DNA from: a virus | Reading direction: 5' to 3' (one strand) | IMG/VR virus record: IMGVR_UViG_3300005577_000009 | Span: 1-49,853 of that record | DNA: 49,853 nt | Shown here: positions 1 through 49,853 of the stretch, in pieces | Layout of the letters: every line of letters starts with the position of its first letter | Position numbering within the stretch: position 1 is the stretch's first letter | Translations under genes and position numbers: made by a program | The notes under the pieces: generated by a model | Told to the model about the DNA's origin: nothing | The model's input: the letters and a program-made list of their open reading frames with translations, nothing else | Database searches by the model: none

Positions 1-90
1 GCCTGTTTAGTTATCGATCTGGATTAAGCGTGGTAAGCCCGCAGATCCAATCGACTTCGTGTGGCTCGAGATCGAACCACTCGCCATTCA
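1..90. repeat. Terminal direct repeat, left copy
   Basis: The first 90 bases are identical to the last 90 (49764-49853). This is what a circular molecule looks like when an assembler reads across the join, or what a terminally redundant phage genome gives. The repeat cuts through the 3' half of the gene at 11-442 and has no special structure of its own, which favours an assembly overlap over a true fixed-end repeat. Confidence 0.95.
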
Positions 91-442
91 TTCGACAGTG
101 TGCGAACGCGCGGTGTAAGTAGTTTTCAGCCCAGACCATATCACTGGTAGGAATCGAGTGAATAAGGCGCGTTTTGAATGGGAGTTGAAGAAATGATCGC
201 ATGCGACTCGGGATGTCCCTCGACTTCCCGATCTTATAGACACCATTGCCACCGACAAGGTAGATATAGCCAGGTTGGGCGATACACTGCATGGGTGCTG
301 GCATTTTCTCCAGCTTCCCAATGAACCGCGCAATGCGCGGATCGTCCGCGTGGCTCGCCATGAATCGTGCGCCGTCGTCACTCCAGCCAATCGATCGCAT
401 CGTGCGAACGAGCGCGTTCTTGGACTTCCGATCTCTCGACAT
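11..442 (-). CDS. GIY-YIG-like protein, T5orf172/MUG113 type
   Basis: A 143-aa protein with the pattern of the T5orf172/MUG113 branch of the GIY-YIG superfamily: GYIYLV at residues 58-63, VYKIGKS at 68-74, an Arg near 80, the AENYLH helix with Glu106, and GEWF at 120-123. Family members are small phage and host proteins assumed to be nucleases or DNA-binding proteins; the function here is inferred. The ATG is preceded by AAGGGG. A TATAAT -10 lies upstream on the minus strand (483-478), so the gene probably has its own promoter. Downstream a strong hairpin crosses the contig join (49727-49768). As a lone phage gene with its own promoter and terminator it looks like a moron. Confidence 0.75.
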   Translation of the reverse strand: MSRDRKSKNALVRTMRSIGWSDDGARFMASHADDPRIARFIGKLEKMPAPMQCIAQPGYIYLVGGNGVYKIGKSRDIPSRMRSFLQLPFKTRLIHSIPTSDMVWAENYLHRAFAHCRMNGEWFDLEPHEVDWICGLTTLNPDR

Positions 443-594
443 TTCGCACCCCTTTTCTGTTCTTAATTGCTGGCTTCATTATATCCGAAAAGACGTGCTA
501 AAAACGGCAGTTTAAAGCATTGTAATGCGGTAAATGCAGTGAGATACGCCGGCGGTCGAGGCCGGCAGCGGGCGGGCGTGCAAGGCCACGGAGG
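443..594. promoter_or_regulatory. Intergenic stretch with promoter for the GIY-YIG-like gene
   Basis: The minus strand carries TATAAT at 483-478 without a convincing -35. A near-palindrome GCATTGTAATGC lies at about 518-529; a similar element (GCATTACAATGC) lies beside the HNH gene promoter near 21902. A GCCGGC...GCCGGC dyad at about 550-566 may terminate the upstream leftward operon. No gene is seen here. Confidence 0.5.
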
Positions 595-1434
595 TCAGGG
601 GCTGACGGCGTGGTCAGCGGCGGATCGTCGCGTAAACACTGCGCCTGGCGCGCGGCCGACTAGATGCCAGCCATCCTTTGGCCAATCGTCATTCATCGGC
701 ACGTTGCGATCGGTTGGTACGATCCAGCCATCAAGTGCCGATTCGGGAATAAAGCGATTGCCGTAGCGCATGGCCGGCAACCAGCCCTTATCGATCCATT
801 GGCCAACCGTGTCACGATCGACATTGTAGCGCTGGGCAATCACAGCATGCGCTAACAGCGGATCTTCGTCCGCGCGCAGCTCCTGCGCCCACTCCCTCAG
901 CGCCAGATCGGGAATGCGATCGGGCTGCCACGCAATCCAGTAGGTAGGGTTTTCCAGGAACGCCGTCAGGTTGTCCCACGTAATGCGCCAAAGCGGCCGG
1001 CGCGCGCCGGCATCCGACGCCTTGAGCCAGCCACGCCGAATCCAGCTACTGACCGTTTTGCTACAGCGCACCCCAAGGTGCGCTGCCACTTCCCGCGCGC
1101 TCAAGGTCGCTTTGGTCGTCGTGATCAACACCCCGATCCGTTTGCAGCGCAGCCGGATACTGGTTTCCGTGCGCTTCAGGCGCTTTGCAATGGCCGCATA
1201 GGCAATGCCTTGCTCGACGAGGTCGATCAGGCGAATGGTTTCCTTGGTGCTCCAGCGCCTGAATAGCGGCCGCGCTCGCTTGGGTGCGAGTCCTGCGCGA
1301 AGCAGCTTGCGGCGGGTCGCTTCGATATTCGAGGGTTTCAGTCCAAGTTCACGGGCAATGACACTGGGGCCGACGCCGGCGATCGTCATTGCTTCGATCT
1401 GCGCATGCTGCGCAGTGGTAAGTCGGCTAGGCAT
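595..1434 (-). CDS. Multi-helix-turn-helix DNA-binding protein
   Basis: About 279 aa from the ATG at 1434, which has AGGTG six to seven bases upstream and overlaps the stop of the preceding gene by 8 bases. Several DNA-binding modules are visible in order: an N-terminal HTH (LTTAQHAQIEAMTIAGVGPS), a Myb/SANT-like segment (RRWSTKETIRLIDL...), a first excisionase/MerR-like helix pair (LSAREVAAHLGV...WIRRGWLKA) and a second one near the C terminus (AQRYNVDRDTVGQWIDKGWL). Serial modules of this kind occur in phage regulators and small terminase- or excisionase-like proteins. It lies beside the integrase but is transcribed away from it, so a role in excision or regulation is possible but not shown. 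Confidence 0.7.
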   Translation of the reverse strand: MPSRLTTAQHAQIEAMTIAGVGPSVIARELGLKPSNIEATRRKLLRAGLAPKRARPLFRRWSTKETIRLIDLVEQGIAYAAIAKRLKRTETSIRLRCKRIGVLITTTKATLSAREVAAHLGVRCSKTVSSWIRRGWLKASDAGARRPLWRITWDNLTAFLENPTYWIAWQPDRIPDLALREWAQELRADEDPLLAHAVIAQRYNVDRDTVGQWIDKGWLPAMRYGNRFIPESALDGWIVPTDRNVPMNDDWPKDGWHLVGRAPGAVFTRRSAADHAVSP

Positions 1435-1747
1435 CACGTTCACCTAGCGCCAGCACCCGCTCGGCGTAGGCGCGCAGGCGAACGGGATCGGCCTGCTGGG
1501 GTTGCTTGAGCAGCCATCCGGGCAACTCATCACTCGTCAGCGGCGCATCTTCCCAGCCGCGCGGCCTGCGTATCTCGTCTTTGTGGCGCGCTTCGACAAG
1601 CAGCACCAGGTCAGCCGCGCCATTTTCAGCCGGCAGTTCGATCGGCAGCCGCGCGCCAGCGCAGTAGCCGGCGTGATACATCGCCAGCAGCATATCGCCC
1701 AGACCAGTTTCGATCCGGCGGTTGATCAGGTCTTGTAGTGCGTCCAT
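1427..1747 (-). CDS. Small protein of unknown function
   Basis: A 106-aa protein starting MDALQDLINRRIETG. The start at 1747 is chosen because GGAGG stands at the right distance and the ATG overlaps the stop of the upstream gene as ATGA, a clear sign of translational coupling. The longer in-frame extension upstream is Arg/Ala-rich and reads like a shadow of the neighbouring gene. No known domain is recognised. It sits between two coupled genes in the leftward operon of the integrase region. Confidence 0.75.
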   Translation of the reverse strand: MDALQDLINRRIETGLGDMLLAMYHAGYCAGARLPIELPAENGAADLVLLVEARHKDEIRRPRGWEDAPLTSDELPGWLLKQPQQADPVRLRAYAERVLALGERDA

Positions 1748-1995
1748 CAGTCGCCTCCCTGCGCGAACCGGCGCACCTGCGGCTGCGAGCGCGGGTCGGG
1801 CGCACTGAGCATGCGCGGCGGGCCGGACTGAGCAAGAAGGCGTTCTGCGCGCTCCTGAGACCACAATCGTGCAAGCTCCCGGTGAATGTCCGGCAATCTA
1901 GCGCGCTCGGCACCGGTCAGCTCGTCTTTGTCGAGCAAGGCTCTTTCCTCGCTGTACAGGCGGACGATCCGCCCGAATGTCGTGGTAGAATGCAT
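1747..1995 (-). CDS. Small charged protein, first gene of leftward operon
   Basis: An 82-aa, mostly helical, charged protein (MHSTTTFGRIVRLYSEERAL...). AAAGGAG lies just upstream of the ATG. It is the first gene of a three-gene coupled unit (1995 to 595) and is preceded by a hairpin leader. No family is recognised. Confidence 0.7.
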   Translation of the reverse strand: MHSTTTFGRIVRLYSEERALLDKDELTGAERARLPDIHRELARLWSQERAERLLAQSGPPRMLSAPDPRSQPQVRRFAQGGD

Positions 1996-2016
1996 TCGTT
2001 GCTCCTTTCGAGATTG

Positions 2017-2092
2017 GGGCAGAGCGCACGTACACCGCGCTCTGCCCTGTGCTTTGCCTGGATTTACACTACCATTTCATCAAAGCCTCCTT
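2017..2092 (-). promoter_or_regulatory. Leader with hairpin and three-codon mini-ORF
   Basis: Upstream of the leftward operon the minus strand reads AAGGAGG (2092-2086), then ATG AAA TGG TAG (2080-2069), an extended -10-like TGGTAGTGT, and then a perfect 11-bp hairpin GGGCAGAGCGC/GCGCTCTGCCC (2017-2027 with 2037-2047). This is a divergent control region between the leftward operon and the integrase. The mini-ORF has a full Shine-Dalgarno sequence, but whether it is transcribed is unknown. Confidence 0.45.
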
Positions 2093-2223
2093 ACAGTGTC
2101 ACCGCGAGGCGAGCCACGGCCCGCGCGGCTGAGTCATAGCCACGTTGCTATGGCCCAAGCGCCCGAGTCGTCGCGTTTACTCTCTGAGCGGAATTGCCGC
2201 TCTGGGAGCTAGTGGAGGTATTG

Positions 2224-3150
2224 GTGGAACTGGAGACCAAAACAGGGGTAAGCACGCAGCTGGCCACGTCGCCAGCCATCCTGGGGACGCTGGAGAGTTT
2301 CAGCGCGAGCTTAGCTGGGCGCAAGGTGCGGCCGCGCACGATCGCAACCTACCTGAAGGTTGTGACACGGTTTGCGCTGTGGTTGGGCGACGAGTCGGCC
2401 ATCGCTGATGTGAGCGCTGATAGCATCGGGCGCTATCAGATCACGCGCGGCGAACTGGCGGCGGCGACGATCGCCAAAGACTTGAGCGGCATTCGCGCCT
2501 ACTGCCGCTGGTGTTTGCGCGCGAAACTGCGGGGCGATGATCCGACACTGGATCTGGAGTGGCCCAAGCGCACCGAGCCGGTGCCAAGGTTCCTGAAAGC
2601 GCGTGAGTTGCGCTTGCTCGAAAGCATCCTCGATCGGCCACTACCGGTGCTCAACGTGAAAAAGCGCCATGTGCTGTTTCGCCACAATCGCGCGATCTTG
2701 CTGATGCTGTACTGCGGACTCAGATCCTCAGAGGTGCCAGATCTCGACTGGAAGGACGTGGATCTGGACGAAGAGACACTGATCGTCAGGGACGGCAAGG
2801 GCGGCAAGGATCGGGCGCTGCCGATTCATAGTCGCGTGCTGGCCAATTTGGCCGAGACGCCTGAGGACAAGCAAATAGGCGCGGTGTGTGGACACCTCGA
2901 CGGCACAAAGATGCGCAACACCAGCATGCCACACATCTTCAGTGAACGTTATCTGAAAAGCTTTGGACTCGACATTTCGGCACACATGCTGCGCCACACC
3001 TTCGCGATCCAATTGCTCCGCGCCGGCGCGGACATTCGCCAGATCCAGCTGCTGCTGGGCCACGCGAGCTTAGAGACAACCCAGCGCTATCTTGCTTTAG
3101 ACTTCGATGATAAGAAGCGCGCGATCGACAAGCTCCCAGACCGGTTCTAG
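2224..3150 (+). CDS. int: Tyrosine recombinase / phage integrase
   Basis: A XerC/D-like site-specific recombinase that would insert the phage at attB and, with an excisionase, remove it. The start is taken as GTG at 2224 because GGAGG is at 2214-2218; reading could begin at TTG 2194. Counting from 2194, an N-terminal SAM-like core-binding domain spans about residues 30-115 and the catalytic domain about 130-315. All catalytic residues are present: Arg177 (CGLRSSE), Lys in GKGGKDR (202/205), His264 and Arg267 (HMLRH), His290 (LLGHAS) and Tyr299 (TQRYLAL). It stands alone on the plus strand between divergent and unrelated genes, as usual for a temperate phage. Confidence 0.95.
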   Translation: MELETKTGVSTQLATSPAILGTLESFSASLAGRKVRPRTIATYLKVVTRFALWLGDESAIADVSADSIGRYQITRGELAAATIAKDLSGIRAYCRWCLRAKLRGDDPTLDLEWPKRTEPVPRFLKARELRLLESILDRPLPVLNVKKRHVLFRHNRAILLMLYCGLRSSEVPDLDWKDVDLDEETLIVRDGKGGKDRALPIHSRVLANLAETPEDKQIGAVCGHLDGTKMRNTSMPHIFSERYLKSFGLDISAHMLRHTFAIQLLRAGADIRQIQLLLGHASLETTQRYLALDFDDKKRAIDKLPDRF

Positions 3151-3181
3151 CCGCCCCAGGAGCAGCGGATCGACACTCCCT

Positions 3182-3265
3182 GTTCCCCAGCCAAGGTTTC
3201 CTAGCCCTGATTGTGGAGGTTCTGACGAGGGAATCCGCGTTCCCCAGCCAGAAGTCCCTGATTGC
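3182..3265. repeat. Paired direct repeats downstream of int (candidate attP region)
   Basis: Two composite direct repeats follow the integrase stop: GTTCCCCAGCCA at 3182-3193 and 3240-3251, each followed by CCCTGATTG at 3205-3213 and 3257-3265. An imperfect dyad (GATCCCCG/CGGGGGTC) lies just beyond. Paired repeats beside an integrase gene are what arm-type binding sites around attP look like. The core cannot be fixed without the host junctions. Confidence 0.4.
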
Positions 3266-3336
3266 AATGCGATCCCCGGTTGCGATATCGGGGGTCGCGT
3301 GATTCTCGCGCCGCTGCTCGAAAGGTTCCGCAAAGA

Positions 3337-3702
3337 ATGACAGATCAGGCGCAGCGTTTCAACTTTGTCGCCTATGGCTCACTCCTTGCTTTGCTCGGAG
3401 AGTTCGCCTCAGCTACGCAGATTCTTGTGACTGGCGTAGAAGTCAACGACAGCGTATCAATCACCGCGAGCATGCTGGTGTACGATGTTTTGATCAAAGC
3501 CGCAAGGCTCGTACCGGAGTACGGAGAGACAGCCGACTTTCGCAAGCAGCTGATTGAGATGCTTGAGTTGCATCGGCGGTACGCACAAGCGATTGATCTC
3601 GGCGGTGATCGCGCACAATGCCTGCGCGATATCCAGGAGGGTCAGTTAATTCTCGATCTCGCCTTCAAGCGAGTTGGCGAACGCCTCGGTATCCGGCAGT
3701 AG
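3337..3702 (+). CDS. Protein of unknown function
   Basis: A 121-aa helical protein beginning MTDQAQRFNFVAYGSLLALL. The ATG at 3337 is preferred over further upstream starts because the upstream extension overlaps the repeat region and is Arg-rich. The ribosome site is weak (AAAGG about 11 bases upstream). Its 3' end overlaps a convergent small gene by 57 bases. No family is recognised. Confidence 0.55.
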   Translation: MTDQAQRFNFVAYGSLLALLGEFASATQILVTGVEVNDSVSITASMLVYDVLIKAARLVPEYGETADFRKQLIEMLELHRRYAQAIDLGGDRAQCLRDIQEGQLILDLAFKRVGERLGIRQ

Positions 3703-3789
3703 TGCGGCCCAGGCCGCCGCTACCAGCGTTTCGATGCTTTCGGCAAATGCGCGGTACGCGGCAAGTATCTCGGCTAATTCTTTGTCCAT
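3646..3789 (-). CDS. Small convergent protein
   Basis: A 47-aa acidic, Ala-rich helical peptide (MDKELAEILAAYRAFAESIE...) with a very good ribosome site, AAGGAG, upstream of the ATG at 3789. It overlaps the 3' end of the plus-strand gene by 57 bases, so the two transcripts are complementary there. The function is unknown. Confidence 0.5.
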   Translation of the reverse strand: MDKELAEILAAYRAFAESIETLVAAAWAALLPDTEAFANSLEGEIEN

Positions 3790-4094
3790 TCCTAGCTCCT
3801 TGTTTTCAAAGTAATTCGCGCCGCCGAGCTGGGAACCTACCCCAGCAGGACTGGCCGGCAGCACGTTCTATGATCGAAACTCCCGACAAGCATGGCGGGA
3901 GAGTCCCGACAAAATACGCAGGAATGCGTACAAATGTTTGATGAATATATCGTAATATTCGTTTATCAACGTGCAAGTCCCGCGTTGCGCCACAAGTTCG
4001 ATCCGCCAGCGCGGGAGGCGACAAACATTCAGTGATGGCCTAGCTCGACATCCCACCCCGTACCGTGGGCACATCGCACCACGGAGGGGAAACG
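3790..4094. other. Non-coding AT-rich stretch before the lipoprotein gene
   Basis: No gene is seen. The stretch has repeated TCCCGACAA elements near 3882-3915, a CTCCCG/CGGGAG dyad, and an AT-rich imperfect dyad at about 3940-3975 (GAATAT...ATATTC with TTGAT/ATCAA outside). It is lower in GC than its neighbours and could hold the promoter of the lipoprotein gene. Confidence 0.4.
4034..4045. repeat. 12-bp direct repeat, left copy, flanking lipoprotein gene
   Basis: GATGGCCTAGCT here is repeated exactly at 4654-4665. The two copies bracket the lipoprotein gene, one just upstream of its start and one just after its stop. Confidence 0.7.
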
Positions 4095-4646
4095 TTGAAA
4101 TACCTGGCAATCCTAGCGATCATGGCCGCGCTGCTCGTCAGCTGCGGCGGCGACCCGCCGATTGTGCCGGCCTTTGCGCCGCCGGCGACAGCGCAGCCGA
4201 CAGCAGTGGCACTGAAAGACATTGACCTTGAGCCGTTACTGGTACAGGCCGGCGACTTGCCATCGGGCATGAGTGCCGCGCAAGTAAAAGATACGGCACC
4301 GCTTGGAATGAAAGAGTACCCGATCGCCACGAAGGCGATTGACCAGCGCTTCCAGCGGGGGAATAAAACAGTCGGTGGAGTCGTTGTGTTGCTCTATGAA
4401 CAGCAGGCCGATCTCAACCAAGCGGCGGCGTTGGCGATCAAGCTGGACAAGTACAGCGAAGTGCTCTCTGATGTCGGTACGCAGGCAAAATTGTTTCTCG
4501 GCACCGATGCCTTCCCAGTGCGAGGCGTCACGTTTGTTCGGTGTCGCGCAGTCGTTGATGTCACCATGAGCGAAGTTGACACGAGCGAGGTCACCGCGTA
4601 CGCCAAGCGGCTCGATAAGCGACTTCAGTCTGTTATCTGTCCCTAG
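4095..4646 (+). CDS. Exported lipoprotein
   Basis: A 183-aa protein starting at TTG 4095, chosen because GGAGGGG stands five bases upstream and the signal peptide then begins at once (LKYLAILAIMAALLVSC). The lipobox LVSC followed by Gly-Gly-Asp predicts lipidation and surface or membrane anchoring. The rest is a soluble domain of about 150 residues with no recognised family. Phage-encoded lipoproteins are often expressed from the prophage and block superinfection or alter the host surface; that role is inferred. The gene is flanked by identical 12-bp direct repeats and lies next to the repressor, consistent with a lysogenic-conversion moron. Confidence 0.75.
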   Translation: MKYLAILAIMAALLVSCGGDPPIVPAFAPPATAQPTAVALKDIDLEPLLVQAGDLPSGMSAAQVKDTAPLGMKEYPIATKAIDQRFQRGNKTVGGVVVLLYEQQADLNQAAALAIKLDKYSEVLSDVGTQAKLFLGTDAFPVRGVTFVRCRAVVDVTMSEVDTSEVTAYAKRLDKRLQSVICP

Positions 4647-4653
4647 TTTCATA

Positions 4654-4665
4654 GATGGCCTAGCT
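4654..4665. repeat. 12-bp direct repeat, right copy
   Basis: The second copy of GATGGCCTAGCT, 8 bases after the lipoprotein stop codon. Shortly after it an extended -10-like TGGTATAGC (4673-4681) is followed by the hairpins at 4701-4800. Confidence 0.7.
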
Positions 4666-4700
4666 TTCGTCGTGGTATAGCGAAGATGGCGATGGTCGTA

Positions 4701-4800
4701 GGCTTTGCCGATGTCTTAGCAGGTAGAGGCAAAGCCGAATCACTACACCGCCGGGTTCATGCAGCTGCTAAACGGTTGGCTGCATGGCCCGGCGGTGTAG
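4701..4800. terminator. Two hairpins between lipoprotein and repressor genes
   Basis: The first hairpin is GGCTTTGCC/GGCAAAGCC (4701-4709 with 4728-4736). The second is larger: CTACACCGCCGGG/CCCGGCGGTGTAG (4743-4755 with 4788-4800) continued by CATGCAGC/GCTGCATG (4758-4765 with 4779-4786). They separate convergent genes and probably end both transcripts, although no long T run follows. The stop codon of the repressor gene lies inside the loop of the second hairpin. Confidence 0.65.
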
Positions 4801-5061
4801 TTGTGTGCCCATTTTAGCACCGGAATCGTCCTCTGGCTTCGAGTCATCAAAGAGCGCGTTGACACCAACGCCAAGCGCCTGAGCGATCGCGGTCAACACC
4901 GCAAGATCAACCTCTTTTAGCGGCCGCCCATCCGCGCTGCCGTCCCGCGAGTTGTACCAGTACCGCCGAACGCTTTGCATACCCACCCGCGCCTGCTTTT
5001 GCAGTTGCGACATGTTCATGCCCTGCGACTCGGCGATTTCGCGTACCTTCAGCTTTGCCAT
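4768..5061 (-). CDS. Cro/C1-type repressor
   Basis: A 97-aa XRE-family DNA-binding protein. The helix-turn-helix spans about residues 5-70: VREIAESQGMNMSQLQKQA, the recognition region VGMQSVRRYWYNSRDG, and a final helix LTAIAQALGVGVNALF. There is no peptidase-type C-terminal domain, so induction would not be by LexA-like self-cleavage. The gene starts about 30 bp from a perfect TTGACA-17-TATAGT promoter and is divergent from the early operon, the standard position of a lysogeny repressor. Its natural operator would be the nested dyad at 5093-5161. The last few codons run into a hairpin. Confidence 0.85.
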   Translation of the reverse strand: MAKLKVREIAESQGMNMSQLQKQARVGMQSVRRYWYNSRDGSADGRPLKEVDLAVLTAIAQALGVGVNALFDDSKPEDDSGAKMGTQLHRRAMQPTV

Positions 5062-5090
5062 CTCTACCTCCGTTATCAGTGAACGTGACC

Positions 5091-5163
5091 ACTATACACC
5101 CAAAGAATAACCCTGTCAAGAGGTATTTTGGTACTTGACAGATATATCTTTTGGGTGTATACT
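5091..5163. promoter_or_regulatory. Mirror-image divergent promoters and operator (lysis-lysogeny switch)
   Basis: Rightward promoter: -35 TTGACA at 5135-5140, 17-base spacer, -10 TATACT at 5158-5163. Leftward promoter: -35 TTGACA at 5119-5114, 17-base spacer, -10 TATAGT at 5096-5091. Two nested inverted repeats share the centre 5127: TATACACCCAAA/TTTGGGTGTATA (5093-5104 with 5150-5161) and CTGTCAAG/CTTGACAG (5113-5120 with 5134-5141). The outer arms overlap both -10 boxes and the inner arms both -35 boxes, so a protein bound to either arm pair would affect both promoters. Confidence 0.9.
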
Positions 5164-5202
5164 ACCTTCAGTTAGCAAGTACATCACGAAAGCCGCACCG
5201 CA

Positions 5203-5409
5203 ATGACCACCCAGCAGCACAACGCAATCGCCAACGTCGAAGCCCAGCACGAGGCCCAGCGCTTCCAGGCCGAGCAGGCCGGTCGCGAAGTCGCCGAGCT
5301 GGATGCCTACAGTGTTCTGCTGGCGATCGAAGTGAAGCTGAGCGAAGGCCGGATTGACGAGGCTCGCGCGATGGCTGCTGAATACCGCAAGAGCAAGAAA
5401 GGAAACTGA
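5203..5409 (+). CDS. Small early protein
   Basis: A 68-aa charged helical protein (MTTQQHNAIANVEAQHEAQR...), the first gene behind the rightward switch promoter, with a leader of about 33 bases. Its position is that of a Cro-like or other early regulator, but no helix-turn-helix is visible. The function is unknown. Confidence 0.65.
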   Translation: MTTQQHNAIANVEAQHEAQRFQAEQAGREVAELDAYSVLLAIEVKLSEGRIDEARAMAAEYRKSKKGN

Positions 5410-5410
5410 G

Positions 5411-5611
5411 ATGCAAGTCAACTTTTACTACAGCGACGAACTCACGAACGACACTGAGGGCAACCTGGTTCAGCTCTGCCGCACGTGCGCAAAGGCCAAT
5501 GTTGATAAAGCGGAGTGGGCCAGCCGGGGCGACGAAGAGTGCATCTGCGAACTGTGCGAAGCCTGCAACGACCCCGATCGCAAGGCGCATCTTGATCAGC
5601 TATTCGGCTAA
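5411..5611 (+). CDS. Small cysteine-rich early protein
   Basis: A 66-aa acidic protein with a CRTC pair near residue 24 and a C-x-C-x2-C-x2-C cluster (CICELCEAC) near residue 50, suggesting bound zinc. It starts one base after the preceding stop, with AGGAA upstream. No family is identified. Confidence 0.65.
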   Translation: MQVNFYYSDELTNDTEGNLVQLCRTCAKANVDKAEWASRGDEECICELCEACNDPDRKAHLDQLFG

Positions 5612-5640
5612 TCCGAACTAATCCGACAAAGGACACCACA

Positions 5641-6033
5641 ATGCAGACCGACATCCTCCTACCCCGCACCACCGACATCATCGAGCGCGCGCTGGATATC
5701 CGCAGTATCGCCGTCCACCGCAATGACGAGCCGACCGTTCGCCAGCTCGATCGCCTGATGGAGAAGCTGCCATTCGCGCGCATGTCCTGGGACTTGGGCA
5801 CGCTCGCGGTCGATAGCCCAAGCGGCGGCCGCTACCGCATCACCCGCGCGGGGTGCAATTGCCTGAACGGGCGGAAGAGCGACAAGCGGCAATGCTGGCA
5901 TGTGTGCCTGTTCGAGCTTATTTTAGACATGTTCGACACTGCCGTCGAGACCGCTGACATCGAGGCCGAGCTAGCGAGCCGCCCGCTGGGCCAGCGCATC
6001 GCCAGCGCGCGGGCACACTACGCTTATCTGTGA
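5641..6033 (+). CDS. SWIM-type zinc-finger protein
   Basis: A 130-aa protein whose centre has the SWIM signature C-x-C-x(n)-C-x-H (CNC...QCWH, about residues 78-92) after a beta-rich segment ending RYRITRAG. SWIM domains bind DNA or protein and occur in recombination-linked proteins and transposases. This is a stand-alone copy in the early operon; a role in DNA metabolism is inferred. The start follows AAGGACACCACA. Confidence 0.65.
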   Translation: MQTDILLPRTTDIIERALDIRSIAVHRNDEPTVRQLDRLMEKLPFARMSWDLGTLAVDSPSGGRYRITRAGCNCLNGRKSDKRQCWHVCLFELILDMFDTAVETADIEAELASRPLGQRIASARAHYAYL

Positions 6034-6291
6034 TACTCACCGCGTGCGCGGCTGGTCGCTGTAGCCATAGCCAAGCAGTTGAAGGATGCTTGCCACCGCG
6101 CATACCCACTATACCAGGACTGAGGGACGAGGACTGAGAGGGGGTGGTAGGCTATCAAATGGTTTTGTGACGAGACTGCGCCCCTGGGCGGCGGCGACAT
6201 CGCCCCAGGCGGCCCGATCGATAACCCCAACGCTGACTAACGACTAATGACTGATGACTGACGAACGATTGAAACGGAGGAACCTACGACC
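6034..6291. other. Non-coding gap in the early operon
   Basis: No gene is seen. The gap has degenerate direct repeats of the type GGACTGAG/GACTGATGACTGA and ends with a good ribosome site (GGAGG) for the next gene. The dyads seen here are imperfect. Confidence 0.4.
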
Positions 6292-6558
6292 ATGAGCAGA
6301 TCGACCAAGGCCCACCTGACTGCACAGCACGCGAAGCTAATCGCCGCCATCAATCGCGGCGTCGGCGATATTCGCAGCCTCCAGGCCGCCGCTGGCTACA
6401 GCTCGACATCGGTGGTCAAGTCGCAGCTAAAGGTGCTGGAGGCGCGCGGCGAGGTGGTGTTGCTGCGCCATGGCAACCAAGAGAAGGTCTACACGGGTCG
6501 CGAGTTCGCACGGGCATGGGACGCTGCCTGTCAGCTCGCGGGGAATCCAGACGCCTAA
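6292..6558 (+). CDS. Winged helix DNA-binding protein
   Basis: An 88-aa protein with a LexA/MarR-like winged helix layout: helices around residues 8-22 and 27-35, a recognition helix in SSTSVVKSQLKVLEARG, and a wing GEVVLLRHGNQEKVYT. It probably acts as a transcription regulator of the early region. A 13-bp perfect inverted repeat lies 13 bases behind its stop and is a candidate operator. The start is preceded by GGAGG. Confidence 0.7.
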   Translation: MSRSTKAHLTAQHAKLIAAINRGVGDIRSLQAAAGYSSTSVVKSQLKVLEARGEVVLLRHGNQEKVYTGREFARAWDAACQLAGNPDA

Positions 6559-6570
6559 ACCACAAAAGAG

Positions 6571-6604
6571 TGCAGAATTTGTAGTTTGAATTACAAATTC
6601 TGCA
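6571..6604. promoter_or_regulatory. 13-bp perfect inverted repeat, operator or attenuator
   Basis: TGCAGAATTTGTA (6571-6583) and TACAAATTCTGCA (6592-6604) are separated by 8 bases. It is AT-rich in a GC-rich genome and no T run follows, so an operator is more likely than a terminator. A TACAAT -10-like box follows at 6626-6631, ahead of the gene at 6659. Confidence 0.55.
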
Positions 6605-6658
6605 ATCATTATCTGCAATCTGCACTACAATTCAGCTATCATCGAAAGGCCAACTGCC

Positions 6659-7075
6659 ATGTCTGAACTCAAAGCCATTCGCCCGCCGGCGCGCAACCTC
6701 AGCCGCCCGCCCGTGGACACCACGACTCCGCTGGACACGCTGGGCAAAGCGCCGATGGACACGGTGCCCGAGCCGCCTGCGAAAGTTGAGCGCGTGCCCT
6801 CGACCTTCACCATTCACGCGCTGATTGACGACTTTCCGTTTGATGTGTCGTTCGCAGGCACGGCTGAGCAGCTAGCCGCGACCGTGCAGCGTCTGCGCGC
6901 GATCGGTGCCGTCCCACCGACGATGGCCGCGCGCGCCGCCGTCGAAGCCGAGAAAGAGCGCAGCGCGCCAGTCTGCGAGTTTCACGGCCCGATGAAGGAG
7001 TCGAGCAAGCGGCCGGGGACGTTCTACTGCCCAGCCAAGATGGGCAATGGCGAGTATTGCAAGAGCAAGGGGTAG
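6659..7075 (+). CDS. Protein with C-terminal zinc ribbon
   Basis: A 138-aa protein. The first 45 residues are proline-rich and probably disordered. The middle (FTIHALIDDFPFDVSFAGTA...) looks like a small alpha/beta domain. The end carries C-x2-HG...FYC...YC (CEFHG, FYCPAK, GEYCKSKG), a zinc-ribbon pattern common at the end of phage DNA-metabolism proteins. It is followed after 3 bases by the Mom-like gene. Confidence 0.6.
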   Translation: MSELKAIRPPARNLSRPPVDTTTPLDTLGKAPMDTVPEPPAKVERVPSTFTIHALIDDFPFDVSFAGTAEQLAATVQRLRAIGAVPPTMAARAAVEAEKERSAPVCEFHGPMKESSKRPGTFYCPAKMGNGEYCKSKG

Positions 7076-7078
7076 GCG

Positions 7079-7723
7079 ATGGCAATCCGTCTCGAACTCG
7101 CTGACGACCGCGCGCTGGACTGGGCACAAGCTCAAGTCAGCGCGCACCACTATCTGCATACGCCACTCGATAGCCGCTGTTCGGTGCTGGGCTACGTCGT
7201 GATGTGGCACGGTGAGCGCATGGGCTGCCTGCTGTTTGGGAGGCCCGAGGCAACGCGCTGCTACCAGGGCGCGCTCACCTATGGCAGCCAGGCGGATGTC
7301 ACGAGCGGCCGCGCGCGCTTCGATCGCTGGGAGATTATCAATCTGGCGCGGGCGTGGCTCGATCCGTCGTGCGCCCAGTGGGGGCATGGCTGGCTGGCGA
7401 CGTGGGCAATGGCGCAAGCGCTCAGGCGCGTCGTTGTTGATTATCTCCACGAGTACCCACCGTGCTACCTGGACGAGCCGTGGAGGCTGCGCGTCTGCCT
7501 CAGCTACTGCGATACGCGAATCCATAGCGGCACGATCTACAAGGCGGCCGGCTTCCAGCTCGCGCGCACGAACGAGAGCGGTATCCAGACGTGGTATCGG
7601 CCACTGCGCGGCTTGCAGGGCGCTGAACGCAAGCTGATCGAGCGCTTTGCCACGCAGAACTACCGCAGTCGCGTGTACCGCTCGCAGCGCGCCGCACAGG
7701 CGATCCAGGAGGTGCTGTTATGA
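7079..7723 (+). CDS. Mom-like / GNAT-fold protein, putative DNA modification
   Basis: A 214-aa protein with the layout of Mom-like acyltransferase-fold proteins: HHYLHTPL near residue 23, a strand pair GYVVMWHGERMGCLLFGRP, an RAWLDPS motif near 91, and the diagnostic end SYCDTRIHSGTIYKAAGF at 142-159. Mu Mom converts adenine in phage DNA to a bulky derivative and shields it from restriction. If this protein works in the same way, it would protect the phage genome. DUF4338-type proteins share the final GT-x-Y-x-A-x-x-F pattern, so the family call is tentative. The next gene overlaps its stop (ATGA). Confidence 0.5.
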   Translation: MAIRLELADDRALDWAQAQVSAHHYLHTPLDSRCSVLGYVVMWHGERMGCLLFGRPEATRCYQGALTYGSQADVTSGRARFDRWEIINLARAWLDPSCAQWGHGWLATWAMAQALRRVVVDYLHEYPPCYLDEPWRLRVCLSYCDTRIHSGTIYKAAGFQLARTNESGIQTWYRPLRGLQGAERKLIERFATQNYRSRVYRSQRAAQAIQEVLL

Positions 7724-7917
7724 CCCGCCATCAGCCACGCCCATCGGCGTACCAGTGGCTGTGGGCCGAGCTGGAGCGGCGCTTTGGCGCAGAGACAGCG
7801 GCGGAGATCAAGGCCGACTACTTGAAACAGAACCGGGCGTATGGCCAGTTGAAATGGCACACGCCCGAGTCGCCCTGGCAGCCACGCGCCAAGCCACCAC
7901 GAAAACGAGGAAAGTGA
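7720..7917 (+). CDS. Small basic protein
   Basis: A 65-aa basic protein (MTRHQPRPSAYQWLWAELERR...) ending in KPPRKRGK. AGGAGGTG precedes an ATGA stop/start overlap with the Mom-like gene, so it is translationally coupled. The basic tail suggests nucleic-acid contact. It may assist the Mom-like protein. Confidence 0.65.
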   Translation: MTRHQPRPSAYQWLWAELERRFGAETAAEIKADYLKQNRAYGQLKWHTPESPWQPRAKPPRKRGK

Positions 7918-7924
7918 GCGAGTG

Positions 7925-8137
7925 ATGATCGACGATTCACGCATCACGAGCATGGACGACGATCGGACGTTGCCGCCGATCGTGCGTGCCGCTGTCCTGA
8001 GCAGCGAATCGGCGGTCAATTTACACGCCGATGGATCGATGACCTTGGAGGTACTGAACGAAGGCGATATAGCGTTCATCCTGCTGACGGCAAGTGAGGT
8101 CAAGCAGTTGATGCGCTTCCTTGCGGAAATGTTGTGA
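7925..8137 (+). CDS. Small acidic protein
   Basis: A 70-aa protein with a beta-rich middle and an amphipathic final helix (ASEVKQLMRFLAEML). The ATG at 7925 or the GTG at 7922 could start it. No family is recognised. Confidence 0.6.
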   Translation: MIDDSRITSMDDDRTLPPIVRAAVLSSESAVNLHADGSMTLEVLNEGDIAFILLTASEVKQLMRFLAEML

Positions 8138-8295
8138 GGTACGCCGCCCGCCTCCGCACGAGCCGCCGCAGTCACGCCGCTTTCCTCGTCACGCACCACC
8201 GGCGCGCAGGCTACTATGCGCGGCACATTGCGACGCGGCGCATGCAGCAGAACCCGCTGCGGTGGCTGGCGCTGTGGGAGCGGGAGACAAGGTGA
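8134..8295 (+). CDS. Short Arg-rich protein, GTG start
   Basis: A 53-aa protein beginning at GTG 8134 in a GTGA overlap with the preceding stop: MRYAARLRTSRRSHAAFLVT..., ending ...RWLALWERETR. Aromatic residues in a strongly basic background resemble small nucleic-acid-binding or antirestriction-size proteins. Its last codons and stop lie in the 8-bp tandem repeat. Confidence 0.5.
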   Translation: MRYAARLRTSRRSHAAFLVTHHRRAGYYARHIATRRMQQNPLRWLALWERETR

Positions 8296-8341
8296 CAAGG
8301 TGACAAGGTGACAAGGTGACAAGGTGACAAGGTGACAAAGG
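8286..8341. repeat. 8-bp tandem repeat, six perfect copies
   Basis: GACAAGGT is repeated six times exactly (8286-8333), then a seventh unit has one extra A (GACAAAGGT). Every unit contains AAGG followed by GTGA, so each carries a ribosome-site-like core plus an overlapping start/stop. The repeat joins the 3' end of one small gene to the 5' end of the next. Confidence 0.9.
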
Positions 8342-8463
8342 TAGAGCAGCGGCAGGATATTAAAGACCTGATCGCATATTACGAAGAACGCGGGTGGGAC
8401 TGGCTGGATGTTGTGGGCTACCTCTGCGCCAAGTACACCGGGCGCTGGCCTCCGCAGGGCTAA
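8332..8463 (+). CDS. Very short protein behind the tandem repeat
   Basis: A 43-aa protein from GTG 8332: MTKVEQRQDIKDLIAYYEER, then GWDWLDVVGYLCAKYTGRWPPQG. GTGs in the earlier repeat units run into a stop after three codons; only the extra A of the last unit opens this frame. Its composition is protein-like (acidic and aromatic). The function is unknown. Confidence 0.5.
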   Translation: MTKVEQRQDIKDLIAYYEERGWDWLDVVGYLCAKYTGRWPPQG

Positions 8464-8469
8464 CAAAAC

Positions 8470-8503
8470 GACACCGCCAGCGCTTGCGGGTACTGGCGGT
8501 GTC
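8470..8503. terminator. Hairpin after the early operon
   Basis: GACACCGCCAG/CTGGCGGTGTC (8470-8480 with 8493-8503), an 11-bp perfect stem six bases after a stop codon. The T-rich side (GTTTTG) is on the minus strand, so it may be bidirectional or mainly stop leftward transcription. Confidence 0.55.
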
Positions 8504-8569
8504 AGCACGGGTGTGGAAGGAATGGAGTTATAAAAGTAAACGCAGCATCGCGCACAATTCGCGTATCTG

Positions 8570-8662
8570 TGCTAGACTTCTCCCTACCACATGGCCCGAT
8601 CGGCCCACATGCGCCCCGCTGGGCACTGCTTCTCAGCGGGGCGCATGTGGGCCGATCGGGCC
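8570..8662 (+). promoter_or_regulatory. Extended -10 promoter followed at once by a 29-bp perfect hairpin
   Basis: TGC-TAGACT (8570-8578) has the form of an extended -10. Transcription would begin near 8585 and run straight into a perfect stem: 8593-8621 pairs with 8634-8662, with a 12-base loop. The hairpin also encodes the C terminus of the minus-strand gene at 8633-9055, whose stop codon begins at the loop edge. Confidence 0.6.
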
Positions 8663-9055
8663 CGCCTTCCGTTGCGCCTCATCATCCTCGACGCGCACGC
8701 GCAGTGCCTGTTCACACACCCCCGCAAGCCGCCGCACCTCGCCGCGCATCGCCAGCAGATCGCCGCGCCAGCCCTCGCTGATGCTCGCGAGCTGCTTGGT
8801 CACGAACGCCAGATCATCGAATGAGAACTGCAATTGGTCACCGCTCATGCGGTCATGCATCCAGAGCACGATCGCATCGAGCTGCTTGCCCTGGAGCGGC
8901 AGCGCGTCGCTGAGCGTGTCCACCTGGTCGGCCGTCGCCGTACTCTCGGCAATGTGTGCCCGCTCAGCGGTGCCGGGCACGTGCGTTTGTAGCGCCCGCT
9001 CGATTCGCGTCAGCGTCGCCTCGATCTTGGTCAGCCGCTCTGCGGTTGTTGTCAT
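8633..9055 (-). CDS. Coiled-coil protein, isolated minus-strand gene
   Basis: About 140 aa from the ATG at 9055 (AGGG upstream). Residues 5-25 (ERLTKIEATLTRIERALQTH) and 95-130 form heptad-like helices, as in short phage accessory proteins with BdrA- or tail-fibre-type coiled coils. It is read against the surrounding plus-strand operons and has its own extended -10 promoter (9149-9138). Its final codons lie in the large hairpin. The function is unknown; it behaves like a moron expressed independently of the lytic operons. Confidence 0.6.
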   Translation of the reverse strand: MTTTAERLTKIEATLTRIERALQTHVPGTAERAHIAESTATADQVDTLSDALPLQGKQLDAIVLWMHDRMSGDQLQFSFDDLAFVTKQLASISEGWRGDLLAMRGEVRRLAGVCEQALRVRVEDDEAQRKAGPIGPHAPR

Positions 9056-9137
9056 CGCACCCTCACGACTCGGAAGCACGACCCCGCGCGAAGCGAGCTT
9101 GAGACATGCGCCGGCGGAGTCGGGCTTCGCAATCATC

Positions 9138-9149
9138 ACTATAGCACAA
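9138..9149 (-). promoter_or_regulatory. Extended -10 promoter for the minus-strand coiled-coil gene
   Basis: The minus strand reads TTGTGC-TATAGT here, the same TGTGCTA core as the plus-strand promoters at 8570, 9179 and 17019. No clear -35 is seen, as expected for an extended -10. The gene starts 83 bp downstream. Confidence 0.6.
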
Positions 9150-9178
9150 GGGTACTACCGATGCTATGTAGACATGTG

Positions 9179-9225
9179 TGCTAAACTATACACGAGACAT
9201 GCGCCGATCCGATCGGGCATGTCTC
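9179..9225 (+). promoter_or_regulatory. Extended -10 promoter with immediate hairpin
   Basis: TGTGC-TAAACT ends at 9187. The transcript would start at about 9194, the first base of the stem GAGACATGC...GCATGTCTC, which continues as CCGATC/GATCGG with one bulged G (9194-9225) and is followed by TTTT. The first half (GAGACATGCGCCG) also occurs at 9101-9113. It probably drives the lysis and packaging operon. Confidence 0.6.
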
Positions 9226-9321
9226 GTTTTGCGTTCGGGGATACAGAAACCAGGGGATCGGCAGACAGGGACGCTTGACACAACCCTGCCTGCCTGGGCA
9301 CGACCTACATGGAGGCCGCGC

Positions 9322-9600
9322 TTGGCACGTAAGTATAACCGCAAATTAACCGCCGACGAACGAGCGGCGCTCCTTGGCGACGAGCTGATCAGACTCACCG
9401 CCGCCTACATGCAGAACCCGAACGCGCAGACGTTCGTCGACCGCGACGCTGCGCTGATTGGACGCTGCGCCAGCATGGCCGCAAGCGCCGTGACGCCACT
9501 CATAGAGCAGCTTGAAGGAATAAAAATCGAACTGGCTGACCTGTGGAGAGCGCTCGATGCGATGCAGGCGTCGCCGGCAGACGACCATGTGGAGCGGTAG
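9322..9600 (+). CDS. Small helical protein at head of lysis region
   Basis: A 92-aa protein starting at TTG 9322 (GGAGG at 9311-9315), beginning MARKYNRKLTADERAALLGD. It is all-helical and ends in amphipathic helices (LIEQLEGIKIELADLWRALD). It overlaps the start region of the next gene. No family is recognised. Confidence 0.6.
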   Translation: MARKYNRKLTADERAALLGDELIRLTAAYMQNPNAQTFVDRDAALIGRCASMAASAVTPLIEQLEGIKIELADLWRALDAMQASPADDHVER

Positions 9601-9604
9601 CAAT

Positions 9605-10033
9605 GTGGATGAAGAGACCCAGAGTCAGCTTGACGAGCTACGCCGCGAGCGCGCCGCCCACGCCCGCCGCCTCGGTATCCTGCGCGAGCAGGCAGCGGTC
9701 TACGGCCGGCGCGAGGTGCCACCACACATCCTCACCGATATCGACGAGGCCAGCACCGCGATCGGCAACATTGACACGCAGATCGGCAAGATCCTGTCCG
9801 GCGTGCTGCGCATGGAACAGCAGCGCACGCTGTTGGAGGCCGCCGAGCCCGACGCAGCGCGGCGCGATCTGTGGGCGTATACCTACAAGGAGCTGGAGAC
9901 CGTGAAAGCCGAGCTGAAGAAGCAAGCGGAGCTGGACAGCGCCGCGCGCCAGCCGCGCCAGCAGCGACAGGATCTGTTCTATCTCGCGATACTACTGATG
10001 CTCGCCGCGATTCTGTATCAGGTGTGGAGATGA
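9605..10033 (+). CDS. Coiled-coil protein with C-terminal membrane anchor
   Basis: About 142 aa from GTG 9605 (GGAG upstream; ATG 9587 is an alternative). The N-terminal helical hairpin has the pattern LRRERAAHARRLGILREQ followed by AAVYGRREVPPHILTDI, resembling small helical adaptor domains found at the N-termini of many bacterial NTPase/effector proteins (Y-G-x-x-x-P-P-x-I-x-x-[DE]-I). A coiled coil follows, then a single membrane helix at the very end (LFYLAILLMLAAILYQVW). It overlaps the endolysin start as ATGA. By position it could be a holin or spanin-like factor; by sequence it could be a membrane-tethered defence decoy. Neither is proven. Confidence 0.6.
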   Translation: MDEETQSQLDELRRERAAHARRLGILREQAAVYGRREVPPHILTDIDEASTAIGNIDTQIGKILSGVLRMEQQRTLLEAAEPDAARRDLWAYTYKELETVKAELKKQAELDSAARQPRQQRQDLFYLAILLMLAAILYQVWR

Positions 10034-10752
10034 GCTTTAGCTGGGACACAACCTACTACCCGTCTCGCCTGGAGTACGCGCAGGCGCTGCTGCCGTTTGC
10101 CGTGCCCGACTGGATCGAAGGCGTGACCATCCACCACACATGGAAGCCGACTCAGGCCGACTGGCGCGGCAAAAAGAGCATGGACGCCTTAGAGCGCTTC
10201 TACCGCGATACGAAGAAATGGCCCGCAGGCCCGCACCTGGTGCTCGCCCCCGATGGCATCTGGGCCGGCACACCGCTCTCCCACACCGGCGTGCATGCCG
10301 GCGACTGCAACGCCACCATGATCGGCCTGGAGATCGTCGGCAACTTCGATCATCAGCCATGGGACATCGGCCTCAGAGAACGCGTGTATGCGCTGCTGGT
10401 GCTGCTCCTGCACTGGATGGGACGCGACGAGCGGGCGGTCAAAGGCCATCGCGAGTGCCTACCGAATAAGACCTGTCCTGGCGCCGCAATCGACATGGGC
10501 GTCGTGCGTAGCCAGCTACGTGACCGTTTGTTCGACCAGCGCTTCGTCGTGACCGGGAGTGGCGCGATCGTGCGCAGCGGCTGCTATCCGACCGCGCCGA
10601 TCATTCGCGCCGCGAGCGTGGGACTCGATGTGCCGGGCTACCCAGTACGCGGCAAGGCGGTCAAGGGCAACGCGACGTGGGCGCGTATCAAGCTGCCCAG
10701 TAGCGCGCTGGGCTATATCTGGAGCGGTATGGGAAGGTTTGAGCCGGTATGA
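10030..10752 (+). CDS. Endolysin: N-acetylmuramoyl-L-alanine amidase
   Basis: A 240-aa amidase_2/PGRP-type enzyme that cuts the amide bond between MurNAc and the stem peptide. Zinc ligands are visible: His35 (TIHHTW), His140 (KGHREC) and Cys149 (KTCPG); Glu101 lies in IGLEIVGNFD. Residues about 170-240 (VVTGSGAIVRSG...ATWARIKL) resemble an SH3b-type wall-binding domain. There is no signal peptide, so it needs a holin for release; the neighbours with membrane helices (9605 and 11271) are candidates. It is coupled to the genes on both sides by ATGA overlaps. Confidence 0.9.
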   Translation: MSFSWDTTYYPSRLEYAQALLPFAVPDWIEGVTIHHTWKPTQADWRGKKSMDALERFYRDTKKWPAGPHLVLAPDGIWAGTPLSHTGVHAGDCNATMIGLEIVGNFDHQPWDIGLRERVYALLVLLLHWMGRDERAVKGHRECLPNKTCPGAAIDMGVVRSQLRDRLFDQRFVVTGSGAIVRSGCYPTAPIIRAASVGLDVPGYPVRGKAVKGNATWARIKLPSSALGYIWSGMGRFEPV

Positions 10753-11060
10753 ACCGCGTACCAATCTATGCAACTCGCGCTGACGGATGGCCGCTGTGTC
10801 CAATGTGTCATGAGGATGAGCTGTATAGCTTGTTCCCATGGGACGGCAGCGATCCAAAGCCACCCATGCAGGCGTGGATCGACCATGGGCTGCGCTGCTA
10901 CAAATGCGGATGGGATAGCGCGCGCCCGATCGTCGCGTCGGTATCGTCGGCAATCGCAGCGGCGATCATTCAGAAGCGAATAGACGAAGGCCATGCCATT
11001 GATATCCCTAGTCTCGGCATTGTGATACCGGGAAGGAAGACACACCATGACCGATCCTAG
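10749..11060 (+). CDS. Zinc-ribbon protein
   Basis: A 103-aa protein with CPMC near residue 17 and CYKC near residue 50, a two-knuckle zinc ribbon. It starts in an ATGA overlap with the endolysin. The remainder is a helix rich in Ala/Ile and a beta tail. The function is unknown. Confidence 0.65.
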   Translation: MNRVPIYATRADGWPLCPMCHEDELYSLFPWDGSDPKPPMQAWIDHGLRCYKCGWDSARPIVASVSSAIAAAIIQKRIDEGHAIDIPSLGIVIPGRKTHHDRS

Positions 11061-11268
11061 GCTATTCGTACCGACCGCGCCGCCCGTGCCCGCGTCCAAG
11101 AGCCCAAGCGTCCAGCGCTTTACATTGCGCTACGGTGTGATGATTTGCCAGACGTGCAATCTCGCTAGTGCGTACTGCACCTGTGCGCGGCAGCCGAGCG
11201 TTAGCGCCGACGCCGACCGCGATACTGCGGACTTGGATCGGCGCGCGAAAGAATGCAAAGGGAGGTAA
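11047..11268 (+). CDS. Small cysteine-containing protein
   Basis: A 73-aa protein with CQTC and CTC clusters (residues about 34-46) and a charged tail. It overlaps the upstream gene by 14 bases. The Cys spacing suggests a metal knuckle. No family is recognised. Confidence 0.55.
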   Translation: MTDPRLFVPTAPPVPASKSPSVQRFTLRYGVMICQTCNLASAYCTCARQPSVSADADRDTADLDRRAKECKGR

Positions 11269-11270
11269 CG

Positions 11271-11450
11271 ATGCCAGAAACAATTCGATCGGTGCATACG
11301 CTGTTCACCCTAATCGCGGTGGGGATCCTCGTGGGCCTTGGCTGGGGGCTTGTCAGCACCGCGCTGACGTGGCCGTGGTCAGACAGTCGAGTCGGCGGCG
11401 CGGCGGTCGTGATTTGCGTATTGCTTGTGCTCGTGGCCTGGCTGGTGTAG
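11271..11450 (+). CDS. Small two-helix membrane protein, holin candidate
   Basis: A 59-aa protein from ATG 11271 (GGGAGGTAACG upstream). Two membrane segments are visible: about residues 8-32 (LFTLIAVGILVGLGWGLVST) and 40-58 (VVICVLLVLVAWLV). Size, topology and proximity to the endolysin fit a class II-like holin. It is the last gene before the terminase. Confidence 0.55.
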   Translation: MPETIRSVHTLFTLIAVGILVGLGWGLVSTALTWPWSDSRVGGAAVVICVLLVLVAWLV

Positions 11451-11481
11451 CAGGATAAATGTCAGGTTTTGTTAGGTTCTC

Positions 11482-12030
11482 ATGGCACTGAACAAAAAAC
11501 AGGTTGCGTTCGTTGAATTTTATTTAACGCACTGGAATGCGACGAAGGCGGCGATCCTCGCGGGCTACTCTGAGCGATCGGCGCGCTCAATCGGCAGCGA
11601 GAACCTGACAAAACCTGACATTCAGGCCGCAATTCAGGAGCGTCTCGCCGAGCTGAAAATGGGGGCCGATGAGGTATTGACGCGGCTCAGCGACCAGGCG
11701 CGCGGCTCGGTCGCTGTCTTCATTGATATCAGCGAGCCCGACGCCGAGAGTAAAACGCCCGAAACAATGGACGAGGCGCATGCGATCTACAGCGGCTGGC
11801 GACTGAACTTAGCTGCGGCAAAGAAAGCCGACAAGCTGCACTTGATCAAGAAGCTGAAGAGCGGGCAGTGGGGGCCAGAGATTGAGCTCCATGACCCCCA
11901 GGCCGCGCTGGCGCTGCTGGGCAAGCATCACAAGCTGTTCACTGACCAAGTAGAGCATAGCGGTAGCGTTGATGTCAAAGGCTACACCCATGTTAGCCCC
12001 GATGATTGGGACAAGCCAGGCGAAACGTAA
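11482..12030 (+). CDS. terS: Terminase small subunit
   Basis: A 182-aa protein of the Terminase_2 family, which recognises the packaging site and feeds DNA to the large subunit. The N-terminal signature is clear: LNKKQVAFVEFYLTHWNATK, then AAILAGYSERSARSIGSENL. A long helical middle and an acidic tail follow. Its 3' end overlaps the large-subunit gene by about 60 bases, the usual arrangement. Confidence 0.9.
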   Translation: MALNKKQVAFVEFYLTHWNATKAAILAGYSERSARSIGSENLTKPDIQAAIQERLAELKMGADEVLTRLSDQARGSVAVFIDISEPDAESKTPETMDEAHAIYSGWRLNLAAAKKADKLHLIKKLKSGQWGPEIELHDPQAALALLGKHHKLFTDQVEHSGSVDVKGYTHVSPDDWDKPGET

Positions 12031-13270
12031 TGTGATCGCGGTGTTCGATCCGCTACCATGGCAGATCGCACCGTGGCGTGATCAGTCGTCCGTCGTGCTC
12101 TTGACTGGCTCAGCCGGCGGCGGCAAGTCTAGGGTCTGGGGCGAGAAGCTGCACGGCTACTGCCTAAAGTATCCCGGTGCATTTGCCCTCCTGGTACGCA
12201 AAACGCGCGTGAGTCTGACCAAGGGGTCGTTGCTGTTTCTCAATGAGACCGTGATCGGCAATGACCCGCGCGTGCGCCAATACGAGAGCAAAGACTACTT
12301 TCGCTACCGCAACGGCTCAATCCTGGCCTATATGGGACTAGAAGACAAAGAGCAGCGTGAGCGGCTAAAGTCGATTGGGCCAAAGGGCGGTGTGGATATC
12401 GTCTGGGGTGAAGAGGCGACCGAGCTTGAAGAGGCTGATCACAATGCCCTGCGCGCCCGCATGCGCGGCAAAGCAGCGCATTGGCGACAGATCATGTATT
12501 CGTGTAACCCCGACGCGCCAACGCACTGGATACACAATCGGCTCATCGTGGGCGGTGAGGCCAAAGTGTACTACTCGGGTCGGCAGGACAACATCTATAA
12601 CCCTGCCGACTATGACGCGACGATGAACAGCCTGACCGGCATCGAAGATGCGCGGCTGAATAAAGGGCTATGGGTGCAGGCGTCGGGCATCGTGTACGAT
12701 GTATGGAGCGACGGGCCTGACGACGGCAATGTGACCGAGGCGGCTGAGTATATCGATGGCGGTGGTGTCATTCTCTGGGGCGTCGACGATGGCTACACCG
12801 GCAAGGTCGATCCGCACACCGGACACTATACCGGTGACAGTCACCCGCGCGTCTTTGGCCTGTACCAACTGCGCCCCGATGGCACGCTTAACCGATTCGC
12901 AGAGAGCTATGCCATTGGCATCTTGTCGGACGCGCATATTGATCAGGTGCTCGAATTGCCGTATCCTGTTCCTGACATCGCAATAGTCGACAAGAGCGCG
13001 GCCGAGCTGAAGGGCCGGCTCCACGCCAAGGGCATTTACACCCGTAACAGCCCGAGCGATGTCGAAGAAAGCATCAAAGAATTACGGAGCGCGCTGGCGA
13101 AAGACCGAAACGGGCGGCGGCGCGTGTATGTGCATCCGCGCTGCAAACACTTTCGCAGTGAGATGGCCAGCTATCGGCGTGACAGCGTAAGTGGCAAGCC
13201 CATCAAGCAATTTGACCACGGGCCGGATGAGTGCCGATACGTGGTCTGGTCACAAAGGTTCGAGCAATGA
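11972..13270 (+). CDS. terL: Terminase large subunit
   Basis: A packaging motor ATPase-nuclease of about 432 aa. Walker A is GSAGGGKS (46-53), Walker B lies around VDIVWGEEA (141-149), the coupling motif is SCNP (177-180). The RNase H-like nuclease has Asp272 (GVDDGYTG), Asp340 (IAIVDKSA) and an acidic pair near 415-419 (FDHGPDE). The exact start is uncertain: ATGs at 11972, 11990 and 12002 are all possible and none has a strong ribosome site; it overlaps terS. Confidence 0.93.
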   Translation: MSKATPMLAPMIGTSQAKRNVIAVFDPLPWQIAPWRDQSSVVLLTGSAGGGKSRVWGEKLHGYCLKYPGAFALLVRKTRVSLTKGSLLFLNETVIGNDPRVRQYESKDYFRYRNGSILAYMGLEDKEQRERLKSIGPKGGVDIVWGEEATELEEADHNALRARMRGKAAHWRQIMYSCNPDAPTHWIHNRLIVGGEAKVYYSGRQDNIYNPADYDATMNSLTGIEDARLNKGLWVQASGIVYDVWSDGPDDGNVTEAAEYIDGGGVILWGVDDGYTGKVDPHTGHYTGDSHPRVFGLYQLRPDGTLNRFAESYAIGILSDAHIDQVLELPYPVPDIAIVDKSAAELKGRLHAKGIYTRNSPSDVEESIKELRSALAKDRNGRRRVYVHPRCKHFRSEMASYRRDSVSGKPIKQFDHGPDECRYVVWSQRFEQ

Positions 13271-15348
13271 CCGACATGATCCCCACCGCCATCCAGGGCG
13301 ACACGCAGCTGTACCCAAACGGCGCGGTGTTTGGCCTCGCATTCCCCTGGATGTACAGCCAGCCGAGCTACACCGATCTGCCGGCCTACTGGTCGCCGCG
13401 CCGCGACTGGGTGTTGAGTAACACGCCGAAAAAGGAAGATATGTGGGCCGCCGCCGTGGCCACCGCGACGACCAAGTTCGCAGCGCACGGCTATGTCATC
13501 AAAGACAGCCAGGACAGTGCGCGCAAGGTTTCGGCTAGTCAGCAGCTCATGAAGCGCGCGAACGGCGGCGAGGGCTGGGTGCTCTTTGCGCAGAAGATCA
13601 TGCGCGATCTGCTCACGACCGATAACGGTGTGTTCATTCGCATTCAGCGCGACAATGACGAGGTCACGAAGATCCGGGTCAAAGAGACCGTGGCCGGCGC
13701 GGAGACCGGCGGCTTTGCGGAGGCGGCAGTCACGAGCACGCGGCCGGGCGCGAAGATCACCGGCCTCTATCACCTGGATAGCCTGCGCTGCACGCGCACC
13801 GGCCACCTCGTGTACCCGCTGCGCTACCGCCCCGTGATGGGCGTCGAGCAGATCTACCGCTGGGACCAGGTGCTGATGTATGCTGACCAGCCATCCCCGC
13901 GCGCCGAGCTGTACGGTATCGGCGAGTGCGCGGCCAGTCGGGCGTATAAGACCATTAGCAAGATAGCAGGAATGGAGCAACTCGAATACGAAAATATCAC
14001 CGGCGGCGGCGCGAATAAGCTGGTGTTCCTCCAGGGCATCAACGACGCCACGCTGCAATCGATCCTGAAGAGCGGCGAGGCCGACGCCTACGCCAAGGGC
14101 TTGGTCTACTACCTTGGTACGATTATCGGCGCGATCCCCAGCGACACGCCGATCACCATGGTCGAGGTCAAGCTGAAGGAGTTGCTCAGTAACTTCGTGC
14201 CGAAAGATGAAAGGGACAACGCCTACCTGATCTACGCCAACAACATCGGCGTGCCGGTGCAATCTATTCAGCCGCTGTCAGGCCAGGGCCTTGGCACCGG
14301 CACGCAAACGCTGGTGCTTGACGACGCGGCCAAAGGGCAGGGCGCGATGCCGGCGTTTATCAAGTGGTGGGAGCAAACTGTATCCGATCGCGTGCTGCCG
14401 ACCACGACGGAGTTGCAGTTTGAAGACGAAAACGACCAGCGCGACCAAAAGGCCAAGGCGGAAGTACAGAAGCTACGGGCCGATACACGATCCGTACAGA
14501 TTCAGTCTGGAGAAATCAGTCCGGCTATTGCGCGACAGCTTGCGGTCGATTCGGAGGACTTACCCCCTGAGCTGGTCGAAAATGACGCGACGGCCGGCGG
14601 CCAGCTGAGCGACGATGAAAAGAAGGCACCCGAGCAGGGCGCAATCAACCCAGCGATGCTGGCGCTGATGCAGAGCGCACCGACCGCAGCGCCGGCCAAG
14701 CAGCCACAGCCGGGGCTGGCGACCGCAACCAAGGACGCAGGCCATACCGGCGTGATGATCGCGCTGTATCCTGATGCGCGAGCGGCCAAGCAGATCGCGG
14801 CGTCAGCCGGTGTCACAGAGCCTGTTGATGAGATGCACCTAACGCTGGCGTTTTTGGGCGATAGCAGTGAGACCGCACTGGCCACGAATAAAGACAAGGT
14901 GGTCGAGGCGGTCAAGCAGTGGGCTATCGAAAAGGGCATGGCGCTCAAGGGCACGATCAATGGACTGGGGCGCTTCTTTCACGCGGAAGACGACGAGACC
15001 AACGCGGTCTACGTTTCGCCCGATGTGCCAGGACTCCCCGAGCTGCGCCAGTCACTGGTCGAGTGGATCGAGCGGTCAGGGTTTGACTATGCTCAGAACC
15101 ACGGCTTTACGCCGCACATCACCGTGGCCTATGTGCCACTGAAAGCACCGACGCCAGACATCCGGATTGAGACGCCGGTCGCGTTCAATCAGGTAACGCT
15201 GGCATGGGGCGATGAGCGGTTTGATTTTCCTTTGGGCCGTGGTGTTGCGACCAAGGACGCGGCCGACGACGACGCGGCCGCGCTGCTGGAGTCGGAAATG
15301 ACATGGGCATTGAAGCTGGGCAGGGAGGCGGTGAAGCATCGTGAATAG
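13267..15348 (+). CDS. Portal protein fused to a 2H phosphoesterase domain
   Basis: A 693-aa protein starting in an ATGA overlap with terL. Residues about 1-440 are a phage portal: the helical wing, a LYGIGECAASRAYK segment near 215-230 and a QDQRDQK-like acidic end. A linker of about 50 residues (Ala/Pro/Gln-rich) follows. Residues about 493-658 form a 2H phosphoesterase (2'-5' RNA ligase-like) domain with both hallmark motifs, His524-Leu-Thr (MHLTLAFL) and His617-Ile-Thr (PHITVAYV). 2H enzymes open or cut cyclic and 2'-5' linked nucleotides; T4 anti-CBASS protein Acb1 belongs to this superfamily. Fused to the portal, about 12 copies would ride in each virion. The catalytic residues are intact; the substrate is unknown. 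Confidence 0.88.
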   Translation: MTDMIPTAIQGDTQLYPNGAVFGLAFPWMYSQPSYTDLPAYWSPRRDWVLSNTPKKEDMWAAAVATATTKFAAHGYVIKDSQDSARKVSASQQLMKRANGGEGWVLFAQKIMRDLLTTDNGVFIRIQRDNDEVTKIRVKETVAGAETGGFAEAAVTSTRPGAKITGLYHLDSLRCTRTGHLVYPLRYRPVMGVEQIYRWDQVLMYADQPSPRAELYGIGECAASRAYKTISKIAGMEQLEYENITGGGANKLVFLQGINDATLQSILKSGEADAYAKGLVYYLGTIIGAIPSDTPITMVEVKLKELLSNFVPKDERDNAYLIYANNIGVPVQSIQPLSGQGLGTGTQTLVLDDAAKGQGAMPAFIKWWEQTVSDRVLPTTTELQFEDENDQRDQKAKAEVQKLRADTRSVQIQSGEISPAIARQLAVDSEDLPPELVENDATAGGQLSDDEKKAPEQGAINPAMLALMQSAPTAAPAKQPQPGLATATKDAGHTGVMIALYPDARAAKQIAASAGVTEPVDEMHLTLAFLGDSSETALATNKDKVVEAVKQWAIEKGMALKGTINGLGRFFHAEDDETNAVYVSPDVPGLPELRQSLVEWIERSGFDYAQNHGFTPHITVAYVPLKAPTPDIRIETPVAFNQVTLAWGDERFDFPLGRGVATKDAADDDAAALLESEMTWALKLGREAVKHRE

Positions 15349-15511
15349 GCACGACCGTTACGCAATGCTGTATTGGGCGTTGCTTCTTTCAGCGGCGCTT
15401 CTTGGGGTCGCGCTGGGCTTTCGCGAGTTTCGCTTGCTGGGCTATCTATTCGTCGCTGCCTGTATTTTTAAGCTACTCACCGAGTGGCTAGAAGCGCGTA
15501 GCGATGCCTAG
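15341..15511 (+). CDS. Small membrane protein between portal and head genes
   Basis: A 56-aa protein from GTG 15341 (MNRHDRYAMLYWALLLSAAL), with two hydrophobic segments, about residues 8-27 and 34-50, separated by FREFR. It overlaps the portal stop and the start of the next gene by 8 bases each. A membrane protein inside the head operon is unusual. It could be a holin-type or exclusion factor. Confidence 0.5.
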   Translation: MNRHDRYAMLYWALLLSAALLGVALGFREFRLLGYLFVAACIFKLLTEWLEARSDA

Positions 15512-16061
15512 CACCGCGCCGCTCGACTGGCTGCTCCAGCGCTTGGCCCAGCTGGTTACGGCCGCGACCGATAGCCTGGAGGCCGAGTTTCCGAACGGCA
15601 TCGGCGACTGGCAGCAGGAGGTCAGTCGCCAGCTCGCGCGCTATCACGCGGCGGCGATGCTGGCCGGCGCGAACGTAGGCACGCTGAGCGATGCGATGCG
15701 CGTTGCGGTCACGACCGACCTCGCCACGCAGCTGCGCTTCCTGGGCAAGTTTGCGTTAGTCATTCAGGACGGCGCGGAATGGCAAGCGGGATGGAACTCG
15801 CGGGCGCAAATGTATAGCGAAAGTATAAAAACGCCCTACTGGCGTGGCGCGACCAAAATGCTCGCGCTGCCGGCGATGCCAGGCGACGGGACGAGTCAAT
15901 GTCTCACCCGCTGCCGGTGTGTGTGGGATGTGCAGGCGCTGGAGGGCGACGGCAACTATGATGCCTACTGGCTGCTGAGCGCGGCGGAAGACTGCCAGAC
16001 GTGTACGCAGCGCGGGCGCGACTGGGCACCGCTGAAGATTCGGAATGGTGAGGTGGTGTAG
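15504..16061 (+). CDS. Putative minor head / head morphogenesis protein
   Basis: A 185-aa protein directly behind the portal. The N-terminal two-thirds is helical. The C-terminal part has LPAMPGDGTSQCLTRCRCVW and DCQTCTQRGRDWAP, resembling the Cys-containing end of Mu gpF/SPP1 gp7-type minor head proteins, where such a segment follows a short P-x-x-D-x-C motif. The position supports this role. It is shorter than typical gp7, so it may be a reduced version. Confidence 0.6.
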   Translation: MPSTAPLDWLLQRLAQLVTAATDSLEAEFPNGIGDWQQEVSRQLARYHAAAMLAGANVGTLSDAMRVAVTTDLATQLRFLGKFALVIQDGAEWQAGWNSRAQMYSESIKTPYWRGATKMLALPAMPGDGTSQCLTRCRCVWDVQALEGDGNYDAYWLLSAAEDCQTCTQRGRDWAPLKIRNGEVV

Positions 16062-16537
16062 TGGGAAAATCGACCGTCATCCTCCCAAAGAAGCTGAGCG
16101 TCGATCCTACGAAGATGCGCCGCGCGATCACAAACGCACTCCAGAGTACGGCGCTGGGCATCAAGGCCGACTTTGAGGTCACCCAGCAGACATGGGCCGA
16201 TAAGGCGACGTTTGTCATCAGCAGTCCGACACCCTGGACGCGTGAGGTCGCGACCGACGACGAAAACTACACGCGGCTGAACGAGGGCACGCGCCCACAC
16301 ATCATTCGGCCCAAGGCCGGCGGGGTGCTGGTCTTCCGCACGCCGTTCCGCTCCAAGACCCTGCCGCGCCAGATTTCTAGCGGGCCGGGACGCAGCGGCG
16401 GCGCGCCCGTGTTCACGCGTGGGCCCGTCAATCACCCTGGCACCACGGCGCGCGCTTGGGATACGACAATCGCCGACAAGTGGCGCAAGCAGTTCGCGAC
16501 GATTATGCAGCGGAGCATCGATGCAGAAGTTACTTGA
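16061..16537 (+). CDS. HK97 gp10-like head-tail/tail completion protein
   Basis: A 158-aa protein starting at GTG 16061, one base overlapping the previous stop. The N-terminal amphipathic helix, the segment TPWTREVATDDENYTRLNEG followed by TRPHIIRPK, and the GxxxHPG element (PVNHPGTTAR) match HK97 gp10/tail-terminator type proteins. It would cap the tail tube or join it to the head. Confidence 0.7.
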   Translation: MGKSTVILPKKLSVDPTKMRRAITNALQSTALGIKADFEVTQQTWADKATFVISSPTPWTREVATDDENYTRLNEGTRPHIIRPKAGGVLVFRTPFRSKTLPRQISSGPGRSGGAPVFTRGPVNHPGTTARAWDTTIADKWRKQFATIMQRSIDAEVT

Positions 16538-16880
16538 GTTGTTTTCCAAGCCGCCAGCGTCGTTCACCTGGTCGTCGAGCGAGAATGGCCAGCGCACGAT
16601 GGGTACATCAGAAGGCTTTGTGCTGGATATCTGGCCCGATCGAGTCGAAGCCGCCGCGCTGTTCCCGCCCGATCGTCCCGACCTGGTCGAGCGCAACGCA
16701 ATGCTACTCCAGCTGCTGCTGCTCTCTATGCGGCCGGACTGGGCATCGGCCGCGAGCTGGCTGGCGCAGGCGATGCGGATGGCTGCGCGCGGGCATAGAG
16801 AAGATCACAACGTCAGTCGGCGTGTGCGCTTTGTCAACGATGCGGCCCAGAGCCGCGCGACACTGAGGATTGCCCGATGA
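16521..16880 (+). CDS. Structural-region protein of unknown function
   Basis: A 119-aa protein from ATG 16521 (MQKLLELFSKPPASFTWSSS...). A beta-rich start and helical end (LLQLLLLSMRPDWASAASWL) are seen, with a basic tail. It overlaps the genes on both sides, so it belongs to the head-joining operon. A tail-terminator or adaptor role is possible. Confidence 0.6.
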   Translation: MQKLLELFSKPPASFTWSSSENGQRTMGTSEGFVLDIWPDRVEAAALFPPDRPDLVERNAMLLQLLLLSMRPDWASAASWLAQAMRMAARGHREDHNVSRRVRFVNDAAQSRATLRIAR

Positions 16881-17029
16881 CCCAGCAGCAGCGCCAACTC
16901 TTCATCTTACTCCGCGCTGCACTGATTCAGGCGCTGAACGCGATCGAGGATATGCTCGACATGCCGCGCACTATCCCGTGTCGGGCAGATCGGCGCCATT
17001 TACACGGTAGCAAAAGCGTGCTAGACTAA
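16877..17029 (+). CDS. Short helical protein
   Basis: A 50-aa protein starting in an ATGA overlap: MTQQQRQLFILLRAALIQAL then NAIEDMLDMPRTIPCRADRR. The first 28 residues form one amphipathic helix. The last codons overlap the promoter -10 at 17022-17027, so translation and the promoter share bases. Confidence 0.5.
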   Translation: MTQQQRQLFILLRAALIQALNAIEDMLDMPRTIPCRADRRHLHGSKSVLD

Positions 17030-17097
17030 TCGCATTACATAACCGCACCCGAACAGGGCGCGGCTTGTCTCTTCTGAAGAGGCGAGCCGCGCCTTTT
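17019..17097 (+). promoter_or_regulatory. Late promoter with immediate terminator-like hairpin
   Basis: TGC-TAGACT (17019-17027) is an extended -10 like those at 8570 and 9179. A GC-rich stem follows, GGCGCGGCT/AGCCGCGCC (17057-17065 with 17085-17093), with inner pairing CTCTT/AAGAG, then TTTTCC. It would give a short RNA of about 65 bases unless RNA polymerase reads through, and it stands 11 bases ahead of the protease start. Confidence 0.6.
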
Positions 17098-17107
17098 CCT
17101 TTGCCCT

Positions 17108-19654
17108 ATGAGCGACACCGCACCACAACCAAGCCCCGCACTCCACGGCCCGGGCGGCCTGCTCGCGACCCCCGGCCTGGCTGCGCCCAATCGCAAACGT
17201 AAATGGGGATTGCGACTCAAAGCGAAGCAGATCGTCGGCAATTTGTACCGCAGCGATACAGGCAAGTTTCAAGCGGGCAGCGGCAGATCTCCAGCGGGCG
17301 CGACGCCACAGCGCGGCCGCCAGCTGAGCAAGCAGCCCAAGCCCACGGCCAAGCCTATCAAGGCCGCGCCTAAGCCCAAGGGTCGCGCCGGTGGCAAGGG
17401 CCGCGCGAAACCCACGCCCAAGCCCACGCCCGAGCAGCGCCAAGCCGAGCGGGATGCCGCCAGCGCGGCCAAGCAGACCGCCAACCGAAGCGCGGTGAGT
17501 GATGCCTTAGCGAATGCTGATGCGAGTCTTGGGCCGAGCGGAGCGAAAGCGGTGCTGGCTGCCGCCGATGGCGGCCCGATCGATAAGGCGATGGGCGCGC
17601 AGCTCCAGACGCTGGGCTACGCTCAGCAGAACCCGGACGGCTCGTACCGCCTGACGAGCGAGGCGCGCGCGCTGGCCAGCGCGGCCAATCGCGGCGACAC
17701 GAGACAAGCGCTTGATGCCGATGGCCGCGCACAGGAGCGGGCGAAAAAAGCGGCAGACACGAGCGCCAAAAAGCCGGCCACAGCTGCGCCCGACAAGAAG
17801 CCCACTGGCCCAGCAGGCGCGCTTGACGCGATCGCCGGCAAACTGACAAAGCCTGCCAAGCCAGCAGCCAGCGGCGGTGGGAGTAAGAAGCCAGCCGAGC
17901 AGCCTGACAAGGCTGCTGAACGCGCCAGACGGGCCGACGCGACCGCTAGCCAGATCGGGATGGCCGCGCCAGATCTCGCGGCACTGCGATCGGCGACCGA
18001 AACGGGCGGCGTGCAAAACGATGCGCTCTCGAAGCTGGGGCTCGTCGGGCCTGACGGACTCGCCACCGACCAGGGCCGGCGCGCATTGACCGCGCTGGAA
18101 CGCGGCGACGTGCGGCAGTACAACGCGGCGCTGCAGGACGCCAAGAGTCGTATGGGCCGCGAGCAAGGCGCGCGTGATCGGCAGCAGGCGGTCGAAGGTC
18201 GCAGGAGCGCGGCCGAGCAGCTGCGGAGCCGTAAACGCAGTCAGCAGATCGAGCGCATCAAGCGCCGCGCGATGGCAGGCGGCAAGCTGACGCAATCGCA
18301 GCTCGACCAGGCGACCGAGGCGGGCGCGCTGGATGCCAGCGGGCGCTGGAAGTCGTTCACCGTCTTCAAAGATCATGCTGGGCAGCCGCGCTGGATTGCG
18401 CGCACGACCACCGCCTACCGCGATCGTGACGACGAGATCATCAGCGAAGCCGCGCTCGACGAAGACAGCCAGCGCATGATGCGAACGAAGCAATTCGGCC
18501 CGCTGCGCTACTGGCATATTGGCCAGCCCGATCCCAGTAACCTGGAGGCACCATGGGGGCCGGGGGTCGATATCGGGACATGCGATTACAGCGTGGTCAT
18601 CGGCCGCACACGGATCGAGAGCGGCACCTTTCACAGCGCCGCAATTGCCCGCAAGATGGCGGCGGTCGCGCACCGGCACGAGATGTCGCCGGGCTTTTTG
18701 CACCCAATCGACGCGCCCGACAGCGATAAGGTCTTTCATTCTATTCACACGTTTGAGCGCAGCCCGGTGCCCACGCGCTATGGCCGCGGGTCGAACCTGT
18801 TTACTGGCTTTACGGTCAAGGAGTGTCGCATGGAACTTTCCGAGATGGAGCGCCGCTTTAAGGCGATGTACCAGGAGCTGGGCCTCACGCCTGAGCAGGG
18901 ACTTGAGCTGGGCCAGAACCTGATCGCGACCGAGAAAGCGGCAGCCGCGCAAGGGATCGCCTTCAAAAGCGACAGACAGCCCTATACCGGTGATGTGCTA
19001 TCGGCGATGGGCGAGCCGCAGCCGGTGTACGTTGCTGCCGATGGTACGCAGGGCATGATCATCGACGGCCTTTTTTCTCCGCTGTCGCTGGCGCTCAAAG
19101 CCTTCCCACCGAAAGCCGACGAGCCGACCGGCGACGCGCCAGCAATCGAAGCCAAGGCCGACGATCCGATGGAGGCGATCGCCGAAGAGGTCGCGCCGAT
19201 GGACGAAGAGCCGAGCTATGACGCGATCGGTGATATGACGCGCGAAGAGTTCAGCGCGTTTCTGTCTGAGCTGCTCGCGCCCGTGCTGAAAATGCAGGAT
19301 ATGGTCAAGAGTATTGGCGACGCGCACGCCGAGCTGAAAGGCATGTACGGCGGCGCAGCGACCAAAGAGGCCGGTGTCAACGCCGAGTTGGCCGCGCTCA
19401 AATCACAGCAGGCTGAGCTGGCAAGCAAGATCGCGCAGATCGAGGGCGACCAGCCCAGTGTGATCTTGCCTGACGACGTAGCCGCCGCGCTGAAAAGCAC
19501 CGGCCCAGCTGCGCCGCCCGATCCCGATAAGGTCGAGGTTCCCGACGACCCGAACCGGCCGTTCGCCCAGATCGCCGCGCGCACGATGCCGGCGCTGTAC
19601 AAAAACACGCCCGACGGTGGCTTTGCCGGATGGGCACCGCCGCCATCGACATAG
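17108..19654 (+). CDS. Capsid maturation protease fused to scaffold-like regions
   Basis: An unusually long (848 aa) prohead protease. Order: N-terminal peptide with HGPGGLLATPGL (residues 13-24), a very Ala/Lys/Pro/Arg-rich segment (about 45-270), helices, then the protease core about 415-575 (RTTTAYRDRDDEIISEAALD, WHIG with His470, MSPGFLHP with Ser527, FERSPVPTRYGRGSN), then an acidic scaffold-like region with a coiled coil about 740-780. His470 and Ser527 are the probable catalytic pair by analogy with HK97-type proteases. The C-terminal part would act as the internal scaffold. The start has no clear ribosome site and lies just behind a hairpin. Confidence 0.8.
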   Translation: MSDTAPQPSPALHGPGGLLATPGLAAPNRKRKWGLRLKAKQIVGNLYRSDTGKFQAGSGRSPAGATPQRGRQLSKQPKPTAKPIKAAPKPKGRAGGKGRAKPTPKPTPEQRQAERDAASAAKQTANRSAVSDALANADASLGPSGAKAVLAAADGGPIDKAMGAQLQTLGYAQQNPDGSYRLTSEARALASAANRGDTRQALDADGRAQERAKKAADTSAKKPATAAPDKKPTGPAGALDAIAGKLTKPAKPAASGGGSKKPAEQPDKAAERARRADATASQIGMAAPDLAALRSATETGGVQNDALSKLGLVGPDGLATDQGRRALTALERGDVRQYNAALQDAKSRMGREQGARDRQQAVEGRRSAAEQLRSRKRSQQIERIKRRAMAGGKLTQSQLDQATEAGALDASGRWKSFTVFKDHAGQPRWIARTTTAYRDRDDEIISEAALDEDSQRMMRTKQFGPLRYWHIGQPDPSNLEAPWGPGVDIGTCDYSVVIGRTRIESGTFHSAAIARKMAAVAHRHEMSPGFLHPIDAPDSDKVFHSIHTFERSPVPTRYGRGSNLFTGFTVKECRMELSEMERRFKAMYQELGLTPEQGLELGQNLIATEKAAAAQGIAFKSDRQPYTGDVLSAMGEPQPVYVAADGTQGMIIDGLFSPLSLALKAFPPKADEPTGDAPAIEAKADDPMEAIAEEVAPMDEEPSYDAIGDMTREEFSAFLSELLAPVLKMQDMVKSIGDAHAELKGMYGGAATKEAGVNAELAALKSQQAELASKIAQIEGDQPSVILPDDVAAALKSTGPAAPPDPDKVEVPDDPNRPFAQIAARTMPALYKNTPDGGFAGWAPPPST

Positions 19655-19694
19655 TCCACCGCTTGACCATTGGACGTTGTAAGGAGACCTCACG

Positions 19695-21104
19695 ATGCCT
19701 GGAACAATGCCAGCCCTTTCACCCGACGCCGTTCAGATGATGAACTGGCTGGCGTCGGCATCGGTCGCGACCAAAGACGCCGGGACATCCGCCGGCACAC
19801 CCGTACACGGCCCCGGTGGGCTACTCGGCTACCCTGGGCTGAACAAGCAGATCGTCAACGCGATGATCATGCCCAAGGGCATCGCCGGCCGCATCCCGGT
19901 GATGAAGTCGACCAACACCAACGAGCTGTACCCGATTCTGACGGGACAACTCGCGTCGACCGGCAACGAGCCGACCGCCGCATGCGCGGACTGGCCAATC
20001 GTCGGCGCGTTCAAGACCTGCACCCAGACGTTTCCCTTCGGTCAGCAGGGGCGGATGTCGCAGGTGCTGAACATCAAGTACGCCGGCCAGACCATCAACC
20101 GGGGCGAGTTTCGCGACAATGTGCTCTTGGGCACGCCCGGCGGCGACCTCCCCACGCCCGGCCCGATCAACTGGCAGAAGATCTTTCAGACCGAGTACGA
20201 ATATAAGATCGCCGAGCTGTTCAACGGGTACGCCCGCGACTATGCGCGCAATGTCTACACCGGCAACGCGCAGACCACCGCCGGGAGCCTTGGCTACCAG
20301 CAGTACAACGGCCTCGATCGACAGATCCGCACCGGCAAGGTCGACGCGCGCAGCGGCGCGGCCTGCGCGGCGGTCGACAGCTTAGTCGTCGATTTCAACG
20401 GCGCGAGTATCAACAGCGCCGGCGGCACCATTTACGCGCTGCTGGCGAACGCGGTCAACAACATGGAGCGTTTGTCAGAGCAGCTGGGCCTAGAAACCAA
20501 GTGGGTGCTCTCCATGCGCTACGGCGCGTGGCTGACTTTGACCAGCATCTGGCCGTGCGTCTACGCGACCAGCGGCTGCCCCGGCACGATCGTGCATACC
20601 GCGTCGCTCGAAGAGCAAACCCGCATGCGCGACCAACTGCGAAGCACGCGCCGGCTCCCGATCGAGGGGAAAGACTACGAGATCGTGATCGACGACACGA
20701 TTACCGAGACGGTCGCGGCAGGCGGCGTGGTCGGCACGTACCAGAGCGACATCTACATGCTGCCCATGACGGTCAATGGTCAGCCGTCGCTCTTCTGGGA
20801 ATACTTCGACATGAACGCCGAGGCGGTCGCGGCGGCCAGCCGGATGGCACCGGGCGGCTTCTTCGATGTGCTGGATAATGGGCGCTTCCTGTTCAGTCGC
20901 CTGTCACCGACGCACACCTGTGTGCAGGTGGAGATCGTGGAGCGGCCGCGGCTCATCCTGCTGACGCCGTTTCTCGCGGCGCGCTTCCAGAACTTAAAAT
21001 ATACGTATTCCATTCACGAAAGAGAATGGGATCCAGCGTCAGGTTACTTCGTCAACGGTGGATCGCCCACAAGTGCCTTGCCCTACTTCTATCCGAACGG
21101 ATAA
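19695..21104 (+). CDS. Major capsid protein, HK97 fold
   Basis: A 469-aa protein behind AAGGAGACC. The position after the protease, high expression-type ribosome site, length, and the pattern of a long N-arm, an E-loop-like region (TQTFPFGQQGRMSQVLNIKY) and a beta-rich end (FFDVLDNGRFLFSRLSPTHT, then ERPRLILLTPFLAARFQNLK) fit an HK97-type shell protein. Residues 38-49 (HGPGGLLGYPGL) repeat the motif seen at the N terminus of the protease. This segment lies in the part that is normally a delta or N-arm region. Confidence 0.85.
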   Translation: MPGTMPALSPDAVQMMNWLASASVATKDAGTSAGTPVHGPGGLLGYPGLNKQIVNAMIMPKGIAGRIPVMKSTNTNELYPILTGQLASTGNEPTAACADWPIVGAFKTCTQTFPFGQQGRMSQVLNIKYAGQTINRGEFRDNVLLGTPGGDLPTPGPINWQKIFQTEYEYKIAELFNGYARDYARNVYTGNAQTTAGSLGYQQYNGLDRQIRTGKVDARSGAACAAVDSLVVDFNGASINSAGGTIYALLANAVNNMERLSEQLGLETKWVLSMRYGAWLTLTSIWPCVYATSGCPGTIVHTASLEEQTRMRDQLRSTRRLPIEGKDYEIVIDDTITETVAAGGVVGTYQSDIYMLPMTVNGQPSLFWEYFDMNAEAVAAASRMAPGGFFDVLDNGRFLFSRLSPTHTCVQVEIVERPRLILLTPFLAARFQNLKYTYSIHEREWDPASGYFVNGGSPTSALPYFYPNG

Positions 21105-21111
21105 GACGGCA

Positions 21112-21144
21112 GGATGGAGTGAGGTTAATCGCCTCACTCCATCC
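21112..21144. terminator. Hairpin after the capsid gene
   Basis: GGATGGAGTGAGG/CCTCACTCCATCC (21112-21124 with 21132-21144), a 13-bp perfect stem with a 7-base loop, 8 bases behind the capsid stop. It also holds the end of the convergent HNH gene, whose stop codon lies in the right arm. No T run follows; it may protect the capsid mRNA 3' end. Confidence 0.65.
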
Positions 21145-21808
21145 ACGGCGGCAGGGACGAGCGGTAGTCAATGGTCTTATCGTTCTTGGAGCTATTACAC
21201 GATCGACAAAGGGGCTGGAGGTTTCGGATCAGGTTCGATCCGCCCTTTGTCACCGGCACAACATGATCGACCGTTAATGGGCGGCGCTTGCCGCAGCAGA
21301 GACACCGATGATCATAGAACGCGCACAACCGATTCCATTCATCATGGGTGTACATCTCGCCAGCAGCGGCTACCTGCGCGCGGCGCTGGTGGTTCTTGCG
21401 GCGTTTGTAAAAGCGCCAGCGTTCACGAAAGGCCGAATCGGTCTCGCGTCGGCGCTTCTCATATTGAGCGAGGTACACGCGGACGACCGGATTCGTTTGA
21501 CGAAGCCGCTTGATTTTCGCGCGGTTCGCTTGCTTGCCCTTCGCTGTTTGGTTGTATCGTCGCGAGTATTCGCGTGCTTTCGCCAGATATTCAGGGCTAT
21601 GCAGATCGAGGCCAGCGCGCTGCCTACGGGCGCGTTCCTGGGCATCGGCGCGCATCTCTGGACTGGCCTGATAGCGCTGGCGCATATCGTCGCGCTTACA
21701 CGCCTTGCACCAGACCGACAGGCCATCCGGCTCATTCTTGTTGCGACCAAACTCAACATCGGATTGATTACAGCGAGGGCAACGTTTGAGGTGTGGTATA
21801 GTGGTCAC
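21134..21808 (-). CDS. HNH endonuclease, free-standing, reverse-inserted
   Basis: A 224-aa protein read against the late operon. It starts at GTG 21808 behind GGGAGG. Domains: an N-terminal zinc ribbon (CPRCNQ...CKACKR, about 10-37), a long Arg/Lys-rich helical middle, and a C-terminal HNH core: CLCCGKRRPLTVDHVVPVTK, GGSNLIRNLQPLCRSCNSSK. Zn Cys pairs and the DH/N/N residues are intact. Free-standing HNH genes next to capsid genes are commonly selfish mobile elements. Here it has its own promoter (21885-21877) and ends inside the capsid terminator. Confidence 0.85.
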   Translation of the reverse strand: MTTIPHLKRCPRCNQSDVEFGRNKNEPDGLSVWCKACKRDDMRQRYQASPEMRADAQERARRQRAGLDLHSPEYLAKAREYSRRYNQTAKGKQANRAKIKRLRQTNPVVRVYLAQYEKRRRETDSAFRERWRFYKRRKNHQRRAQVAAAGEMYTHDEWNRLCAFYDHRCLCCGKRRPLTVDHVVPVTKGGSNLIRNLQPLCRSCNSSKNDKTIDYRSSLPPWME

Positions 21809-21876
21809 ATCGGCCTCCCTAAAAGGCTGGTCATGCTCCCGGCTGTTTCAGCAGCGCGGGGGCTTTGTGTACCTTC

Positions 21877-21885
21877 ATTATACCA
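21877..21885 (-). promoter_or_regulatory. Extended -10 promoter for the HNH gene
   Basis: The minus strand reads TGG-TATAAT here, 69 bases before the HNH start. The leader between carries a small hairpin (GCTG...CAGC within a longer CCCG/CGGG pairing, about 21838-21862). A GCATTACAATGC near-palindrome lies upstream at about 21902-21913. Confidence 0.65.
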
Positions 21886-21934
21886 CGAATACGCGGTTTA
21901 GCGCATTACAATGCGATAAACAATGGAGGCAGGT

Positions 21935-22189
21935 ATGGCAGAGAAAGTACCAAGCGTAGGGCGTGTGGTGCATTTCATGTACGGTGGCGTACATGTCCCA
22001 GCGATCATCACTGATCCGGCGTTCTCGGTGAAAGAAGAGGGCAAGCCAGATTGGACAGGGCAAGCGCTCACCGTTTTCTTACCAGCTGCGCCGCCTTTTA
22101 CGACTGTCGCAACGCACCAGGAGGAAATCGCACCAGGGACATGGAACAACGCAACTTGGCACTGGCCGGAATACGTACCAGACAAGTGA
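21935..22189 (+). CDS. Conserved small phage protein
   Basis: An 84-aa protein from ATG 21935 (GGAGG upstream). The pattern GRVVHFMYGGVHVPAIITD, ...LTVFLPAAPPF, ...GTWHWPE-like (TWNNATWHWPEY) is that of a widespread small phage protein found near capsid genes, of unknown function; the fold appears all-beta. It is followed by the first glycosyltransferase in a GTGA overlap. Confidence 0.7.
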   Translation: MAEKVPSVGRVVHFMYGGVHVPAIITDPAFSVKEEGKPDWTGQALTVFLPAAPPFTTVATHQEEIAPGTWNNATWHWPEYVPDK

Positions 22190-23244
22190 CAACGCCACTC
22201 GTCAGTATCATCATTCCCTGCGGCCCACGTCACGCGGATCTCGCGCGCACGGCGGCGGCCAGCGTGGTATGGCAGAGCCTGGCTGCGCAGTGCGAGACGA
22301 TTATCGCCTGCGATGGCGGCGCGGTCGTTTCGCCGATGGACAATGTCACGATCCTGCCCTCAGACGGCGAGCGGCGCGGGCCTGCCCACACCCGCAACCG
22401 TGCGCTCGCCGCCGCGCGCGGGGCGTTCATCTTGCCGTTGGACGCCGACGACTATCTGACACCGCACGCGGTTGAGAATTTACTGCGCGAGTACGGGCGC
22501 GGCGGCGCGGGCTATGTCTATGGCGATACGTACACCTTAGAACGCGATGGGCGACACATGCTCAGGCCAGCGCCCGACTACGTGCAAAATCATATGGCGC
22601 ATCACAACATTCATGTGGTCACCGCACTGACGCCGACCAGGCACTGGAGACAGGTCGGCGGCTGGGATGAGGGCGTTGATGCCTGGGAGGACTGGTCAGG
22701 ACACCTGCGGCTCGCAATCGCCGGGGTGTGCGGTCGGCGGCTGCCGCAGCCAGTCTTTACGTACCGGGTGTACGAGGGCGACCGCATGACGCAGTTTTAC
22801 GGCGGCGCGGCCGAGCTGATGGAAAAGGTCTTAGTCCGCTATCGTAATGCACAGGGGGTGATTCCAATGGCTTCATGTTGTGGTGGCGACGCTGATCTGA
22901 TTGACATTGCGCAGAGCGCGGCAGCGGGCGCGCCACTGTCGCCGGCGGCACCGATGGAGGGGAACAAGGTCAGGGTCGAATATCTGGGCGAGGAAAAAGG
23001 CTCTCAGACCTGGGACTACCCTGATCGGCACAGCGCGATTCGGCTGGGCAACAACACGATCGACCGCTACAAGGACGTGACCGTCGACCAGGCCGACTGG
23101 CTGAAGTCGATCGGCATCCCGATCCGCGTGGTGCCTACCTTCGATCAGCCTGACGCGCCTGCGCCGTTGCCGATCCTCAAACCGACCGACGTGCTCACAC
23201 CGGACGCTACGACCAAGGTGCTGCGTCCGAGGCGACCATCGTGA
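22186..23244 (+). CDS. Family 2 glycosyltransferase with extra C-terminal domain
   Basis: About 352 aa from GTG 22186, which overlaps the upstream stop (ATG 22141 is an alternative). Residues 1-230 are a GT-A inverting glycosyltransferase: VSIIIPCGPRHADLARTAAA, the acceptor-side GPAHTRNRALAAARG, and the metal-binding LDADDYL (86-88). Later WEDWSGHLRLA carries the usual ED/W catalytic region. Residues about 255-320 form a separate domain (VRVEYLGEEKGSQTWDYPDR, then RLGNNTIDRYKDVTVDQADW) that looks like the small beta/helix protein coded after capsid genes in many phages. It may tether the enzyme to the particle. Confidence 0.85.
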   Translation: MTTPLVSIIIPCGPRHADLARTAAASVVWQSLAAQCETIIACDGGAVVSPMDNVTILPSDGERRGPAHTRNRALAAARGAFILPLDADDYLTPHAVENLLREYGRGGAGYVYGDTYTLERDGRHMLRPAPDYVQNHMAHHNIHVVTALTPTRHWRQVGGWDEGVDAWEDWSGHLRLAIAGVCGRRLPQPVFTYRVYEGDRMTQFYGGAAELMEKVLVRYRNAQGVIPMASCCGGDADLIDIAQSAAAGAPLSPAAPMEGNKVRVEYLGEEKGSQTWDYPDRHSAIRLGNNTIDRYKDVTVDQADWLKSIGIPIRVVPTFDQPDAPAPLPILKPTDVLTPDATTKVLRPRRPS

Positions 23245-23915
23245 ACGTCGCCGCGATCATGCCCTGTCGCGGCCGCGCAGAGCAGACCGTACGCAACGTT
23301 AAGCGACTGCTGGCCACGGCGGGCGACGTGGACTGGCGCTTATATCTCATCGGAACACGAGAAGACATCATTCCGATCAATGGGCTGTCCGATTACGCAT
23401 CACTTGTGTCTGTACAGAGTAAGCGCGTGACGTATTGGGAATCTTTGAAGCTGATGACAGACGAAATCGATCGGACGCAGCGCCATCTGCAATCGAACCC
23501 AGTCAATCTGATCGTCAACCTCGCCAATGATGTGCTTCCAGGCCAGCACTGGCTGGCGCGTGCAGTCGCGGCACATCAAGAAACGTTTGGCAATTGGCCG
23601 GGCATGGTCGGCTTCAACGATGGCCATCACGAGACGGAACACAGCTGTCACTTTCTGATCAGCCGCAGTCTGCTCGACATGTACGGCGGCTGGCCGGTCT
23701 GGTACGACCACAACTTCGGTGACACGGAATTGTGTCAGCGCGCGATCGCCGATGGCCGGTACGTCAAAGCGCCGTGGGCCACGCTGTTTCACGACCATCC
23801 GTACTTTGGCGGCGCAGATGACAGCGTGTACGCCGAGGGACGCGCGCAGGCCGAGCGCGATCAGCGGCTGTATGAAGAGCGGAGGCGACAGGGATGGCCG
23901 ATGATCAGGAACTAG
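23241..23915 (+). CDS. Glycosyltransferase-like protein
   Basis: A 224-aa protein starting at GTG 23241 in a GTGA overlap. The start (VAAIMPCRGRAEQTVRNVKR), the VNLANDVLPGQHWL segment in the place of a DxD loop, and GFNDGHHETEHSCHFLISRS, ...GGWPVWYDHNFGDTELCQRA are typical of GT-A fold enzymes. It is shorter than usual. It belongs to the sugar cassette. Donor and acceptor are unknown. Confidence 0.75.
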   Translation: MNVAAIMPCRGRAEQTVRNVKRLLATAGDVDWRLYLIGTREDIIPINGLSDYASLVSVQSKRVTYWESLKLMTDEIDRTQRHLQSNPVNLIVNLANDVLPGQHWLARAVAAHQETFGNWPGMVGFNDGHHETEHSCHFLISRSLLDMYGGWPVWYDHNFGDTELCQRAIADGRYVKAPWATLFHDHPYFGGADDSVYAEGRAQAERDQRLYEERRRQGWPMIRN

Positions 23916-24052
23916 TGGTTACCGTATGGAAAGACGGCACGTGGAAGGCCTGGGGTGCGATGGATGCGTTTTATGCACAGTCCGATCCTGATTACCTGGT
24001 GACCATTCCGATCAAGGAAATGACGCCCAATGAACGACCAGCCGCTGACTGA
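23894..24052 (+). CDS. Short protein in the sugar cassette
   Basis: A 52-aa protein: MADDQELVVTVWKDGTWKAW, then GAMDAFYAQSDPDYLVTIPI. GGAGG stands 8 bases upstream. The W-x-D-G-T-W-x-x-W strand pair suggests a small beta fold. It overlaps both neighbours, so it is translated with them. Confidence 0.55.
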   Translation: MADDQELVVTVWKDGTWKAWGAMDAFYAQSDPDYLVTIPIKEMTPNERPAAD

Positions 24053-24593
24053 TGCCGAGCGCACCCTACCGCCGCACCTGGGTGGCCATTTCGGGAATAC
24101 GAATGTCGACACCGCGACGCTGGGCTATCTCATTGAGCGATACGGCATCGAAACGATGCTGGATGTCGGCTGCGGGCCAGGCGGGATGCTTGATGAGGCA
24201 AAGCGACAGGGACTGATCGCGATCGGGGTCGACGGCGATCCGCATATGGCGACTGAGGATGTGATCACGCACGACTACACGATGGGGCCGCTGCCGTCTG
24301 AGCACTTCGATCTGATCTGGTGTGTCGAGTTCGTCGAGCACGTCGAGGCCGAGTATATTCCGAACTTTCTGGCGACGTTCGCAGGCGGGAAAATCCTGTT
24401 TCTCACCGCCGCGCCGCCGGGGTTCCCTGGCCATCATCACGTCAACTGTCAAGAGCCGCAGTATTGGATCAGTCTACTGGAGCAGCACGGATGGACACTG
24501 GACACAGAGGCAACGCAGTGGGTCAGAGCAAACGGCGGGCACCCGTTCTCAACGCGGCAGGGACTAGTCTTCGTTAAAAATCAGGCGCGGTGA
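24030..24593 (+). CDS. SAM-dependent methyltransferase
   Basis: A 187-aa class I methyltransferase (Methyltransf_11/23 type). Motif I is MLDVGCGPGG (43-52), motif II the acidic GVDGDP near 66-71, and the post-II region is FDLIWCVEFVEHVEAEYIPN. The final GHPFSTRQGLVFVKN matches the beta-7 end. In this context it probably methylates a sugar or a glycosyl acceptor. A DNA-methylation motif (DPPY/NPPY) is absent. Confidence 0.85.
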   Translation: MNDQPLTDAERTLPPHLGGHFGNTNVDTATLGYLIERYGIETMLDVGCGPGGMLDEAKRQGLIAIGVDGDPHMATEDVITHDYTMGPLPSEHFDLIWCVEFVEHVEAEYIPNFLATFAGGKILFLTAAPPGFPGHHHVNCQEPQYWISLLEQHGWTLDTEATQWVRANGGHPFSTRQGLVFVKNQAR

Positions 24594-24794
24594 TACGGTT
24601 CTGGGAGTAATCGAGATGCGAAGAATGAGTACATCGCGCTCTGTGCGCTCTTGGTACTTGATCGCGCATCCGTCGGTAAGCCATTGCTCATGCGCGGCCC
24701 GCAGAAACAATTCGGACTGGCGGCGCGCTTTGACAGTGGGATTTTCTTCAAGTTCACGTTTGTGTATTCGCATCTCAACATGATGATCGGCCAT
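24564..24794 (-). CDS. Small minus-strand protein inside the sugar cassette
   Basis: A 76-aa charged protein (MADHHVEMRIHKRELEENPT...) with AGGAG upstream of its start and an extended -10 TGG-TATACT promoter at 24840-24833. It overlaps the methyltransferase 3' end by 30 bases. It fits the pattern of isolated minus-strand genes with private promoters. The function is unknown. Confidence 0.55.
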   Translation of the reverse strand: MADHHVEMRIHKRELEENPTVKARRQSELFLRAAHEQWLTDGCAIKYQERTERDVLILRISITPRTVSPRLIFNED

Positions 24795-24808
24795 ATCTCA
24801 GTACTCCT

Positions 24809-25606
24809 ATGCGAAAACAGCGACCCACAACTAGTATACCACCGGCGCGCGAGGTCGTGATCACCACGATCGCGACCCAGAACTACCTGGCGCGGCTCAA
24901 CGAGATCGGCACGCTCGACTACCTAGCACGCAACGCCGGTAACGCGCGGGTCGCGCTCGGCCTGGTCGGCTGCGATGCTGAGCTGGACACGGAGACCTAC
25001 CAGATCCCGGCCGGCATGCTCGATCGAAGTCTCGGCAACCCAGGTAACGGCTGCATTCAGCACGGCAACTGGCTGCCGTATCTCGTGACCAGTGACGATG
25101 CGGTGATCATCTACATTGATGGCGACGTGAAAATGCAGCGGCCATTCTCGAAAGACGAGTGGGCGTGTCTCCAGGGGTGGCAGGATGGCCAAGTCGGCAT
25201 CGGGCCAAACGAGCCAAAGCAGGGCGGCGACAATATGATCAACGAGCTGTGCCGTATCCAGCCGCTGCTGAGCGAACGTGAGATCGAGGAACGCTTTCAC
25301 GTGAGCGCGCGCGACCCGATCGGGAATGCGGGATGCGTGGTGGCGACACGCAGCACCTGGCTGAAGCTCTGGCAATGCTATTTGCGCCGATGGCTCGACA
25401 CCGCGCCGTATTTCGCACATATCGCGGTGCAGCAGTGGACACTGAATCTCTGTATCAACGAAGGCTTTGAGCGCGTGGTGCTGCCGCAGTCATTTCACAC
25501 GCACGGCCACTGGAGCGAACTGGGGCCGCCGTACGCCGGATGGGGCATGCACGAGACCGCGACGCTGCATGGCGAGACGATATTGTTCGCGCACAAGACA
25601 TGGTGA
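24809..25606 (+). CDS. Glycosyltransferase-like protein with DxD motif
   Basis: A 265-aa protein. VVITTIATQNYLARLNEIGT near the N terminus and VIIYIDGDVKMQRPF (Asp104-Gly-Asp106) are those of a GT-A fold glycosyltransferase. IGNAGCVVATRSTWLKLWQC and QQWTLNLCINEGF resemble GT8-like enzymes. The start is uncertain: ATG 24809 lacks a good ribosome site and overlaps the minus-strand promoter; a later GTG (24857) is possible. Confidence 0.75.
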   Translation: MRKQRPTTSIPPAREVVITTIATQNYLARLNEIGTLDYLARNAGNARVALGLVGCDAELDTETYQIPAGMLDRSLGNPGNGCIQHGNWLPYLVTSDDAVIIYIDGDVKMQRPFSKDEWACLQGWQDGQVGIGPNEPKQGGDNMINELCRIQPLLSEREIEERFHVSARDPIGNAGCVVATRSTWLKLWQCYLRRWLDTAPYFAHIAVQQWTLNLCINEGFERVVLPQSFHTHGHWSELGPPYAGWGMHETATLHGETILFAHKTW

Positions 25607-25610
25607 AACA

Positions 25611-25835
25611 ATGAGACGCTTTTACGTCAATCGCAAGGTCGATGAGACAGGCAACTCAGGCACCGGTCATGTTGCTGAGGGCGTGCAGTTTACCGACGGG
25701 CGGGTAGCGTGGCACTGGAGTGGCGCAACGAACGCGCTGGGCGTGACATCCACGATCGTGTATGACAGTATCGAAGACGCGATCACGGTGCATGGCCACA
25801 GCGGATTGACTGTTGTCGAATGGATAGATGAATGA
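25611..25835 (+). CDS. Conserved small protein
   Basis: A 74-aa protein (MRRFYVNRKVDETGNSGTGH...) with the pattern F-x-x-x-R-x-x-D-x-S/T-G-x-S-G-T-G-x-V-A-E-G-V-x-F-x-D-G-x-V-A-x-x-W and a late IxVHGHSGLTVV. Small proteins of this type are widespread in phages and bacteria; the function is unknown. It ends in an overlap with the heptose kinase start. Confidence 0.65.
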   Translation: MRRFYVNRKVDETGNSGTGHVAEGVQFTDGRVAWHWSGATNALGVTSTIVYDSIEDAITVHGHSGLTVVEWIDE

Positions 25836-26779
25836 TTCTGACCAAAACCCCACTCCGAGTCAGCTTCGTCGGCGGCGGCAGCGACCGGCCATGGTTCGCA
25901 AACGAAGAACCAGGCGCGTGCGTGGCGGCAGCGATCGACCGCTATGTCTATGTGGCCGTGAACGACAAGTACGACGGCAGCGTGCGCGCGGCCTACTCGA
26001 TTACCGAGAACGTACCCAGCGCCGATCATCTCCAGCATGAGCTAATCAGAGAAGCATTGAAGTGGTTTGGACATCCTGGTGGCGTCGAGATCCATTCAAT
26101 CGCTGACATCCCCGGCGGCAGCGGCTTGGGCTCGTCCAGCAGCTTCACGGTCGGCCTGCTCGCCGCGCTCGATCGGCACTACTACGCCAACACGCCCAGC
26201 GCGCGGACGAATCAGTGGACGGCGGCGATCGCCAGCGAGATTGAGATCAACCGCTGCCGCAAGCCGATCGGCAAGCAAGATCAGTACACGGCGGCCTATG
26301 GCGGCGTGAACCTGCTGGGCTTTACATCCGAAGGCGTCAGCGTTGAGCCGGTTGCGTGCGACATGGATGCCTTGTCGGCGCACTGCCTGCTGCTGGATAC
26401 TGGGCTGGCGCGTTCGGGCGATGCGGGCGCGGTGCTCAGCGCGCAACGGCAGGATCGCGACGGCGTGCGCCTACTAGCATACCTCGCAGGAAAGTTTGCT
26501 GAGACACTCAGGCAAAATGATCTCAGGAAATGCGGCAGATTTCTTTGTGAGGCTTGGGCGGTCAAACGCAACCTAGTCGCGATCGATGAAATTGATACGT
26601 GGTATGGCAAGGCGATGAGAGCCGGTGCCTGGGGCGGCAAGCTCTGTGGTGCCGGCGGCGGTGGCTTTCTGCTCTTTCTCGCGCCGCCTGAGCGACACCA
26701 GGCCATCACAAGCGCGCTGGGCCTGCGCCACGTTCCGATCAGGGTCGGCGTACCGGGGTGCCAGGTGGTGTTCTCATGA
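25832..26779 (+). CDS. hddA: GHMP kinase, D-glycero-D-manno-heptose 7-phosphate kinase-like
   Basis: A 315-aa GHMP kinase. TPLRVSFVGGGSDRPWF at the start, the phosphate loop PGGSGLGSSSS (94-104), CRKPIGKQDQYTAAYGGVNL, and the C-terminal GAWGGKLCGAGGGGFLLF match HddA, which phosphorylates D-glycero-D-manno-heptose 7-phosphate at C1 with ATP in the route to GDP-heptose. Fucokinase-type relatives exist, but the adjoining heptose isomerase supports the heptose assignment. It is coupled to gmhA by an ATGA overlap. Confidence 0.85.
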   Translation: MILTKTPLRVSFVGGGSDRPWFANEEPGACVAAAIDRYVYVAVNDKYDGSVRAAYSITENVPSADHLQHELIREALKWFGHPGGVEIHSIADIPGGSGLGSSSSFTVGLLAALDRHYYANTPSARTNQWTAAIASEIEINRCRKPIGKQDQYTAAYGGVNLLGFTSEGVSVEPVACDMDALSAHCLLLDTGLARSGDAGAVLSAQRQDRDGVRLLAYLAGKFAETLRQNDLRKCGRFLCEAWAVKRNLVAIDEIDTWYGKAMRAGAWGGKLCGAGGGGFLLFLAPPERHQAITSALGLRHVPIRVGVPGCQVVFS

Positions 26780-27273
26780 ACTACTTCGAAGAGTTGCAAC
26801 AAACCCTCTCGCGCCTCGATCCTGCGCCGTTACTCGCCTTCGTCCAGGCGTGCCAGGGTACGCTCTGGCTAGCTGGGAACGGCGGTAGCGCATCAACCGC
26901 GCAGCACTGGGCCTGCGACCTGTCGAAGCGGGTAGGGCGGCGCGCAGTGGCGCTGGGAAGTAATCCGGCGGCGCTGACGGCGTGGGCGAATGACAAAAGT
27001 TATATATCAGCACTCGGCCATGAGTTCGCGAGCGTGGCGCGCCAGGGCGATGCGCTGATCTGCCTGAGCTGTTCAGGCACGTCGCCCAATATTCTGACGG
27101 TGATCGAGCGAGCGCGCGACTCCGGTGTACCGATAGCACTGGTGACCGGGCGGCATCCGCCGGCGTCGCCGGTTGATGTGGCGATCAATGTACCGCATCA
27201 TCATTTTGGCATTATCGAAGACTGCCATCTCGCGATCGGACACTATCTGACGGAGGCGCTATGCAGTCGCTGA
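26776..27273 (+). CDS. gmhA: Sedoheptulose 7-phosphate isomerase (phosphoheptose isomerase)
   Basis: A 165-aa SIS-domain protein. WLAGNGGSASTAQHWACDLS (31-50), LSCSGTSPNIL (97-107) and IEDCHLAIGHYL (147-158) match GmhA, which converts sedoheptulose 7-phosphate to D-glycero-D-manno-heptose 7-phosphate, the substrate of HddA. Residues equivalent to the metal/catalytic set are His44, Asp48 (Glu in E. coli) and His151. Later pathway enzymes (a phosphatase and nucleotidyltransferase) are not in this genome and would come from the host. Confidence 0.87.
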   Translation: MNYFEELQQTLSRLDPAPLLAFVQACQGTLWLAGNGGSASTAQHWACDLSKRVGRRAVALGSNPAALTAWANDKSYISALGHEFASVARQGDALICLSCSGTSPNILTVIERARDSGVPIALVTGRHPPASPVDVAINVPHHHFGIIEDCHLAIGHYLTEALCSR

Positions 27274-27533
27274 TTGTCGCTAGTCTCGCCGTGTATCGCT
27301 TGTCACGTATGGTGAGCGACGAAGAGGGGCCGTTTGAAATGTTCACCAGACTGCGCGCCGCGTTTCCGCCGACGACCTGGGTCGGGCGCGGGCTCGCATG
27401 CATCATGTGCCTGTCGGTGTGGGTCAGTTTGCCGGCCGCGCTGCTCATCGATCGCACGCGGACGCTGCCGCTGACCTGGCTCAGTCTCAGCGGGGTGACA
27501 GTCATCATTCGCAAATGGGAGCAGAAGCGCTAG
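27261..27533 (+). CDS. DUF1360-like small membrane protein
   Basis: A 90-aa protein. SLAVYRLSRMVSDEEGPFEM, FTRLRAAFP, and GLACIMCLSVWVSLPAALL followed by LPLTWLSLSGVTVII give the arrangement of DUF1360 proteins: a charged start, C-x-x-C-L-S-x-W and two membrane helices. These are found in phage head-tail regions and spore phages; the role is unknown. It overlaps gmhA by 13 bases. Confidence 0.7.
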   Translation: MQSLIVASLAVYRLSRMVSDEEGPFEMFTRLRAAFPPTTWVGRGLACIMCLSVWVSLPAALLIDRTRTLPLTWLSLSGVTVIIRKWEQKR

Positions 27534-28808
27534 ATGACACCATTACTGCCTTTAGACGTTTGGAGAGCGGAAATAGGGCTCAATCCCTGGCTGTTCTGGG
27601 GCCTGGCCGATAACCAGACGATTATCGACCAGTCGAAGTGCAGTGGACTGCTGCGCGAATATTCGTGGCAGGGCAGCGACACGGCCGGGCGCGACGATCT
27701 ACGAAAGGCGATCGAGCGGGCGGAGGAAAAGCTGTTTAGCTACGTGGGGTACAGGGTCGCGCCGCAGTATGTCGAGACGGAGCCGCTGGCGTGGCCGCGC
27801 TGGAGTGATGCCAGTCAGGCACGCTACCGCGATATGGACGCGAGCGGGCGGCGCATTGCGATGATGGCCCCTGAGTTTCATATTCAGGCCATGGGCGTGG
27901 AGCGGCTGACGCTTGAAGGCACCGCCACGGTCGCAGCCCCTGGGCAACTGGTCTATAGCGATGTATTCGGCACCGGCTTTGCCGACACGTTCACGATTAC
28001 GATGCCTGTGACTGCGACTGACCCGAGCGAGATCGCGGTGTATTTCAGCGCGGCGGATCGCTTTGACGACACGCGCACCTTCGATCGCTGGCGCATCGAG
28101 CCAATCCAGGTCAGTATCGCGGCGGGCGTAGCCACGATCGTCGGCCGCAGGTGGCTCGTTGTGCGCCCGATCCTGTACGAAGCACCATCGCTCAACGCGC
28201 TGACACCAATCGGCACAACCAATTTTGTGACCAGCCTGGATGTCTACCGAAGAACCACGAGTGGTGATGGACTGACGCTCGACGACTGCCAGGCGGTGTT
28301 GCAGTTCGAATCAAGCGACTGCGGCGGATGGGGCGCGGGATGGTGCTGCAATGGCCTCAGCGGCTCGACTGACCCCGGCACGGTAGGGCAGGTGATCGCC
28401 AGATCTGGCATTCGCGATCGCACGCTGGGACTGATTACGCCGGCGGCAGCGGCCTATAACAGCACCACCGGTGAGTGGTCAAGCGGCTGCTGCTACGCTG
28501 AGCCGGATCGGGTGAAATTGCGCTACCTGGCCGGCTACCCCTTAGAGCGCGGCGTGATGGCCAAACGATGGCAGCAAGTGGTCACGATGCTCTCTAGCGC
28601 CGAGGTCAAGCGGCGGATCGTAGCGTGTAGAGAAACAAACGAGCGGCTGCACGACTTGCAGATGGACATGGCCTTGCAGGCGACTGAGACCGAGCGCTAC
28701 CAGCGCAGCCAACAGGACATGGACAACCCGTTCGGCACGCGCTTGGGTCACATTCAAGCCTGGAAAATGGCACGCGATCATATCTTGCGACGCGGATTTA
28801 TCGCCTAA
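27534..28808 (+). CDS. Head-tail connector/adaptor-type structural protein
   Basis: A 424-aa protein. The N-terminal helices (RDDLRKAIERAEEKLFSYVG) resemble gp6/adaptor connectors, but the protein is far larger. A beta-rich middle follows with a Cys-rich segment (CQAVLQFESSDCGGWGAGWC...SGCCYAEP), and the C terminus (NPFGTRLGHIQAWKMARDHI) is helical. The context between sugar cassette and tail tube supports a head-tail joining or virion surface role. Confidence 0.6.
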   Translation: MTPLLPLDVWRAEIGLNPWLFWGLADNQTIIDQSKCSGLLREYSWQGSDTAGRDDLRKAIERAEEKLFSYVGYRVAPQYVETEPLAWPRWSDASQARYRDMDASGRRIAMMAPEFHIQAMGVERLTLEGTATVAAPGQLVYSDVFGTGFADTFTITMPVTATDPSEIAVYFSAADRFDDTRTFDRWRIEPIQVSIAAGVATIVGRRWLVVRPILYEAPSLNALTPIGTTNFVTSLDVYRRTTSGDGLTLDDCQAVLQFESSDCGGWGAGWCCNGLSGSTDPGTVGQVIARSGIRDRTLGLITPAAAAYNSTTGEWSSGCCYAEPDRVKLRYLAGYPLERGVMAKRWQQVVTMLSSAEVKRRIVACRETNERLHDLQMDMALQATETERYQRSQQDMDNPFGTRLGHIQAWKMARDHILRRGFIA

Positions 28809-28821
28809 AGGAGCACCCATT

Positions 28822-30372
28822 ATGCCCACAACACAGTCGAACGAAAACCTTGGTCAGAACTTTATCCGCGCCTTTACTCAGCGCGGCGGCCCAGCGCCGA
28901 ACAACCCCTACCGCTTCGCCGGAATGGATGAGCAGTACCTGATGGTCGGTGACATCAGCCGGCCCGATCGCGGATCGATCAACCCGATCAATGTGAACGA
29001 CCCGAATGTGCGCGGGCTGTTCAAGCAGACCGGCATTACGATCGACGCGCCCGATATTCCCGGCGCGGAGGTCACCTTCAAGCAGAAGTACGGCGGCATC
29101 CCCTGGTACAAGTTTAGGTTGAACTGCCCGCTGAACATCTACGAGAGTGAGGGACTGTGCGGTGATCCGGCCGATCCGCTGAACGGCTGGCTGACGATGA
29201 ATGTCTTGTCGCGTGGGCTGTCGAGCGATAAAACCTACGCCGGGCGCACGCCGTTCGATGGCAGCGACGAGTCGACCGCCGCCGTGCAATTCTCCTGGCT
29301 GGGCGATGTGTACAGTGTCGGCGGATTGGCGATCGGCGAAACAGCATCGGTTGAAGTGACGACCGAAGTCATTGACGGCGTGTACGGCGGCTTTGCGCAG
29401 TGCAGCGACTGTGGGCCGGCGAATGATGGCACGCTCTGGAATTATCAGCTCCAGCAGACGGCGGGCGGATCGAGCGCGGTCGTCGGCGTGGTTAAATACA
29501 CGGTCGACGGTGGCCGCACCTGGCTGACCTCTGCCATCACCGGACTGGGGGTCGGGGCCTTGGCCAGCGGCATCGCGATTATGGGCCAATACCTGATCGT
29601 GCTGATCAAAAGCGAGAACGCCTACTACGCCAGCCAGATCAATCAGCTCACCGGCGTACCGGGCGCGTGGACGAAAGTCACCACCGGCTTTGTGGCACTC
29701 AAAACGCCGAACGACATCTACGTCGAGAGCCCGACCCGCGCCTATATCGTGGCCGACGGTGGCTACATCTATCTGATCTCCGACGTGCTGTCGGGCGTGA
29801 CCGTGCTCTCAGCGGCCGGCACGACCACCAACAATTTGACGCGCATTCACGGTATTCCCGGTACGATTCTCGCCGTCGGCGCATCAAACACCAGCATCAA
29901 ATCGATCAATCGCGGCGCGACATGGGCGGCGACTGCCGCGAGCGTGACTGGCGCGCACTCCGCCGTAGCAGTCAAATCACCACTCGAATACTGGATCGGC
30001 ACGCTCGACACCAGCGGCAAGATCTGGTACACGCTCGACGGTGGCGCAACCTGGACACAGCAAATTCTGCCAGGCGCGGCGCTGACGGCGGTGCAAGATA
30101 TCGTCTGGGCGACCGCCGAGGCTGGCTACATCGCGGCCACACGCACAGGGCCGGTCGCCGCGATCTTCGCGACCGTCATGGGCGGCGCGCTGTGGGGCGA
30201 AAACAACACCAGCCGCCTACCCGGCAATCTACTGACCTTTGGTCGCGCGAACCGGATCGCGGTGCCGACCGTGCCGGATGTCCAGGTGGCCGCGAATAAC
30301 ATCGCGATCTCAGGACTCAGCGGTGGACTGGTCGATGGCATTATTCTGATGGGCGCAGCACCGGTTCTGTAG
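28822..30372 (+). CDS. Major tail protein with BNR/Asp-box propeller-like region
   Basis: A 516-aa protein behind AAAGGAGCACCCATT. The first ~200 residues are tail-tube-like, with a Cys-Gly-Asp segment and conserved Trp. Residues about 200-450 hold repeated beta-sheets with Asp-box-like turns: TVDGGRTW (~226), SINRGATW (~362), TLDGGATW (~404), each in a blade-sized repeat. Asp-box propellers are typical of sialidases and photosystem assembly factor YCF48. Catalytic residues of sialidases are not evident, so binding, not cleavage, is likely. The position before the chaperone/tape measure pair marks it as the tail-tube protein. Confidence 0.75.
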   Translation: MPTTQSNENLGQNFIRAFTQRGGPAPNNPYRFAGMDEQYLMVGDISRPDRGSINPINVNDPNVRGLFKQTGITIDAPDIPGAEVTFKQKYGGIPWYKFRLNCPLNIYESEGLCGDPADPLNGWLTMNVLSRGLSSDKTYAGRTPFDGSDESTAAVQFSWLGDVYSVGGLAIGETASVEVTTEVIDGVYGGFAQCSDCGPANDGTLWNYQLQQTAGGSSAVVGVVKYTVDGGRTWLTSAITGLGVGALASGIAIMGQYLIVLIKSENAYYASQINQLTGVPGAWTKVTTGFVALKTPNDIYVESPTRAYIVADGGYIYLISDVLSGVTVLSAAGTTTNNLTRIHGIPGTILAVGASNTSIKSINRGATWAATAASVTGAHSAVAVKSPLEYWIGTLDTSGKIWYTLDGGATWTQQILPGAALTAVQDIVWATAEAGYIAATRTGPVAAIFATVMGGALWGENNTSRLPGNLLTFGRANRIAVPTVPDVQVAANNIAISGLSGGLVDGIILMGAAPVL

Positions 30373-30478
30373 CGGACGTGCGTGCGGCGGGCAAGGCCTT
30401 GCCTAGATCCCTCTCGCCTCCAGGGGATCGTGCCGCACGCAGTTGATGGAGGCTCGTATCCAATGGAGGCACCCCACC
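30373..30478 (+). terminator. Dyad between tail tube and chaperone genes
   Basis: GCGTGCGGC/GCCGCACGC arms (about 30380-30390 with 30431-30441) enclose a loop of about 40 bases, followed by two GGAGG elements ahead of the next start. It may reduce transcript read-through after the highly expressed tube gene. Confidence 0.4.
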
Positions 30479-31042
30479 ATGGCCCAGAAAAACGGGCGCA
30501 CGCCACCGCCCGAGAAACTGTACGACTTTACCTTTCAAGATACCGGCCGTACCGTGCAGATCCGCAAGATCAGCACGCTGCTGCGCGCGGAAGTGCGGCG
30601 CGGCCTGATCAAACTGCCTGAGTATGCCGAGCCGCAGCCGCCGCAATCAGAGGTGGACTATGGTGAGGGCAAGGTGCTGATCGCCAACCCCGCGCACCCG
30701 GTCTATCAGCAACTGCTGCGCGACTGGCGGAATCGCTTACAAGAGGCGATTAGCGAGCGGCTGAAGGTGATGGCCATCAAGCGCGGCGTGGTGTGCGCGG
30801 TGGACACAGAGGCGCTGGCGCTCGCACGCGCGAGCGCGCTGGAAGATGGCATCGATCTGAGCGCCTATGACGATCACTACGCCTACGTGGCGTTTGTGTG
30901 CATCGGGTCAGAGGATGATTGGGCCGAGCTGCTCAAAGCCATCTTCGAACGTGCGGCACCGCAGGAGGCGGCGATTGAGGCGCATATCGCCACCTTTCAA
31001 CCCGACGTACAAGGGCAAGCCGCTGTTCAGTCCGGCGCTTGA
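30479..31042 (+). CDS. Tail assembly chaperone, short form (gpG-like)
   Basis: A 187-aa protein from ATG 30479 (GGAGG nine bases upstream). A beta-rich N-terminal half and helical C-terminal half (WAELLKAIFERAAPQEAAIE) are seen. It stands directly ahead of the tape measure gene, the fixed place of tail assembly chaperones, which coat the tape measure protein and nucleate tube assembly. Its last 15 or so codons are low in protein character, because the functional longer product leaves this frame at 30995. Confidence 0.75.
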   Translation: MAQKNGRTPPPEKLYDFTFQDTGRTVQIRKISTLLRAEVRRGLIKLPEYAEPQPPQSEVDYGEGKVLIANPAHPVYQQLLRDWRNRLQEAISERLKVMAIKRGVVCAVDTEALALARASALEDGIDLSAYDDHYAYVAFVCIGSEDDWAELLKAIFERAAPQEAAIEAHIATFQPDVQGQAAVQSGA

Positions 31043-31271
31043 CCCGCCGTCGGGCGCGTTTGGGTTTGCAGCCGAGTACGAGCTGCTCAGGGTCGCGCGC
31101 TGGCGCGGCTACACCTGGGAACACTTCGACAGTCTTGAGAGCGACACGCAGGCGCTGATTGTTGCCGAGTATCGGATCGAGCAGCGTTACCAAGCCGTCG
31201 ATAGCTGGGCCAATCGGCCAAAGAAGGATCATGGAACAGGTCGGAATCAATCTCATCGCCGGCGGCGCTGA
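30479..31271 (+). CDS. Tail assembly chaperone, long frameshift form (gpGT-like)
   Basis: The +1 frame opposite the end of the short form is open to 31271 and codes a well-formed domain: FNPTYKGKPLFSPALDPPSG, FAAEYELLRVARWRGYTWEH, FDSLESDTQALIVAEYRIEQ. No start or ribosome site precedes it. A +1 slip at ACC TTT CAA (30992-31000), TTT to TTC, would join the frames to give about 263 aa. Tail chaperones use such programmed frameshifts widely, usually -1. The extension overlaps the tape measure start by 41 bases. Confidence 0.65.
30995..30998 (+). other. Predicted +1 ribosomal frameshift site (UUU-C)
   Basis: The zero-frame codon TTT (30995-30997) is followed by C, so a Phe tRNA can slip forward onto TTC, the same kind of slip as the UUU-C of influenza PA-X. 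After the slip the next codon is AAC and the frame stays open for 90 codons. Confidence 0.55.
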
Positions 31272-34200
31272 CGCCTATCTGCAAACGCTTAGTCAGGTCG
31301 CATCAGCCGAGACCAAGTTGGCCAGTGCTGCCGCGCCCGCAGTGGCGAGCATCAACGCGCTCGACGATGGCATGGCCTCCGCCGCTGCTGCGACCGATCG
31401 CCTGACCGGATCGTACACCGATGCCAACGGCCGGCTGCGCGATGCGAACGGGCGCTTTGTTTCAGCTGCCGATGCAGCCGAAATTCTCGGCAAACGAGCC
31501 GACGGCGCAGGCAAGGGCATCGACGATCTGGGCGCTGCCGCGCAGAAAGGCGGGAAAGCGAGCGAAAAACTCGGTGACGATGCCGAGAAGGGCGGCAAGG
31601 GGCTGAACGTACTCCAGCAGATGGCGATCGGGGCCGCGCGCAAGGTCGGCGAACTGCTGGTCAACGCGGCGCAGGAAGCCGGGCGCGCCATCCTCAAATT
31701 CGCGACCGATACGATCAACGTCGCCGGTGACTTCGAGGGCGACATGAATCGCTTCGCCTCAGTGACCGGCAGCGCGCTCGAAGAAAGCGGCCAGTCGCTG
31801 GAGCAATTCAAGGATCTGTTCATCAGTCTTGGCCGGGAGCTGCCGGTCAGCACGGCCGACGTGCAGCAGGCCGCGATCGAGATGGCGAAAGGCGGCATCG
31901 AGCCGGCCACGATCGCCGCCGGCGGCCTGCGCGATGTACTGAACTTGGCCGCCGCCGGTGAGGTCGGTATCGCGGAAGCGGCCGAGATTGCCAGCAAGCA
32001 ACTGGGCGTCTGGGTCGATAGCGCGGCCAGTGCGCAGGAGAAGGCCGCGTTCCTGAAAGACTCAGTCAACCTGCTGAGCCAGGCCGCGAATGCTTCGACC
32101 GTGGACGTGGACGATCTGGCGCTGGGTCTCGCCAACAGTGGCAAGTCGGCCGATATCGCCGGCCTGTCGTTTCGCGAGACGGTCACATCGATGGCGCTGA
32201 TCTCCAGTGGATTCAGTAGCGCCGCCGATGCCGGTACCAGCTTTAAGACGTTTCTTCAGCGCCTCACCCCCCAAGCGGACAGCGCCATTGATGCCTTCAA
32301 AAAGTTAAATCTGCTTACAAGCGAAGGTAAATCTAAATTCTACGACCAAGCTGGCGCATTCATCGGGATGGATAAGGCCGCGCAGCTGCTGCAAGATAGC
32401 TTGGAAGGAATGAGTGTTGCCGAGCGCAAAATGGCGCTCGATGCCGCGTTCGGTTCGGATGCTGTTCGCGCGGCTGGCATGCTGGCCGACGCTGGCGCGG
32501 ACGGCTACAGAAACATGGCCGAAGAGATGGCGAAAGCCGGATCGGCGGCGGTGCAAGCGGCCAAAAAGCAGCAGGGCTTTAACGTCGCGGTCGATAATAT
32601 GATGGGCAGCCTGCAGGCCTTTCAGATTACGGTCGGTAGTGCGGTGCTGCCGATACTCACCAAGCTGATGAACGTGCTGGCCAGCGGGATTAATGCGATT
32701 ACCGACTATGCCGATGCGACGATCAAAGGCGAGACCGCGCTGGCGTCGATCGCCAGCGCGATCGAGACCGGCTTCATGCCGGCAATTACTGGCGTCACTG
32801 CGGCCTTAGTCGCCTATGCGGTCGTGCAGACGGTGCAGGCGATCCCGGCGATCTACGCCTCTATCCCGGCGATCGCGGCGCAGGCAACCGCGTTTTACGC
32901 CAATGCGGCGGCGATTATGGCCGCGCTCGCGCCCTACGCGCTGATTGCGGTCGCAGTCGGCGGCGTGGTGCTGGCCTACAATAATTTCATCGGCAAAGTC
33001 CAGGCCGCGACTCAGGAGCTGCTGAGCAGCAAGCCGTGGTGGGAGGCATCAACCCTCGCGATCGAGGATTACGCGACCCAGACCGAGGGCGCGAAAAAGG
33101 CGCTGGAGCCGTACGCCGCGACGATCCAGGTGCTCAGAGATCAGATCCAGGGCGAGGTCGAGAGCTTGGGCAGGCGCCAAGCTGCGGGCATGCTGACGCA
33201 GGCGCAATACGAAGCTGAGATGAAGACCATTCAATCGCACCGTGATGGCCTGGTCGAAGTGACGAATGCCTATAACGACGTGTCACAGGCGATGATCGAC
33301 GAAGTCGCGCAGGGGATGACCGCAAGTAATGCAACGGTCACCTTAACCGATAAAATCAATGCGCTCGGTGAAGGCGTCGTATTGACCGCCAAAGAGATTG
33401 AGGAACTAGGCAAAAAAATACAGGAGAATGCCCAAAAGGGACAGGAGGCTGTTCAGTCCTACGCGACCACCTACAGCGAGTTTTCGACCGGCGTTGAGCA
33501 GCGCGCCAGCGAGCACGCCGATAAAATCGCTGAACTGGAAAAGAAGAAACAGGACGCCACGACCCAAGAGCAGAAGAAGGGTATCGACGAGCAGATCGCA
33601 CAGGTTGACCAGGCGTACGCCGATCAGGAGCAGAGCGCCGCGCTCTCCTATGCGCGTCAGCAGGAGGCGCAAAAGCAACATCTCGGCCAGATGCTGATTG
33701 ACTACACCGTTTCGCGCGCTGAACTGGGGCAAATCGAGAAAGAGAAAGCGGCCGAAATTACCGATGCCATTGCAAAGGAATACGGCATTCAAGAAAATCA
33801 GGTCGCAAGTACCTACCTTCGTATGACCGATTCAATTGACCAATTCTCGCAGGACGCCGGCGGCTCGATCGACAATCTGATCGGCGACCTGCGCGACCAG
33901 GGCCAGCAGGCGCAGGACACGCAGCGCAAAATGGACGACTACGCCAAAGAGTACGTCGCGACTCAAACCAATAATTTTGTCGACGGTAAGCAGGACGCCG
34001 ATGATTACATCGAGAGCCTAGAGCGCATCCCCAAAGAAGTAAACACCACGGTCACGACCACCTATCGCGACAGGCAGGACAATCGCGGCGACGACGCCAG
34101 CCAGCAGTCGCCTGGGCGCGCGAGTGGCGGCCCGGTCGAAGCGGGGCGCAGTTACCTCGTGGGGGAGCAGGGGCCCGAGCGCTTTGTGCCTGACTCGGAC

Positions 34201-34416
34201 GGCTCGATTATGACCGCGAGCCAGACCCGCCGCGCGTCTGCCAGCAGTGCGCAGCTGGGCAGCATGATGGGCGTGAGTAGCTACAACAATCAGACGATTA
34301 TCAACGTCGACGCGCGCGGGTCGAGTCTGACCATGGCCGATATCACGCGCGGCGTGCAAATCGGCCTGGACACAGCCGGCCGCAACGCGGATGTACAAGT
34401 GAGGAGCGGGGGCTGA
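31231..34416 (+). CDS. Tail tape measure protein
   Basis: A 1061-aa protein that sets tail length and is ejected with DNA. AAGAAGG precedes the ATG at 31231. A TP901-type core lies at about 180-400 (GDFEGDMNRFASVTGSALEE..., PVSTADVQQAAIEMAKGG). Hydrophobic segments lie about 505-590 (ITGVTAALVAYAVVQTVQAI, then ALIAVAVGGVVLAYN). Long coiled coils follow (EKKKQDATTQEQKKG...). The end has the usual GRASGGPVEAGRSYLVGEQG PERFVPD segment. By the rough rule of 1.5 angstrom per residue, a tail of about 150 nm is expected. Confidence 0.93.
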   Translation: MEQVGINLIAGGADAYLQTLSQVASAETKLASAAAPAVASINALDDGMASAAAATDRLTGSYTDANGRLRDANGRFVSAADAAEILGKRADGAGKGIDDLGAAAQKGGKASEKLGDDAEKGGKGLNVLQQMAIGAARKVGELLVNAAQEAGRAILKFATDTINVAGDFEGDMNRFASVTGSALEESGQSLEQFKDLFISLGRELPVSTADVQQAAIEMAKGGIEPATIAAGGLRDVLNLAAAGEVGIAEAAEIASKQLGVWVDSAASAQEKAAFLKDSVNLLSQAANASTVDVDDLALGLANSGKSADIAGLSFRETVTSMALISSGFSSAADAGTSFKTFLQRLTPQADSAIDAFKKLNLLTSEGKSKFYDQAGAFIGMDKAAQLLQDSLEGMSVAERKMALDAAFGSDAVRAAGMLADAGADGYRNMAEEMAKAGSAAVQAAKKQQGFNVAVDNMMGSLQAFQITVGSAVLPILTKLMNVLASGINAITDYADATIKGETALASIASAIETGFMPAITGVTAALVAYAVVQTVQAIPAIYASIPAIAAQATAFYANAAAIMAALAPYALIAVAVGGVVLAYNNFIGKVQAATQELLSSKPWWEASTLAIEDYATQTEGAKKALEPYAATIQVLRDQIQGEVESLGRRQAAGMLTQAQYEAEMKTIQSHRDGLVEVTNAYNDVSQAMIDEVAQGMTASNATVTLTDKINALGEGVVLTAKEIEELGKKIQENAQKGQEAVQSYATTYSEFSTGVEQRASEHADKIAELEKKKQDATTQEQKKGIDEQIAQVDQAYADQEQSAALSYARQQEAQKQHLGQMLIDYTVSRAELGQIEKEKAAEITDAIAKEYGIQENQVASTYLRMTDSIDQFSQDAGGSIDNLIGDLRDQGQQAQDTQRKMDDYAKEYVATQTNNFVDGKQDADDYIESLERIPKEVNTTVTTTYRDRQDNRGDDASQQSPGRASGGPVEAGRSYLVGEQGPERFVPDSDGSIMTASQTRRASASSAQLGSMMGVSSYNNQTIINVDARGSSLTMADITRGVQIGLDTAGRNADVQVRSGG

Positions 34417-35768
34417 TGTTTCAATACGTGGCACTCACCGATGGCACGACCACGCTTGAGCTGACCGATGGGATCAACTACGCGCTCCAAAGCTATGCGC
34501 CTGTCGTCGCGCCGCTGCGCGACAATGATCTGGGCGGCGATGGGTCGTATACCGACGTGACCGAGTCGATCACCTTCCACGCGATCGGCTGCACGGCGGC
34601 CGATGCCTACGCCAATGCCGCAGCGGTTAATGTGTTACTCGATCAGGCGCGTCGATGGTGGCGCAACGATAACGGTGCCGCAGTGACGCTGGTCGTCAAG
34701 GCGCAGGGCAGCGCACTGACTTTTCTCAGTGCTGTGCTCAAAGGCCGCGCGATTGGCGGCCCGCCCAACCTCGCACTCCCTGCCGTTTTCAACGAATATT
34801 ACGGAAAGTATGTGATTCAAAACATCACGCTTGGTGTGGTGCGGCGCGGTGCCTTTATTGGCGCGACCGATAGTGTGACCAGTGGATCGAGCGGGCACGC
34901 AACGGTGCTCAACTGCCCGTTTGTGACCAATCATCCCGTAGTAAGTCCGATCACGCTGACCTGGCTTGGTTTCGGATCGACCACGACCCCGATCATTCGC
35001 GCTGGCTATGTCTGCGTGGGCAGCCAGGCGAGTGATATTCAGGTGGTTGAGGCCGAGGGCGGTACGGCGGCCAGCTACACCAGTGTGAATGACGCCGCCA
35101 ACAACGCGCGCGGCGGGAATGTACTCAGATTCACACCAGCGGTGACAACCGCGGTTACGAGTGGCAATATCACGATCCCGACCACCATCAATGGCCTCGT
35201 GTCTATCATCGCTGCGGTGCGGAACAATAGCGCCACAACCACATGGCTGATGAAGGCAAATATCGCAGGATTCGGCTACACCGCGAGCACGCAGACTCAG
35301 CTCATTGATACGTCGAGCACGCAGCCGCGCCTCATGTACATCGGGTCAGCGATGGCGGTAAGTGGCGCGGTCGTTAATCTGACCATCCAGGCCAGCGCGG
35401 CAAGCGGCACGCTCGACATCGATTATCTCATTTTGGTGAACGAACGGAATGAGACGGTCAAGGTGATTGCGCACGACGCCGTTGATCTGCTGACCGCGTT
35501 TGGCGGCGGCGCGACCATTCAGATGGACTTTTTGTTCAATCCGAATGTCAACCAGCGCCCGCTCGTGCGCGCGGAGACTGCGAGCGCCTCCGTGCTGACG
35601 CCGATCAGCTATCGCGGCGCGCTGCCATTTCTCACCATCAACCAGAATTTGTACGCGCTGTGGGCGTCGACCAACGGTGCAAATTGGCAATTTACCAATA
35701 GTGGCGGCACCGTGCTGGCAGTCACGCCCAAGGTCACCCGCTACCTGAGCTACATCGTGCCGCAATAG
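34416..35768 (+). CDS. Distal tail / minor tail protein
   Basis: A 450-aa, largely beta protein, starting one base within the tape-measure stop (TGATG). The N-terminal ~130 residues (FQYVALTDGTTTLELTDGIN..., VVKAQGSALTFLSAVLKG) resemble distal-tail (Dit-like) beta-barrels; the middle is a jelly-roll-like module (TTAVTSGNITIPTTINGLVS...LDIDYLILV), typical of carbohydrate-binding inserts. The order tape measure, Dit, hub is standard. Confidence 0.7.
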   Translation: MFQYVALTDGTTTLELTDGINYALQSYAPVVAPLRDNDLGGDGSYTDVTESITFHAIGCTAADAYANAAAVNVLLDQARRWWRNDNGAAVTLVVKAQGSALTFLSAVLKGRAIGGPPNLALPAVFNEYYGKYVIQNITLGVVRRGAFIGATDSVTSGSSGHATVLNCPFVTNHPVVSPITLTWLGFGSTTTPIIRAGYVCVGSQASDIQVVEAEGGTAASYTSVNDAANNARGGNVLRFTPAVTTAVTSGNITIPTTINGLVSIIAAVRNNSATTTWLMKANIAGFGYTASTQTQLIDTSSTQPRLMYIGSAMAVSGAVVNLTIQASAASGTLDIDYLILVNERNETVKVIAHDAVDLLTAFGGGATIQMDFLFNPNVNQRPLVRAETASASVLTPISYRGALPFLTINQNLYALWASTNGANWQFTNSGGTVLAVTPKVTRYLSYIVPQ

Positions 35769-35778
35769 GAGCCGACGC

Positions 35779-37572
35779 ATGACCCGACTACAATTCGCAA
35801 CCGATGTCAGCCCAGTCGGCGAGCTTATGCGCGACGATAGCGCGCGCGCGAGTGCGCTCAGTTACGCCACGAACGTGCATGGCTTTGCCGAAATGCGGTC
35901 GAGCGTGCCCATGGCGCTGCCGGAGGCATTCAACCGCTACGACCGCAGTGGACTGCCGCACCAGCGCCTGAACGACGGGCCAGCGGTGGTGTACGAAGGG
36001 CGGCTCGAAGATCTGGCGATCACGGGCGATGGCATAAGTAGCACCGCGCTGGGATACAGTCGTGCCCTATCGGATATTCCCTACACCGCGCTCTGGAGCA
36101 CGACCGATACGGCGCGGTGGCGCATTTACACCAACGCCGAGTGGACGCCCATCGAGGAAACACTGTACATCTTTGACCAGCAGGATCGGCTCTCCGTCAG
36201 CTTGTCCAAGGGCGCGACGTATCAATCAGGGAACGATGCCGGCGGCGTTATCTTTCAAATCCCAAATCTCAGCAGCCGCAATGTAGTGGGCATCTCGTTT
36301 AGGTATGCCTCCACACTACCGACGAACTGGTCGTTTGAAATGCGCATTTCTGACGACCCGCAGCAGAACGGCAGTTCGGTATTGTTCACCGACACGCCAG
36401 GCACGAACATCGGGAGCAAATTCCTCACCTTTACGGGCAAGCCGGTGTTGACGATCTACGTGTTCAATAGCTCTGGCGCGCCGTTCACCGAAGTGGCCGA
36501 GACCGGAGCACACCGGCTCATTATCTCAAACGTGCGCGTCGTGACGAGCACGGCCAACGCGGTGAATACCACGACCACAGCGGTGATCGCGGCGGGCATC
36601 AATGTCAGCATCCCAGTGGTCACCACGGCGCGCATGTACGTCGGGCAGATCGTGCGCCTGGGCACGGTCGCATCCCTTGGTGATCTGGTCGTCGTGAAGT
36701 CCATCCCTGATGGCACGCACTTTGTGGCCGACCCCACGGCGGCATTGGTCTCGGGCGGCAACGTGCAGGCGCACGTAATCTATGCAGATGAGGTCGTGCG
36801 GGATTTGGTCAGCGTGGTGAACGCCACGAACCCGAATCAGCTCAGCAGTTCGACCGCGCTCATTCAGTCACCATCCCTTGACCTGTTCGACGAAACCTAC
36901 CAGGATCAATACGGTGCCGATATTCTGACACGCCTGATCACACTGGGTGATAATCAGACCACGCCGCGCCAGTGGGAGTGGGCTGTGTGGGAAAATCGCA
37001 TACTGACCTACCAGCCGCGCGGCGCGACGGCGCGCACCTGGTACATTGATCTGGCGGCGCTCGATCTTGAGCGCACGCTCAACGCGCTTTTCGACAGCGT
37101 GTACGGCATCTACCAAGACTCAGCCAATCGCACGCTGCGCACGGCCGCAGTCAGCGACGCGACGAGTATCGCGCGCGCTGGTGTGACCAGGCGCACCTTC
37201 CTCCAGGTCGATAGCACGAGCGCCACTCAGGTGGGTGTCCAGGTAGCGGCCAAGCTTTCCGACGAGAAAGACCCGACGCCGCGCGCCAAGCTGACGACCG
37301 ACGCGATCTTTGATCTGAACGGCGCGCGCTGGCCGGCAACTGTTGTACGTGCGAACGATATCATCGTTATTCGCAATTTACCGCCGACGCTCGGCACAAC
37401 GGTGGATCGCGTTCGTAGCTTCCGGATCGTGCGGACTGACCTCAATGTCATCACGGGCATGCTGACCATCGAGCCCGAGTCCCCGCTGCCGACTCTGACC
37501 GCGCTCTTGGCGCGAGCTGCTGCGCCGGCGTGGGTCACGACACCATGGTGGGTGCAGGTGGCTCAAAAATGA
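35779..37572 (+). CDS. Tail tip hub / baseplate protein
   Basis: A 597-aa protein behind TAGGAGCC. Its size, position as the last large tail gene and the alternation of beta-rich domains with an insert of about 100 residues (VRVVTSTANAVNTTTTAVIA...) fit a siphovirus tail-associated hub protein (Tal/gp37-like). No lytic domain is seen. It may carry the receptor contact surface. Confidence 0.65.
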   Translation: MTRLQFATDVSPVGELMRDDSARASALSYATNVHGFAEMRSSVPMALPEAFNRYDRSGLPHQRLNDGPAVVYEGRLEDLAITGDGISSTALGYSRALSDIPYTALWSTTDTARWRIYTNAEWTPIEETLYIFDQQDRLSVSLSKGATYQSGNDAGGVIFQIPNLSSRNVVGISFRYASTLPTNWSFEMRISDDPQQNGSSVLFTDTPGTNIGSKFLTFTGKPVLTIYVFNSSGAPFTEVAETGAHRLIISNVRVVTSTANAVNTTTTAVIAAGINVSIPVVTTARMYVGQIVRLGTVASLGDLVVVKSIPDGTHFVADPTAALVSGGNVQAHVIYADEVVRDLVSVVNATNPNQLSSSTALIQSPSLDLFDETYQDQYGADILTRLITLGDNQTTPRQWEWAVWENRILTYQPRGATARTWYIDLAALDLERTLNALFDSVYGIYQDSANRTLRTAAVSDATSIARAGVTRRTFLQVDSTSATQVGVQVAAKLSDEKDPTPRAKLTTDAIFDLNGARWPATVVRANDIIVIRNLPPTLGTTVDRVRSFRIVRTDLNVITGMLTIEPESPLPTLTALLARAAAPAWVTTPWWVQVAQK

Positions 37573-37913
37573 TACGCACATGTGCCGCGCTTCTGCTCCT
37601 ACTCGCGCTCTTGCCACCGCCGTTCACCGCGACCTGGCAACGAGCGGGCATCGCGCGCCTGGAATGGACGCAGCCGGCCGGGCAGACTCGCGCGTGCCTG
37701 ACACGCATCCCGCTCGGTGGGCAGCCCGTAGCACTCGACTGCTACGACGACATTCCGCCGGGCACCGCGGTGGTGATTCTCTTGGGAGTGACGGCGCCGG
37801 TCGATGGGCAGGCTAGGCCTCAGGCGGGCGACTCCTATGTACTCGACATCGGCGAGGCGCACGCGCGGGCGCATCTCGCGAGCGTGGTGTATCTGGGGGT
37901 GGTGCGGAGGTAG
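37569..37913 (+). CDS. Exported small protein at the end of the late operon
   Basis: A 114-aa protein beginning in an ATGA overlap. A signal peptide (MIRTCAALLLLLALLPPPFT) is clear, without a lipobox. The remaining ~90 residues are a beta-rich domain with two Cys (ACLTRIP and ALDCYDD) that may form a disulphide. It could be secreted or a tail-tip-linked surface protein. Confidence 0.65.
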   Translation: MIRTCAALLLLLALLPPPFTATWQRAGIARLEWTQPAGQTRACLTRIPLGGQPVALDCYDDIPPGTAVVILLGVTAPVDGQARPQAGDSYVLDIGEAHARAHLASVVYLGVVRR

Positions 37914-37922
37914 GTAGAATCT

Positions 37923-37964
37923 AAAAGCGGCACCGATTCACTCGAGTGAATCGGTGCCGCTTTT
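37923..37964. terminator. 42-bp perfect palindrome, bidirectional terminator
   Basis: AAAAGCGGCACCGATTCACTC pairs without mismatch with the following 21 bases; the centre is between 37943 and 37944. The outer A4/T4 ends give a T run on both strands, so it can end both the rightward late operon and the leftward 38-kb operon, which converge here. Confidence 0.9.
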
Positions 37965-38473
37965 TATATGGTCACAATCGCGCCAGCGCGGATCTCCGCC
38001 GGATAGCGGCCTTCCTCGATCCGCAGCGTGTCGAGCACATCCTGTCCGACCGTGAAGCGCGGCATGCCGTTCGGCGGCTGCGTCACACTGTAGCCCGCGT
38101 CGCTGTCACACGGCACGAAGGTCAGCACGCTGCCGATGCGTTGCGGATCAAGGCGGCGCGGCTCGCCCAGCTCCTGCCACAGCGCACGGCCGACATGGAT
38201 TGTTGCGCCGATCCCGCGCGGTCGCGTCTCCACGCGCAGGAACCGTGCGCCGCTGCCTTTCGGCCTGCCGCCTTTGCTGCTGCGTGGCGCGCTGTCGAGC
38301 GCGACCCGCCGTGCGACGTGACCGACCGCCTGATCAGCTGCGGCTAATTCGCGCTGTTGGGCCGCCAGGCGATCGAACACATCGGCGATCTTCAGTCGCT
38401 CTTGAGGCCGGAGCGGGCGCAGCAGGAGCGGCGCGAGCAGGCGCGTGATCTCATCGTTGGTCACTTCAATCAA
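37964..38473 (-). CDS. Protein with AT-hook-like segment
   Basis: A 169-aa protein. A helical N-terminal half is followed by a short basic GRPKGSG segment (SSKGGRPKGSGARF, about 65-80), like an AT-hook, and a beta-rich C-terminal half (RGIGATIHVGRALWQELGEP...). DNA binding is suggested. Its stop codon overlaps the palindromic terminator. It is the last gene of the leftward unit begun at 39487. Confidence 0.55.
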   Translation of the reverse strand: MIEVTNDEITRLLAPLLLRPLRPQERLKIADVFDRLAAQQRELAAADQAVGHVARRVALDSAPRSSKGGRPKGSGARFLRVETRPRGIGATIHVGRALWQELGEPRRLDPQRIGSVLTFVPCDSDAGYSVTQPPNGMPRFTVGQDVLDTLRIEEGRYPAEIRAGAIVTI

Positions 38474-38699
38474 GGAAGGACGTATTACGCGGCAGTAACT
38501 GATCGAGCTGGTCGTGAATTTCGCGGTACGACGAGCCTGCCACGGTTACAGTGCCTACGCGGAGCGTGATACTGTCCTGGGTCATAAGCAAGCCTTCGAT
38601 CAGTCCCTTCATGGAGCCTAGTCGTTCAAAGCGCAGCCCTGTGTTCGGTCGCTCGACATCGCCCATCCGACTGCTGACAACGTATCCTTGCGTGATCAT
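38466..38699 (-). CDS. Small protein of unknown function
   Basis: A 77-aa protein (MITQGYVVSSRMGDVERPNT...), starting in an ATGA overlap with its upstream neighbour; AGGTACT precedes the ATG. It is mostly beta with a short helix. No family is recognised. Confidence 0.6.
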   Translation of the reverse strand: MITQGYVVSSRMGDVERPNTGLRFERLGSMKGLIEGLLMTQDSITLRVGTVTVAGSSYREIHDQLDQLLPRNTSFLD

Positions 38700-38932
38700 A
38701 GTACCTGCCCTTCCCATGCTGAATCTGCTTCAAATTCCCGATCGATCTCTTGCCATGCCGCCTCAGCCAGCTCGGCCGCGATCTTCGCTACGTTCTCTGT
38801 CGTGTATTCCCATCCGCGCTGCTTCACGAGAAGCTTATAGGTCAATGCGGTGTTGCGGTCAACCTGAAAGCGCTGGATATAGCGGGAACCTCGCTTGCCG
38901 GTGCGGTTCCCGCTGGTGCTCGTGCCTGACAT
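38696..38932 (-). CDS. Small protein of unknown function
   Basis: A 78-aa protein from ATG 38932 (GGAGTTG upstream): MSGTSTSGNRTGKRGSRYIQ, then helices ALTYKLLVKQRGW and AKIAAELAEAAWQEIDREFE. It lies two bases from the previous stop and is coupled to the next gene. No family is recognised. Confidence 0.6.
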   Translation of the reverse strand: MSGTSTSGNRTGKRGSRYIQRFQVDRNTALTYKLLVKQRGWEYTTENVAKIAAELAEAAWQEIDREFEADSAWEGQVL

Positions 38933-38933
38933 T

Positions 38934-39185
38934 TTACAACTCCGCCAGCACGATCCGAACATCCGCCTGGCTTTTGAGCGTCCCCTGGAAAAACGGGTCG
39001 ATCTGCTCGTCTGCGAACGCGCGGGCGCGATCGATGTCAATCTTGACGATTGCCGCAACACACTCCATGTATGTGCCGATAACGCGCGTGCCGCACTCCG
39101 TCAGCCACTTGCCATTTTCTAGCTCTTCAATCTTGTTGCTGAAGAGATAGTCAACCTTCCCAGTCGATCCGTAGCCCTTGATCAT
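38934..39185 (-). CDS. Small protein of unknown function
   Basis: An 83-aa protein (MIKGYGSTGKVDYLFSNKIE...). The ribosome site is weak. Its composition is protein-like and its position in a tight series supports it. No family is recognised. Confidence 0.6.
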   Translation of the reverse strand: MIKGYGSTGKVDYLFSNKIEELENGKWLTECGTRVIGTYMECVAAIVKIDIDRARAFADEQIDPFFQGTLKSQADVRIVLAEL

Positions 39186-39205
39186 TGCCGTTCTCGCTTT
39201 CTATG

Positions 39206-39487
39206 TTAGTTCGCCGCTTCCCAGGCATCGCCATCATTCAGCCACATCTCGATCCCGCACTCGACATCCGCAACATCGGCCCATGTCGCATCTGCGCCCC
39301 ACGCGACATCAAGTCGGCCTTCGCTTGGCAGATACAGCGCCTCGGCTGTCTCTGCGGCCTGCGTACCATCCTCGTTGTAGATGCGAACGCGGTAGGCATG
39401 TGGTTTGTTCGCGGCCTGGGCCTCAGCAAGGAGGTCGGTGGAAGTAAGCGCGTAGGGGTCGATGCCGTAGTAGCCGTAGGTCTTCAT
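39206..39487 (-). CDS. Small acidic protein, first gene of the 39.5-kb unit
   Basis: A 93-aa acidic protein (MKTYGYYGIDPYALTSTDLL...) with AAAGGAACC upstream. An all-acidic surface with Trp-rich end (DVAWGADATWADV) is reminiscent of antirestriction/DNA-mimic proteins in composition only. It follows a strong promoter that shares sequence with the lysogeny switch. Confidence 0.6.
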   Translation of the reverse strand: MKTYGYYGIDPYALTSTDLLAEAQAANKPHAYRVRIYNEDGTQAAETAEALYLPSEGRLDVAWGADATWADVADVECGIEMWLNDGDAWEAAN

Positions 39488-39508
39488 GGTGTGGTTCCTT
39501 TCGTTTTC

Positions 39509-39575
39509 TATTATCAAACTTGTATCTTGATTATACACCCATATCACGCATTGTCAAGAGTGCATTTTGATAATA
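39509..39575 (-). promoter_or_regulatory. Promoter with switch-like element, flanked by inverted repeat
   Basis: Minus strand: -35 TTGACA (39557-39552), 16-base spacer, -10 TATAAT (39535-39530). The bases around the -10 read GGGTGTATA, as in both promoters of the switch at 5127. A perfect 10-bp inverted repeat TATTATCAAA/TTTGATAATA (39509-39518 with 39566-39575) brackets the promoter symmetrically. Confidence 0.8.
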
Positions 39576-39602
39576 TTGGCACGAGTTTTCGCACACACAA
39601 AA

Positions 39603-39634
39603 GCCCCCGCTGATCCGTGTGGATCAGCGGGGGC
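39603..39634 (-). terminator. Rho-independent terminator
   Basis: GCCCCCGCTGATCC/GGATCAGCGGGGGC (14-bp perfect stem, 4-base loop). On the minus strand TTTTG follows, so it ends the two-gene unit 40191-39646 ahead of the next promoter. Confidence 0.9.
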
Positions 39635-39645
39635 GTTGTTGATGG

Positions 39646-39894
39646 TCAGGGGGCCGATCGTCGTGGCTGACGATCTTTGCCGCGCTCGCCGCGCTGCCTG
39701 CGGCCAGATGCGATCAATGATTCAAGCGAAGCGCGATTGATGGCGATCAGCTTCGGCGTCACGTAACGATACGTGACGCCGTACAGCTTGATCACGCGGA
39801 ACGCGCGCGTTCGTTCGAGTTCGAGCAGATCGGCGGCTTCGCTCATGCTGAGTTCGTCCGCGCCGATCTGCTCGTGGTCTTTCCAGAGAGGCAT
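39646..39894 (-). CDS. Excisionase-like / HTH protein
   Basis: An 82-aa protein with a DNA-binding helix pair: LSMSEAADLLELERTRAFRV, then IKLYGVTYRYVTPKLIAINR as wing, then a basic tail (RRQRGERGKDRQPRRSA). It resembles MerR/excisionase-type small regulators. It lies 3 bases from the preceding gene under the promoter at 40253-40226. It could be the directionality factor of the integrase or an autoregulator binding the direct repeats there. Confidence 0.55.
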   Translation of the reverse strand: MPLWKDHEQIGADELSMSEAADLLELERTRAFRVIKLYGVTYRYVTPKLIAINRASLESLIASGRRQRGERGKDRQPRRSAP

Positions 39895-39897
39895 AGA

Positions 39898-40191
39898 CTA
39901 TATTTCTCGCATTTCCCACTCGCTCGGCTGCGCCGTCCCGACCGGCACAACACCGATGGCGTCTAAGGCATCACCGAAGTCTGCATAATCGACCCGCACC
40001 GGCACAAACGGCGCGTAGCTGGCGACGTTCGGATCGGCATCCAGTGCGGCGATCAATGCAGCGTCTTGCGACGTGGAGAAGATCAGTCCGTTCGTTCGAG
40101 GGCTAATCTGCGCAATCGCCTCGTAATTCATCAAGAGCTGTGTGCGCTGCCACATTGTCATGTTTCCGTTTAGTGTTACGAGTAGTTGCAT
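39898..40191 (-). CDS. Small protein of unknown function
   Basis: A 97-aa protein (MQLLVTLNGNMTMWQRTQLL...) with GAGAG upstream. A beta-alpha alternation is seen, as in small ferredoxin-like folds. It is the first gene behind a strong promoter with direct repeats. No family is recognised. Confidence 0.6.
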   Translation of the reverse strand: MQLLVTLNGNMTMWQRTQLLMNYEAIAQISPRTNGLIFSTSQDAALIAALDADPNVASYAPFVPVRVDYADFGDALDAIGVVPVGTAQPSEWEMREI

Positions 40192-40206
40192 GATCGTTGC
40201 TCTCTT

Positions 40207-40274
40207 TCGTGTTGCTATTTGTTCTATTATACAATCGTGTTGCTATTTGTCAAGCAGCAATGTGAGTATAGCAC
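40207..40274 (-). promoter_or_regulatory. Promoter with two 16-bp direct repeats
   Basis: Minus strand: -35 TTGACA (40253-40248), 16-base spacer, -10 TATAAT (40231-40226). TCGTGTTGCTATTTGT occurs at 40207-40222 and 40235-40250 (plus-strand sense), one copy over the spacer and one behind the -10. A related inverted copy lies near 40287-40305. A second, extended -10 box TGC-TATACT lies upstream (40273-40265). Confidence 0.8.
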
Positions 40275-40308
40275 GGCGCATCGTAGAAAATGGCAACACA
40301 CACGAAAA

Positions 40309-40345
40309 ACGCGCCCGCCGATCCAGCACGGATCAGCGGGCGCGT
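40309..40345 (-). terminator. Rho-independent terminator of the long leftward operon
   Basis: ACGCGCCCGC...GCGGGCGCGT stem with inner GATCC/GGATC. The minus strand continues TTTTTC. It ends the operon that begins at the initiator gene and is similar in sequence to the terminator at 39603-39634. Confidence 0.88.
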
Positions 40346-40359
40346 CGGTGGTCACTCGG

Positions 40360-41157
40360 CTAGGTCTCCTTGCATGCGGCGCAATGCCCCCAGCGCCGCG
40401 CCGCCAGCCACTGCGGGCGATCTAGGGCTGCGTTGCATTTTGGACACTTTTTTTCGTCTGCATCTACCCGCTCTGGGTGAGCATCGCGCCGCATTTTTAG
40501 CGGTGCATTTCGCATCGCCGCATTCGCTGACTTTTCAGCTAGCTTTAGCTCCAGCTGGACGCGCTGCGCCTTCTCCCACCGTGCAAACTCCAGATCCTTT
40601 TGCTCCTGTTCGAGCAGAAGCACGCGGCGCGTTTCCTCGGTTGCTTTTTCGCGTTCGCGGTCTTCATCCTTCTGTGCGAGGCTACGCTTCAGTTCTTCAT
40701 CCTTCTGTGCGAGGCTACGCTTCAGTTCTTCCTGCTTCTGGTTGCGCCGCAAGTTCGCGCCACAAAAGCTTAACAGTGCCATCGGGAATACGTGCGCAAA
40801 TGCAAGCCAGATCGCCGCCGCAGTGCCTGGGTTGTCAGGAATGATGTGATAGTGTCCAAGCACGTACAGGATGCCGTAGATCAGGCTCGTCAGCATCGCC
40901 GCCCAGTTGAGCGCGATCGCCCACGGCGTGCGGGTCGTCTTATCGGCCGTCGCCAGCCCGCGCAGGTATGTCCACTCGAATCCAATCGCCAGTGGCACCG
41001 CGATCCACCACGGCAATACATCGTGCTGCATGCTGAACGCGGCCGACATGAACGCCGCTGCGCTCGTGACAAAAAACTGATTGCCGTGCTCCCACGCGGC
41101 CTTGGTCGGTTCTGAGACCACAAAGCCACGCGCGCGGCTGATGAGGGCGGTTGTCAT
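40360..41157 (-). CDS. Membrane protein with coiled coil and zinc ribbon
   Basis: A 265-aa protein. Three to four hydrophobic segments lie about residues 25-135 (WWIAVPLAIGFEWTYLRGLA, WAIALNWAAMLTSLIYGILY, AAIWLAFAHVFPMALLSFCG). A highly charged coiled coil follows with a tandem 11-residue repeat (two copies of EELKRSLAQKD), and the end has a C-x2-C...C-x2-C zinc ribbon (CPKCNA...CAAC). The design, a membrane anchor with a cytoplasmic helical arm and nucleic-acid-type ribbon, suggests a scaffold at the membrane. The function is unknown. Confidence 0.6.
   Translation of the reverse strand: MTTALISRARGFVVSEPTKAAWEHGNQFFVTSAAAFMSAAFSMQHDVLPWWIAVPLAIGFEWTYLRGLATADKTTRTPWAIALNWAAMLTSLIYGILYVLGHYHIIPDNPGTAAAIWLAFAHVFPMALLSFCGANLRRNQKQEELKRSLAQKDEELKRSLAQKDEDREREKATEETRRVLLLEQEQKDLEFARWEKAQRVQLELKLAEKSANAAMRNAPLKMRRDAHPERVDADEKKCPKCNAALDRPQWLAARRWGHCAACKET
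40660..40725. repeat. 33-bp tandem duplication within the membrane protein gene
   Basis: Two nearly identical 33-base units (TTCATCCTTCTGTGCGAGGC... cores) stand in tandem and encode the repeated 11 residues of the coiled coil. The perfect nucleotide match points to a recent duplication. Confidence 0.8.
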
Positions 41158-41450
41158 CGCGTCGCTCGCTTTCGTCGTTGCGCCTGGCGCATATCGTCAA
41201 TTGTCCCTTTGAGCTCAACCACCTGATCAAGATAGCGATCAGACACGCCGCGCCAGAAGATCGCGGATCGCTTCCAGCGCCACCACAGCCACGCGAACAG
41301 CGCCGCGAGCAGCCACGGCAGCACGGTCAATCCGTAGCGTGCCACGAGCGCCAGCAGGCCTGCGCCGATAGCGTGCCACTGCGTAGCGGTCAATTTGCCG
41401 AGCGCCAACACCGCGCCGGCGATAAGGCCAAACAATGCGATCGGCTTCAT
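41154..41450 (-). CDS. Small membrane protein
   Basis: A 98-aa protein from ATG 41450 (AGGTG upstream) in ATGA overlaps with both neighbours. Two hydrophobic segments, residues 3-22 (PIALFGLIAGAVLALGKL) and 43-65 (LTVLPWLLAALFAWLWWRW), then a basic helical tail. It is part of the membrane block of the operon. Confidence 0.65.
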   Translation of the reverse strand: MKPIALFGLIAGAVLALGKLTATQWHAIGAGLLALVARYGLTVLPWLLAALFAWLWWRWKRSAIFWRGVSDRYLDQVVELKGTIDDMRQAQRRKRATR

Positions 41451-41767
41451 TTGACACCTGCAATCGGGTGCGCTTCTCTGTACGCCCGCGCCTCGGCCTG
41501 CATCGCGCTCGCGCGGGCCGCCAGTTCGGCCACCACTGCGGCGCTGTCTCCATCGCAGGAGAATGCCTGGACGTGGCCGAATCGATACCCGATCGGGTCT
41601 TCGATGGTCTGCTGAAGTCGCGCCAGCGCGGTCTCGAAGGAACAAGACTGCTGTGGCGATTGCACGATCATAACGCGCGTCCAGTAGATCGTCGGCTGCA
41701 CGGCGGGAATAGGCGCGACGCTCAGCAGCGGCAGTGCGAGCAGGAGCATGAGTAGTTTACGGATCAA
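41447..41767 (-). CDS. Exported protein with signal peptide
   Basis: About 106 aa from TTG 41767, chosen because GGAGG stands 8 bases upstream and the TTGA overlaps the upstream stop (ATG 41782 is an alternative). A signal peptide (LIRKLLMLLLALPLLSVAPI) is clear. The mature part is helical with two Cys (SCSFETA and FSCDGD). It would be outside the membrane, an unusual location for the product of an early/replication operon. Confidence 0.65.
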   Translation of the reverse strand: MIRKLLMLLLALPLLSVAPIPAVQPTIYWTRVMIVQSPQQSCSFETALARLQQTIEDPIGYRFGHVQAFSCDGDSAAVVAELAARASAMQAEARAYREAHPIAGVK

Positions 41768-42018
41768 TCTGGCCACCTCCATGTATTACGATCCAAGCAC
41801 TCCACGATCGCCAGAGCTACGGCTGCGACATGAACTGCTTCTTCGCGCAGTCCCGATGCGTTCGGCCCGCCAAAGCGCGTATGTAGCGCTGCCTGTGCTA
41901 ATTCGCCAACCTCTTCAGTCAGCACCGCAAGGTAGGTAAACGGATCGTGATTCTGCTCGCCCCATTTCTCGTCTTGGCGTGCTCGTTCAGCAAGGATGTC
42001 TTGCAATGCTTTATTCAT
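41764..42018 (-). CDS. MazG-like nucleotide pyrophosphohydrolase
   Basis: An 84-aa all-alpha NTP-PPase-like protein. ERARQDEKWGEQNHDPFTYL, the metal-site EEVGELAQAAL (about 36-46), and REEAVHVAAVALAIVECLDR match MazG-like phage proteins, though the second acidic motif has His where Asp is common. Relatives hydrolyse NTPs or (p)ppGpp to monophosphate and may lower host stringent response during infection. It is coupled to both neighbours. Confidence 0.8.
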   Translation of the reverse strand: MNKALQDILAERARQDEKWGEQNHDPFTYLAVLTEEVGELAQAALHTRFGGPNASGLREEAVHVAAVALAIVECLDRNTWRWPD

Positions 42019-42722
42019 GGTTTATTCCATTCTTGTGGCGTCGGGTGAATGTCCCCGCTGCCAATAGTGCCGCCATACGTAGCTGCCCACTTCGCGGCGG
42101 CTGCGGTCTCCAGCTCGGGCTGGCTCAGCCAATCACACACGGTCACAGTCTGGCCTCCCGTCCCGGCAGTGTGGCACGGCGGCTGTGGCTCAGGCGTCGG
42201 CGACACGTACGGCCGCGCGGTCGCGGTCGGTTTGGGCGCGAGATCGGGGCCGACGATCGCGAGACTAGGAAAGTCGCTTGTGCGCAGCCAGATCCTGCCG
42301 CTCCCCTGGACGTCGGCCTGAATCCACTCGCTCCCGTAGTGCGCAGTCGGCGTGATGGCTCTGGTCGCCTCGATCTCTCCCAGCTCTGCGCCGTTTGGGG
42401 CAGCGAACGCGGGCAGCATCGCGGGCTCAGGGGATGGGGGTTGGGGGATGGGGGTTGGGAGTAGCGCGGCCGGCGCGGGCGCTTGCGCGTCTGGTGCCGC
42501 AGTATTCGGTCGATTCAAGGCGATTGCGGCGATAACAGCAAAGACGATTGCGACAATCGCTACGATGCGCTCGGTACGACCGATCATCGGCGGCTTTGCA
42601 GTATCGACTGGCGCTGGCGCGCTAAGGAGCGGCGGCGGGGTTACGCCGAAGTCCTTCATGGTCTGGTCAAGCATATTGCGCATGGAAAAATCGTCCTGCG
42701 CGGCTGGTGTCGATGTGCTCAT
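42015..42722 (-). CDS. Membrane-anchored protein with SH3-like outer domain
   Basis: A 235-aa protein. The first ~50 residues are cytoplasmic, a single membrane helix lies about 52-70 (RIVAIVAIVFAVIAAIAL), then a Pro-rich linker and an SH3b-like segment (AHYGSEWIQADVQGSGRIWL). The C terminus has two Cys. Chloroflexota encode many such tethered SH3 proteins. It overlaps the MazG-like gene as ATGA. Confidence 0.6.
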   Translation of the reverse strand: MSTSTPAAQDDFSMRNMLDQTMKDFGVTPPPLLSAPAPVDTAKPPMIGRTERIVAIVAIVFAVIAAIALNRPNTAAPDAQAPAPAALLPTPIPQPPSPEPAMLPAFAAPNGAELGEIEATRAITPTAHYGSEWIQADVQGSGRIWLRTSDFPSLAIVGPDLAPKPTATARPYVSPTPEPQPPCHTAGTGGQTVTVCDWLSQPELETAAAAKWAATYGGTIGSGDIHPTPQEWNKP

Positions 42723-42743
42723 GAGAATGTTCCTTTATGTCGC

Positions 42744-44210
42744 TTAATCGAGCCAAAAGTACTTGCCGTCCACGTCGGTCATTTCGAGGTATCCGCCTTC
42801 GACCCACGCCTTGCGGTAGCGATCGGCAGTGCTGTAGCTGACGTTGCCCGCGTGGGCCAATTCCTGAACGTTGAAGGGAATTGTCAAGGTCTCACGGCAG
42901 ACTAAATAGGCATCGCCCCACCTGCTTGGTGCCGGCAGTCGCTCGCTGACCGTCAGACAGTCTGACTGTCCCTGACTGTCCCTGACTGTCCCTGACTGTC
43001 CCTGACTGTCTGACGGTCTGACATTCACGCCTGACGTTTGGCTCTGTGGTGCGCTTTCTTGGACTGGCATGGGCACGGTCGGCCCGTCAGCAACCCCAAA
43101 GTGCTGAGGGTGTGACTGTCGGCTGACAGTCGGCTGACTGTCAGGATTGACAGTCGGTGCCGGGGCTGGTAGGGGTGGCCGCGCGATCACGCGCTCGGGT
43201 GCGCGCGGTGGCGCGGGGGGCGGCTCGGGCGCGACATCCGGCAGCGCGTTGACATAGTCTTCGTAAAACTGCGCCTCACCTTCGGTCAGGAGTGCCGACT
43301 CGTTCAGCACGTTCGAGAGCTGGCGGTAGCCGTTCACGATCGCGTCATCCTCGCCGGTCTGAATGTTCAGCGCCATACCGTGGATAGCATAGAACGTTGA
43401 GCCAAGCCTTTTTAGACTCTTGTTGAATCGTCGCTCGGCCGTCGCCTGGAGCGCGGCCAGCTCGCGGTTATTCGCGCCGCGCTCGGCCAGGGTCATGCTC
43501 ATGAGATCGGCATGCAGCAGCGCATCGGCGCGCGCCAGCATCGCTGCGCCGATCATCTCTTCAAGCGCTAAGGCGTGCTGAAGGCGTGCGACCTCCCTAG
43601 CCTGCACCATTCCGGCGATCCACTGCTCGGGCGTGGTCTTGTTGAGCGCCCAGGCCGGAAACACAATCGCCAGGAATGTCGAAACCGCCGCCCACTTGTA
43701 GACCGAGAACATGCCTTCGACTCTGACGTTCTCTTTCGCCTGCCAGAACGTGGTAAAGACATTGAATCCCAGCGTGGTGAACACGACCGCGCCGACGAGC
43801 GCGACATAAAAACCGCTCTTGCCGTACTTGGCATATAGCTTATTCATGAGCTCGGCGGCCGGCGTCTGGGCGATCAGGGATGACCAGAAGATTGACGGAA
43901 CGACCGTGCAGGCGATCGCGAGGCCGATCGCGATCGCCGCATTGATCAGGCCAAAGAAGAGCTGCTGTGGCACGATGTGCAGGCCAGCACCACCGAACAG
44001 GCCGAAATCAGGCTGCACCATCCACCAGAAGGTGCCGAACCAGATCATGAAAAACACGCCCAGTGTGATTTTCGCAGCGTACAGGCTCAGGTTGTGCCAG
44101 GTGAATGCGCGGTTGGTCAGTTCGGCGATCTTCCGCTGAGCTGACCGTAGTTCGTCGGGGCTGAGCAGATCGCGGCCGGTCGTCGGCGGCGCGTGGGGCT
44201 GGGTGTCCAT
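42744..44210 (-). CDS. Polytopic membrane protein with C-terminal helix-turn-helix
   Basis: A 488-aa protein behind GGAGGAGC. Four hydrophobic segments: about 43-65 (LYAAKITLGVFFMIWFGTFW), 82-112 (QQLFFGLINAAIAIGLAIAC), 132-155 (SGFYVALVGAVVFTTLGFNV) and 170-190. Helical coiled coil about 200-310, then a Pro/Ser/Gln-rich linker with repeats (DSQGQSGTVRDSQGQSD), and a winged-helix-like C terminus (TIPFNVQELAHAGNVSYSTA, DRYRKAWVEGGYLEM). A membrane-tethered DNA-binding protein could anchor the replicating genome or sense the membrane. Confidence 0.65.
   Translation of the reverse strand: MDTQPHAPPTTGRDLLSPDELRSAQRKIAELTNRAFTWHNLSLYAAKITLGVFFMIWFGTFWWMVQPDFGLFGGAGLHIVPQQLFFGLINAAIAIGLAIACTVVPSIFWSSLIAQTPAAELMNKLYAKYGKSGFYVALVGAVVFTTLGFNVFTTFWQAKENVRVEGMFSVYKWAAVSTFLAIVFPAWALNKTTPEQWIAGMVQAREVARLQHALALEEMIGAAMLARADALLHADLMSMTLAERGANNRELAALQATAERRFNKSLKRLGSTFYAIHGMALNIQTGEDDAIVNGYRQLSNVLNESALLTEGEAQFYEDYVNALPDVAPEPPPAPPRAPERVIARPPLPAPAPTVNPDSQPTVSRQSHPQHFGVADGPTVPMPVQESAPQSQTSGVNVRPSDSQGQSGTVRDSQGQSDCLTVSERLPAPSRWGDAYLVCRETLTIPFNVQELAHAGNVSYSTADRYRKAWVEGGYLEMTDVDGKYFWLD
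42962..43010. repeat. 10-bp tandem repeat in the linker of the membrane-HTH gene
   Basis: CTGACTGTCC is repeated about five times in a row. It encodes part of the low-complexity linker on the minus strand. Nearby GACAGTC/GACTGTC words continue to about 43150, so the stretch grew by slippage. Confidence 0.8.
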
Positions 44211-44354
44211 GTAGCTCCTCCGTTCTAATGCGCGGAGATGCTACAATCAGCATCGCCGCGTTACTCCCGTTAACGTGGCAACCAGCATCGTGATCGGCGG
44301 GCGCGCCTTCAACGCGTTCGCCGGTCGCTGGTGGTTAGTTCTTCCTTCGCTTCG
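44211..44354. other. Short gap with hairpin in the leftward operon
   Basis: A gap of 144 bases. GCGGAGATGCT/AGCATCGCCGC (44232-44242 with 44249-44259) is an imperfect hairpin close ahead of the membrane-HTH gene; it may attenuate or stabilise the transcript. No gene is seen. Confidence 0.45.
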
Positions 44355-44522
44355 CTACCCTCCATACTCGCTCGGCTCCTGATAGATGTCATCAGGCAAC
44401 CAGCAGGGATTGCCGAACCGATCGCAGCCAGGCACGCCGCACAGCGGGCCGCGCTCGCAGATCCGCACCAGGCGACCGGCTACGAGCTGAAGGCGAAAGC
44501 GGCGAATGATGAGCGGCTTCAC
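44355..44522 (-). CDS. Short Cys-containing protein, GTG start
   Basis: A 55-aa protein from GTG 44522 in a GTGA overlap: MKPLIIRRFRLQLVAGRLVR, then ICERGPLCGVPGCDRFGNPC. Four Cys in about 20 residues suggest a zinc knuckle. It is close in arrangement to small operon neighbours, all coupled. Confidence 0.55.
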   Translation of the reverse strand: MKPLIIRRFRLQLVAGRLVRICERGPLCGVPGCDRFGNPCWLPDDIYQEPSEYGG

Positions 44523-44758
44523 TCCGGTTCCTCGCTTTCTTCCGTCTCAGGCAATGGCTCCGTGATCACGATTGGCATCGGCAATACATGCGCGTCGGGA
44601 ATGGCGAGATTCACGACCGGCACGGATTGCTCGAACCACGCGTTGCTAATGTCGATGTTGAGCAAAACGGCCACACGCCCCGCCGTCGGAGTTGGTCGCT
44701 GCTTGCGGATCTCCACACCCCCGCCTGCGCTGATGATGAGATAGGCTCGTATTCTCAT
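44519..44758 (-). CDS. Small protein of unknown function
   Basis: A 79-aa protein with a beta-rich body (MRIRAYLIISAGGGVEIRKQ...) and an acidic tail (PLPETEESEEPE). It is coupled by ATGA to the upstream gene and by GTGA to the downstream one. Confidence 0.6.
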   Translation of the reverse strand: MRIRAYLIISAGGGVEIRKQRPTPTAGRVAVLLNIDISNAWFEQSVPVVNLAIPDAHVLPMPIVITEPLPETEESEEPE

Positions 44759-45132
44759 TCATTCCTCGCTTTCGCCGCCTCTTTGTAGGCGTGTAAATCC
44801 CGTAGCCAGCGCTCCCGCTCTTCTGGCTTTGCGTCCCAATCAATTCCAAGGAGTCGCGCCGTCGCGATGAACGCCCGCGCCGCCTCCAGCTCGGCCAGCA
44901 ACTGCGTGCCCACGCCCTCCAGGATGATTGGCGGCGGCTGGGGCGCCATTCCGCGCGCAACCCATTTCTGAAGCGACTCAAGCTGGCGACGTACGTGCTC
45001 TTTCTCTTCAATCAGCCGCCGCTCGATCTCGATCCGCTGCTCGTTCTCGTCCATCGCGATGCGGAGCGCGCGCCGCAGCTCGGCCAGCTCGGCCAGCAGG
45101 CTGTCGGCCGATGCTATCTCGTGACTGGTCAT
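44755..45132 (-). CDS. Coiled-coil protein
   Basis: A 125-aa protein from ATG 45132 (AAGGAG upstream). Residues 8-60 are a continuous charged coiled coil (LLAELAELRRALRIAMDENE...). The last 30 residues (WDAKPEERERWLRDLHAYKE) are helical. The function is unknown. Confidence 0.65.
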   Translation of the reverse strand: MTSHEIASADSLLAELAELRRALRIAMDENEQRIEIERRLIEEKEHVRRQLESLQKWVARGMAPQPPPIILEGVGTQLLAELEAARAFIATARLLGIDWDAKPEERERWLRDLHAYKEAAKARNE

Positions 45133-45380
45133 GTTGACTTTCTCCTTGGCCGCGCTGGCGGCTTCTTGGCTGCTGGCTTCTTGATCGGCTTCGGTGGTGC
45201 TAAGCCTGCCTGCGCGGCGATCTCGCGCCGCAGCTGCGCGGCTTGTCTTTTCTGCACACTCGCTGGCTGGCTGGCGTAGGACTCCAGAAAGTAATCGAGC
45301 CGGCCGATCAGGGTGTAGGCGTCGTGGAGCTGGCGCTGCATCAGCTGGATCAGCGGGTCGCCGGTACTTGGTTCGCTCAT
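45129..45380 (-). CDS. Small helical protein with basic tail
   Basis: An 83-aa protein from ATG 45380. Helices about 12-60 are followed by a strongly basic, Pro/Lys/Arg-rich tail (PKPIKKPAAKKPPARPRRKS), which suggests nucleic-acid binding. It is coupled by ATGA overlaps. Confidence 0.6.
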   Translation of the reverse strand: MSEPSTGDPLIQLMQRQLHDAYTLIGRLDYFLESYASQPASVQKRQAAQLRREIAAQAGLAPPKPIKKPAAKKPPARPRRKST

Positions 45381-45808
45381 GAATGCTTCCATCCTTCCAG
45401 ATGCAGCCCGAATGGCAGTGCGAAGCCGTCAGGCATCGCCCAGAGGTGCCGACAGTTCGCATCATCAACCAGCTGCGATTGCGGCGGGAATACCTCCACC
45501 GCGACCCTTTCCGCACCGCACAGCTCATCTTTGATGCGCTGCATGTCGGCCCAGGGAAAGATCAGCCCCTCGTCGTGCCGTCGAAGTATGAGGTGATCGA
45601 TCACGCCCCAGTCCGATGCGCGCTCGAAAAACTGCACCGAGTACACGTCATTCAGGCACGCCCGCTTGAGTCCAGTCATCGGGCGATTCGGTGCCCATGC
45701 GGGCAACTCGTGATAAATCTTGGCGCGTGTATCGGCTAAGTAGTCGCGCCACTCCCACGGCCCCCAATCGGCCGGTCGTTCGGAAATGTTCGGTTTCGGC
45801 GGCGGCAT
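45377..45808 (-). CDS. Conserved phage protein
   Basis: A 143-aa protein from ATG 45808 (AAAGGACGC upstream). LNDVYSVQFFERASDWGVIDHLILRRHDE and FPWADMQRIKDELCG, ...AVEVFPPQSQLVDDANCRHL, ...LPFGLH form a pattern seen in a widespread family of small phage proteins of unknown function in replication regions. It lies between an ASCH gene and small coupled genes. Confidence 0.65.
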   Translation of the reverse strand: MPPPKPNISERPADWGPWEWRDYLADTRAKIYHELPAWAPNRPMTGLKRACLNDVYSVQFFERASDWGVIDHLILRRHDEGLIFPWADMQRIKDELCGAERVAVEVFPPQSQLVDDANCRHLWAMPDGFALPFGLHLEGWKHS

Positions 45809-45822
45809 GCGTCCTTTCTGTG

Positions 45823-46296
45823 TCACAGCCCTAATTCTCCTTCCCATCGCCACAGCCCCGGCATCCCACGCGCGGCAATCGGCGCGGGCAGCGGGCGCAC
45901 ATTGTCGAATATCCAGCCGTAGCGCCCCGGTTCGTAGTCGCCAAAGGCGCGCTCTTGGTCAGTCAGGATGTGCCGCGACCGCTGAGATACGAGCTGGTTG
46001 CGCGGCCATTCGTACGCGATCTGTACGCAATCCACCAGATCGACCAGCGCGATGATCTTGCCGCGCGGCAGCCGGGCGGGGCTTTCCTTCGGGAGTGCTG
46101 AGCGGAAGGGCTCCGACAGGCACAGATCCCACAGCGCCGCCTCGGTTGTGCCGCGTGGCCCGGGCGCGGCGGTCTGATGAATCAGGAGCGGGCCTCGATA
46201 CTTGGTTTGCCATCCGCGCGTCTCGATGCGTTTTTGTAGCAGCTCAATGAGGGTGCCGTAGGGCGGGCTACAGGAGAGGACGGGGTAGCTCGTCAT
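45823..46296 (-). CDS. ASCH-domain protein
   Basis: A 157-aa protein with the ASCH layout: SPPYGTLIELLQKRIETRGW, the basic strand KYRGPLLIHQTA, GKIIALVDLVDCVQI, and the end YGWIFDNVRPLPAPIAARGM, WRWEGEL. ASCH proteins have a PUA-like fold and bind RNA or modified nucleotides; some act in coactivators and others as small enzymes. Its start overlaps the upstream stop as ATGA. Confidence 0.8.
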   Translation of the reverse strand: MTSYPVLSCSPPYGTLIELLQKRIETRGWQTKYRGPLLIHQTAAPGPRGTTEAALWDLCLSEPFRSALPKESPARLPRGKIIALVDLVDCVQIAYEWPRNQLVSQRSRHILTDQERAFGDYEPGRYGWIFDNVRPLPAPIAARGMPGLWRWEGELGL

Positions 46297-47099
46297 TGCA
46301 TTCGCCTTTGCAGCTCCATAATGAACGCTTCAAGCGCGCTAGCGTATGCCTCCAGCTGCGTGGTGTAGGCAACTTGCGCACTGACATCGGCAGAGACTGG
46401 TCGGCGCGGGCGCGGTGGCACGGCAGGTGGACGGGCGACCTGCGCGATCGGTGCTTTTGCCGGTGCGGCCTTGATCGGCGGAAGATCCATGCCATCTTCC
46501 AGGAGTGACAGCCGATCAAGCACATTACTCCATTCCCGCGTTACGATCCCGGTCATCTCGCCTTTCTTGGTCACGAATGCTACGGTATCGCCGTGCGCGT
46601 GCGTGCTGAGCGTGATGCCATGCACGAGCAATCGCCGCTGCACAATCGCGAACTCAGGCGGCAGATCGGGCGTGGCGATTTCGGTGACTGCCTGCTGAAT
46701 ATGCTTTGCGGTGCGCGGCGTGTCGCCAGCTATCTGATCGGCGCGGGCAATCACTTTCGGCCGGTCGGCGGGCGCGGCCTTGGCAATTGTCTCAAGCTGT
46801 GATGCTGGGAGTGGATTCCCGATTCGGGAATCGCCAAACAATTCGCGCTCGACTTTCGCAGCGGTTAATTGCCGATACAGCGCGGTGCTACTTCCCTCGA
46901 ACTCATTCTTGACGCACGCCCGCCAGCTTCCATAGCCCAGCGCCCGCCATCCCTCACGATCGTACAGCTCTAACAACTCCTGACGTGATTGATCGAGTCG
47001 TCGATTAATGTTCTTAACGATTTGACGCGCCTCGGTCGCGTCCATCATCGGCACGCCGACGATCACATTGTCGGTCGTGGCTAGCTCTTGGGTGGCCAT
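46293..47099 (-). CDS. ParB/KorB-like HTH DNA-binding protein
   Basis: A 268-aa protein from ATG 47099 (AGGAGG upstream). Residues about 20-100: NRRLDQSRQELLELYDREGW RALGYGSWRACVKNEFEGSS TALYRQLTAAK, the kind of helical DNA-binding region that follows the nuclease domain in ParB relatives and is frequent alone in Chloroflexota and Actinobacteria phages. The C-terminal part is Pro-rich then a helix. It may act in plasmid-like partition, transcription or replication. Confidence 0.6.
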   Translation of the reverse strand: MATQELATTDNVIVGVPMMDATEARQIVKNINRRLDQSRQELLELYDREGWRALGYGSWRACVKNEFEGSSTALYRQLTAAKVERELFGDSRIGNPLPASQLETIAKAAPADRPKVIARADQIAGDTPRTAKHIQQAVTEIATPDLPPEFAIVQRRLLVHGITLSTHAHGDTVAFVTKKGEMTGIVTREWSNVLDRLSLLEDGMDLPPIKAAPAKAPIAQVARPPAVPPRPRRPVSADVSAQVAYTTQLEAYASALEAFIMELQRRMQ

Positions 47100-47335
47100 A
47101 GCTGCATTGCCTCCTGATGTGCGACCGGCGTCTCGCAAACTGCGCACGACGATCGCCAGTTGTCACGAACGTACTGACAGGTCACACGATCAACGGCGTA
47201 GCCCTTCCGCATCGCCCATGCCGTCTCCTTCGCATTCCCCGGTCGCGCGCTTGGACTGTCCACGCCCGCGAACACGAAGCAGCCGCACGGCTTGCGGGCG
47301 ATATAGGCCATTGGCTCGGGGTCTTGTGTCTCCAT
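47081..47335 (-). CDS. Small Cys-containing protein
   Basis: An 84-aa protein from ATG 47335 (AAGGAGCTG upstream). It has CGCFVFAG near residue 17 and CAVC near 64. The start MAYIARKPCGC is typical of a small phage/host family. The function is unknown. Confidence 0.6.
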   Translation of the reverse strand: METQDPEPMAYIARKPCGCFVFAGVDSPSARPGNAKETAWAMRKGYAVDRVTCQYVRDNWRSSCAVCETPVAHQEAMQLWPPKS

Positions 47336-47344
47336 ATCAGCTCC

Positions 47345-47590
47345 TTACAACGCCATGCTTTCTTGCCGGACTGGGGGGGGTAGCGCGGTCGCGATGCCGA
47401 GCGCCTTGCATGCCTGGATGATCGCTTCGTCACACGTCAGCACCGCGATCCCCATCAGCGCGGCACACGCGGCGACATCGCTCGCGCTCTCGAACAGCGC
47501 CTGGCCATCGCAGCGCAGGCCACTCATCAGCGCCACGCGGTAGCCGCCGAACAGCGCCGGGCCGACGTCGAGGAGACGGTCAGGTTTCAT
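47345..47590 (-). CDS. Small protein of unknown function
   Basis: An 81-aa protein from ATG 47590 in an ATGA overlap. The stretch ASDVAACAALMGIAVLTCDE AIIQACKALGI resembles the last helix-strand-helix of PIN domains, but the catalytic N-terminal half is absent, so it is unlikely to be a nuclease. Confidence 0.55.
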   Translation of the reverse strand: MKPDRLLDVGPALFGGYRVALMSGLRCDGQALFESASDVAACAALMGIAVLTCDEAIIQACKALGIATALPPPVRQESMAL

Positions 47591-47877
47591 TCGCGCCACC
47601 TATACGCAATGTAGTGCCACGGCATGCCGTCGTGCTCTTTTACGCCCTGCCCTTCGAGCGGAAAGCGGATTGCCGTTTCGGGGACGCTGCAATCGCGCTT
47701 GAAGACATCGATCTCGGTCACACCCAGCGGCTTCTTGCCGCGCGAGATCGTGAGCGTCGTGATGTCCGCTTGGACGCGCACCGCGATCCGCGCGCCGCCT
47801 TTCAGATCGAGCGCGCGATCTTCGCCGCTGGCTTTCGCGCGGCGGTGGAGTTCGGTGTAGAGACTGCTCAGTGACAC
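47587..47877 (-). CDS. Small protein, GTG start
   Basis: A 96-aa protein from GTG 47877, chosen because GGAGGTG stands 7 bases upstream. SLSSLYTELHRRAKASGEDR then a beta-rich segment (GARIAVRVQADITTLTISRG). It ends MPWHYIAYRWRE. No family is recognised. Confidence 0.65.
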   Translation of the reverse strand: MSLSSLYTELHRRAKASGEDRALDLKGGARIAVRVQADITTLTISRGKKPLGVTEIDVFKRDCSVPETAIRFPLEGQGVKEHDGMPWHYIAYRWRE

Positions 47878-47996
47878 GTCAGCACCTCCAGCTCGCGCGC
47901 CTGGACGCGCTTCAGCTTGCCCTGATAGACGATGATCGAGTGGCGGCCATCGACCCGCACCACGCGCACGGTCTCGCCGCGATAGACGGCGGTCAC
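47868..47996 (-). CDS. Very short beta-rich protein, GTG start
   Basis: A 42-aa protein from GTG 47996 in a GTGA overlap: MTAVYRGETVRVVRVDGRHS, then IIVYQGKLKRVQARELEVLT. A small beta-barrel of the KOW/SH3 type is suggested by alternating Val and charged residues. Confidence 0.55.
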   Translation of the reverse strand: MTAVYRGETVRVVRVDGRHSIIVYQGKLKRVQARELEVLTCH

Positions 47997-48931
47997 GATG
48001 CACCGCGCAGTCGCTGATCGGGGCCGCTAAATGGTAGCTCGATTCCGCGTGTCATCTCATACAGCCGGCTATACAGCGCGTCGTCGAGCGTGCCCTGGCT
48101 AACCAGTTGCTCCAGGCTCTTTTCACTCGTAAAAATCGACCAGCGCCGGCGGTTGTAGCGCCGGTCAAGCACGCTGCCCCATGCGTTCTGGACGCGCGCC
48201 CGATCCGCGTCGCTCGTCGGCTGGTACTTGCCAATGTCGTCAAACACGGTCAGCCAAGTTCGCTCACCTGGCTCGCTCACCAGTGACTCGAAGGCCGGGC
48301 CGAACTCCACACCGCGCGTCTGGTGGAGATACTTAAACTCATTCAGGATGGCCGCACGGTTGCCCACGCTGCGCGCCTGGAGCAGCAGCGCGATTGCGAG
48401 GTGCGTCTTTCCGCGTCCCCGCGGGCCACAAAAGTACAGCGCCGCCGGCGGGCCGACTCGGTAGCCGCACACCACATGTGCAGCCTGAATATCGCGCAAC
48501 CATTTGACGGATTGATTCAACGGGGCAGGATCGGCCATCCAGTCGGCGTGGAAGGTGTCGAGCGTTAGGCCGGCGCTGACAGCCAAGGTATCGACATCGT
48601 ACGCGCCGCTATTTTCGTCACGACTGCCGCGCAGTGCATTGGTCGCGTGCTGGCTGATCGCGATGGAGCGAGCGCGGTCGGTCTCGACACACGCACAGTC
48701 ACTCCAGTAGCGGATCGAGCGCCCGATCGCGTTCTCTGGCGTCTCACGCAGTTCACGAAAATCTCCGCACTGGGGGCACGCCCGCACCGTGCCAAGCGGG
48801 TCAATAGTCAAGGGTAGTCCGTACCGGCCCGCGCTCTGGTAGCGCTGCTCCAGCCTGGTCAGACTGTTTATCGGCGCGACGAAGCCGCGCCGGGTCTCCA
48901 CTGGGGGGAGCGGGTCGTTGTTGTCGTTCAT
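47993..48931 (-). CDS. DnaC-like helicase loader (AAA+ ATPase)
   Basis: A 312-aa protein. Walker A is GPRGRGKT (169-176), Walker B TVFDD (228-232), sensor region SIFTSEKS (266-271) and Arg finger SRLYEMT (288-294). An N-terminal zinc knuckle uses Cys52, Cys55, Cys79 and Cys81, and a long helix leads to the ATPase. DnaC/DnaI relatives load the host replicative helicase at the phage origin. The overlap of 131 bases with the initiator and its position match lambda P/phi80-like initiator-loader pairs. Confidence 0.9.
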   Translation of the reverse strand: MNDNNDPLPPVETRRGFVAPINSLTRLEQRYQSAGRYGLPLTIDPLGTVRACPQCGDFRELRETPENAIGRSIRYWSDCACVETDRARSIAISQHATNALRGSRDENSGAYDVDTLAVSAGLTLDTFHADWMADPAPLNQSVKWLRDIQAAHVVCGYRVGPPAALYFCGPRGRGKTHLAIALLLQARSVGNRAAILNEFKYLHQTRGVEFGPAFESLVSEPGERTWLTVFDDIGKYQPTSDADRARVQNAWGSVLDRRYNRRRWSIFTSEKSLEQLVSQGTLDDALYSRLYEMTRGIELPFSGPDQRLRGAS

Positions 48932-49670
48932 AGGGGCCTGCCTTCAGTTTTCGATAGAGCCGCGCGCCGGCGTAGCTGCCGGCATCTGGCTCGGATAGGT
49001 GCTCACACAAGCGGGTGAGTTGCTCGATGGTGACATCAGGCCATTGCTTTCGGTACAGGCGAGCAAGCGGCTCTGCCTGGGTAATATCGTAGCGCGCGAA
49101 CAACGCGATCAGCGGATCGGCGTCGTTCGTTTCCGCTCGATCCAATTCGGGAGCGCGCGCACCACCACCATGATTCTGAATCTTCTGAATCTTCTGATCA
49201 GAAGAGAGCTGATCAGTTTGAGGCATTGGAGAGGGATCGAATAGCGAAGAAATTGACACCTGTGTCAATTCTTGTGACACAGGTGTCAATCTTTTTGATC
49301 GTGGGATCAATTCTTTTGATCGTGGGATCAATTCTTCAGGATCAGAATTGACGCCTGTGTCATTTCCTGAGAGCGTTGCAGTTGTGTGAAGTGTGAAGCG
49401 ATCAGGGATGTCAGCATTCCGATCCCACCCTATCCATCCGGTTGCCTCTAGTTCTTGGAGCCACCGGTACACGCTGCGCGCAGTGGTGCTCAGTGCCTCA
49501 GCCAGCTTATCAAACTCCGGCTGAAGGTCGTTCCAGCGAAACACGAACAGGACACCCCAGAGTCGACATGCTTGCGCGCTTACCTGATGATCGAGGATCA
49601 ACGCTTGAGGCATGGGCGCGAAAGCTACATCGATCTCGATCCGTCGGCGGTTCGTTTTTTTCGCGCTCAT
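48801..49670 (-). CDS. Replication initiator with internal origin
   Basis: A 289-aa protein from ATG 49670 (AAGGGAACGCG upstream). Winged-helix N-terminal half: LILDHQVSAQACRLWGVLFV, FDKLAEALSTTARSVYRWLQELEATGW. The middle has four 7-residue repeats (EELIPRS, KELIPRS, KRLTPVS, QELTQVS) encoded by 21-bp tandem iterons. A helical DnaD-like end follows (PLIALFARYDITQAEPLARL...), then a basic tail. Architecture and the coupling to a helicase loader resemble lambda O/P. The last 131 bases overlap the loader. Confidence 0.8.
   Translation of the reverse strand: MSAKKTNRRRIEIDVAFAPMPQALILDHQVSAQACRLWGVLFVFRWNDLQPEFDKLAEALSTTARSVYRWLQELEATGWIGWDRNADIPDRFTLHTTATLSGNDTGVNSDPEELIPRSKELIPRSKRLTPVSQELTQVSISSLFDPSPMPQTDQLSSDQKIQKIQNHGGGARAPELDRAETNDADPLIALFARYDITQAEPLARLYRKQWPDVTIEQLTRLCEHLSEPDAGSYAGARLYRKLKAGPYERQQRPAPPSGDPARLRRADKQSDQAGAALPERGPVRTTLDY
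49254..49369. repeat. Iterons of the replication origin
   Basis: Four 21-bp units stand in tandem: 49254-49274, 49275-49295, 49296-49316 and 49317-49337 (plus-strand sense, TGAYMSM...CAATTCTT). Two have core TGACAC...GTGTCA, two TGATCGTGGGATCA; a fifth related unit lies at 49349-49369. Each has a dyad core. Next to them is a less GC-rich stretch with repeated CTGAATCTT (49170-49200). The arrangement matches the origin within lambda gene O. Confidence 0.8.
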
Positions 49671-49691
49671 CGCGTTCCCTTTGCGCTGTTG

Positions 49692-49768
49692 TGATACAAT
49701 GCAGGCAACATATGAGTACTCCTGAGCAGGCCAGAGCACATGGGGCGCAATCCCATCGCTCTGGCCTG
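49692..49768. promoter_or_regulatory. Extended -10 box and hairpin at the contig join
   Basis: The plus strand has TGA-TACAAT (49692-49700). The hairpin CAGGCCAGAGC/GCTCTGGCCTG (49727-49737 with 49758-49768), with inner ATGGG/CCCAT, follows; it stands just beyond the stop of the leftward GIY-YIG-like gene and so terminates it. The region also separates it from the initiator operon. Confidence 0.55.
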
Positions 49769-49853
49769 TTTAGTTATCGATCTGGATTAAGCGTGGTAAG
49801 CCCGCAGATCCAATCGACTTCGTGTGGCTCGAGATCGAACCACTCGCCATTCA
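49764..49853. repeat. Terminal direct repeat, right copy
   Basis: Identical to bases 1-90, including the last codons and stop of the GIY-YIG-like gene. The window should be treated as a circle with one copy removed. Confidence 0.95.

Follow-up and report, generated by a model that had tools for sequence, protein, structure and literature searches.

A portal protein with a LigT/ThpR-like 2H phosphoesterase domain inserted in its tail as a putative exchangeable cassette

Introduction

The closest described systems are the phage fusions of Iyer et al., whose 2017 paper describes 2H phosphoesterase domains fused to MuF or portal proteins and suggests that they could be RNases or break down defence nucleotides (PMC5512222), and whose 2022 paper, in the passages concerned, repeats the proposal and adds packaging in the head and injection (PMC9503650). 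Acb1 of phages T4 and FBB1 is an anti-CBASS nuclease with a 2H fold, a small separate protein that carries an HxT/HxT tetrad and whose activity in T4 is seen about 15 min into infection (PMC9117128). Cellular 2H enzymes of the LigT/ThpR type, the RNA 2′,3′-cyclic phosphodiesterases drCPDase, Escherichia coli LigT and TT0787, stand alone and also carry two HxT motifs. For processing inside a phage head the nearest case is SPN3US, in which one protease cuts the capsid protein, the portal and itself at one motif, in a head that also holds ejected proteins (PMC10052503).

Here we analyse a portal–2H gene in a window of 49,853 nucleotides, the whole of the stretch of viral DNA taken from IMG/VR record IMGVR_UViG_3300005577_000009. 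A preliminary description of this gene had been made from its motifs; our results retain the fusion and its active site, and change the reading of its boundaries, its kinship and its novelty.

The portal–2H gene and its 2H domain

The terminase genes (11482-13270, plus strand; TerS 11482-12030, TerL 11969-13270) match Pfam Terminase_2 (E 4e-28) and Terminase_3 (E 7e-13) and PHROGs 51 and 2. Directly downstream, beginning at the end of the TerL gene, lies a reading frame of 693 amino acids on the plus strand (13267-15348) that is open throughout, as previously described. It is made up of a portal body (residues 1-470, 13267-14676), a first A-T-K-D motif (residues 487-490, 14725-14736), an inserted 2H phosphoesterase domain (residues 491-660, 14737-15246), a second A-T-K-D motif (residues 661-664, 15247-15258) and a C-terminal helix (residues 665-693, 15259-15348), all on the same strand.

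The 2H domain is recognised at several levels. Residues 521-632 match the Pfam family 2_5_RNA_ligase2 (PF13563) with an E-value of 4e-10, better than the curated cut-off, and residues 486-657 match two PHROG families annotated as ‘RNA ligase’ (E 1e-24 and 1e-23). In an AlphaFold model built on 40 aligned sequences, most residues between 490 and 655 have a pLDDT above 90, and the structure prediction proposed earlier as a check does return a 2H fold; the high-ranking structures matched by this part in the PDB are 2H proteins (Z 10-17), which, together with two HxT/S motifs in an internally duplicated fold, places the domain in the 2H superfamily. The two catalytic motifs, H524-L-T526 (14836-14844) and H617-I-T619 (15115-15123), lie exactly where they had first been read. 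The extent of the domain, given before as residues 480-693, is trimmed to about 491-660, as the alignment, the tails of relatives and a helix in the model mark off residues 665-693 as a separate C-terminal portal helix common to relatives that have no 2H domain.

Across 49 aligned 2H homologues the invariant columns are H34, T36, G76, F80, P126 and H127, so that both HxT histidines and the first threonine are invariant, and the second threonine is present in at least 90% of sequences. The HxT pair is thus retained in homologues that possess the domain, and most portal homologues are without the domain as a whole. Purifying selection is stronger on the 2H part than on the portal part (dN/dS approximately 0.10 versus 0.21), and between the window and its relative L009 the 2H copies are 84% identical and the portals 76%. 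These observations support a portal–2H fusion whose HxT/HxT site is intact and subject to purifying selection, and in which the 2H domain, as its sequence suggests, is apparently catalytically intact and a putative enzyme.

Identity of the portal

The portal had been called recognisable from its motifs. In this form the statement does not stand, since residues 1-470 match no family in Pfam or PHROGs and a single-sequence search of phage records was also empty for the portal part; the assignment itself is retained on gene position, profile comparison and fold. When a profile built from 24 relatives was compared with one of accepted portals, the two aligned co-linearly across 304 columns with an E-value of 3e-6, compared with 0.3-0.9 for five column-shuffled controls and one reversed control. 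Comparing the family by hhalign with the single portals of Arthrobacter phage Laroye and of L052 gave no match, and only the multi-sequence profile succeeded.

As the portal part of the full-length AlphaFold model was of insufficient quality, an insert-free homologue (L016, 80% identical) was modelled instead, with moderate confidence (mean pLDDT 54). The best 50 Foldseek and best 50 VIA matches listed for this model were all portal, neck or connector entries, with a best Z of 12.2, which gives a portal fold at the moderate confidence of the model. Together with TerS and TerL directly upstream and the profile–profile match, this modelled fold indicates that the body of the window protein is a genuine portal. 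The alignment extends no further than residue 457 in 46 of the 50 VIA matches listed, which places the insert slot beyond the conserved portal body. In portals the crown points into the capsid, and the slot comes after the crown, so that about a dozen copies of the 2H domain should be built into the head, going by general portal architecture.

Kinship of the 2H domain and candidate substrates

The preliminary description named Acb1 of T4, along with 2′-5′ oligoadenylate phosphodiesterases, among 2H enzymes. Acb1 and the window domain do share the 2H fold and the HxT/HxT tetrad, but both profile and fold place LigT/ThpR enzymes nearer. For the 2H model, the top Foldseek matches are E. coli LigT (E 4e-8) and drCPDase; rotavirus VP3 and Usb1 come next, and AKAP18 and Acb1 are weaker. 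By VIA-align the best match is drCPDase (Z 17.1 over 161 residues, rmsd 3.3), followed by TT0787 (Z 16.5), E. coli LigT (15.3), rotavirus VP3 (13.9) and Acb1 (11.2). The profile comparison gives the same order, with an E-value of 3e-11 for a Pyrococcus LigT homologue and 0.005 for Acb1, which was thus not the closest sequence relative among the 2H proteins compared by profile. Among solved 2H proteins the nearest fold and the nearest profile are therefore both LigT/ThpR, and the modelled domain is nearer to this group than to Acb1, at a sequence identity of about 20%; it differs from the LigT/ThpR enzymes in being inserted into a virion protein.

The 2H fold leaves the substrate unfixed, and two specific activities have to be weighed. 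The first is an RNA-processing cargo, a ThpR-like 2′,3′-cyclic phosphodiesterase or a Usb1-like RNase that would act at an early stage of infection on RNA of the host or the phage, in repair or damage, and not on a defence signal. The position of LigT/ThpR as the nearest solved relatives and the closeness of Usb1 speak for it, and an RNase reading was also offered by Iyer et al. in 2017 (PMC5512222). However, a domain-family search of the window record, which may be incomplete, gave no match to RNA_ligase or RtcB (the search for T4-type ligases had no working control). The lack of these matches speaks slightly for a function other than RNA sealing, for which Iyer et al. likewise argue in the passages concerned (PMC5512222, PMC9503650), and with a fold that does not fix the substrate we regard RNA processing as unlikely, though less so than the second activity. 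The latter, hydrolysis of cyclic di- and trinucleotides as by the anti-CBASS enzyme of T4, would be in keeping with the shared superfamily fold and HxT/HxT tetrad (PMC9117128) and with the wide occurrence of 2H domains on head proteins. We consider it quite improbable, given the greater distance of Acb1 than of LigT in profile and fold (Z 11.2 versus 15-17) and the lack of a precedent for virion delivery in an activity that is seen from about 15 min after infection onward (PMC9117128). In the literature searched, no paper linked anti-CBASS, ‘2H phosphodiesterase’ and virion, and PADLOC returned no match. An anti-defence role in the broader sense, which the preliminary description had proposed, is one that we too infer.

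2H domains on other head proteins

A search for further portal–2H fusions, suggested earlier as a check, found them on several other portal families. The 2H profile scan of viral contigs gave 89 relatives. When 36 long 2H proteins were scanned, 22 matched the portal family phrog_2662 and 20 matched phrog_12, in overlapping sets; single 2H proteins matched the portal families phrog_113, phrog_64 and phrog_776, and others matched maturation proteases. In Laroye, a 2H domain and an XkdF-type protease are joined in one protein. Laroye gp18 and its relatives resemble the window protein in placing 2H on a protein of the head cluster, beside portal and MuF, but the partner of the 2H domain is a maturation protease there and a portal here. 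In four 2H proteins without a portal (L044, L057, L075 and L059), the domain is fused to proteins of phrog_760, a family of the head region whose function is unknown.

The portal–2H fusion had been presented as new in concept. This has to be withdrawn: the concept of such a fusion and of virion-borne counter-signalling is already published, with 2H on a portal and proposed packaging, injection and a counter-signalling or RNase role (PMC5512222, PMC9503650), and 2H occurs on the several other portal families above. What is new here is the anatomy, namely the cassette behaviour, the tail slot with its varied inserts and the paired flanking motifs. The passages on the fusions in the two papers describe no presence/absence cassette, multi-cargo slot or paired processing motifs (PMC5512222, PMC9503650), and the window portal family is unrecognised by Pfam and PHROGs.

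Gain and loss of the cassette

More than 20 distinct relatives of the portal, approximately 57-81% identical to the window protein, came from scans of viral contigs; they are mostly contig fragments, and the searches may omit records very near the window. Three complete portals carry a 2H domain, those of the window, L009 (77% identical) and L030, and a 3.1-kb contig filed under Kouleothrix aurantiaca (L025) ends just where a 2H domain begins. The contigs of 12 relatives without 2H in the portal, themselves fragments, showed no 2H copy elsewhere.

The clearest comparison is between L009, which has the 2H domain, and L019, which does not. Their portals agree at 97.6% of amino-acid positions and 91% of DNA positions, and the DNA of L019 is continuous at the place where L009 has 526 extra bases, a clean difference. 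Well-supported branches of the portal tree force at least three state changes (gain or loss of 2H), and the three 2H copies form one clade (support 100/95); the deep 2H tree is poorly resolved and was left out of any inference on ancient history. This distribution fits an exchangeable presence/absence cassette that close relatives would have acquired and lost. Pairs of almost identical portals, one with 2H and one lacking it, offer natural material for testing a virion-borne 2H domain against nucleotide-based defences. The stretch 3′ of the portal stop codon (15349-15503 in the window; L017, L018, L021 and L023) also varies among relatives, with different small reading frames, and makes a second variable spot beside the slot.

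The tail slot and its paired motifs

The 2H insert lies between two A-T-K-D-A peptides that start at residues 487 and 661. Unrelated short inserts occupy the same tail site in four relatives (L011, L017, L022 and L023). Two A-T-K-D-like motifs flank the insert in all seven filled slots, and all 17 empty slots have one such motif or none, a pattern that was written down post hoc, after the sequences had been inspected. The two copies in the window portal encode the same peptide with different codons. Between L009 and L019 the right-hand motif is unchanged, and the left-hand motif arrives with the cassette. The insert in the slot of L022 (GGVIDANKPYVVGSDSPEVIIPQLGSIV) is similar to a motif that lies toward the end of the tape-measure protein of the window (GGPVEAGRSYLVGEQGPERFVPDSDGSI; 31159-34416, at about residue 1000), and the portal slot may also accept peptides of the tape-measure type.

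The window proteins, 10,077 amino acids in total, contain four matches to [AST]TK[DE]A, all of them in the portal, a capsid candidate and a scaffold-like protein, and three to ATKD, compared with 0.18 in shuffled sequence. The candidate major capsid protein (469 amino acids, 19695-21104, plus strand), so named from position, size and sequence, has A-T-K-D-A-G at residues 25-30 (19767-19784), and K-D-A-G-T or K-D-A-G is kept at this place in every homologous N-terminus compared. The putative scaffold protein (848 amino acids, 17108-19654, plus strand), again named from position, size and sequence and possibly a maturation protease, has A-T-K-E-A near its C-terminus (19358-19372), where the lysine is invariant and K-D/E is kept among 12 homologues; in several relatives the motif is also found at its N-terminus.

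For the scaffold-like protein, ‘protease’ is a guess only: it gave no family hit, the family scan matched only PHROGs without function, in one or two members, and a profile comparison with one XkdF-type protease failed. The scaffold-like protein (17108-17180) and the capsid-like protein (19767-19850) have in common an N-terminal peptide, HGPGGLLxxPGL, which in several relatives is preceded in both by KDAG, as if the two proteins bore one recognition peptide.

One motif in capsid protein, portal and scaffold or protease is the pattern of prohead-protease substrates, and its presence here suggests a site of prohead processing, at which the 2H domain would be released within the capsid. SPN3US offers the closest likeness, with a motif common to the capsid protein, portal and protease that is cut in maturation; there, however, the cuts were shown by mass spectrometry, the motif is AXE and mainly N-terminal propeptides are removed (PMC10052503), whereas in the window a cut at A-T-K-D in the portal C-terminus is predicted from sequence.

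Proposed release and delivery

The preliminary description had the portal-borne enzyme act at the first moment of entry, or on RNA or DNA ends during packaging. Portals are not known to be injected themselves, and action at entry would therefore need a release step, absent from that account; for this reason we propose release at the two motifs. Starting from the observed fusion, the folds, the kept and constrained active site, the cassette behaviour and the motif pattern, we suggest that a genuine portal carries a LigT/ThpR-like 2H domain as an exchangeable cassette, held in a slot of the portal tail that can also be empty or take other short inserts, and that the domain would be assembled into the head as part of the portal, most likely as virion cargo for the host. 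Proteolytic release at the paired A-T-K-D motifs would probably be required for delivery, and cuts after both lysines would yield a free domain of residues 490-663, about 19 kDa. Once ejected, the freed 2H domain would hydrolyse host-defence signals or RNA ends, that is, cyclic or 2′-5′ oligonucleotides or 2′,3′-cyclic phosphate ends. We give this explanation as a whole a probability of roughly one half.

Repeated fusion of 2H to other portal families and to head proteases fits repeated selection for packaging in the head. In-head proteolytic release is a simple and testable answer to how a portal-fused enzyme could reach the cell, and the basis of that answer is the paired motifs at every filled slot and the same motif at the N-terminus of the capsid protein. 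Against the explanation, most relatives lack 2H, and the domain is thus not essential; no protease was confirmed in our searches, and the motif pattern is post hoc; and the way the cassette inserts could by itself have produced two copies of the motif.

This last point leads to a passive account, in which the portal tail tolerates inserts, the paired motifs are insertion scars and the 2H domain has its action, if any, within the head or at packaging and stays out of the cell. In favour of such an account, short inserts in which no enzyme is recognised occupy the same slot, and L009 and L019 have an identical right-hand motif, the left-hand motif being brought in by the cassette. The strong purifying selection, under which neither HxT motif has been lost, the repeated fusion of 2H to unrelated head proteins, and motif copies that keep their peptide while their codons differ all argue the other way, and make a merely decorative domain rather doubtful. 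Proteolytic release of a head-borne 2H cargo remains our preferred reading. A wider form of it, which we hold only tentatively, would make the portal tail a general protease-released cargo slot, in which whatever lies between two prohead cleavage motifs would be cut free in maturation and ejected with the DNA, 2H being one of several swapping cargoes.

Other genes in the window

A tyrosine-type integrase gene (2194-3150; PF00589, E 1e-29) indicates that the phage is probably temperate. A gene for a DNA-modification protein of the phage Mom family is found at 7079-7723 (PF25680, E 7e-8). Between the capsid-like and tail genes (22051-24593) lie two glycosyltransferase-like genes and one methyltransferase-like gene, possibly with a role in modifying the virion or the host.
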